A stretch of 38,233 nt of DNA from Myxococcales bacterium. Lineage in GTDB: Bacteria; Myxococcota_A; Polyangia; Polyangiales; SLQV01. Position numbers and translations under genes: made by a program. The notes under the pieces are model-generated. The model had not been told where the DNA came from. It searched no databases and was given only the letters and a program-made list of their open reading frames with translations. The stretch lies in NCBI GenBank assembly GCA_007131285.1, contig SLQV01000002.1, positions 1 through 38,233 of the forward strand, written 5' to 3'. Each line of letters opens with the position of its first letter. The first letter of the stretch is position 1. Positions 1 through 38,233 of the stretch are shown here, piece by piece.

Positions 1-63
1 AATGCGCGCCAAAATATTTCACGTGAACTGGGAATATGTGCCGCGGTATCCGAAGCGGATTAA
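1..63 (+). CDS. tssB: Probable C-terminal end of T6SS sheath protein TssB (partial)
   Basis: An open frame enters from the left edge and ends at TAA 61-63. It encodes only the last 20 residues, NARQNISRELGICAAVSEAD. The call rests mainly on position: in type VI loci the small sheath subunit gene tssB normally lies immediately upstream of tssC, and the tail reads like a TssB C-terminus (a charged helix ending in a short acidic tail). TssB would co-polymerise with TssC into the contractile sheath. The fragment is too short to identify on sequence alone. Confidence 0.45.
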   Translation, partial: NARQNISRELGICAAVSEAD

Positions 64-114
64 GCGGCCTAATGGTGGCACACGTCAACATATAAACAAT
101 CGTAATATAGGCAA

Positions 115-1617
115 ATGTCTAAGGGAGACTATGTGGAAGCTCAAGTAATTGAACGTGAATCTAGAGAGAGTGACGTGTCGTCCTGCGACGCGGTTCTTGA
201 AGCGGTGTTGTTAGAGACTCGTCTGGTGCCAAGCGACGAAGGTTATGCACTAGCCCGGCAGGGTGTGGAAGCGTTTGTCGCCGAGCTCATTGCCACCGAA
301 GCAGGCCCTAGTTCGGTCGATAAGGCGATGGTCGATGCCATGATCAGTGAAGTCGACCGCAAGCTCTCTCTCCAACTTAACGCCATCCTGCATGCGCCGG
401 AGTTTCAAGCGTGCGAATCATCCTGGCGGGGGCTCAAGTTTCTCGTGGACCGCATTGATTTCCGTCAAAACGTCCGCCTCGAAATATTGCCCTGTACGAA
501 GCAGGAGTTGCTGGAGGATTTCGAGGATAAGCCGGAAGTGCCTAAAACAGGACTATATAGGCATGTGTATTCCGCAGAGTACGGCACCTTTGGCGGCGCC
601 CCTTATGGATTGCTGGTATCTGATTTTGACTTTGGTCCTGGACCGCAAGATATTGCGCTGCTTCAGGGTATTGCTTCGGTATCGGCGATGGCGCATGCGC
701 CCTTCGTTGCGAACGCTGGTCCCGAGTTCTTTGGTGTGGACAGCATGACGGAAGTGCCGCGACTCAAGGACCTCGACTCGCTCTTTGATGGTCCTCAGTA
801 TGCGCGTTGGCGTGGATTTCGTGAGTCCGAAGACGCACGGTACGTGGGCCTATGCATGCCACGTTTTCTGCTCAGAGTGCCTTACGGCGAACACACCGTG
901 CCGGTGGCAAGCTTTCATTTCGAAGAGCAGGCCGCGGGAAAGCATGAGGCTTACTTGTGGGGCGCCGCGTCGCTAGCTTTCGCGACCCGCGTCACCGAGA
1001 GCTTTGCGAAGTACCGTTGGTGTCCCAACATTATCGGACCCCAGGCGGGTGGATCAGTCGATGGAATGGCGCTGCATACCTACGAAGCGATGGGCGAAGT
1101 ACAGTCAAAGATACCGACAGAGATTCAGTTAACCGAGCGCCGTGAATTCGAGCTCTCCGAGCAAGGGTTTATCGGACTCGTTCATCGCAAAGGCAGTGAT
1201 AATGCGGCGTTTTTTAGCGCCAATTCCTGTCTTAAGGCGAAGGTGTTCGCTAATACGGAGGCCGGTAAAGCCGCGGAAACGAACTATCGTCTCGGCACAC
1301 AGCTTCCCTATACATTTATCGTCACGCGTCTTGCCCACTACATCAAGGTTCTGCAGCGAGAACAGATCGGTGCCTGGAAAGAAAAGGCTGATCTGCAGCG
1401 CGAACTCAATAAGTGGATCTCCCAGTATGTTGTCGATATGGACAACCCCGCAGCTGAGGTTCGGTCTCGTAAGCCGCTGCGTGAGGCGGCCGTTACCGTC
1501 AACGATATCCCGGGGCAGCCGGGGTGGTACCGCTGCGGTTTAGAGGTGAGGCCGCACTTCAAGTACATGGGGGCGGCTTTCACCCTCTCTCTCGTCGGTC
1601 GCTTAGATAAAAACTAG
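115..1617 (+). CDS. tssC: T6SS contractile sheath large subunit TssC (VipB/EvpB family)
   Basis: This 500-residue protein has the usual TssC length and is collinear with the family. It has an acidic, variable N-terminus, then SSWRGLKFLVDR (about residues 101-112), then PFVANAGPEFFG and WCPNIIGPQAGG (around 302). The C-terminal region contains LPYTFIVTRLAHYIKVLQRE, and the end (GLEVRPHFKYMGAAFTLSLVGRL) matches the gpW/sheath C-terminal domain. TssC pairs with TssB to build the cytoplasmic contractile sheath that propels the Hcp tube. ATG 115 is taken as the start and has only a weak Shine-Dalgarno. An in-frame GTG at 133 has AAGGGAG (121-127) correctly spaced upstream and may be the true start, which would remove six residues. 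It is the second gene of the T6SS run. Confidence 0.95.
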   Translation: MSKGDYVEAQVIERESRESDVSSCDAVLEAVLLETRLVPSDEGYALARQGVEAFVAELIATEAGPSSVDKAMVDAMISEVDRKLSLQLNAILHAPEFQACESSWRGLKFLVDRIDFRQNVRLEILPCTKQELLEDFEDKPEVPKTGLYRHVYSAEYGTFGGAPYGLLVSDFDFGPGPQDIALLQGIASVSAMAHAPFVANAGPEFFGVDSMTEVPRLKDLDSLFDGPQYARWRGFRESEDARYVGLCMPRFLLRVPYGEHTVPVASFHFEEQAAGKHEAYLWGAASLAFATRVTESFAKYRWCPNIIGPQAGGSVDGMALHTYEAMGEVQSKIPTEIQLTERREFELSEQGFIGLVHRKGSDNAAFFSANSCLKAKVFANTEAGKAAETNYRLGTQLPYTFIVTRLAHYIKVLQREQIGAWKEKADLQRELNKWISQYVVDMDNPAAEVRSRKPLREAAVTVNDIPGQPGWYRCGLEVRPHFKYMGAAFTLSLVGRLDKN

Positions 1618-1653
1618 CTTGGTGTGAAGCCCCCCATAGGTCTGGTGGACGGT

Positions 1654-1685
1654 GCGAGCTGCAGGGCGAGCTGCAGGGCGAACTG
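1654..1685 (+). repeat. Short tandem repeat, 12-bp unit, about 2.5 copies
   Basis: The unit GCGAGCTGCAGG occurs twice head-to-tail (1654-1665 and 1666-1677). A third, partial unit with one change (GCGAACTG) follows. The repeat lies in the 304-bp gap between tssC and hcp. The rest of that gap shows no convincing + strand gene. No function is evident. Confidence 0.7.
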
Positions 1686-1921
1686 TCCACTTAATCACGA
1701 GCGATAAGGCTTCAAGTCTGCGGGTACAGTCTGCGCCCTCGATGGAGCCACTCAAGATCAGGCTGGTGGGGCGGTAGGGCGCCGAAAAGTGACGCCAAGC
1801 ATGCAACTGCAACGGGCCTTGCCCGAGTCGATAGGCGAGAGGCTCAGCGAGTATTTTGCGAAAGAGGCTGCGACGTGTTGTCCACAACGGTTCGCGATGT
1901 ACCACAGGAAAGGATAAGAAG

Positions 1922-2416
1922 ATGGCACAAATTTCGACATTTTTATTTCTGAAGTCGGGGGGCTCAGACGTCAAGGGCGAGTCAAGCATGGGGCAGATTG
2001 CCGGGGTAGACGTCAGCGCGGCCATTGAATGTCTGGCCTACGACGAGGCCGTATCGGTGGGCTATGAGCCGCGTTCGGGCAGGCCTACTGGTGACCGCAG
2101 CTATGAGCCTATACGCATTGTTAAGTGGGTAGACCGCTCTTCGCCGGAGCTTGCGCTGTCGGCGACACAATCCAAGGCGTGCACCGCTGAGTTCAAGTTC
2201 TTTCGGCCGTCGGACGTGGACGCTGGCTTGGAGCACTTTTTTACGGTAACGGCCGATGAAGCCAGGGTGCAGCGCATCCGTCGCTACCAAGTCGAGGGAG
2301 ACCAAGCCGCGCCTGCGAAGGAGGAGATTGAGTTCGTGTTCGGCAAGATCACTTGGAAGCATGAGACGGAGAATACGGAGCATGAGGATTCCTGGAAGAA
2401 TCGGAGCGCGGGCTAG
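1922..2416 (+). CDS. hcp: T6SS inner tube protein Hcp (TssD)
   Basis: This 164-residue protein has normal Hcp length. It starts MAQISTFLFLK and keeps the family layout: a GESSMGQIAGVDV segment, the EPIRIVKWVDRSSPEL strand pair (substituting for the usual HxPxxITKxxDxSSP), EFKFFRP, and the C-terminal FVFGKITW followed by HEDSW. Hcp forms hexameric rings that stack into the tube inside the TssBC sheath, and it is secreted. ATG 1922 is preceded by AGGAAAGGATAAGA, a good ribosome site, which argues against the longer frame opening at 1856. It sits 304 bp after tssC with its own leader and 3 bp before tssE. Confidence 0.93.
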   Translation: MAQISTFLFLKSGGSDVKGESSMGQIAGVDVSAAIECLAYDEAVSVGYEPRSGRPTGDRSYEPIRIVKWVDRSSPELALSATQSKACTAEFKFFRPSDVDAGLEHFFTVTADEARVQRIRRYQVEGDQAAPAKEEIEFVFGKITWKHETENTEHEDSWKNRSAG

Positions 2417-2419
2417 CCC

Positions 2420-2833
2420 GTGTTCCGATGCGTTCCGTCTCGCGAGGGTCACCGTGGCCTCTTAGAACGGCTGATAGCAGGACAACGCGAAGGCGGTGAT
2501 ATTTCTGCTTCAATTCTGGCACATTTACAGGCGCTTTTGGCGACACGGGCCGGTGCTCTGCCGCTCCACGCCGACTACGGTTTGCCGGACCTGACCGATG
2601 CGTTGTTGCAAGTGCCTGAGAACGGTCTTGCCACTGTGGAAGCCGCTATCGAAGCGACAATCCGTCATCATGAGCCCCGTTTGACGCATGTGTTCGTGCG
2701 CTGTATCGGGTTGCGCCCCGGAAGCATTCTAGCGTTCGAAATAGAAGGGCGTTTGGCTTCAGATCCGCGCCGCAGTGTTCGTTGTCATACGCTCTTAGGG
2801 CCTGCCGGAGAGGTGCAGATTAGCAGCAGCTAG
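2420..2833 (+). CDS. tssE: T6SS baseplate protein TssE (gp25-like)
   Basis: This 137-residue protein of the gp25/GPW family is a T6SS baseplate wedge component that starts sheath polymerisation. The diagnostic motif DYGLPDLTD lies at residues 52-60, preceded by the helix SILAHLQALLATRAG. Family members usually show a leading LFDRL-like motif, seen here as LLERL. Translation starts at GTG 2420, three bases after the hcp stop, so it is probably coupled to hcp. The stop at 2831-2833 is followed by a 282-bp gap before tssF. That gap holds a decayed miniature element and is an unusual break in an otherwise tight tssE-F-G run. Confidence 0.92.
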   Translation: MFRCVPSREGHRGLLERLIAGQREGGDISASILAHLQALLATRAGALPLHADYGLPDLTDALLQVPENGLATVEAAIEATIRHHEPRLTHVFVRCIGLRPGSILAFEIEGRLASDPRRSVRCHTLLGPAGEVQISSS

Positions 2834-2906
2834 GTGACCGCTATTGAGCACACACATCGTGTGTCGCGAACGGCCCGACGGTATCCAAGCACGCAGCGCG
2901 TGTTGA

Positions 2907-3021
2907 GGCCCCGCGCGCAACGTTGGGCCACCTTGCTGAAATGCCGTGGGGAGCGTGTTCCGGGATTCACTCTCGAAAACTCGCGGGGCATGCGCGTCAA
3001 ATGTCCCCACTGAACAGTTAC
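2907..3021 (+). mobile_element. Decayed miniature element, copy A (IS66-like ends)
   Basis: The right half aligns by eye over about 75 bases with the intact copy at 21412-21568. They share TGGGGAG, GGGATTCACTC, a hairpin GGGGCAT/ATGTCCC, and the right end CTGAACAGTTAC at 3010-3021. The left half is diverged; weak similarity may extend back to the tssE stop. No flanking target duplication is visible, so the insertion is old. It separates tssE from tssF. Confidence 0.65.
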
Positions 3022-3115
3022 CGAAAGACACCGGGGAATGTGCCGCTGAAATCCCCGGGAGTGTTGCGCGCCAACACACGCCCGAATGATGTCCAGCCAA
3101 GTGAGGAGACGCACT

Positions 3116-4879
3116 GTGTTTAGTCAAAGGTTTCAGAGCGAGCTCGGCTTTCTGCGCGAGATGGGGCGTGAGTTTAGTGAGCACCATCCGGCTCTAGCGG
3201 GAGCGTTCTCCGAGCGGGGAGGTGACCCCGATGTCGAGCGGTTAATCGAAGGGTTCGCGTTCCTGACGGCGGATGTCAAGGCCCGGGCTGAAGATGCTCA
3301 CCCCTTTCTGATCGATGCACTTGCTGAGCTTGTCGCGCCCCAACTACTTCGGCCGCAGCCCGCCGCCACGCTTGTGGAGTTCTCACCAGACCTACGGCGC
3401 ATGCGGGGACGCTACACGCTGTCGGCAGGGACGCCACTCGGATCACGTGCGCGTCCTGAGACGGGTGTCCCCGGACGTTGCATCTTCCGGACAAGTGAAT
3501 CGGTTGAGCTTCGGCCATTGGCCTGCGAAAGCGCTTGCCTCGAACAGAGCTCCCCCGAGATATCGACGATTCGTTTGCGGATGCGGCGCGCGCAGAATGT
3601 GACACCGGAGGCACTCGCAGGCTCTGTCACCCTCCACATTGCAGCATCGTGGGCGAGTGCCTCGGCGCTGGCGCTTTGGTTCGCTCGCCATTGGATGTCG
3701 ACCACGCTGCGCCTTTCAGACGGTCGCGCACGGGCGCTTGGTGCGCGTGCCACGACGCTTCTTGCTGCACAGGAATCGGGTTCCGTATTTCCTTGGCCAG
3801 CGCGTGTTCCCGACGGTGCACGGCGGCTGCAAGAGTATTTTTCGCTACCCGAAAGTCACTTAGGCGTCCGCGTTGACGGACTCGAGGCGGCCGCCGCTTC
3901 CATAGATGACCAATTCGTTCTGGAGTTTCGCTTCGAAGGAGCGCCCGCGTTGCCTGAATCCCTGCCTAGCGACGCCTTTCGCTTGCATGTTGTGCCGGCT
4001 GTCAATGTCTTTGTCTCAAGCGGCGAGCCGCTGCCGATTGGTGACGGGCGGCTTGAGTACCGGGTGCAAGCGGCGGGGGTGCCATTGCAAGGGAGCGAAG
4101 TCCTCGAGGTTAAGTCAGCCCAGGTGTCTGAGGGCGGCGTGAGTGCGGGTGCTCGCCGACGCGTGCGGAGTCTTGAGGTCTTCGGGGCGCCCGACCCTGG
4201 TCCCGCGGCTACAAGTGCAACCTCGAGTTATCGGTTACGTCGTAGCCGTTCGCCGGTTGACGGCGCTCTCGATACTTACATTACGCCGCTGGCGGGAGCA
4301 GAGCCGTTTTCGGCGGATGCCGTCCTGTCTACGGAGTTGCTCTGCACGCAGCGCCGCATCCCTGTGGGGCTGCGGGTGGGCGACGTCTGCGAAGCTATCG
4401 AAGGGTCTCCTGCAGGCCTCACGTTCCGCAATATCTCGCCGGTCAGTTGTCCGTTGACACCGCCGCTAGGCGAGGAGCGCCTTTGGCGTTTGCTGCGGCA
4501 GGTGACTAAGGGAAGTCAGGGAGTCAACAGTGCAAACGCGCTCCGAGCATTGCTGAGGGATCTCAATCTGCAGAGGGGGCAGGACCTGAGCGCGAGTGCG
4601 GTCAATGACCGCCGCATCGAGGCGATTCGTTCGCTTGAACGACGCGCAGCGATGTTTCCCTGTCGCGGATTTCCGCTAAGGGGGGTCGAAACCGTCATTA
4701 CGCTTGACCTCGACGGCTTTTCTGGAGTTGGAGATGCGTATTTATTCGGTGCTGCCCTGGACGTGCTGCTGAGTGCTCAGTTGCCACTCAATGCGGTTCA
4801 TCGACTACGAATCATGCTGTACCCAGAGCAGGGTACCTTCGTGTGGCAACCCCGTAGCGGTTTTGAGGTGGTCCGATGA
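3116..4879 (+). CDS. tssF: T6SS baseplate protein TssF
   Basis: This 587-residue protein of the TssF/VasA family (usual length about 580-620) is a wedge component that, with TssG and TssE, forms the T6SS baseplate. The N-terminus MFSQRFQSELGFLREMGREF followed by HPALAG (residues 24-29) is typical. Further matches are LIEGFAFLTADVKARAEDA and LAELVAPQLLRPQPAATLVEF. GTG 3116 is chosen over ATG 3086 because GAGGAG (3103-3108) lies 7 bases upstream and the product then aligns with the family start. The 3' end overlaps tssG by four bases (ATGA), implying translational coupling. Confidence 0.93.
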   Translation: MFSQRFQSELGFLREMGREFSEHHPALAGAFSERGGDPDVERLIEGFAFLTADVKARAEDAHPFLIDALAELVAPQLLRPQPAATLVEFSPDLRRMRGRYTLSAGTPLGSRARPETGVPGRCIFRTSESVELRPLACESACLEQSSPEISTIRLRMRRAQNVTPEALAGSVTLHIAASWASASALALWFARHWMSTTLRLSDGRARALGARATTLLAAQESGSVFPWPARVPDGARRLQEYFSLPESHLGVRVDGLEAAAASIDDQFVLEFRFEGAPALPESLPSDAFRLHVVPAVNVFVSSGEPLPIGDGRLEYRVQAAGVPLQGSEVLEVKSAQVSEGGVSAGARRRVRSLEVFGAPDPGPAATSATSSYRLRRSRSPVDGALDTYITPLAGAEPFSADAVLSTELLCTQRRIPVGLRVGDVCEAIEGSPAGLTFRNISPVSCPLTPPLGEERLWRLLRQVTKGSQGVNSANALRALLRDLNLQRGQDLSASAVNDRRIEAIRSLERRAAMFPCRGFPLRGVETVITLDLDGFSGVGDAYLFGAALDVLLSAQLPLNAVHRLRIMLYPEQGTFVWQPRSGFEVVR

Positions 4880-5931
4880 TGTCGCGCGCCGTGGCGTCGT
4901 ACCTAAACGGGGAAGCGCGGACGCCGCTGAGCGGGACAACGAGAGACTCTGAAGGGCTACCATCGATTGATATGCCCTTCATGGCGCTGGTCGCGGCGCT
5001 GGAACGGTACAGTGGCGGTCTGCTAGTGGGGGAGGCGGCGCGACCGTTAGCTGAGCGGATTCGGTTTCTGCCTTCGCCGGAACTGAGCTTTGCGCCCCGT
5101 GATGTATTGGCGCTGCGCGAAGCAAACGGGCGTCTTGAGGTGACGACGGCATTCCTGAGTCTCGGTGGAGCAGAAGGTCCCCTGCCACCCTATCTCGCTG
5201 AAGAAATCTTATTCGATGCGCATCAAGAAGCGCGCGTAGCCCCACTTTTGGGCCTCTTTCACCATCGTCTCGTTTCACTGTTTGTGCTGCTTTGGCGTCA
5301 CGCGCTTCCAGAGCAGCTCGGCGCAGAAGTGTGGACACAACGGCTGCTTGGTCCGGCGCTGGGCGGCGCTGGCACCTCTCAGTCGCTAGCGGAACCGGCT
5401 TGGCGTCGGCTCATCGCTCCATGCCTAGTAGCCGGCACACGAAGCGCGCGCGATCTTAAAACGGCGCTTACGGTTTTAGTTAATCGTGCGGCCGACGAGG
5501 GATTTTCCAGCGGTGACGCTGGCGCAACTGGCCCGTCGGCGATCAGTTGTTCAAAACAGGTCACGTGTCCGCCGGTGATCAACGTCGAAGTGGTGTCACT
5601 GCAAGCGGTGACCTTGCCACTGGACGCAGCGGACCGTTTACGTCTCGGTGACACGTGTCACCGCTTGGGCGAGCGGGCGCTGCTCGGAGACCGCCTTGTA
5701 GATGTATCCGGGGGTATGTCTGTGCATATAGGTCCCGTTCCGCGTGCGTTGCACGCACGTTTCGCCGCCGGTGGTGATCTCGCTCCTTTATTTGCGGATA
5801 TCGCCGCGGCATTTGCAACACAAGGTCTTAGTCTAGCGTTTCACCTTCACATGGAAGCGGCGGGCCGAGTGACTGTACTGGGTGCGCAAGGTGCTCGATT
5901 GGGTCAGCAGACGTGGCTTGCAGCCGCCTAA
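4876..5931 (+). CDS. tssG: T6SS baseplate protein TssG
   Basis: This 351-residue protein of the TssG/VasB family is normal in length (about 330-360). Family landmarks are FMALVAALER near the N-terminus, IRFLPSPELSFAPRDV, the segment LSLGGAEGPLPPYLAEEI (TssG proteins usually read GLxGxxGPLPxHYTE here), then DFFHHRLVSLF-type sequence (LGLFHHRLVSLFVLLWR). TssG binds TssF and bridges the baseplate to the membrane complex. It starts at ATG 4876 overlapping the tssF stop. A tail rich in Gly/Ala follows a short insert around residues 210-235 that looks poorly conserved. Confidence 0.9.
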   Translation: MMSRAVASYLNGEARTPLSGTTRDSEGLPSIDMPFMALVAALERYSGGLLVGEAARPLAERIRFLPSPELSFAPRDVLALREANGRLEVTTAFLSLGGAEGPLPPYLAEEILFDAHQEARVAPLLGLFHHRLVSLFVLLWRHALPEQLGAEVWTQRLLGPALGGAGTSQSLAEPAWRRLIAPCLVAGTRSARDLKTALTVLVNRAADEGFSSGDAGATGPSAISCSKQVTCPPVINVEVVSLQAVTLPLDAADRLRLGDTCHRLGERALLGDRLVDVSGGMSVHIGPVPRALHARFAAGGDLAPLFADIAAAFATQGLSLAFHLHMEAAGRVTVLGAQGARLGQQTWLAAA

Positions 5932-6024
5932 ATGGGGTGTGCCCAACAATACCATTGGTCTCACGGGTGGGTTGGCCCGTGCGCTAGGTCTGCACACGCG
6001 AAGGAGCAGAAGTATGCTGTCGCC

Positions 6025-7032
6025 ATGAAATCGCGTTCAGGACGACCCCCCGTTGTGCCAAAGCTGTCTGCCAAGTACTGGCTAATGGGTGTCGCGTTTG
6101 CGCTACTTGACGCGTTGACCTTGGCGGCGTGTGCAGCGACGCCCCCGGTGTGTGGCTTGCGCATTTCAAAGGCGGAGCGCCGCACTCCACAGCCGGCACC
6201 TGCCGATTTGGCTGCTTTGTTGATTCGCGGTTTGCCGGAGGCGTTCTGGGAGACCGAAAAAAACGGACATAGGGCTCAACCCACCTCGGGCCGGCTTCGA
6301 GCCGTCGCGGCGTGTCGTGGCTGTGACGGTTCTGAGCTGCTCATCGAAGCATGGCGCGCGGCGGGTCATGGGGTCCGGATTTTGCCGACGCCACGGCTGA
6401 TGGGGCTCTCAGACATTGAGTCTCGTGTGCCTACTTGGTTGGTTGCCGTGGCCTATGCTGAGACGGATTCCGGATTTGCGCTGGCGGTGATGGGCAGGGT
6501 GCAGCGCCGCAGACGAAACTTGATTGCCGAGCACGTGAGTCACGTGGCTTTGCCCGGTCGGGCAAGGACGATTGCTGAAGGCTCGGTCGAAGGCCGACGC
6601 ATGTGGCAAATATCAGGGCCGGTGTGTGTTCAAGGAAAACCGTGTGTGCCTGCGACTGTGCTTCTAGCTGAGCCGGATGCAGGTCGACCAGCGAATCCGC
6701 CGTTTATGGTGCCACAGCTTTTAGAACCTGCGGCGTCACGGGTTGCTCCATTAATGCTGCTGACGCCGCACGTCTTGCGCGAAACGTTCGTCCTTGATGC
6801 GCTGCATACCGTTGACATCACGAAAGTGGTCACCCTGGAGCGCGACCGTCTGGTTCAGTCGGAAAGCATCAAGATCCTGCGCAAGTCGCCGGCGCTGGAT
6901 GCTGAGGAGCTCGTCTACCACGCGAGTCAGCGCCAGCCGCTCTTACCGGATGCTGGGGTAGTTCGTGGCGCCAAGCGTCCTCTCAAGGAGCGCGCTTTGC
7001 GTCGCTTCTACCACGGCGAAGCAGCTGACTAG
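6025..7032 (+). CDS. Lipoprotein of unknown function, last gene of the T6SS run
   Basis: I do not recognise the family. From ATG 6025 it encodes 335 residues: a basic N-region, a hydrophobic stretch (about residues 19-33) and a lipobox LAAC with Cys36 as the predicted lipidation site. Ala follows the Cys, consistent with outer-membrane sorting under the enteric rule. The mature part has two cysteine pairs, CRGC and CVQGKPC, which could form disulfides, and an Arg-rich C-terminus. It follows tssG directly on the same strand. A T6SS needs the outer-membrane lipoprotein TssJ, but TssJ is usually about half this size and I see no clear TssJ motif. The frame is open back to ATG 5932; AAGGAG at 6001-6006 is too distant to decide the start. 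Confidence 0.7.
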   Translation: MKSRSGRPPVVPKLSAKYWLMGVAFALLDALTLAACAATPPVCGLRISKAERRTPQPAPADLAALLIRGLPEAFWETEKNGHRAQPTSGRLRAVAACRGCDGSELLIEAWRAAGHGVRILPTPRLMGLSDIESRVPTWLVAVAYAETDSGFALAVMGRVQRRRRNLIAEHVSHVALPGRARTIAEGSVEGRRMWQISGPVCVQGKPCVPATVLLAEPDAGRPANPPFMVPQLLEPAASRVAPLMLLTPHVLRETFVLDALHTVDITKVVTLERDRLVQSESIKILRKSPALDAEELVYHASQRQPLLPDAGVVRGAKRPLKERALRRFYHGEAAD

Positions 7033-7490
7033 TGATTTAGATTTATTGCATGAACGGTGACAGTCTGCTCGTGATCGAAGCGCGCCCTTGCGTAGCCCGG
7101 TGGTCCGAACCCCCTTGGACGGGCATCGTTTGAGATTGCCCAGGGCTCCCTAGGGATACCGAATAGGTTCGTCTCAAGCTTTCCGTTGTTATTCTCATCA
7201 TGAAAGCATGCAACCGCGTAAATGCCCGTTGGCACGCCGTTAAATTCAATGATGGTTGCGGTGCTTTCCGCACGTGAGCGCCCACGTTTGAAGGCCTTGT
7301 TTACTTGCGACGGAAAGCCATCCTCCGAATCGAAGAGTAGGCAACGTACTTCGCCCATAGTGGTTCTTAGGCCGTTCACGACAATACGAATACGGTCGGT
7401 CGGTTCGGCAGAAGCGTATCCCGTACGTGTCGATAGGCCGATGCACAGGACGAGAGACGCAACCCAGCTAGCTAAGGAACGTGTGTGCAT
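7029..7490 (-). CDS. DUF2141 family secreted protein
   Basis: This 153-residue exported protein starts with a signal peptide (MHTRSLASWVASLVLCIGL..., predicted cleavage near ASA-EP). The rest is a single DUF2141 domain, with IRIVVNGLRTTMGEVRCLLFD, then VACFHDENNNGKLETN and FGIPREPWAISNDA, and a GPPGYARARF tail. The family is a small beta-sandwich of unknown function found in periplasmic or outer-membrane contexts. ATG 7490 is preferred to TTG 7526 because it places the signal peptide at the N-terminus. The gene converges on the lipoprotein gene; the two stop codons interlock in CTAG (7029-7032). Confidence 0.85.
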   Translation of the reverse strand: MHTRSLASWVASLVLCIGLSTRTGYASAEPTDRIRIVVNGLRTTMGEVRCLLFDSEDGFPSQVNKAFKRGRSRAESTATIIEFNGVPTGIYAVACFHDENNNGKLETNLFGIPREPWAISNDARPRGFGPPGYARARFDHEQTVTVHAINLNH

Positions 7491-7786
7491 TGAAGATGCG
7501 ATAGAGCGATAGATGGTCCCAAGCAAGGTAACCGGTCAGCGGGGCCAGGCGAGACGATACATCCCTTGGCTTTAGCGAGTGAAGTCCAGAAACATCTACA
7601 AAAAACCTGAAGCAGCGCGAGGTGTCCCCTCCGGCCCTCGCTCTTGCTTTCAGAGCTTTGGCTTTCTGGGCGGTCTTGGACGGCCGCCGAGCAAGCGCTG
7701 GCGAGCATTCCCTTGTTCTCCGTAGTGAGTGGGCAAGCGATGCGTCGCACGCAGCAGTGCGTAAACGAGCGTGAACGCCTTAGCCA

Positions 7787-10700
7787 CTAGGTTCGAACCG
7801 TGAGGGGCTCCTCGTTAGGAAGTGGTTCGGCGGAGGCGGGGTGGTAATGGAGGTTCGGCGCCAGCCATTTTTCGACGACCGATACGGCGACGGAAGAACG
7901 GGCGGCGTAGCTATCGACTTGGTCGCGGTCGATAGGTCCGACAGCAAAATAGCGGCTTTCCGGGTGGGAAAAGTAGAGTCCAGACACACTTGCTGCCGGA
8001 AACATCGCGTAGGATTCGGTGAGCGTGATGCCGATCTCGTCGGGCTTGAGTAGTTCCCAGAGGGGGCCCTTTGGACGATGGTCCGGGCAGGCGGGGTAGC
8101 CAAAAGCAGGACGAATGCCGCGGTAGCGTTCGGCGATGAGCGCTTCGGCGTCAACGTTTGAATGTGCGCTGGTAGCTGGAGGCGGTCCCGCATCAATGCC
8201 CCAAGTGCGCCTTGCCCAGTGATGCAGCATCTCGGCACACGCTTCAGCGCAGCGGTCGGCGATAGCTTGCGCCATAATAGCGTTGTAGTCGTCTCCTTTG
8301 GCCGCAAACGCTTCAGCAAACTCCTTAGCGCCAAGGCCTGCGGTTAGCGCAAAGGCACCGAGATAATCGACTTTGCCAGCGCTCCGCGGCGCGATAAAAT
8401 CCGCTAGACAGTAGTAGGGGAGGTCATCGTTTTTGGCCTGTTGTTGGCGCAACATTGGCAGACGCAGCCGTTCTTGGCTCAAGTGCTCGTCCTCAAAGAG
8501 GACAATATCGTCCCCCTCTGCGATAGCGGGAAAGAAGCCTACCTTGGCAGATGCCCGGATCACTTTTTCGCGTACCATGCGTTCGAGCATCGCTTGGCCA
8601 TGGGCATAGAGTTCGCGCGCCTGCTCGCCAAAATCTGCGTGATCGAGTACGGCGGGGAAGCGACCGCGTAGACCCCAGGACGAAAAAAAGAATGTCCAGT
8701 CTATGTAGGGCACCAGCGTTTCAAGCTCAATGTTGTCGAAGGTGCGCACTCCCTTGAACTCAGGCCTCGGTGGCTCGTACTCGCGCCATTCGAAACGAGG
8801 TCCGCTCTTCGCCGCAAGAGCATAGGGGACAAGGCTTTTCTGTTTGCGATGGGAGAAGAGTTGGCGGAGCCGCTCCTGGTTGGCGCGATTGTCGGCGTCA
8901 AGGCGCTCGCGACCGGCGTCATCGAGGAGCTGAGAAACGACGCCGGTAACCCGGGAAGCGTCGAGCACATGCACGACAGGGCTCGCGTAGACCGGTGCAA
9001 TCTTGACGGCCGTGTGCTGCCGGCTTGTGGTGGCGCCACCGATGAGGAGCGGTAGCTTAAAGCCCTGCCGTTCCATCTCCGCCGCAACATGCACCATCTC
9101 GTCCAAAGACGGTGTAATCAGGCCCGAGAGGCCTACAATATCGACGTTTTCGGCGCGTGCTTTCTCTAAAATGGTCTCGGCGGGCACCATCACGCCGAGA
9201 TCAATGACCTCGTAGTTATTGCAGGCAAGTACCACGCCGACGATGTTCTTACCGATGTCGTGGACATCGCCCTTGACGGTGGCGAGCAGTACCTTGCCCT
9301 GAGAGCTGCGACCTTCTCCGGCGGCCCGCTCAGCTTCCATGAAGGGCTCAAGGTACGCCACGGCTCGCTTCATCACGCGGGCGCTCTTTACGACCTGCGG
9401 TAGGAACATTTTGCCCGATCCGAAGAGATCGCCAACAACGCGCATGCCGTCCATGAGCGGGCCTTCGATGACCTCCAGCGGGCGCGGTAGCTTCTGCCGC
9501 GCTTCCTCGGTGTCTGCCTCGATAAAGTCGGTGATGCCCCGAATTAAAGCATGCGCGAGGCGCTTCTCGACACTCGCCTCCCGCCAAGCGAGGTCTAGTT
9601 CTCGGGCTTTGCCTTTCCCCCGGACACTTTCCGCCAAAGTAACCAGGCGTTCGGTGGCATCGGGACGCCGATTGAAAAGGACATCTTCAACGTGCTCGCG
9701 CAGCGTCGGCGTGATGTCTTCGTACACGGCGAGCTGTCCGGCATTGACGATGCCCATATCGAGGCCTGCCTGAATCGCGTGGTAGAGAAAAGCACTATGC
9801 ATCGCCTCGCGGACTACGTCGTTGCCGCGGAAAGAGAAAGACAAGTTGCTGACGCCACCGCTGGTGCGGGCTCTGGGGCAGAGGCGTTTGATTTCAGGCA
9901 GAGCTTCAATGAAGAAGCGCGCGAAGTTTTCATGCGCTTCGATGCCCGTCGCCACCGCCAAAATATTCGCATCAAAGATGATATCCTCGGGCGGAAACGC
10001 TGCCTCATTGACCAAAAGATCATAAGCTCGTTTGCAGATGCTGACTTTGCGCTCGGCGGTTTCCGCCTGACCTTCCTCGTCGAAGGCCATCACAACGACA
10101 CCCGCGCCAAAGCGGCGAATCGTCCGGGCTTTGGCTAGAAAATCGGCTTCTCCCTCTTTTAGGCTAATGGAGTTGACGATAGCCTTGCCCTGTACGCAGC
10201 GCAGCCCCGCCTCGATGACACTCCACTTCGAGCTGTCGATCATGATGGGAACGCGCGCCGCTTCGGGCTCGGTGGCTAGCAGGTTGAGAAAGGTGGTCAT
10301 GGCCTGCTCGGAGTCGAGCATGCCTTCGTCCATGTTGACGTCGATGATGTTGGCGCCGCCCCGTGCTTGCTCAAGCGCGACATCAAGCGCCGCAGCGTAG
10401 TCGCCCGCCTTGATCAGGCGCTCAAAGCGCTTGGACCCCGTTACGTTGGTGCGCTCGCCCACCATCAAAAAGCCGGAGTCGGCAGTGATATCGAGCGTTT
10501 CAAGGCCCGAAAAATGCGTTTGAGCATCAGCGAGCAGAGGCTGACGGGGTTCAACATCGCGCACCGCGCGTTCCATCGCTGCGATGTGCTCCGGCGTCGT
10601 CCCGCAGCAGCCCCCAACGATATTCACGAAGCCGGAGCGGACGAAGTCGCCGAGGTGCTCCCCGGTTGTTGCCGGAGCCTCGTCGTACTCGCCAAACGCG

Positions 10701-11527
10701 TTGGGCAGCCCTGCGTTAGGGTAGGCGTGGGTAAAGGTTGAGGCCCGGGCGGCGAGACGCGCCACGTAGGGCCGCATATCGCTTGCGCCGAGGGCGCAGT
10801 TGATCCCCACGCAGAAGGGATTGGCGTGGGCGATAGATGTCCAGAACGCCTCGATAGTTTGGCCGGATAACGTGCGCCCACTTCGATCGGTGATGGTCAC
10901 CGACAGCATGACCGGCCGCCGCGTCCCGCGCGCTGCAAAAGCCTCCTCAATGGCGACCAACGCTGCTTTCGCATTGAGGGTATCGAAGATGGTTTCTACC
11001 AGTAATAGATCTGAGCCGCCATCGAGCAGGCCCGCGACTTGCTCACTGTAGGCAGCTTTAAGCTCATCGAACGTTACCGCGCGAAAGGCGGGATCGTTGA
11101 CATCGGGCGAGAGTGACAACGTGCGATTGGTCGGGCCGATAGCCCCCGCAACAAAACGCGGCCGGTCAGGGTTGCGGTCCGTCATTTCGAGCGTCTGCGC
11201 TTTTGCCAGTTCGGCTGCCCTGAGATTGAGCTCATAGCTCAATTCTTCTAACCCGTAGTCCGCCTGTGAGATGCGGTTGCTGGAAAAGGTATTGGTCTCG
11301 ATGATGTCCGAGCCGGCGTCCAGATAGGCGCGATGAATCTCGCTGATAATGCGCGGTTGCGTGAGCACCAGCACATCGTTGTTGCCTTGCTGTGGCAGCG
11401 CGTGACCCGCCAATCGCGTTCCACGGAAATCGGACTCCGCTAACGAGTAGCGCTGCACCATTGTGCCCATGGCTCCATCCAGCAGCAGAACGCGCTCCCC
11501 CAGCGCTTGTTTGAGGGCAGAGGTCAC
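7787..11527 (-). CDS. metH: Cobalamin-dependent methionine synthase MetH
   Basis: 5-methyltetrahydrofolate-homocysteine methyltransferase, about 1246 residues from GTG 11527, close to the usual 1230. All modules are present in order. The homocysteine-binding domain has [17 protein letters not shown] and [11 protein letters not shown] (zinc cysteines). The pterin domain has [12 protein letters not shown]. The cap and cobalamin domains follow, with [12 protein letters not shown] carrying the cobalt-ligand His. The AdoMet reactivation domain has [24 protein letters not shown] and the terminal [16 protein letters not shown]. It makes methionine in the cytoplasm. The start is uncertain: the frame is open to 11770, but residues before [12 protein letters not shown] do not fit the family. 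A divergent ABC ATPase lies upstream. Confidence 0.96.
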
Positions 11528-11749
11528 AGCACAGGCTTCGTGTTCCAATCGCTTCACGGGCTCCAATCTGGGTCCAGATGAACAGAGGCGCCACCGTTCC
11601 GGGTATACTCCGTCGTCCGCAGTCGCGATTCGAGACTTTGTCCGTGGTTGCATCCCGCAGAATGCTTGCGTTAGATGGTGGCTATGGATATCGACCCGGT
11701 TGGATTGCGGCGTCAGCCGGAGGACTTTGAGCGGGCACCAGGTGGGGGG

Positions 11750-12778
11750 ATGGAAGGAGGCAGGGCGCACGAGCAGAAGGATCCGCGGCTGAACGTGCGG
11801 GGCCTGACGATTGGATTTCGTGCAGGTGATAAGTGGCTGAATGCTGTAGACAGCATCGATTTTTCCATCGGAGCGGGGGAGACGCTCGGGCTCGTCGGAG
11901 AATCGGGATGCGGTAAAAGCGTCACGGGCCTGGCGCTTCTTGGTCTATTGCCCGAGCGGCAGTCGCGGGTGGTCTCCGAGCAGATGACGCTCGGAGACCA
12001 ATCCTTGGCCGGTCTCTCGGAGCGCGAGTGGCTCAATATTCGTGGGTCGCGCGTTGCGATGATTTTTCAGGATCCGATGGCGTCTCTTCACCCGGTACGA
12101 TCTGTCGGCGAGCAGGTCGCGCTGCCATTGAGGTTGCACCTAAAACTGAGGCCCAAGGAAGCCGCTGCGCGTGCGTGCGAGCTTCTGCAGGAGGTCGGCA
12201 TTCCCGATGCCGGGCGTCGCTTCTCCGCGTATCCTCACGAACTCTCGGGTGGCATGCGGCAACGCGTTGTGATTGCCATGGCCCTGGCGGCGGAGCCCGC
12301 GCTGCTCATCGCGGATGAACCGACCACAGCCCTCGATGTGACCATTCAAGCGCAGATCTTGGCGCTGTTACGCTGCATTCAGTTGAAGCGCGGGCTTTCG
12401 ATGCTCTTCATCTCACACGACCTCGCCGTTGTCGGTCAAGTCGCGCAGCGCATCGCCGTGATGTACGCCGGTCGCCTAGTCGAACAGGGTCCTGCCGCCG
12501 TCCTACTCAGGCACCCCGCTCACCCATACACGCAAGGCTTGCTTGCAAGTATCCCCTCTGCTCAGGCAAGTCCGCGGCCAGGCGAACGTCGCAGGCCACT
12601 GCACGCGATTCCCGGCGCGGTCCCGACGCTAGCTGATTATCCCACTGGCTGCCGTTTTCACCCGCGCTGCCCCCACGCCACCGATACCTGTCGCACAAGT
12701 GTGCCCGTCCTGGAGCCCGCGGGTCCCAAAGAGGTTGCTTGCTTCCATCATGCGTCGATCTCACCGCCGGTTGTGTAG
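11750..12778 (+). CDS. OppD/DppD-type ABC transporter ATP-binding protein
   Basis: This 342-residue ATPase belongs to the oligopeptide/dipeptide/nickel importer class. It has Walker [10 protein letters not shown]-loop region [22 protein letters not shown] signature LSGGMRQRV, Walker [14 protein letters not shown] and switch His in FISHDLAVV. The C-terminal oligopeptide-transporter extension ([12 protein letters not shown], with cysteines that can bind an Fe-S cluster in relatives) is complete. It would energise uptake across the inner membrane, but no permease, partner ATPase or binding protein is in the window. ATG 11750 is chosen because it begins just before the conserved [10 protein letters not shown] strand; the frame opens at 11675. 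It sits alone on the + strand between metH and ahcY. Confidence 0.9.
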
Positions 12779-12911
12779 CTTCGCCCGGGCGGTCGCGCTC
12801 AGCTGCCGCGGCTGCGCAAACGCACCACGGCTCGGAAAGCGGATCGCAGCCTCGGCTTTATCGACTCTCCCCGCTGCTAGCAGATGGCCCGGCTCAGTCG
12901 GATGCTTTTCA

Positions 12912-14312
12912 TTAATAGCGGTAGGTGTCGGGCTTAAAGGGGCCGGCAGCAGGCAGGCCGAGGTAGTCGGCCTGCTTCGGGGTGAGGCCGGTGAGCTTGG
13001 CGCCAAGCTTGCCTAGATGCAGGCGTGCGACTTCTTCGTCCAGTGCTTTCGGCAGTACATAAACCTTGCCCGACGCATATTCGCCCGCGTTGCGATAGAG
13101 TGCGAGCTGCGCCAGGACCTGGTTCGAAAAGGATGTGCTCATGACAAATGACGAGTGTCCCTTCGCGCAACCTAAGTTAACCAGCCGACCTTGCGCAAGC
13201 ACGATGACGCCGCGTCCGCTGGGCAGCACGTAGCGGTCGACCTGTGGCTTGATATTTTCGCGTACCGCGCCCGAAGCAGCGCTGTTGAGCCACGCAATGT
13301 CTATCTCACTGTCGAAGTGGCCGATGTTGCAGACGATGGCGTTGTTCTTAAGGCGGGAGATGTGCTCGCCCGTCAAAACATCACAGCAGCCGGTGGCAGT
13401 GACGAAGATATCGACCTCTTCGATGACGTCTTCGGGCGGTGCCACCGCAAACCCTTCCATGCTTGCCTGAAGCGCGCAGATGGGGTCGATTTCCGAAATG
13501 ATGACCCGTGCTCCTTGGCCGCGTAGCGCTTGAGCGCAGCCTTTGCCGACATCGCCATAGCCAGCCACCAAGCACGTCTTTCCGGCGAGCATGATGTTGG
13601 TCGCGCGCTTCAGTCCGTCTAACAGAGACTCTCGGCAGCCGTAGAGGTTATCGAACTTCGATTTAGTGACCGAATCGTTCACGTTGATGGCAGGGCAGCG
13701 CAACGTGCCGGCTCGCGCCATTTCCCAGAGGCGGTGCACGCCCGTCGTCGTCTCTTCGGACAGCCCTCTGATGCCATCCTTGCCGAAAAGCTCAGCATGA
13801 TGCTCATGCAGATAGCCGGTGAGGTCTCCCCCGTCATCGAGAATGAGATTGGGTCCGGCTCCGCCTTTGAAGGCAAAGATCTGCGCTTTGAGGCACCAAA
13901 GGTATTCTTCCTCGCTTTCGCCCTTCCAGGCGAATACGGGGACGCCGCTGGCCGCGATAGCTGCTGCCGCTGGATCGTGGGTCGAGTAGACGTTGCAGCT
14001 TGTCCACGTCACCTCGGCACCGAGCGCGATGAGCGTTTCGATGAGCACCGCGGTCTCGACCGTCATATGCAGGCAGCCAGCGATGCGTGCCCCCGCAAGT
14101 GGCTGCAAGGTTGCGTAGGACTCTCGCAGCGCCATGAGACCGGGCATTTCGACTTCCGCGAGTTCGATTTCGCGGCGTCCGAGCTCTGCGAGTCCCAGAT
14201 CGGCAACTTTAAAGTGTGGGTAGGCGTCTTGGGTCGCGCTTGCCGGGGCTTGGCTAGGTGCTGGCGTCGCCACGGGCGCCGATTTGAGGGGTAGTGGGGA
14301 GGGGCGGTTCAT
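12912..14312 (-). CDS. ahcY: S-adenosylhomocysteine hydrolase AhcY
   Basis: About 466 residues. It hydrolyses S-adenosylhomocysteine to adenosine and homocysteine, feeding MetH and relieving inhibition of methyltransferases. Hallmarks are [38 protein letters not shown], the [19 protein letters not shown] active-site segment, the NAD-binding [42 protein letters not shown], and the C-terminal PDTYRY. An Ala/Pro-rich 30-residue N-terminal lead ([17 protein letters not shown]) is atypical. ATG 14312 makes the gene overlap the upstream permease gene by 59 bases; an in-frame GTG within the lead is an alternative. It is the last gene of the - strand series running down from rng. Confidence 0.95.
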
Positions 14313-15345
14313 CTTCGGGCAATGTAGGCCCAAGCAGGATGGCAAGCCAGCGCAGGTCATCAGTGTTTCCGATAAAAATGCGTAGCACATTGGTCATGGG
14401 CACGGAGAGCAGGGCCCCGATGGGGCCCAAGATCCATCCCCAGAAGATCACCGAGAGCAGCACAACCAGCGGTGACAAGCCGAGGGCTCGTCCCAGGATG
14501 CGTGGCTCGAAGAAGTTGCCGATTACGGTATTGATCACGAGATAGCCGCCTGCCACGGCCAGACTCAGGCTCACGCCTCCGGTAACCAGGGCGAGCAGCA
14601 TCGCGGGCACGGCCGCCAGGATCGAGCCGATGGTCGGAATGAAATTGAGGGCGAAAGCGAGAACACCTAGCAGCAGCGCTAGCTCGACACCGAGGGCAAA
14701 GTTCCAAGTACCCGCTAGAATGCCGGTCACAAGGGATGCGACTGTTTTGACTACCAGGTATTTTTGCACCTGACTCGTTGTTTTGGCGTAGGGCCCGAGG
14801 TCGCGATCGGGTTCGGCGAGAATGTGCTTGAGTTTGCCGCGTAGACCGGCGGCTTCGAGCAACATAAATACGACGATCAGCAACACCAAGAGTAAGGAAA
14901 CCAGCGTGCCGATAAGTCCCTTGAGCGCTCCCGCAAACACGCCAAAAAGTTGACCGACATTGAGCCACGCCAGCAGCCGGTCCGGTGCGACTTCAAAGCC
15001 TACGCTGCTGGCGGCTTCGGACATCTCGTAGAGCACCTCGACCAACCGGTCCTGGTAGCGCGGTAGTCGCTGGTAAAGCGCGGTGCTGGACTCGATCATT
15101 AGCCGGCCTAGCAGCGCGACAAGAATAAGATTTCCAAGAAAGGCGGTGCCCACAGATACCAGTCGAGGGACGCCTTGCTGGGCCATCCAGAAGACCAGGG
15201 GAGCACTCACGATTGCTAAGAAAGAGGCAAGCAGGAAGGGCACGACAATCGGGGCAGCTAGCTTGAGGCCGGCTACCACGATGACCATGCAGCTCACGAG
15301 CACCAGTGCCTTAAGTCCCTTTGACATCGACGTTGGGTTCAGCAT
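14254..15345 (-). CDS. AI-2E/PerM family membrane transporter
   Basis: About 363 residues with roughly seven or eight hydrophobic segments and the AI-2E transporter family layout. It has an N-terminal pair of helices ([20 protein letters not shown], then [18 protein letters not shown]), a soluble central stretch with LPRYQDRL, and the conserved C-terminal block [40 protein letters not shown] and [18 protein letters not shown]. Members export small molecules or act as Na+/H+ antiporters; the substrate cannot be read from sequence. ATG 15345 or ATG 15327 could be the start. Both overlap the end of rdgB, and the 3' end overlaps ahcY, so it sits within a coupled - strand gene series. Confidence 0.9.
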
Positions 15346-15931
15346 TGAGGGTTGCGAGCCAGGCTGCAAGTGCCTTTGCGCGGTGGCTGATGCGGCGCTT
15401 CTCTTCGGGTTGCACTTCAGCAAGTGTCAGCGCGCTGCCCAGCGGCTGAAAGACACAATCATAGCCGAAACCGTAGGTGCCGCGCGGCGCATTCGTAATC
15501 ACGCCAGCGCACTTGCCTTCGAAGACCTCTGTTGACGCACCTGGCGTGGCATACGCGAGCGCGCACACGAAATGTGCGCTGCGCTCAGACACGCCTGCAA
15601 GTTCGGTGAGCAGTTTGCGCCAGTTGGTCTCATCGGTTGCGCCTAAACCGGCATAGCGCGCCGAGTGTATGCCGGGGGCGCCCGCGATCGCATCGACGCA
15701 TAAGCCACTATCGTCAGCGAGGCATTTTACGCCAAAGTGTGTCGCATAGGCTTCGGCTTTAAGGCGCGCGTTGCCTGCAAACGTGGTTTCGTTTTCAACG
15801 ACTTCGGGCGCCTTGCCCATGTCGCCCAAGCCAAGTACACGAAAACAGCCGGCCCCGGCCACGGCGTCCGCTAGCTCGGCCACCTTGCCCGCGTTGGTGG
15901 TGGCAAGAAGAAGCGTTGTGGGTCGGGTCAT
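15311..15931 (-). CDS. rdgB: XTP/dITP diphosphatase (RdgB/HAM1)
   Basis: About 206 residues, typical of the HAM1 family. It hydrolyses non-canonical purine triphosphates (XTP, dITP) to monophosphates, keeping them out of nucleic acids. Motifs are LLATTNAGKVAEL (substrate loop), ETTFAGNARLKAEAYA, the metal-site CLADDSGLCVDAIAGAPGIHSARYAG, GTYGFGYDCVFQP, and EEKRRISHRAKAL at the C-terminus. ATG 15931 is chosen because the protein then begins MTRPTTLLLATTN, and AGGTAG lies upstream. It is followed by the permease with overlap and preceded by rph. The rph-rdgB adjacency is common in bacteria. Confidence 0.95.
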   Translation of the reverse strand: MTRPTTLLLATTNAGKVAELADAVAGAGCFRVLGLGDMGKAPEVVENETTFAGNARLKAEAYATHFGVKCLADDSGLCVDAIAGAPGIHSARYAGLGATDETNWRKLLTELAGVSERSAHFVCALAYATPGASTEVFEGKCAGVITNAPRGTYGFGYDCVFQPLGSALTLAEVQPEEKRRISHRAKALAAWLATLNAEPNVDVKGT

Positions 15932-16049
15932 CGTAGCTACCTGATCTGGGTGGAGGCACACGTTCGAGCCGGCGTGCGTCGGGCTGCGCGTGCATAGTTC
16001 GAGACGATAGCGTTCGGCGATATCGCTTCGATCTCAAGCGGATGCTGGC

Positions 16050-16778
16050 CTAAAGCCCCAGCCGCTCAAGTTCGATATTGCAGGCGCTGAGAGCCGCGCG
16101 CTGCGCCGCAAATACATCCTTAAGGGCGCTTTGGGCCGCATCGACAAGGGCATCGAAGCGTGTGCGCGATAGAGGTCCGGCCTCTGCAGTACCTTGGACT
16201 TCGATCAGGCGTCCATCGGCCGTTCCCACCACGTTGAGATCGAAAGCAGCGCGGCTATCAGCCTCGTAGTCAAGGTCAACTACAAGTTCGCCATCGACAT
16301 CTCCTACGCTAATGGCGGCCACTTGCGCCGCCATTGGCGCGCCGCAGCGACCGCTGCGTTGCAGGTGCTCGATTGCGATTGCCAGCGCCACGAACCCGCC
16401 GGAAATGGCTGCGGTGCGCGTGCCGCCATCTGCATCAAGCACATCGCAGTCGAGCTGAATGCTAAGACCGGGAATGCGGTCAAGATGCACCGCGGCCCGC
16501 AGTGACCGCGCGATGAGTCGCTGGATCTCGGTACTTCGTCCATCCACCTTACCGCTACGCCCGTCGCGTCGATTGCGTTCGGGCGTGCACCGGGGATGCA
16601 TGGCGTATTCGGCGCTCACCCAACCCTTGCCGCTGTCTTCGAGAAACTTCGGCACCTTGGTCTCGACGGAGGCGGCGATGAGCAGGCGGGTTTCACCACA
16701 AGCGTACCGAACCGATCCTTCGGGAAAACGCTGCACACCAGTTTCGATGTGAATGGGTCGGAGGCGAGAATCTGTCAT
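16050..16778 (-). CDS. rph: Ribonuclease PH
   Basis: This 242-residue phosphorolytic 3' exoribonuclease trims tRNA 3' ends. Family signatures are present throughout: MTDSRLRPIHIETG, FPEGSVRYACGETRLL, GWVSAEYAMHPRCTPERNRRD, the conserved GRSTEIQRLIARSLRAAV with phosphate-binding arginines, LDCDVLDADGGTRTAAISGGFVA-type core, and LVVDLDYEADSRA with the metal-binding acidic residues. The C-terminus ending in IELERLGL is slightly shorter than many. ATG 16778 is chosen because upstream residues do not match the family. It begins 56 bases after the rng stop on the same strand, so cotranscription with rng and rdgB is likely. Confidence 0.96.
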   Translation of the reverse strand: MTDSRLRPIHIETGVQRFPEGSVRYACGETRLLIAASVETKVPKFLEDSGKGWVSAEYAMHPRCTPERNRRDGRSGKVDGRSTEIQRLIARSLRAAVHLDRIPGLSIQLDCDVLDADGGTRTAAISGGFVALAIAIEHLQRSGRCGAPMAAQVAAISVGDVDGELVVDLDYEADSRAAFDLNVVGTADGRLIEVQGTAEAGPLSRTRFDALVDAAQSALKDVFAAQRAALSACNIELERLGL

Positions 16779-16833
16779 GGGAAGTTGCCTTGTGTGCTGA
16801 GGTAGGTTGGGCCTGGGGGGCGGTAAGACGTCT

Positions 16834-18360
16834 CTACTCGCCGTTAAGATCGTACTGTTCGAGGTGATAGTCGTTGTGGGGCACACAACGGATGCGCCGT
16901 TGTACTCGCGCTGCAACCTCTTTGACGCTTTCGCGTTCGTCTCGCTCTAGGGCATCGCAGATCGCGGGGTGCGCATTCACCACGATACCGTAACCGGGAA
17001 GCGCGTCTTTCTCGCGCTTAATCTGTCGTAAGATTTCGTGTGCAACGGTTGTTTTAGAGAAAAGCATGCCAGTGCCATCGCAGTAGAAGCACGGTGCATT
17101 GAGCAGGCGTCCTAGGGATTCCTGCGTCCGTTTGCGCGTCATCTCGACCAATCCCAACTCAGAGATCCGTACCGCGGTCGTCTTCGCTTTGTCTTTCTTC
17201 AAATGTTCAAGTAATTTTTGGAAGACGCGGTCGCGGTCGGAAGAACGCTCCATATCGATGAAGTCGAGCACAATTAGGCCACCGATATTGCGAAAGCGAA
17301 GTTGGAAGCTTATCTCGCGTGCTGCTTCAAGGTTCGTCTGGACAATCGTTTCGTTGACGCTTTTTCCCTTGCCGGTGAAGCGACCTGTGTTGACATCAAT
17401 CGCCGTCAGCGCTTCCGCCTGGTCGATAACCAAGTAGCCGCCGGAGGGCAGCGGAACCTTTCGTGCTAGTGAGCGAGCGATTTCATCCTCGATACCGTAC
17501 TCGTCGAAAAGCGGCTCTGTCCCCCGATAAAGACGAACGAGTTCAGTCTTGCTAGGCGCGAAAGCGCCGAGAAAGCGCATGAGGCGCTCGCACTCGTTTT
17601 CGTTGTCGATGACAATCTTGGTTACTTCATCGCTGAGCAGATCACGCATGGATCGCGCGATTAGGTCGAGGTCAGCGTAGATCAGAGCAGGCGCTTTACG
17701 GGTTGCTGTCACCTTGCTTTGGATCTCTTCCCAAGTGCGCAATAAGTACGCTATGTCTTGCTTGAGCGATTTCTTAGTGAGTCCGGAGGCCACGGTGCGG
17801 ATGATGACACCCATGCCGGTTGGCTTGAGAGCTTCAATAATCTCCTTCAAGCGTTTGCGCTCTCGGTCCCGGCCGATGCGCTTTGAAACACCCACGTGGT
17901 CGACAGTGGGCGTCAAAACAGCGTAACGCCCGGGCAGTGAGATATGGCTGGTGACACGCGCGCCTTTTGTCCCAATGGGGGCCTTGGCCACCTGAACTAG
18001 AAGGGACTGCCCTTCTTTAAGCACGTCGCCGATAGGTGTTTCTCGGGTTAGCCGCTTGCTGCGACCGGTGGGCCGTGCCTCTTCGTCGTTGCCGTTGCTT
18101 TCATCGTCCGCGTCATCGTCCTCGATATGTGGATTGACGACATCTTCGACGTGAAGAAACGCTGCACGCTCCAGGCCAATATCGATGAACGCGGCCTGCA
18201 TTCCGGGGAGCACGCGGGTAACTCGGCCCAGGTAGACGTTGCCAACGGGGCTCCTTTCCCGGCTTCGCTCGATATAGAGCTCGGCTAGCGCGCCTTCCTC
18301 GAGAAGTGCGACGCGGGTTTCCCCCACATCAACGTTGACCACTAGATTTGAGTGCCCCAT
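16834..18360 (-). CDS. rng: Ribonuclease G/E family endoribonuclease
   Basis: About 508 residues, the length of RNase G rather than long RNase E. From the N-terminus there is an RNase-H-like start (VVNVDVGETRVALLEEG), an S1 RNA-binding domain (GNVYLGRVTRVLPGMQAAFIDIG), and an acidic insert around residues 92-104 (EDDDADDESNGNDEE). The DNase I-like catalytic domain follows, with the Mg-binding AIDVNTGRFTGKGKSVNE and LIVLDFIDM. The zinc-link CFYCDGTG keeps both cysteines. It processes rRNA and decays mRNA. ATG 18360 has AGGA seven bases upstream. The long C-terminal scaffold of RNase E is absent. It is first gene of the - strand series. Confidence 0.95.
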   Translation of the reverse strand: MGHSNLVVNVDVGETRVALLEEGALAELYIERSRERSPVGNVYLGRVTRVLPGMQAAFIDIGLERAAFLHVEDVVNPHIEDDDADDESNGNDEEARPTGRSKRLTRETPIGDVLKEGQSLLVQVAKAPIGTKGARVTSHISLPGRYAVLTPTVDHVGVSKRIGRDRERKRLKEIIEALKPTGMGVIIRTVASGLTKKSLKQDIAYLLRTWEEIQSKVTATRKAPALIYADLDLIARSMRDLLSDEVTKIVIDNENECERLMRFLGAFAPSKTELVRLYRGTEPLFDEYGIEDEIARSLARKVPLPSGGYLVIDQAEALTAIDVNTGRFTGKGKSVNETIVQTNLEAAREISFQLRFRNIGGLIVLDFIDMERSSDRDRVFQKLLEHLKKDKAKTTAVRISELGLVEMTRKRTQESLGRLLNAPCFYCDGTGMLFSKTTVAHEILRQIKREKDALPGYGIVVNAHPAICDALERDERESVKEVAARVQRRIRCVPHNDYHLEQYDLNGE

Positions 18361-18794
18361 GGTAATCCTGCTCGCGCGCGTCTGAGCACGGAGCCGGGGC
18401 AGGCTAAGTCCACTATGCGTTGTGGCGTTCGATGGGTTCGTCTGAAGCGCGACAGGCCAACTCAGCCCCAAAGGGCTACGGGGTCGTGCGATGCAAGGCC
18501 CAGGCCGAAGCCAGCATCAGCCGCGCTGCCCAGAGATATCTTTGGCACGGCTGTCACCCGCAGTGCCTCTGGCTCTCGTACGCAGTAGCTGTTATGCCGA
18601 TCTCCCATCCGTCGTTTCAGAACTCACCCATCCAGAAACACCACAAGGGGCGCGGCCCCAGCGTTGCTGGCTGACCCCGCCCTGAACTTTGGAGCCGCTC
18701 CGGCCCGAAAACCTTCCGACTCTAGGCGACGAGCCGTGCAGAAGCAAGCATCATGCACCGCCCCTGCTGAAAGCGCCTCGGCATCGCAGAGCAA
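18361..18794. other. 434-bp gap between cdnL and rng, no gene seen
   Basis: No convincing coding frame is present. On the - strand, downstream of cdnL, two adjacent hairpins (CCAGC/GCTGG and GGGGC/GCCCC) lie at about 18648-18672, followed by the moderately T-rich TTGTGGTGTTTC. These may be a weak terminator for cdnL. The part next to 18360 should hold the rng promoter, but I cannot pick out a clear one. Confidence 0.4.
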
Positions 18795-19298
18795 CTAGTT
18801 TATTTGAAAGATGGCCTCGATCTCGTCGTGGACTGCATCTTCACCGACCGCTCGAGCGACCGCGACTTCCTTGACAATAAGTTCTCGAGCACGCTCGAGC
18901 ATTCTGCGCTCGCCAAAAGAAAGCGACTTCTCGTTCTTCAGGTGGTAAAGATCGCGCATTACCTCGGCAACATCAAACACTGAACCTGTTTTTATCTTGT
19001 CCATGAACCCGCGGTAGCGACGGTTCCAGGTCTGGTTGTCAAAGGTGGCGGTTCTCTCACGTAGAATCGCGAAAATCTCAAGAATATCGGCTTCTGTTAT
19101 TGGAGGGCGTAGGCCTACGTTGTCGGCATTTTTGACGGGAACCATCACGCGTCGCTCCGTGTCGAGAATCCGCAACACGTAGAAGCTTTGGCGGCTGCCA
19201 GCGATGTCCTTTTCTTCGATCGATACGACCTCTGCCACGCCTTGCGCGGGGTAGACGGCTTTATCTCCAACTTTGAAACGAGGTTCTTCCGCGTGCAT
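18795..19298 (-). CDS. cdnL: CdnL/CarD family RNA polymerase-binding regulator
   Basis: This 167-residue protein has the size of CdnL (about 160-165), much shorter than full CarD with its HMGA tail. The N-terminal RNA polymerase-interacting domain is FKVGDKAVYPAQGVAEVVSIEEKDI...RRVMVPVKNADNVGLRPP. The C-terminal DNA-contacting helices include NRRYRGFMDKIKTGSVFDVAEVMRDLYHLKNEKSLSFGERRMLERAR (read in pieces), with the family's conserved Trp in WNRRYR. In Myxococcus the homologue is essential and stabilises open complexes at rRNA and other promoters. ATG 19298 is preceded by AGGAG at ideal spacing. It is apparently transcribed alone, with a possible promoter about 400 bases upstream. Confidence 0.95.
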   Translation of the reverse strand: MHAEEPRFKVGDKAVYPAQGVAEVVSIEEKDIAGSRQSFYVLRILDTERRVMVPVKNADNVGLRPPITEADILEIFAILRERTATFDNQTWNRRYRGFMDKIKTGSVFDVAEVMRDLYHLKNEKSLSFGERRMLERARELIVKEVAVARAVGEDAVHDEIEAIFQIN

Positions 19299-19700
19299 GC
19301 GTGCTCCTATATTCCTCTGACAGCTCGCAGCCATGTTGCTGCTTGGCTTTCGCCTGAGATTGTGCCAACTCGCGCAGATGCCGAATTCAAAACGGCTCTT
19401 GCTCTGCCGTGCGAGTTGAAGCTGGTGGTGTCGCGTTCAAGTTTAGTTTCTTGAGCCTGTGTTTAGCGCGCACCGTGCCAATCTTTGGCGGTATTGATTC
19501 TGGCAGGCATTCAATCTCAGCTCTTTTGGCGCTTTCAATGCCCACGCTTGTCTGCTTCCAATCCAGGCCGAACGGCTTGCCCTGTTGTGGCCCGGGTTAA
19601 GATTTTGTGAAAGAAACCGCGGTCAGCTGCTTGTGTCCCGTGTCGGGCAAGGGCTGAGTCACACGTTTGTCTACATCGGCCCACCGCCATAGAGCGACTA

Positions 19701-19729
19701 ATGGTACGCGCTAAAAGGCACTTTGTCAA
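19701..19729 (-). promoter_or_regulatory. Candidate sigma-70 promoter facing cdnL
   Basis: Read on the - strand: TTGACA (19729-19724), a 17-base spacer, then TACCAT (19706-19701). This is a perfect -35 with a 4/6 -10 at optimal spacing. A second TTGACA lies 17 bases further upstream (19746-19741). Transcription would start near 19694 and give cdnL an approximately 395-base untranslated leader, unless it serves an unrecognised small RNA. Confidence 0.5.
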
Positions 19730-19775
19730 CCGGGAGGAGGTGTCAAGCGTGTGCAATAAAGTTGAGTGCAATAGG

Positions 19776-19901
19776 GCAAGCGTTCAGGGGACAGGGCGCG
19801 CGAACAATATGCACTGGGAGGCGAGCTGGGTGGTAGGACGCCGCGCAGCATTAGGTGTTTGGTGCGGCGGGGTTGCGGGAAGTGCGTTCAAAGGCGCTTA
19901 C
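19776..19901 (+). mobile_element. Decayed miniature element, copy D (hairpin lost)
   Basis: The left end GCAAGCGTTCAGGGG (19776-19790) matches the intact copies. The core CGCGCAGCATTAGGTGTTTG and the GGGGTTGCGGGA segment also align with them. The right end is reduced to GCGCTTAC at 19894-19901, and the hairpin segment is deleted, leaving 126 bp. No target duplication is visible. It lies upstream of cdnL in the 801-bp gap 19299-20099, which holds no recognisable gene. Confidence 0.6.
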
Positions 19902-19966
19902 GGGAAATGACGCGGCGCGCTTAGTGATGCACGCAGAAGTTCTCGGACAGAGACGGAAGCAGAAGG

Positions 19967-20004
19967 GCGTGCCCAAGGCCGCAGGGCACGCAACGCCTGC
20001 CCTG
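19967..20004. other. Two mutually exclusive GC-rich hairpins
   Basis: GCGTGCCC (19967-19974) pairs with GGGCACGC (19984-19991). The overlapping GCAGGGC (19981-19987) pairs instead with a downstream GCCCTGC (19999-20005). Only one can form at a time. The site is about 100 bases past the stop of the OmpA/MotB-like gene on the - strand, so it may act in 3' end formation, but no T-run follows. Confidence 0.4.
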
Positions 20005-20099
20005 CGGATGCGCCTGAGAGGCACTGTGTTTCCGCGTATTCGCCCGGTCGATCGCCGCGCTTTCAGGCGCCATCTCGAGCCCAAATAGCGGTCCCTGCC

Positions 20100-20933
20100 T
20101 TAAGCATCGGACTCGAGCGAGGACAGGTCGGGCAGCTCATCCAAATTGGGCAGCAATACGATCTCAATGCGCCGGTTCTGCCTGCGCCCATCGGCGGTAT
20201 CATTGCTGGCGACGGGTTCGGTATCTGCGTATCCTGCCGCAGAAATGCGGTTGGGCGCGACGCCCTGCGCAATTAGGAAATGTGTCACGTTGACAGCGCG
20301 ACTTGTTGAAAGGTCCCAGTTCGATGGGAAACGTGCTGTTCTGATCGGCAAATTGTCTGTGTGGCCAGCAACCTGAAAGGTGCGACCATCAAGCGATGCA
20401 AGGACCCTTGCCACCTCCTTTAGTGTATCGTGTCCCGAGCGTTTCAGCGTCGCGTCACCCGAGGCAAAGAGGATGCCTTCGGGAAGCTCAACAACCATGC
20501 GGTTGCGAACAATGCGTACCCTGAGCTTGCCGCTTTCAATCATTGACTGGAAGCGCTTCAGGAGGTTTTTGAAGGTGGCCAGTCGTGCCTGAGCTTGCTG
20601 CTCGCGCTCACGAAGGGCCTCGAGCGCGCGTTGCGTCTCTTTCAGCCGTTCCGCCAGCTCTGCGCGGTCACCCTTGAGGGCCTCTACGTTCTGACCGAGT
20701 GCCTCAAGCCTGGAAGCCAGCTCCTCGTTGGTGGACAGAAGCGCGGTATGTCTGGCATCGAGTTCGGCCTCCTTTTGCTTCGCGCTCTGTAGCTCGCTTG
20801 CGAGGCGATTCGCGCGATTCGTTTCCGCGTCAAACGCCTCTTGAGAGGGTCCGCAATACGCCAGGAACACGCCACAGCAGACAAGAGCGCTGCCACGCTT
20901 TGATAGGTACGCCACGTTCGATGCATTTGCCAT
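20100..20933 (-). CDS. OmpA/MotB-like peptidoglycan-binding protein with coiled coil
   Basis: This 277-residue protein has a short hydrophobic N-terminus (SALVCCGVFLAYCG) that could be a signal peptide or anchor. LAYC resembles a lipobox but has Tyr at -1, so lipidation is doubtful. Residues about 33-130 form a long heptad-rich, charged coiled coil. The C-terminal OmpA domain carries LFASGDATLKRSGHDTL, VAGHTDNLPIR, NWDLSTSRAVNVTHFL, GYADTEPVASNDT and NRRIEIVLLP, the peptidoglycan-binding signature closest to MotB/OmpA-like proteins. It probably tethers an envelope structure to the cell wall. GGAGG lies eight bases before ATG 20933. No MotA-like partner is nearby. Confidence 0.88.
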   Translation of the reverse strand: MANASNVAYLSKRGSALVCCGVFLAYCGPSQEAFDAETNRANRLASELQSAKQKEAELDARHTALLSTNEELASRLEALGQNVEALKGDRAELAERLKETQRALEALREREQQAQARLATFKNLLKRFQSMIESGKLRVRIVRNRMVVELPEGILFASGDATLKRSGHDTLKEVARVLASLDGRTFQVAGHTDNLPIRTARFPSNWDLSTSRAVNVTHFLIAQGVAPNRISAAGYADTEPVASNDTADGRRQNRRIEIVLLPNLDELPDLSSLESDA

Positions 20934-21383
20934 AGTTCAGGCCTCCAGTGCCGCTAGGCGGCATGATGTTGGGAGCCCAGTCTAGTACACTTTACTTCTC
21001 GATGCGACGTTAGGCGCCACGAGAAGAACGTTCGGCAGCTAGTTGAAGGTCGCCTTGGGCCAATGGCACACGTAAGTGCTCAAACGGCGTCGCCGTTTAT
21101 TCCACTGCCACGACGCAAGCGTGTTCGGCTATGGGCGTGAGCCGGCTTACGGGCCAGACTTAAATCCACACGAACCGTGCGTGCTGCCGGCTTTTGGCTG
21201 CGGGCGCGCTCGAGTCGAGCGCCGCCGTCGAAGTGCGCAACCCGCTTAAGCGACCACGCGCGCCCCACCACGTTCCTACTGAGTCTCAGCAGACAGTGAA
21301 AGAGTCGCCTCCGAAGATACGAGCGCGTGTCGTCAAAACACGCTGATCTATAACGGAACTCTTCGGAACGTATGTTACGAAAT
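20934..21383. other. Noncoding upstream gap with a perfect palindrome
   Basis: No gene is evident. A compact palindrome AAACGGCGTCGCCGTTT lies at 21082-21098 with no flanking T-run and no obvious partner gene. The part next to 20934 must contain the promoter of the OmpA/MotB-like gene. I cannot identify a strong -35/-10 pair. Confidence 0.4.
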
Positions 21384-21625
21384 GCACAGGAGTTGTCGGG
21401 AGTGAATCCTGGTAATCGTTCAGCGGGTCAAGACAGCGAAAGCGTCGCAGGAAAGAGCAAGTGGGCGCTGGGACCCCACGCGCAGCTTTAGGTTTGTGGG
21501 GGAGGGTTTGCGGGATTCACTCCCGTAAACCCGGGGGCATGCGTGTAAAATGCCCCCTGAACGCTTACGAATCCTGCAACTCCGTTCCAAAAAAAACTAG
21601 GGCTGTGCGCGAGGCCGCCGAGTTC
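21384..21625 (-). mobile_element. Older inverted miniature element, copy E, split by copy B
   Basis: When copy B and one target duplication are removed, bases 21381-21411 join 21577-21625. The joined sequence aligns with the reverse complement of copy B, including a 12-base exact run GGGAGTGAATCC and, further on, CTAGGGCTG against CCTAAAGCTG. About two thirds of positions match over about 70 bases by eye. The intact copy therefore appears to have landed inside a decayed relative of opposite orientation. Outer boundaries are unclear. Confidence 0.5.
21412..21568 (+). mobile_element. Intact miniature inverted-repeat element, copy B (157 bp)
   Basis: Terminal inverted repeats are GTAATCGTTCAG (21412-21423) and CTGAACGCTTAC (21557-21568). 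The element is flanked by a perfect 8-bp direct repeat GAATCCTG (21404-21411 and 21569-21576). GTAA ends plus 8-bp duplications are the hallmark of IS66-family transposition. It encodes nothing. A hairpin GGGGGCAT/ATGCCCCC (21533-21540, 21550-21557) adjoins the right end. Confidence 0.88.
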
Positions 21626-21745
21626 CCTAAATACTTACGCTTTTAGGCTCGGATATTATTGAAGGTATCTCTACGAAATTGCAGCTAGTTATGGAATCAA
21701 GGGCCAAAAACCTGTCGGCTGTCGATATAATTTTGAATTACTTTC

Positions 21746-21775
21746 TTGACACCTAAAAGCGCCGCAAAATACGTT
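21746..21775 (+). promoter_or_regulatory. Candidate sigma-70 promoter of the histone H1-like gene
   Basis: TTGACA (21746-21751) is a perfect -35. After an 18-base spacer comes TACGTT (21770-21775), a weak -10 that matches the consensus at three positions. The surrounding AT-rich stretch (21655-21790) stands out from the GC-rich neighbourhood. Transcription from here would leave a leader of about 30 bases before ATG 21811. Confidence 0.45.
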
Positions 21776-21810
21776 TAACCTAACAATAGATCCGTGGAAG
21801 GGGCCAAATT

Positions 21811-22977
21811 ATGGCGAAACAAAAAGAATCCGTGCTTGCAAAGAAAACCGCGAAGCAAGCGCCAGTCTCGAAGTCAACCAAAGTGGCCGAGGCAGCAACG
21901 CCTTTAGCGTCAGAAAAGAAGCCGGCGGTCGCAAAGACTAAGACGCCTAAGCGTGCGGCTGCCAAGAAGCCCGCGGCCAAGCCGAAAGCTCAAAAGACGG
22001 CGAGCACAAGTCTGGTTGAGGCGCGGTCGTCAAGGAGCAAAGCTGACGGGATTAAGGCGAAAGCGGTCACCGCTGCCAAGAAACCCGCTGCCAAGAAAGC
22101 CGGCAACAAAACGGCCACTGCCAAGAAAACCACTGCCAAGAAACCCACGGCCACGAAGCCCGCAGCTAAAACGGCTACGGCCAAGAAAACAACTGTGAAA
22201 GTCGCTGAGGCAGCAAAAGCAAGAGCAACCAAGTCAGGCACAAAAACCACGGTTGTTAGCAAAAAATCTGGCAAAAAGAGCCCGGCTAAGGTCAGTCCCT
22301 CGAAGGTCGGCACCGCCAAAAAGGGCGCGACGAAAAGCGGCGTAGCGGTGAAACCTGCGCGTTCGAATCAGGGAGCGGCGCGCAACACCTCCAGTGCTAA
22401 AGCGGTCCAGGATCGAACGGCCAAGGGCTTGTCAGCCAAGAAGTCAGCGGTTGCCAAAGTGGCTAAGAAAGTTAAAGGGGCTGCGAAGGTAGCCTTGTCA
22501 CCAAAAACGGCACCAAAAACGGCCAACAAGTCAACCAAGGTGACGACCACTAAAGGGACCGAAAAGTCGGCCTCTGCGGCCAAGTCCGCACCTAAGGCGC
22601 CAACAGTTGCAAAACCCAAGGGACCGGTACTGAGTGATGCGTCCTCGCGGAAGAAAGTAGCTGCCCCTAAGCCGAAGGCGAAAGCAGCGCTGCGGGCAGG
22701 GACGTCCAAGCTAAAGAGTGCGACGCTTAAGCAATCGACCATGAGGCCAACGGTGGTCAAAGTGGTGGCGCCGACGGCGGACGCTGCGGGCAAGAAGATA
22801 CAGACTCCGCCTCTCAGGCAGTCGAGCGCGCGCGGCAAGGCGCGGCTGAGCCTCGCCCCCAAACTCGCCTCGGTGGATGTGGCGGCGCCAAAAAAGAGTC
22901 CCGGTGGTGCGAAAGCGACCCGTTTGCGTGTTGCAGCTAGCGCATCGGTGCGGGACAGCGCCGCGCTTAAGGCATAG
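21811..22977 (+). CDS. Histone H1-like lysine/alanine-rich DNA-binding protein
   Basis: This 388-residue protein is made almost wholly of Lys, Ala, Thr, Ser, Pro and Val. It has many AKK, KKPAAKK and KKTTAKK repeats, densest at residues 45-130, and no hydrophobic core or membrane segment. This composition matches bacterial histone H1-like nucleoid proteins, which bind DNA through disordered basic tails; similar proteins occur in myxobacteria and chlamydiae. Pro-Lys-Arg (PKRAAAKK) tracts resemble AT-hook-like elements but lack the strict RGRP core. GGAAGGGG lies before ATG 21811. It stands alone between two noncoding regions carrying miniature elements. Long open frames on its complementary strand are composition artefacts. 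Confidence 0.85.
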   Translation: MAKQKESVLAKKTAKQAPVSKSTKVAEAATPLASEKKPAVAKTKTPKRAAAKKPAAKPKAQKTASTSLVEARSSRSKADGIKAKAVTAAKKPAAKKAGNKTATAKKTTAKKPTATKPAAKTATAKKTTVKVAEAAKARATKSGTKTTVVSKKSGKKSPAKVSPSKVGTAKKGATKSGVAVKPARSNQGAARNTSSAKAVQDRTAKGLSAKKSAVAKVAKKVKGAAKVALSPKTAPKTANKSTKVTTTKGTEKSASAAKSAPKAPTVAKPKGPVLSDASSRKKVAAPKPKAKAALRAGTSKLKSATLKQSTMRPTVVKVVAPTADAAGKKIQTPPLRQSSARGKARLSLAPKLASVDVAAPKKSPGGAKATRLRVAASASVRDSAALKA

Positions 22978-23060
22978 ACTGCTCCACTTCGAGCGGACAC
23001 ATCTCGGAATAAGCTGTGTGACTCGCGCTCGGGCCGCGGGCGTCAACGAAGGGTCTTAGC

Positions 23061-23117
23061 CGGCGTTCCGGCCTCGCCGAGGATGCCCTAGCCTAGCGCA
23101 AGGCTAGCGTTTCTTCG
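23061..23117 (+). terminator. Possible terminator after the histone H1-like gene
   Basis: Two successive hairpins occur: CGGCG/CGCCG (23061-23079) and CTAGCC/GGCTAG (23088-23107). The second is followed by CGTTTCTTC. They lie 85-140 bases past the stop. The interrupted T-run makes this a modest candidate. Confidence 0.4.
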
Positions 23118-23228
23118 GGGCTCGCGGGCGAGTAGGCCAACGCGTGCGTGTTATCGCAGCCTCGCCATGGAAACACGCACACCGAAATGGTCCCGCTACC
23201 GCGCTTCCGTCGGGTTCTCAGAGTTCAC

Positions 23229-23344
23229 CCTTTAGGGGCGCTTGGGACTAGGGCGTGCCGCACTGGGTTTCGGGCGCATTCAACGCCAGACGTCTGGGAC
23301 AGATATCACGAATATCGAACACCCGTGGTGCCCCCCATTGGCTG
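23229..23344 (+). mobile_element. Tentative highly decayed miniature element, copy G
   Basis: The sequence loosely follows copy C in order: CTTTAGG, then GCATTCA, then CTGGGACA, then TGCCCCCC and a GGCTGC end. Individual words match but spacing drifts, so chance resemblance is possible. It immediately precedes intact copy C. The remaining bases of the 22978-23392 gap hold no gene I can support. Confidence 0.25.
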
Positions 23345-23392
23345 CGGGGAACATCTCGAAAGCCTGTTAGGCTTGGTCGACTTGCTCGCAAG

Positions 23393-23550
23393 GTAGGCGT
23401 TCAGGGAGTCGAGAAAGCGAAAACGCTGCAGGAACGCGCCGCGTGGGCGGTGGGTCCTCACGCGCAGCTTTAGGTGTTTGGGGAGGGTGTGCGAGATTCA
23501 TGCCTGAAAACCTGGGACATTTTGTAAAAATGTCCCCCCTGAACGGTTGC
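23393..23550 (+). mobile_element. Intact miniature inverted-repeat element, copy C (158 bp)
   Basis: Ends are GTAGGCGTTCAGGG (23393-23406) and CCCTGAACGGTTGC (23537-23550). A perfect 8-bp direct repeat CTCGCAAG flanks it (23385-23392 and 23551-23558). The hairpin GGGACATTTT/AAAATGTCCC (23514-23523, 23527-23536; loop GTA) is a perfect 10-bp stem. The core shares ACGCGCAGCTTTAGGT with copy B. No coding capacity. Confidence 0.88.
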
Positions 23551-23852
23551 CTCGCAAGGTACGCTGAGGCGTCACTTGCGTGCTCTGAGTCAGTCCACGC
23601 CAGCCTCTAAGGTTTGGTCCGCTGCGACCCTGCGCTCCGCCTCGCACGTTGCCTATCATGCGGGTTCAGCCTTTTTCTTCAGCGTCGTAAACCCCGGAGC
23701 ACCGCATGGACTTCCTGGTTCAGCGGAGGTCGCCAAGCTAATCGGGGTGGACGCGCCGGTTCGCTGTGCCGACGCCTCCCTCGAAGGGCGCCGCCGGGGA
23801 GTGGCTCTCCTGCATCAAGCTGCGGCTGCTTCCTGCACGTGGCGGCTCGGCC

Positions 23853-24016
23853 GCAACGCAACAGGAGAGGGGAAAGTTGAACAAAAACGCGAAAGGTTTT
23901 TGGGAGTGAAGCTCGAGGTCTCTCCCCGCCGCACCTCAGGAAGGTGACCTAAAGCTCCGCGCGGGGCATTCAACAGACGGCAGACTTTTGTGCGTGCTCG
24001 ACCCCTGAACGCCGAC
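23853..24016 (-). mobile_element. Decayed inverted miniature element, copy F
   Basis: Aligned with the reverse complement of copies B and C. It starts GCAACGCAACAGG (23853), has GGTTTTTGGGAGTGAA, then the core ACCTAAAGCTCCGCG (copy B: ACCTAAAGCTGCGCG), and ends CGACCCCTGAACGCCGAC at 24016 (copy C: CGACTCCCTGAACGCCTAC). The length, 164 bp, fits the family. No target duplication remains. Confidence 0.6.
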
Positions 24017-24532
24017 GCCGTAACAGTCGGACGCATTTTGATCGCACAAGCGACAGATGACCCCACGATCGCGATTACTCGACTGGCCAGCTTTGCGCTC
24101 CACGAGTCCGGGCACAGCCATCGCGTGTTCAGCCGCATTCGGCCCAGCGCGCGGTCACGCTATTTCGATGTTTGGCTGCAAACATGTGCCTGTGGCGAAT
24201 CGCCCATGCCTCGCAGGCTTGTTATCGACGCTCGGTACGCAATGCCGTGAAACCGTCCTGCATGCGTGGTGCGAAAGTTGCACACGTGCTCTCGCGGCAG
24301 CCCATGAATCCAACGGTGTTGGTATGACGCGGCTCGCGGCGTGATCTCTTGCGCCGTTGGTCAACGGGCTGATGACATGGACTGAGTGAGTCGGCGTCAA
24401 CGGTGGAAATCGTTAAAAGCCCCAGGGCTTTCAAGCGATTTTTCCGCGTGGCGGCGCTCCCAGGACTTTGGAACCGTCGAGGCTGCAAGTGCGGTGTTCT
24501 CGGCGAAACGGTGTACGGGTAGGAGCTTCTCA
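24017..24532. other. 516-bp gap upstream of the OmpA-TSP3 gene, no gene seen
   Basis: Several short open frames exist on both strands, but none has a recognisable domain, a ribosome site or neighbour-like codon use. The part just before 24533 contains the AGGAG of the downstream gene. I see no clear promoter. Confidence 0.4.
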
Positions 24533-26125
24533 ATGGTCAACCACGTTTCGAACTTCAGGCGCCGCACGCATTTCGATATGCGTGGCGGTGCGTACGCGCT
24601 AGGGCTTGCTCAGGTGGCGCTTGCGCTTTTCATGAGCATCGCTCCGCATTCGTTCGCCGAGGCGCAGCGCTATGATGCCGAGGTCGCGGAAGAGGCTTCC
24701 GTGCGTGAATCATCCGCGAATGAAAGCGGTCGAATGCGCTCAATTCTCGGCGGTAGTATCGAGCTTTACGGCGCGCATACTATCGACCGGGTCAATCGCG
24801 AAGATAACCTCTTCGGTTTCGGTTTCGGTGGAAGTCTCTATTTGGAAGTCAATCCGATTGACCTCGTCGGTATCCAGATCGGTGGCTCGGCCATGTGGCT
24901 CAGCGCTCGGGACAACGAGGAGTCATCCGAGTGGCTAGGCCTCGCGGCGGGTCCTCGTTTGCATCTCGCGACCCTCTGGGAGAGTCGCGATGATTTCTGG
25001 GTCGATGTCCACTGGGTTTTCGGGCGTTCAGGCTCGATTGCCCGCCACGGTTTCGATTTGGGCATCGGTTACGAGTTCGCTTTGACAAAATCTGGTTTCT
25101 GGCGTCTTGGGCCCATGTTTCGTTACATGTGGGCGAGTGACCCGGGTGAGGAGCGCACCGCGACGGGTGCGGTTGTGCGCCGCGACCGGAATAATCCTCA
25201 ATGGTTGCTTTTTGGCATTTCGTTAGGTATCGGCGGGGCTAGGGACCGCGCTGACGAGGAGGACGACGAGCTCCGAAGGCCGCCACCGCCCTCCGACTTA
25301 GACGGCGACGGCATCCCGGATGACGAAGATATGTGTCCCACGGTCCACGCAGGTGACCGGCCGGATCCGAACCGCCCAGGCTGCCCTGATATGTCGCCGC
25401 TGGACACTGACGGCGACGGGGTGCCTGACACTCAAGATATGTGTCCCACGGTGCCCGCCGGTCCGACGCCCGACCCAACCCGACCAGGTTGCCCCGCGTC
25501 TGACCGTGATGGCGACGGCGTTCCCGACCACGAAGATATGTGTCCCGACACGCCCATGGGGCCGCGTCCGGACCCGAATCGTCCTGGTTGTCCCATCCCG
25601 GACCGTGACGGCGATATGGTGCCTGATGATGTGGATGCGTGTCCCGACGAGCCTGGCGCGCCAAGCACAGACCCGCGCAAGCACGGCTGTCCCGGCCTTG
25701 TCCGCGTGCAAGACGGACAAATTCGTATTAACCGGCCGGTTTACTTTGCCTTCGATAAGGACCGTATCCTAAGCAAGAGCAATCCTGTCTTGCGTGCGGT
25801 CGCCGACGCTATTCAGGCATCTTCGGACGTTATCTGCGGGATTCGGGTGGAAGGCCACACCGATTCCCAGGGAAGCGAGAAGTACAACTACAACCTCTCG
25901 GAGCGACGCGCGAAGAATGTGGCTGACGTGCTTATTCGCTACGGCGTGAACCGAGATATGATGGAAAGTGAGGGCTTTGGCCCATCTCGACCCGTCGAAT
26001 CCAATGAAACAAGCGAAGGTCGCGCAGCGAACCGTCGCGTCGAGTTCCACATCACCGAATGGTGCTCTGGGGATGGCGGTCTCGGTGGAGCACCCTCCCA
26101 AGACGCTGACAGCCGTTTCTACTGA
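24533..26125 (+). CDS. OmpA-family outer-membrane protein with TSP3 calcium repeats
   Basis: This 530-residue protein has a long signal peptide (hydrophobic AYALGLAQVALALFMSIAP, cleavage near FAEA). Residues about 70-240 show alternating aromatic beta-strands of an 8-stranded barrel (SIELYGAHTI, GFGFGGSLYLEV, GISLGIGG). Four thrombospondin type-3 repeats follow (DxDGDGxPDxxDxCP, each ending in a PNRPGC-like turn), forming an acidic Ca-binding stalk. The C-terminal OmpA domain has VYFAFDKDRI, RVEGHTDSQGSEKYN, LSERRAKNVADVL and AANRRVEFHITEW for peptidoglycan binding. It likely links the outer membrane to the cell wall. ATG 24533 has AGGAG seven bases upstream; the frame is open to 24386. Confidence 0.92.
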   Translation: MVNHVSNFRRRTHFDMRGGAYALGLAQVALALFMSIAPHSFAEAQRYDAEVAEEASVRESSANESGRMRSILGGSIELYGAHTIDRVNREDNLFGFGFGGSLYLEVNPIDLVGIQIGGSAMWLSARDNEESSEWLGLAAGPRLHLATLWESRDDFWVDVHWVFGRSGSIARHGFDLGIGYEFALTKSGFWRLGPMFRYMWASDPGEERTATGAVVRRDRNNPQWLLFGISLGIGGARDRADEEDDELRRPPPPSDLDGDGIPDDEDMCPTVHAGDRPDPNRPGCPDMSPLDTDGDGVPDTQDMCPTVPAGPTPDPTRPGCPASDRDGDGVPDHEDMCPDTPMGPRPDPNRPGCPIPDRDGDMVPDDVDACPDEPGAPSTDPRKHGCPGLVRVQDGQIRINRPVYFAFDKDRILSKSNPVLRAVADAIQASSDVICGIRVEGHTDSQGSEKYNYNLSERRAKNVADVLIRYGVNRDMMESEGFGPSRPVESNETSEGRAANRRVEFHITEWCSGDGGLGGAPSQDADSRFY

Positions 26126-26140
26126 GAGAGGTCACTAAAG

Positions 26141-26242
26141 GCTGGCGGGCTTCTCTGGGGAGCACGCCAGCGCTTCAGTGAGTGAAGCCGCGCTCGTGGC
26201 CTTCAACTAGCCCCTGCATGCCTACGCGTGCAGGGGCTTTTT
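26141..26242 (+). terminator. Rho-independent terminator of the OmpA-TSP3 gene
   Basis: AGCCCCTGCA (26209-26218) pairs perfectly with TGCAGGGGCT (26229-26238) and runs into TTTTT (26238-26242), a strong canonical terminator. Two smaller hairpins precede it: GCTGGCG/CGCCAGC (26141-26171) and GCTTCA/TGAAGC (26171-26187). Together they form three hairpins in a row. Confidence 0.88.
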
Positions 26243-26298
26243 CGCTGCGGCCTTTGGCGCGGCGACTCCGCACCGAGCGCCCTCAATGCCCGCCCGCT

Positions 26299-27285
26299 TC
26301 AGTCGAGGCGAAAGTAGTTTTGGCGCAGCAGACCAACGATGATCGACGCGGTTGCAAGGTCGCTCTGGTTCGAGCGATTGAGTATGGTTTCGACGTGCCC
26401 ATAGTTGTGAGCTAGTTGGACCACGTTGAGACTATCTGCATCGAGTTGGCTGAGCTTCGGGATTAGCGGAACTGCGAGCGAGATGTGCGCTGTCAGTGGG
26501 GGCATGTCCGACCCCAAGCGCGCGAGCTCATCGGCTTGATGCATCGCTTCCATCAGCAGGGCCTCGGTCGACATATTTAGCGATTTGGGGAAGGTATCTT
26601 CCTCTAAGCCACCCATCTCAAACAAGCCGTCGCGCCACGCGATGATGCGAAAGGCGCTCTTAGCAGGCTCAATATCGTCGTTGCCATTGAGGGTCGCAAA
26701 TGCGACGCGCCCATCTACAATGTGGAGCTTGCCTGTGTCGACCTCATTGCGAACTGTGAGCGTACCTGTTTTTTTCGCGGCGGAAAAAAGCTGAAGCAGG
26801 TCCGCTATTGGGACCTCGCTGACGCTTCCGCTCATCGCTTTGCCCTTGCCGGTACGGTATTCCGTAGGGTTCCCGTCATCATCTTCTGCCGCGATCGGGA
26901 CCATGCTCGCGGCTCCCGCTCCGCGAACGATGCGAATGATGCTTGTGCCGATCAATAAGCGGTCGCCTTCGCTCAAGCTCGCTTTTTGGACGCGCTCGCC
27001 ATTGACGAACGTACCATTGGTCGAGCCCAGGTCTTCCACCTCCAAGCGGTCGCCTGTGACACGAATCGCTGCGTGACGCCGCGAAACCATGTCTTCCACG
27101 AGCACCATGTCGAGTTCGCTTGAACGGCCGATGCAGATCTCGCCGCGTTGTGGCAGCGGGAAGTGCCCGCCTTGGTACTTTCCAGATATGAAGCGCAACG
27201 AAAGGCGTGACGAGACGCCCGAGTCGTTAGCCTCCTCCAACGTTATCGATGACGGATCTGTCAAGGTTTCACCACAGCGTTTCAA
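26299..27285 (-). CDS. FHA-domain protein with C-terminal DUF4388-like domain
   Basis: About 328 residues. An FHA phosphothreonine-binding domain lies near residues 32-120, with ICIGRSSELDMVL, MVSRRHAAI and DLGSTNGTFVNGE (the Arg, Ser, His and Asn contacts are all present). After a linker, residues about 150-235 form a DUF4388/PATAN-like domain: GSVSEVPIADLLQLFSAAKK, GTLTVRNEVDTGKLHIVDGRV, then AFRIIAWRDGLFEMG. This pairing is common in Myxococcota signalling and is thought to read kinase outputs; the partner kinase is not in the window. The start is uncertain: TTG 27285 is the first start codon of the frame, while GGAGGAGG at 27232-27240 lacks a suitably placed start. It converges on the OmpA-TSP3 gene. 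Confidence 0.85.
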   Translation of the reverse strand: MKRCGETLTDPSSITLEEANDSGVSSRLSLRFISGKYQGGHFPLPQRGEICIGRSSELDMVLVEDMVSRRHAAIRVTGDRLEVEDLGSTNGTFVNGERVQKASLSEGDRLLIGTSIIRIVRGAGAASMVPIAAEDDDGNPTEYRTGKGKAMSGSVSEVPIADLLQLFSAAKKTGTLTVRNEVDTGKLHIVDGRVAFATLNGNDDIEPAKSAFRIIAWRDGLFEMGGLEEDTFPKSLNMSTEALLMEAMHQADELARLGSDMPPLTAHISLAVPLIPKLSQLDADSLNVVQLAHNYGHVETILNRSNQSDLATASIIVGLLRQNYFRLD

Positions 27286-27629
27286 TCAATGTCAGATCAG
27301 CGAGGAAGCATGCGCAGCGCGCGAGCGAAGCGCCTACGACCCATGCTCGCCAGACCCAATCCCCGTAAGTCGAGTGTAACCCAAATCGACACGTATCTTC
27401 TTCAGGGAAAGCGTAAGTACGTTACATTTTGGCCTGCGCTTTAGGTGACGGGTTTCCCTTGAGGCACCTCAGCCACGCAACATATTTCGAAAATTCTACC
27501 TAGATGCCATCGCTTGTGCCTGCGGCCGCTGCTCGCACCCTAGCGCGCCATTCGCGAGCTCTAATTGCGGTACTTGCTCTAGGGTATATTGGTCACGGAC
27601 GTGCCTAGCATTGCGTGCCCGAAACATAC
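27286..27629. other. Noncoding gap upstream of the FHA gene
   Basis: No gene or clear promoter pair was found. The stretch 27360-27430 is locally AT-rich and could contain the promoter of the FHA gene on the - strand. A loose match to the miniature-element core (GCGCTTTAGGT, near 27436) is too short to call. Confidence 0.35.
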
Positions 27630-27700
27630 AAAAAAGTGGTTGAGCGTCCCGGAGGTCTAGCGCCCTCACACGCGAACCCCGCTGCCGGCTAGGCTCAACC
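27630..27700 (-). terminator. Long-stem terminator of the MYXO-CTERM-like gene
   Basis: On the - strand, 30 bases after the stop of the gene at 27731, GGTTGAGC (27700-27693) pairs with GCTCAACC (27645-27638). An inner stem CTAGC/GCTAG (27692-27688 with 27661-27657) adds to it. Two bases later comes TTTTTT. The stem encloses a 47-base interior, longer than a textbook terminator. Confidence 0.65.
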
Positions 27701-27730
27701 TATCGCTTCAGCGTATTAGTCCAACCGCTT

Positions 27731-28669
27731 TCAAGTATGCGTTGAGAGCTTGAGGGTGCGTCTTCTGGTCAAGAGCGCGCAGGTTGCCAGCAGGCACCAC
27801 GGCCAAGGAAGTCCGCCGCGTCCCAGTGCGCATGCGTTTTCGAAGTAGCGCTCAGTGACGGGATCGATGCAGGTGCTCAACTCTTGTGGCGTCAGGCGCC
27901 CACGGCCATCAATGGCGCGAACAGACACGCAGACTGCATCACGGGCCTCGTGTTCCGCCAGGTTCATCACGAGTGTGACCTGATCGGCCGCAAACCCACG
28001 CGCACGCGCGCGCAGCTCAGGGAGCTTTAAGCCGGAAGCGCGTGTCAGAAAAACAAGGTATTCGAGGCTGGTCGCAGGCCCATCGTCCGTCGCAACGGGA
28101 AAGGTGATATCGAGCCTAAATCTAGAATCAGGACAACGAACCTCGCGAGAAATAACCTCAAGGTCGCGGGCGAGTTGTGGGTTGCTATTGTCGTTCCGAT
28201 TCGAGGTTCTGAACGAGAAGGTGAACCTCGCGTCTTGATCGACGGCACTAACGGCATATTCAGTCATCGACTCGAGCTGCCGCGCTGGCACGAAGAATAG
28301 ACTGTCCCCCTGCCTCTCGATCCGGCCCGCGAGCACTTCGGAAGACGGTACGTGGGTCACTGTGATAGGGGCCGGATCGGAGAGTAGAGCATCGAGTGCC
28401 TCCCCGTATTCAATACGTATCCAGCTATTCCGCGGCGCGTTGAGCACGCCTGCGGCGGGCCACACAGCCTGAACGCCCGCGGTGACCTCTGCCGGTATCG
28501 GACACGTTACCTCGGCGCGTGCGGTGGCACGCGTGAAGAGGCTGTTTTGGTTTAGATTGGGAGGGCCCCCGCCGCGTGCGACGAGGGCAATCGCCGCGAC
28601 AGCGCCGCCGAAAACAAACAAGGAACCCCAAGTCCCCCGGGCGGCACGTAGTGCGCGAGATCTCCACAT
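27731..28669 (-). CDS. Ig-like exported protein with MYXO-CTERM-like tail
   Basis: This 312-residue protein of unrecognised specific family has an N-terminal membrane segment after an Arg-rich start (residues about 14-32, GSLFVFGGAVAAIALVA). Residues about 60-160 resemble a bacterial Ig-like (Big_5/SbsA) domain: ITVTHVPSSEVLAGRIE, LFFVPARQLESMTEYAVSAV and FTFSFRTSN. The last 34 residues have a Cys, a Gly-rich stretch, a short hydrophobic helix and TRRR, resembling the MYXO-CTERM sorting signal of Myxococcota, which is processed for surface display. Four or more cysteines suggest an oxidising location. The start ATG 28669 lacks a good ribosome site. It is followed by its own terminator, so it is probably monocistronic. 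Confidence 0.75.
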   Translation of the reverse strand: MWRSRALRAARGTWGSLFVFGGAVAAIALVARGGGPPNLNQNSLFTRATARAEVTCPIPAEVTAGVQAVWPAAGVLNAPRNSWIRIEYGEALDALLSDPAPITVTHVPSSEVLAGRIERQGDSLFFVPARQLESMTEYAVSAVDQDARFTFSFRTSNRNDNSNPQLARDLEVISREVRCPDSRFRLDITFPVATDDGPATSLEYLVFLTRASGLKLPELRARARGFAADQVTLVMNLAEHEARDAVCVSVRAIDGRGRLTPQELSTCIDPVTERYFENACALGRGGLPWPWCLLATCALLTRRRTLKLSTHT

Positions 28670-28897
28670 GGCATGGCTAGCCTAGCACTCCTCTCGCAGC
28701 CAACGCAGGAGGCGAAATAGCGAGCCGCGCCTGATCACTAAGGGTATGTGCCTGAACCTCGTGGAAAAAGCGAATCGTCCCACGCGAGGATCACGTAGGC
28801 AAAGCGAACATTCTGGCGCACGCTCACCTTTCCGCGCGGCAAGACCACCGGCAGTTTGGGCCCCGGAGTCTGAGAACGGATGCCTTATGCTTGATCG

Positions 28898-29485
28898 GTG
28901 CCTGAGTTGTGTGGTTATGTTTGGGCTAACGTGGGGGGAGTGCCCGATAGCTGGGAGCGGCGGCAAACCTCAGAGGTCGTGCCGGCGGAGGCGGCGAATG
29001 CCGCAGGGACGCGGCGCGTCTCGTTGCTTCCAACCCCACAAAGAGTGGTCGCTCAGGCTCGCCGGGCGCGGCTTGCAGCGGAAACGCTGGCGCGTGACGC
29101 GCGTCGGGCTGAAGCGCTTACCGTGGCGCTTGAAGGGGCCAGGCTCTTAGCGCTTGGGCCTATTGCCCCGTCGGCGGTTCGTCTGCTCCTGCAGTGGCTT
29201 CGGGAGACGCTCGGTCTGTTTGAAGGCGCCGACATCGCGACACTTACGGTCTCTCCGGCACTTGCCGCCTCCCTCGAGACCGTCTGGCCGGAAGCGTCGC
29301 TCGACGTTGTGAACGTGCGTGTAGAGGTTGATGCGGGGCTGCGAGCCACCGAGTTCAGACTGACGAGCAGCACGGCGAGTTTCGACGGACGTCTGAGCGA
29401 ACGCTTGAGTCGCCTTGCAGCTCGGCTCGGCGTTGCGTTGCCAGAGAGCCACGCCGAATCTGTGCACTCCGAGTTGAGCGTTTAG
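28898..29485 (+). CDS. FliH/SctL-like protein, orphan (possible)
   Basis: About 195 residues at most. Residues about 50-70 are an Arg/Ala-rich amphipathic helix. The rest follows the FliH/SctL (T3SS stator) C-terminal pattern: LLLQWLRETLGLFEGADIATLTVSPALAASLETVWPEA, then VRVEVDAGLRATEFRLTSSTASFDGRLSERLSRLA, which parallels the strand pattern ending in a family motif resembling xVETxxGxVDxxLxxxLxxLxxxL. Such proteins regulate the flagellar or type III ATPase, but no other flagellar or injectisome gene is in the window. The call is by pattern and unproven. GTG 28898 opens the frame; later GTG codons at 28931 and 28937, near GGGGGGAG, are also possible. Confidence 0.5.
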   Translation: MPELCGYVWANVGGVPDSWERRQTSEVVPAEAANAAGTRRVSLLPTPQRVVAQARRARLAAETLARDARRAEALTVALEGARLLALGPIAPSAVRLLLQWLRETLGLFEGADIATLTVSPALAASLETVWPEASLDVVNVRVEVDAGLRATEFRLTSSTASFDGRLSERLSRLAARLGVALPESHAESVHSELSV

Positions 29486-29541
29486 GTCATTGGTATGCCG
29501 CCAGGTGAGCTGCGGTTTGGGTCAAGCAGCTCGTTCGTGGA

Positions 29542-29560
29542 CATTCACTGAATGTGAATG
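29542..29560. other. Hairpin between convergent genes
   Basis: CATTCAC (29542-29548) pairs perfectly with GTGAATG (29554-29560) around a TGAAT loop. It lies between the converging FliH-like and PilZ genes. It may help define 3' ends on both strands, but there is no T-run. Confidence 0.4.
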
Positions 29561-29570
29561 CCTCAGAGAG

Positions 29571-29894
29571 TTAAGCGGCCTGTGCCGCGCGGAAAAGCTG
29601 GTTGAGTCCCCAAACTTCATAGGCGCGGATTTTGAGAAACTGCACGCCTGTCCCGGCGTGGCCGACCCAGCGCACGATGGCTTCGAGCTCGCTTACGCGT
29701 TTGAGGCCGGGTATCTGAAAGCGTATTGCAAGGGTGTCACCGTACTCGAATGGCACGTCGGACACAAAGAGCACGCCGCCCAGGCTGATGTCGCGAACTT
29801 GGGCAGCTATGGCTGTGCCCTCTCGCACGATTTCCGCGTCGATATCACACTCATAGCGCTCGTGGATGCGTTGACTGCGCGAGGTTTCCTGCAC
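29571..29894 (-). CDS. Single-domain PilZ protein, probable c-di-GMP receptor
   Basis: This 107-residue protein is essentially a single PilZ domain. The c-di-GMP-binding residues are in place: the RxxxR motif as RIHER (residues 9-13) and the D/NxSxxG motif as DISLGG (around residue 35), followed by GVLFVSDVPFEYGDTLAIRFQIPG and the ELEAIVRWVG strand. Such proteins relay cyclic di-GMP levels to motility or surface polysaccharide machinery. GTG 29894 is the only reasonable start, with GGA nearby. The C-terminus is a short helix ending in QLFRAAQAA. A processive GT2 glycosyltransferase, a typical kind of c-di-GMP target, lies about 1 kb away, but no link is shown. Confidence 0.88.
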   Translation of the reverse strand: MQETSRSQRIHERYECDIDAEIVREGTAIAAQVRDISLGGVLFVSDVPFEYGDTLAIRFQIPGLKRVSELEAIVRWVGHAGTGVQFLKIRAYEVWGLNQLFRAAQAA

Positions 29895-30124
29895 AAATCC
29901 AAGGCTACAGTGTTCTAGGTCGCGGCGTCAACGGGTCGCGTGTCGATGCCGGCTTTGAATGCTGCCAAGTGACAGCGCCGGGGGGGCGCTCGGGCTAAGC
30001 GCGCCGCGTGCGTGCCGGGGCCTGGGTAAGGTCGTGGTTACGAGCGCTCCCACGCGCGTGCACGTTGCTCCCGAGGCGATTAAGCATAGACTTCCTCTCT
30101 TTGCTGAGGATAAGGACTGCAGAT

Positions 30125-30904
30125 TTGCGACTCGAACTTTCCCGCGCGCTTTTCGTTCTGCCTAACGTCTTCACGTTTTCTAGCATTCTGTGCGGCTTTT
30201 ATGCGATTTTACTCGCAGGTCAGGCCGAGGGCGAAGGTGAGGCTCTGTACCGTGCGGCGCTTCTGATCTCGTTCAGCATGGTGCTCGATACGGTAGACGG
30301 TCGGGTGGCGCGCATGACCAAGACCCAGAGCGCTTTTGGCGTACAGATCGATTCTCTCGCCGACATTATTTCGTTCGGTGTGGCGCCAGCGATATTGTTA
30401 CATCGATGGGTCCTCCAGCACCTTGGCGCGTTTGGCGTCATGGTCGCGTTCATTTATCTGGGCTGTAGTGCGGCGCGATTGGCCCGCTTCAATGTGCTCG
30501 CGACAGACGAAACCAGTGGTCGGCCCAAAAAGGTTTCGCCCTACATCGTGGGCTTGCCGACGCCCGCGGCGGCGGGTGTGGTCGTGTCCCTGGTGGTTGC
30601 CGCGCATAATCTCGAACGTGAGGTTTCTGAGTCGGCGGTAGTGGCCGCGGTTGGGGTGTTGCTGCTCTCCACGCTCATGGTGTCGTCAGTGCGTTTTCGC
30701 TCATTCAAGGACCTGCGCTTCAGCATGGGGACCTTCGTCGCGGTCTCCGCTATTCTTATTTCAGGTCTGTGGCTTTCCGTCCGTTATCATCCGGCCTTCG
30801 CCCTAAGTTGGCTCTTTGCGGCCTATGTGGCGCTTGCCCTTACGGAAGCCGTACTGCGACGGGTGCGGCCAGCGAAGGCTGGCGCAAGCGGAGAAGGGCG
30901 TTAG
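30125..30904 (+). CDS. pssA: CDP-diacylglycerol-serine O-phosphatidyltransferase
   Basis: About 259 residues with roughly eight membrane segments. The CDP-alcohol phosphatidyltransferase motif DGxxARxxxxxxxxGxxxDxxxD is complete (DGRVARMTKTQSAFG then VQIDSLAD). The N-terminal LFVLPNVFTFSSILCGFYA matches PssA type II enzymes. It makes phosphatidylserine, the precursor of phosphatidylethanolamine, at the inner membrane. TTG 30125 is chosen because AAGGA sits eight bases upstream and the product then starts like the family; GTG 30008 would add 39 atypical residues. Its stop interlocks with that of the convergent glycosyltransferase gene. No decarboxylase (psd) is seen, although it is often adjacent. 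Confidence 0.9.
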   Translation: MRLELSRALFVLPNVFTFSSILCGFYAILLAGQAEGEGEALYRAALLISFSMVLDTVDGRVARMTKTQSAFGVQIDSLADIISFGVAPAILLHRWVLQHLGAFGVMVAFIYLGCSAARLARFNVLATDETSGRPKKVSPYIVGLPTPAAAGVVVSLVVAAHNLEREVSESAVVAAVGVLLLSTLMVSSVRFRSFKDLRFSMGTFVAVSAILISGLWLSVRYHPAFALSWLFAAYVALALTEAVLRRVRPAKAGASGEGR

Positions 30905-32469
30905 GCGACTTGCCGTGCCGCTTCCTTATGAGGCGGCAAGATGTGCGGTGGCTCTGGGAGACCCGGTAACTCGGCGGGGCGCAGCGGCTGCGTACGAAGC
31001 GCGCCTGGGTAGCGCGTGCGAAATCCGACGTAGACGAAGCCCACTGTGAAGAGGATGAGGAACGGAATGCTCGGCCAACTTCCGGTCAGCAACGCTGCGG
31101 CCATCGTGAAGATAAAGTAGAGGGCAAACGCAAACTCTACGTAAGAGCGCTTGCCGCGGCGTCTGCAGTAGCGATTATCCTTGAGGCGACCGTCGGCAAT
31201 AAGATTGCCGTGTTTAGGTGTGCGCACGAAAACATTGCTCTGGCTAAAGAGCCCCTCGAGAACAGCCTTCGAGTTGTTGATCGAAAGACCAATGCCAACG
31301 GCCATCGTCATGGGCAGCCGCTTCAGGGCCACCCTGTAGTCAGGGTAGAGTGCACGATGCGCAACGACGTAAAACGCCGTGATTGAGCCACAGGTAGCCA
31401 CAAAAAGCGGTACATCAAGCAGTAACCACCACGGCGACTGCATCTGTGAGCGAATCAACATATTCGGCAGCTGGAGTAATGCCAGGAGAACGAGAAATAA
31501 GTAAGCGAAGTTATTGGTTAAATGGAATATCGATTCGAGCTTGATCTTCAGCGGCAAGTCCGACTTAAGTACCACGGGCAGCAGCTTGCGAGCTATCTGG
31601 GCATGGCCCTTGGCCCAGCGGTATTGTTGGGTCTTGAAGCTTGTCATCTCACAGGGTAGTTCGGCGGGAACGTGTGCATGCGGTACGTAGACGAAATCCC
31701 AGCCGCACATCTGCGCGCGTATCGAAAGGTCCATGTCTTCGGCCACGGTGTCGTGGTGCCAGCCGCCTGCGGCCTCGATGGTCGATTTTCGCCACATGCC
31801 GGCAGTGCCGTTGAAGTTGAAAAAGCGTCCCGAACGGTTGCGGGCGATGTGCTCAATGATGAAATGTCCATCGAGCATCATGGACTGAACCCTCGTCAGA
31901 AGTGAGTACTCCCGATTGATGTGACCCCAGCGTCCCTGGACCATGCCTACCTTCGGGTCGGTGAAATAATGAATGAGCTGCCCGATTAGATTAGGGCGCG
32001 GCTCAAAGTCTGCGTCCAGAATGAGAATAAACTCGCCCTTGGCCTGCTTGGTGCCTTCGCCAAGCGCGCCCGCTTTATAGCCGGTGCGTTCGGCGCGATG
32101 CAGATGTGTGATGTCGACGCCCTCCGCTTGCAGACGTCGCGCCCAGGTTGCGGCAAGTTCTCGCGTGTCGTCGGTCGAGTCATCTAGGATTTGGATATCC
32201 AACAAGTGACGCGGGTAGTCTAGGGCTGTGACGCTACGGAGCAGACGCTCCACAACGTAGTACTCGTTGAAGATCGGCAGCTGCACGGTCACCCGGGGCA
32301 GACGCTCGAAGCGCTCAGGCGTGGGCCGTGCGTGCTTGAGGTGCTTCCAGTAAAGGTAAAGCAACTGGGCTCGGTGAAAGCCGTACACGGCTAGCACGCC
32401 TATCGCCAAGAAGTAGAGGACGAGTGTGGTGGCCTTGAAGGTCAGCGTTAGGTCAAGTTCGCTCAGCAT
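30901..32469 (-). CDS. Membrane family-2 glycosyltransferase, cellulose synthase-like
   Basis: This 522-residue protein has an N-terminal membrane helix (residues about 10-32), a large cytoplasmic GT-A domain and four or five C-terminal membrane segments. The processive GT2 residues are all present: DDSTDDT, LILDADFEPR, TVAEDMDLSIRAQ (ED, base) and QQYRWAKG (QxxRW). The layout matches CslA/mannan-type synthases and cellulose synthase catalytic cores without a PilZ tail. It likely polymerises and extrudes a beta-linked surface polysaccharide; the sugar cannot be told. The C-terminal 35 residues are Pro/Leu-rich and cytoplasmic. No BcsB- or BcsC-like partner is nearby. ATG 32469 has no clear ribosome site. 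Confidence 0.9.
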   Translation of the reverse strand: MLSELDLTLTFKATTLVLYFLAIGVLAVYGFHRAQLLYLYWKHLKHARPTPERFERLPRVTVQLPIFNEYYVVERLLRSVTALDYPRHLLDIQILDDSTDDTRELAATWARRLQAEGVDITHLHRAERTGYKAGALGEGTKQAKGEFILILDADFEPRPNLIGQLIHYFTDPKVGMVQGRWGHINREYSLLTRVQSMMLDGHFIIEHIARNRSGRFFNFNGTAGMWRKSTIEAAGGWHHDTVAEDMDLSIRAQMCGWDFVYVPHAHVPAELPCEMTSFKTQQYRWAKGHAQIARKLLPVVLKSDLPLKIKLESIFHLTNNFAYLFLVLLALLQLPNMLIRSQMQSPWWLLLDVPLFVATCGSITAFYVVAHRALYPDYRVALKRLPMTMAVGIGLSINNSKAVLEGLFSQSNVFVRTPKHGNLIADGRLKDNRYCRRRGKRSYVEFAFALYFIFTMAAALLTGSWPSIPFLILFTVGFVYVGFRTRYPGALRTQPLRPAELPGLPEPPHILPPHKEAARQVA

Positions 32470-32639
32470 GAGGTGCGTTTTCTGTGAGTCGGTACGGTTT
32501 CTTGGCGTGCACGGATTCTATGGTTACAGCCCCAACGGCGGGATGAGCGAGCCGAAGCTCAACGCCGCTCTGTGTTCGGGCGCGACATTGTGGTCCGTTC
32601 CCTCTCGCCGTCAATCCAGGGAGGTGGCTAGGCGCGCAC

Positions 32640-33545
32640 CTACACTGGCGGCCAGAGCTGCGACGGGAGTCCTCGAGTCTGCAAGAGTGCGGCGACATCC
32701 ATGCTAACCGCAACGGCTACGTGTATAAAGAAACCGCTCCAGATGGAGCGGGTGCGCAGCGCAAGCGTGCCAAGCACGATCCCTGCGATGATGGCCCCCA
32801 GTGCTTCGAGCCAAGGCTTGCCGAAGTGAATCATGCAGTAAGGAACAACCATTGCGAAGATAGCGCCGGAGCCAAGACTGCGTTCGCATGCGTGTAGCCA
32901 GTAGCCCCGAAAGAAAAACTCCAAAGAAAAGAACTGTGCCGCATAGAGGAGTTCCCAGCCCGCAAACTCGGCCCAAGAGCGCGAGGCGTTCTTGTAGAAG
33001 GGGTAGTAGCCGGAGAACTCCGGCGAGTAGCTGACGACTACGACCAGCACTAGAACCACAACGTAGGCCAGGGCATAGAAGGGTGCGTACGCGCCTAGCC
33101 CCTGAAACGAGAGACCGTAGTCGCGAATCCGTTCGCCCATGAGTTTCAGGGAGATAACGGGAATAAGGAAGTAGCCGAAGACGCGCCAGCCACTCCACCA
33201 GACGTAGTCGAAAAAGCGCAGGAAGGGGTGTCGGCGCAGGCTCTCTGCGAAAGATGCGAGGCTCCACCCGCCGGTGCCAACCCCAGCATTACCCACCGCG
33301 GAATCATAGGCGCTGCCGTCGCCAGCGAGTGTTTCGAGCAACTGCCGAAACGCCCGAGAGTGACCGAAATACTCCATCAACGTGAGCGATACTGCGCCAA
33401 CACACAGCACGACCAGCGGTCGGTAGTCGAAGCGCGCTGTCCCGCTTGGGTTGGGTGGCGTTCTCCGTGCATCGATTTCCCTCCAAGACTCGAGAAAAAA
33501 CACCCTAGGGTGCAGCGTTGCAAGTCCTGCACGCAGGCGCGTCAC
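32640..33545 (-). CDS. CPBP-family intramembrane glutamic protease
   Basis: About 301 residues with six or so membrane segments. The CPBP (CAAX protease/Abi) motifs are visible: motif 1 E209-FFF-R213 (a single Glu where many have Glu-Glu), motif 2 H240 in CMIHFGKPWLEA, and motif 3 H275 with Asp283 in FIHVAVAVSMD. These form the glutamic intramembrane active site. A long polar loop (residues about 70-115) faces one side. Relatives process C-terminal signals such as CAAX, bacteriocin or MYXO-CTERM tails. The start GTG 33545 overlaps the gltX stop as GTGA, so it is translationally coupled to gltX. The upstream (N-terminal) 40 residues are Arg-rich and could be longer than the family. Confidence 0.85.
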   Translation of the reverse strand: MTRLRAGLATLHPRVFFLESWREIDARRTPPNPSGTARFDYRPLVVLCVGAVSLTLMEYFGHSRAFRQLLETLAGDGSAYDSAVGNAGVGTGGWSLASFAESLRRHPFLRFFDYVWWSGWRVFGYFLIPVISLKLMGERIRDYGLSFQGLGAYAPFYALAYVVVLVLVVVVSYSPEFSGYYPFYKNASRSWAEFAGWELLYAAQFFSLEFFFRGYWLHACERSLGSGAIFAMVVPYCMIHFGKPWLEALGAIIAGIVLGTLALRTRSIWSGFFIHVAVAVSMDVAALLQTRGLPSQLWPPV

Positions 33546-34999
33546 AACGGAGCCTCTTCTGCACCGGAGCGCAGAGCCTGTGCTGCTGATCGAAGGCGGT
33601 CGCAGCTGCGTTCGAGGCCAAGAACATCGAGAATTTCAAAGAGGCCTGCGTTTTTGCTTTGACCGGTAAGTGCCACGCGCGCGGGCTGCGCGAGCGCCTT
33701 CATCGAAAGGTTGCGTGCGTCTAGCCAGTCTTGGGTAGCGGTCTCGAGGGCACCAAGCTCCCAAGTCGGTAGGCTTTCGAGTAGTGCCGCGAACTCTACC
33801 AGCAAGGCACAGGCCGCCTCGGAGAGAAACTTGGCAACCGCGCTGGAATCATAGTGGGGCCTCGGCAGCAGCGCATAGCGTATCGTATTGGCCACCTCTT
33901 CGAGCGTCGTTGCGCGCGAAGTGGCCGTAGCGATGGCTTTGTCGAGCGTGACGTTGTCCGCCAGCCAACGCGCATCGACGGCCTCATCGGAGCGGATGGC
34001 GGCGCGAACCAGCTCGGCAAGCCGTTGTGGGCTTTGTCGCCGAAGATGGGTCGCCTGAACATGAAGGAACTTCTTGGCGTCATAGCGAGCCGCCGAAGTG
34101 CCCACGTTCTCCCAGGCGAAGAGGCGAATGAGTTCCTCTTTGGAAAAGATCTCTTGGTCTCCATGGGACCAACCAAGCCGCGCCAGGTAGTTAAGGACGG
34201 CTTCTGGAAGGTAGCCTGCATCCCGATACTCAAGAACGCTGACGGCTGCGTGCCGCTTCGACAACTTTTCCCCGCTCTGGCTGAGAATCATGGGCACGTG
34301 GGCGAAGCGCGGCGGCTCGTGGCCCAAAGCTTCATAAATGAGCAGCTGGGGCGGCGTATTTATGACGTGGTCATCTCCGCGGGTCACGATATCGATTTTC
34401 ATCGAAAGGTCATCGACCACGCAGCCAAAGTTGTAGAGGGGCAGACCGTCCGAGCGCAGCAGGATGAAGTCTTGCTGCGTCTGATTGGGTATATCGATGC
34501 GTCCCTTGACCAGATCGTTCCAGCCGGTTTGTCCGCGCTCGTCAACCTTGAGACGGATAGCGTAGGGTTGATGCTCGGGCCAGTCTGTGCGATCGCGCCA
34601 AATACCGGGGTATTTGAAGGGCGCCTTCGAGCCACTCGCCGTATGTGCATCCCGAGCCGCCTTCAATTCTTCGGCGGTAGCGTAGCAGCGGTAAGCCACG
34701 CCACGGGCCACTAATTGCTCGGCAAATTGCCGGTAAATGGCTTGACGTTCACTCTGGAAATAGGGGCCAAAATCGCCGCCGACCTCGGGGCCCTCATCCC
34801 AGTCAAGGCCGAGCCAGCGCAGTGATTCGAGGATCGCCTCCGCACTCGCTTCGTCGTGGCGAGCTCGATCGGTGTCTTCGATGCGCAGCACGAAGCGGCC
34901 GCCCTGGGAGCGCGCCCACAGCCAAGAGAATAGCGCCGTTCGCGCTCCGCCTAAGTGGAGGTAGCCCGTCGGCGACGGAGCAAAACGTACCCGAACCAT
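33542..34999 (-). CDS. gltX: Glutamate-tRNA ligase
   Basis: This 485-residue class I aminoacyl-tRNA synthetase has the usual GltX length. The HIGH motif appears as PSPTGYLHLGG at residues 9-19. RIEDTDRAR follows, then GLPLYNFGCVVDD, RGDDHVINTPPQLLIYEALG, and the KMSKS-like KLSKRH. The C-terminal anticodon-binding helical domain runs to the end. It charges tRNA-Glu in the cytoplasm. The Zn-binding Cys motif of some GltX proteins is not evident, as in many. ATG 34999 begins just after the divergent control region shared with the M16 peptidase operon. The CPBP protease gene follows with a four-base overlap, so the two are likely cotranscribed. Confidence 0.96.
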   Translation of the reverse strand: MVRVRFAPSPTGYLHLGGARTALFSWLWARSQGGRFVLRIEDTDRARHDEASAEAILESLRWLGLDWDEGPEVGGDFGPYFQSERQAIYRQFAEQLVARGVAYRCYATAEELKAARDAHTASGSKAPFKYPGIWRDRTDWPEHQPYAIRLKVDERGQTGWNDLVKGRIDIPNQTQQDFILLRSDGLPLYNFGCVVDDLSMKIDIVTRGDDHVINTPPQLLIYEALGHEPPRFAHVPMILSQSGEKLSKRHAAVSVLEYRDAGYLPEAVLNYLARLGWSHGDQEIFSKEELIRLFAWENVGTSAARYDAKKFLHVQATHLRRQSPQRLAELVRAAIRSDEAVDARWLADNVTLDKAIATATSRATTLEEVANTIRYALLPRPHYDSSAVAKFLSEAACALLVEFAALLESLPTWELGALETATQDWLDARNLSMKALAQPARVALTGQSKNAGLFEILDVLGLERSCDRLRSAAQALRSGAEEAPL

Positions 35000-35196
35000 G
35001 GCGGCGCTTTAGCCACGACTCAACGTCTCGGTCAAGGCGCTTCCGTGCCTATACGAAGTTGGCTCCGGCAGGCAGCGCGTGTGTGCCGTGCTCGACGGGG
35101 CACCGTGATGCTTTCATTCCGTTATTGATGTGAACGTGCTGCTTTTAAGGAATATGTCTTGACTCACGCGTCGAGGCTCGCGACCCTATAAAATCG

Positions 35197-36618
35197 ATGG
35201 CGAGCCGTCCGCACCGCAGCGCTTTGCGTTCGCAATCCAGCCCCTTAAGTCACGCGTTTTTGGGTGTAGGGCTTGAAGTGCGAGAGTTTGCGCTAGCGAA
35301 CGGTTTGCGGGTGATTCTAGCGCCACAGGCGCACTCTCCCGTGGTGAGCATTCAGACTTGGGTGCCGGCGGGATCCGGCTGCGATCCGGCGCGCCTATCA
35401 GGGCTTGCGCACCTGGTCGAACATCTGACCTACCTCAATACGCCCGGCGAGGAGGATTACGACATCGCTGTGGACACGCTTGGTGGGGAATCCAATGCAA
35501 CGACATGGACCGATTGGACGCATTTCCATCTGAGTGTCCCCGCGTCTGGGCGGCGGCAGGCGCTTAGGCTCGAGGCCAGCCGTTTCGCTGCGCTTACGGT
35601 TAGTGAACCATCCTTTTCCCGAGAAAAGCGGGTGGTTGAAGCAGAGCGTTTGCAGCGGGTGGAGGGAGACCTCGAAGCGTGGGTGAGTGAAACGCTCTAC
35701 ATGCAGGCGTTTCGTCGCCACCCGTACCGCTTTCCCACCGTTGGTACTGCGCAGGCGATTCGCGGCCTCACCGCTGCGCACTGTCGCGCATTTTTTGCCG
35801 AGCATTATCGCGCAGATCGTCTGTGCCTGATCCTGGCAGGTCACTGCGGTGATGCGAAGGTCATGGCTGAAATCTTGGACTCATTCGGCCAGCTTCCCAG
35901 GGCTCAGGCCAGTGCTCCTGGCGTGCTTAAACGCGCCCCGCACGCAAACAATCCTGAGGCTAAGCAGCGGCGCGCACGCCACCTTTCCGTTGCATATCCC
36001 GGCAGATACAGCGCGCTTTCTGTGGGCTGGAAATGCCCACCTGTGACGCATCCCGACTGGCCAGCCCTCGCGCTGTTGACAGAAGCGCTCTCTGGAGAGG
36101 GTGCTCGCGCTTTGCCGGAGGCTTTGAGCGCTGTGCTGGGTTCCTGTATTCAGTTCTCTGTTGAACTGACACCCTTTGCCCATGCGGGGCTGCTTGAAGT
36201 ATTTGTGTCTTTTCAGCGCCCGTTTAAACAGCGGCTTTTGCCGGAAGTGGCGCTACAGGCGGAGCTTATCCGCGCCGCGCGAAAACTGAACGAGACTGAT
36301 CTGGAGCGCGCCCGTCTGCAGGTCGCGCTGCGCGCGCAGGTCTCGCTCGAAAGCGCGCATGGTCGAGCCACTGAGCTCGGCTTCAGTGCCACGCTCTTCG
36401 GCTCGTTTGCTGGGCTCAATGAAAAGCTTGCGGGCTATCCTCGAGAGACGCTTGCGTCGCTCAATGGGGCTGCGGAGCGCTACCTTAAGACGTCGGGTCG
36501 CACCGCGGTGCACGCCTCGCCGAGCGCAAACCTGAAGCCTGAGCTCCCGCGGGCCGCGAAAGCGCGTCCCCGGAAGGTAGCCGAAACTGATCGCCACCGT
36601 AGTGAGAACGCCGCATGA
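35197..36618 (+). CDS. M16 family zinc metallopeptidase, catalytic subunit
   Basis: About 473 residues, the half-length of M16B processing peptidases. The inverted zinc motif HxxEH is HLVEH (residues 72-76), and the third zinc ligand should be a Glu in VVEAERLQR (about 148-150). The domain opens with REFALANGLRVILAPQ and has the typical LGGESNATTWTDWTHF and RHPYRFPTVGT. It lacks the C-terminal substrate-binding Arg/Tyr motif, which the next gene supplies, so the pair is likely a heterodimeric M16B peptidase. The location is unclear: no signal peptide is seen with either start. The start is uncertain; TATAAA (35187-35192) is close to ATG 35197, and GTG 35278 (EVREF) is an alternative. ATGA overlap with the next gene. 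Confidence 0.92.
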   Translation: MASRPHRSALRSQSSPLSHAFLGVGLEVREFALANGLRVILAPQAHSPVVSIQTWVPAGSGCDPARLSGLAHLVEHLTYLNTPGEEDYDIAVDTLGGESNATTWTDWTHFHLSVPASGRRQALRLEASRFAALTVSEPSFSREKRVVEAERLQRVEGDLEAWVSETLYMQAFRRHPYRFPTVGTAQAIRGLTAAHCRAFFAEHYRADRLCLILAGHCGDAKVMAEILDSFGQLPRAQASAPGVLKRAPHANNPEAKQRRARHLSVAYPGRYSALSVGWKCPPVTHPDWPALALLTEALSGEGARALPEALSAVLGSCIQFSVELTPFAHAGLLEVFVSFQRPFKQRLLPEVALQAELIRAARKLNETDLERARLQVALRAQVSLESAHGRATELGFSATLFGSFAGLNEKLAGYPRETLASLNGAAERYLKTSGRTAVHASPSANLKPELPRAAKARPRKVAETDRHRSENAA

Positions 36619-38039
36619 GTGACCCAAGTCCACCGGCGTTTGCGCGCCTCGCAGCGTTTCCAGGCTGGGAGGGCGCGCTCCAGCGTCAGGGTCAAACGCG
36701 CTTTCGGTCATCGACAGGAATGACGGTGATCGTGGAGCAGGACACTTCCGCTCACTTTACTACGGTCGAACTCGCCCTACGGCGCAGTCTGGAGGATGAG
36801 AGCGCCGCGGAGTTTGGCGCCACTTGGTTGCTAATATCGCAAATACTTGGAAGTATACCGTCTTGCTATACTTCGGGGTCCCGGAATCCCGTTGCCGGTT
36901 TAGCGGAGCGCGGGGTGGCGCTGAGGCGGGAGGTTCAGGGGCAGGTAGCGCGCCTTGTCGCAACGTTGCCTTCTGTACAGCTTCCGGCTTTTCTTTCGGC
37001 GCTAGGACAAGGTCTCACTTGTTATCGAAGTGTTTCCGGCCTTAAGCGGGCGCGCGCAGCCGTTGGGCGTGAGCTAATGCCAGGGCACCTCGGCGATGAA
37101 GAGCTTGCGCGGCTGCTGCTTGCGGTACCTGACTCTGCGTCGGTATGGCCGCCGATTCCCCCCGATCTTGCGCATCTGACGCCCGCCAGTCTCAATGCGT
37201 TTCAGCGCCGTACCCTCGTAGGCTCGAATCTGGTGCTCGGCGTCGCGGGGCCGCATTCGCTCGCAGAAGTCGCGCTTCATGTCGGTAGCTGCTTCACGCA
37301 TCTTCGTCCGGGGCGAGTCACCAGTGGGAGGGTGAACGGTGGTTGCGCGCTCGCCGCACGTAGCCGAGGCAGCCGCCTGCCCCTGCGCAAGGACGGTTGC
37401 GCATTGGTTATGCGGTCCGCGCAAGGGCCCGCGGGCGTATTGCTTGCTTTGAGCGCGCCGCGTAGTCGACAGACAGATCCGCTGGCTTTACTTCTGGCGC
37501 ATCACGTTCTTGGCGGATCCTTCGCGTCGCGTCTAGTACGCGCCCTAAGGTCGGAGCACGGTCTTGCGTACGCAACCCATGCCTCCCTCGATTTCCACGA
37601 TCGTGGCGAGCAGCTGACGCTTTGGGCCGCGCCGCGTAGCGAAGATGTAGGCGCTACGATGGCGGTCATGCTCGATGTCGTCGGACGTTTTGCTGCTGAG
37701 GGGCCGTCCCCAGCCGAGCTAAAGCGTGCAAAACATGTGCTGGCGTTGCAGCAGCGGGGCGTCGGCGAAACCGCTAGCGAGCGGCTGCGCGAGCATATCG
37801 ACCTTGATGTGTGGAATCTGGGATCGGGCGCGAGTGACGGCCTTGCCGCGCGCCTCATCTCTGTCTCGGCGGAAGCGGTGCGTGCCGCAGTCGCTGCGCG
37901 TACCGGTCGTTATTGGGTAGTCGTTGATACCGAAGACGCGAGTGGGAGAGCGTGGTTTGAGGCGCGGCAGCAACGTGAGCTCTGCACTGCGTGGTCCATC
38001 GGTGCCAAAGATGGGCGACTCTTCAAGGGTATCCCCTAA
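36615..38039 (+). CDS. M16 family peptidase, non-catalytic partner subunit
   Basis: About 474 residues, M16-like but without an HxxEH zinc site; the equivalent early segment (around residues 67-80) reads ATWLLISQILGSIP. The C-terminal half has the conserved LGGSFASRLVRALRSEHG followed by LAYATHAS (residues about 299-324), the R/Y substrate-binding motif of M16B partner subunits. It probably dimerises with the upstream catalytic subunit to form the proteolytic chamber. ATG 36615 overlaps the previous stop (ATGA), so the two are co-translated in roughly equal amounts. Arg-rich stretches in the middle (GRVNGGCALAARSRGSR) are odd but keep the frame. It ends at 38039, close to the window edge. Confidence 0.88.
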   Translation: MSDPSPPAFARLAAFPGWEGALQRQGQTRFRSSTGMTVIVEQDTSAHFTTVELALRRSLEDESAAEFGATWLLISQILGSIPSCYTSGSRNPVAGLAERGVALRREVQGQVARLVATLPSVQLPAFLSALGQGLTCYRSVSGLKRARAAVGRELMPGHLGDEELARLLLAVPDSASVWPPIPPDLAHLTPASLNAFQRRTLVGSNLVLGVAGPHSLAEVALHVGSCFTHLRPGRVTSGRVNGGCALAARSRGSRLPLRKDGCALVMRSAQGPAGVLLALSAPRSRQTDPLALLLAHHVLGGSFASRLVRALRSEHGLAYATHASLDFHDRGEQLTLWAAPRSEDVGATMAVMLDVVGRFAAEGPSPAELKRAKHVLALQQRGVGETASERLREHIDLDVWNLGSGASDGLAARLISVSAEAVRAAVAARTGRYWVVVDTEDASGRAWFEARQQRELCTAWSIGAKDGRLFKGIP

Positions 38040-38175
38040 CGTGAACCATGGGCCCCGCGTCGCCAGCTCTGGTCCTTAACGTTGATGCGGAATCTAGACG
38101 TCTGGCCTTAAACCACGCGTGATCGGTTAAGCGAGCTGCGTGTTCGGTTGAGGGTCTGAGGCGAGCGCGCCCACA

Positions 38176-38218
38176 GCCAAAAACCGCAGCGAACTTGGGG
38201 TTCGTGAGGATTTTTGGC
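38176..38218. other. Two-tier inverted repeat after the M16 operon
   Basis: GCCAAAAA (38176-38183) pairs with TTTTTGGC (38211-38218). Inside it CGAAC (38190-38194) pairs with GTTCG (38200-38204) around TTGGG. It lies about 140 bases past the M16 operon stop. It could be a terminator-like structure or the edge of another element cut by the window end. Confidence 0.45.
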
Positions 38219-38233
38219 GAGGACGTAAGCCGG

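Follow-up and report, generated by a model that had tools for sequence, protein, structure and literature searches.

A recently mobile family of IS66-type miniature inverted-repeat elements with a structured core of apparently separate origin in a genus of Polyangiales

Miniature inverted-repeat elements (MITEs) arise most usually by internal deletion of a parental insertion sequence (PMC3189936), and described examples such as MITEPsy1 (PMC3189936) and MITECca01 (PMC9769881) are short, non-coding, multi-copy elements that carry the inverted ends of the parents to which they are attributed (IS5-like and IS982, respectively) and are mobilized in trans. The ends of IS66-family elements start with GTAA (PMC11946415), and ISBst12-type members of this family, among them ISDge4 and the IS66 elements of Kovacikia minuta and Chroococcidiopsis, possess a single tnpC encoding a DDE_Tnp_IS66 domain. 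ISDge4 is an active single-ORF IS66 with the terminal inverted repeat GTAACTGCTCAGCA and an 8-bp repeat, and its transposition has been reported (PMC12898284). The Kovacikia and Chroococcidiopsis elements, which are plasmid-borne and encode the closest intact relatives (47% and 45%, respectively) of the TnpC described below, are themselves intact (1587 and 1585 bp) and have the ends GTAACTGTTCA/GTAAGCGTTCAGGGGG and GTAACCGTTCAAGGGG/GTAATTGTTCACGGGG as well as perfect 8-bp duplications (CCAAAATG and GTGAAAAC, in the same order). The elements described here, from a Myxococcales bacterium, make up, to judge from their copies, a genuine IS66-type MITE family that has moved recently and is of a well-known kind; with a probability of roughly 0.9, they are read as short non-coding elements with IS66 ends that would be mobilized in trans by IS66 and that hold a foreign structured core between those ends.

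The window, i.e., the whole stretch of 38,233 nucleotides that was analysed, is contig C21 of a 3.1-Mb draft genome in 216 contigs (G000), for which the genome of a sister species (G001) is available. The first-pass annotation had placed two intact copies, A and B, in the window, and their coordinates, lengths, and differing perfect 8-bp duplications all proved exact (Table 1); its statements that the elements encode nothing and that the window is devoid of a transposase hold as well, in that no ORF of at least 80 aa was found inside either copy and the sole IS66 DDE-domain match of the genome lies on another contig. Between copies A and B, positions 21811-22977 hold a 388-aa Lys/Ala-rich, histone-H1-like repetitive ORF without a Pfam match. 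Five more copies inside the window, all of them decayed, had been overlooked, including an older inverted copy in whose second-hairpin loop the duplication of copy A (GAATCCTG) sits, the result being a nested insertion. Another of the decayed copies is located just upstream of tssF, within a stretch of type VI secretion genes (115-4879) that includes those for the sheath protein VipB (115-1617) and TssF (3086-4879).

Table 1. MITE copies and associated features in the window (R1, covariance model built on the MITE core).
Feature	Position	Strand	Details
MITE copy A	21412..21568	+	157 bp; ends GTAATCGTTCAGCGGG / GTAAGCGTTCAGGGGG; R1 103.2 bits
Target duplication of copy A, left	21404..21411	.	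8 bp, GAATCCTG
Target duplication of copy A, right	21569..21576	.	8 bp, GAATCCTG
Structured core of copy A	21446..21532	+	two hairpins; part common to other families of the order
MITE copy B	23393..23550	+	158 bp; ends GTAGGCGTTCAGGGAG / GCAACCGTTCAGGGGG; R1 66.1 bits
Target duplication of copy B, left	23385..23392	.	8 bp, CTCGCAAG
Target duplication of copy B, right	23551..23558	.	8 bp, CTCGCAAG
Decayed inverted copy, older than and split by copy A	21355..21674 (approximate; encloses copy A and one duplication)	-	joined flanks vs MITE 65% identity; score 101 vs at most 63 across 300 shuffles
Decayed copy between ORF 2420-2833 and tssF	2834..3021	+	R1 E=5e-6; 65% identity
Decayed copy	7528..7683	-	R1 E=6e-4; 66% identity
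Decayed copy	19776..19941	+	62% identity; score 92 vs shuffle maximum of 63; R1 match only E=0.17
Decayed copy	23858..24011	-	60% identity; score 81.5 vs shuffle maximum of 63

Outside the window the family is large. Copy A, used as a blast query, has 45 matches in its own genome (best 1.6e-77), and R1 identifies 66 copies there and at least 75 in G001, the latter figure being a count of scored candidates. The end GTAACNGTTCAGGGG, one mismatch being allowed, is present at 64 sites in G000 and 235 in G001 (0-1 for the reversed control), and the pairing of ends yielded 55 distinct complete copies from the two genomes. These are 154-175 bp long, carry no transposase gene and no ORF of at least 80 aa, and divide into a longer and a shorter class according to whether an insert of ~13-16 nt is present; hairpin 1 likewise occurs in two variants. 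The terminal inverted repeats of ~16 bp (GTAACYGTTCAGGGGG) start with GTAA, as IS66-family ends do, and the 8-bp target duplication also fits IS66. Since copies range from near-identical (some of these at contig ends) down to ~60% identity, the family appears to have been long in motion. Core-only copies were sought in the own genome among 19 weak or partial matches, most of which can still be seen to carry IS66-type ends where these should lie; four have duplications matching at 7-8 of 8 bp, and for a few, decay precludes a verdict. A second palindromic repeat of ~150 bp, with ends CTGAGCSATCCCC / GGGGATCGCTCAG and apparent 9-bp duplications (GGTCAAGAC, GGTCCAGAT, and GTTCAGGGG), is nested in several MITE copies (L162:307-631, L058:1501-1842, and L161:246-574) and looks like another MITE family.

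Perfect 8-bp duplications, 34 of them distinct, flank 35 of the 55 complete copies, and seven further copies match at 7 of 8 positions, while a perfect duplication is expected by chance at ~2e-5 per copy and a shifted-flank control gave 0, except for 3 at one offset. Even some strongly diverged copies have retained their duplications, and two copies that lie side by side in G001 have one in common (TACCAGTC). An empty site was recovered for the copy at G000:C189:378-536 (L002:378-536; duplication GCCGTGAG), which lies inside a putative photolyase/cryptochrome-like ORF, so named from sequence resemblance only: its joined flanks align with the homologue on contig C52 of G001 over 292 bp without a gap (79.5%). 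Contig C334 of G001, which is syntenic with 18.7-26.2 kb of the window, has no MITE copy across the syntenic 6.7 kb, where both window copies are absent; the spacers around copies A and B have diverged too far there for a base-exact empty site. The first-pass annotation had taken the differing duplications as evidence of transposition and had proposed looking for many duplicated copies and for empty sites in relatives, and both searches came out in its favor. At the level of sequence, then, the target duplications, the empty site, and the absence from syntenic DNA demonstrate that the family has been mobile.

The driver is likely a single-gene ISBst12-type IS66, known in both genomes from tnpC fragments that have the same 16-bp terminus and mostly lie at contig ends. 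In G000, the only IS66 DDE-domain match is a C-terminal TnpC fragment (matching PF03050) that runs off the end of contig C3 and adjoins GTTCAGGGGGGG; the right end beside this tnpC reads ATAACTGTTCAGGGGGGG, with one mismatch to the MITE end (ATAACTG). In G001, GTAA[CG]CGTTCAGGGGG adjoins the 3' ends of tnpC at several sites. Four of these sites run off the ends of their contigs, a pattern to be expected where an element in many copies interrupts assembly. Inward of the IS66 left end, GTAACCGTTCAGGGGGG, come a promoter-like TTGACA and then the N-terminal region of tnpC (DUF6444), all within ~60 bp, which leaves no room for tnpA or tnpB and thus suggests the single-gene ISBst12 type. An IS66 element with ends matching those of the MITE had been anticipated in the first-pass annotation, as had mobilization in trans; the former is represented by the fragments just described, and the latter we infer with confidence from the ends common to MITE and IS66. 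Neither assembly contains a complete tnpC. An IS66 left end (L081:1480-1510, contig C67 of G001) and a right end (L053:130-165, contig C48 of G001) are both flanked by CTCCTGGCTT and may bound a single insertion, although a shift of 2 bp keeps the flanks from forming a clean 8-bp duplication.

Between the ends, the likeness to IS66 disappears: on either side, the MITE follows the assembled IS66 ends for ~16 bp and no further. The whole MITE folds strongly (z -4.2), and its two hairpins have two-sided changes in 18 cells, as compared with 8.3 plus or minus 2.2 in shuffled columns, a signal whose value as evidence of selection is weakened by the kinship of the copies. Of 55 further genomes from the order that were scanned with R1, eight gave matches that were weak but repeated. 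When aligned directly, the MITE core and the foreign cores (G012, G029, G030, G053, and G018) give z values of 9.2-14.6 against dinucleotide shuffles, and the G053 elements align to MITE positions 21-145, including a palindrome, GGGGGCATTTT..AAAATGCCCCC, not covered by the R1 model. Chance matching of GC-rich sequence was excluded as a source of these matches by backward-pattern controls (0) together with the shuffle z of 9-15. No IS66-type ends were found within 120 bp of the foreign cores, with 7-10 of 15 positions matching as opposed to 12-15 for the MITEs, so the intergenic repeats of these other families have a core homologous to that of the MITE and are devoid of its ends. By these alignments, the MITE interior is not IS66, and the relatives of its core are intergenic repeats of other members of the order.

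Several side observations concern these relatives. Neither the window region nor the foreign cores gave a relevant match in Rfam; miRNA-model hits in L034 were set aside, as they come from a plain inverted repeat that is not part of the core, and one such repeat of ~76 bp lies directly upstream of the core in G018 (L034:1396-1472). Several foreign cores apparently sit just after a stop codon, according to a crude check based on unannotated and unreliable ORF calls. The structured intergenic repeat of these genomes, with the motif GCAAGYGGGGCTGGGGCCCCRCGCGCAGC and no Rfam match, is numerous in two of them, G012 holding 24 copies and G029 47 (loci L125, L126, L131, L132, L137, and L138), and is also represented in G053 (L200-L203) and G030 (L204-L210).

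The alternative that fares best is that the MITE is a classical internal-deletion derivative of IS66, as opposed to IS66 ends around a foreign core. This is the commonest origin of MITEs in the literature; nevertheless, since MITE and IS66 share only their ~16-bp ends, the MITE is not a plain internal deletion of IS66, and the match of its interior to intergenic elements of other families speaks against such a descent as well, which makes this origin improbable. Weaker still is the proposal that the MITE owes its movement to a transposase from another family with 8-bp duplications, e.g., IS256 or IS1595. Duplications of 8 bp are by themselves not specific to IS66, and the fragmentary state of the IS66 transposase in both assemblies would suit this proposal, but the same 16-bp terminus abuts both the 3' and the 5' ends of IS66 tnpC at several sites, and the same kind of ends is found on intact IS66 relatives, so a driver from outside IS66 seems very improbable. 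The last alternative, a conserved structured non-coding RNA or regulatory element that is immobile at fixed intergenic sites, could draw on the strong predicted structure, some compensatory changes in the hairpins, and the end-less homologous cores of other families, but it is already refuted within this genus, and retains next to no probability, given target duplications that differ at 34 sites, an exact empty site, a syntenic region in the sister that is free of copies, and the insertion of one MITE copy inside another.

For the preferred reading, that of an IS66-mobilized MITE with a foreign core, the following course may be envisaged. The MITE ends are those of the apparently single-gene, ISBst12-type IS66 of the same genome and its sister, and IS66 TnpC would presumably recognize them in trans and insert the MITE with an 8-bp target duplication; by analogy with ISDge4, transposition may be of the copy-out type. 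The structured core would have existed beforehand; in this genus it most likely came to lie between captured IS66 ends, after which it was amplified. Such a capture of an existing repeat is the simplest reading of the sequences, and the reverse, wherein many copies in other families shed their IS66 ends, is the less likely course. A more ambitious version, in which an order-wide structured repeat, functional or otherwise mobile, was captured by IS66 ends in one genus and spread to ~70 copies per genome with its hairpins under selection, is offered only tentatively, as we would sooner doubt than accept it in full.

As far as could be found, the family is undescribed: no description of an IS66-derived MITE was encountered in a literature search whose coverage of subscription journals was thin and which left ISfinder aside, and the structured repeat of the order, having no Rfam match, appears to be undescribed as well. 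The evidence for this IS66-type MITE family is unusually complete: its copies differ in age, some insertions are nested in others, one site is found empty in the sister genome, and there is a plausible driver. Moreover, the occurrence of the core with transposon ends in one group and without them in related families provides a test of MITE origins other than internal deletion.

Among 145 genomes of the order, complete two-ended elements are confined to this genus, and a scan of ~85,000 species genomes (from which the window's own records are possibly absent) found elements with both ends solely in the sister MAG and in two Microcystis. The Microcystis elements, 158 bp long (M. viridis and M. 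wesenbergii; L092:4815-4972 and L094:2964-3121), resemble the MITE in that both ends match GTAACNGTTCAGGGG, whereas their interior is unrelated and no 8-bp duplication is present at the locus; as the ends alone match, the idea of a recent exchange of DNA between Microcystis and the myxobacteria was set aside. Like the IS66 elements of Kovacikia minuta and Chroococcidiopsis and like ISDge4, the MITE combines GTAACYGTTCAGGGGG-type ends with an 8-bp target duplication, but it lacks their transposase gene and has only the termini in common with the ~1.59-kb cyanobacterial elements. Lastly, it parallels MITEPsy1 (PMC3189936) and MITECca01 (PMC9769881) in its small size, its non-coding and multi-copy nature, its insertion-sequence ends, and its probable mobilization in trans, and departs from them in that its ends are those of IS66 and in possessing a structured core that also occurs outside such ends.
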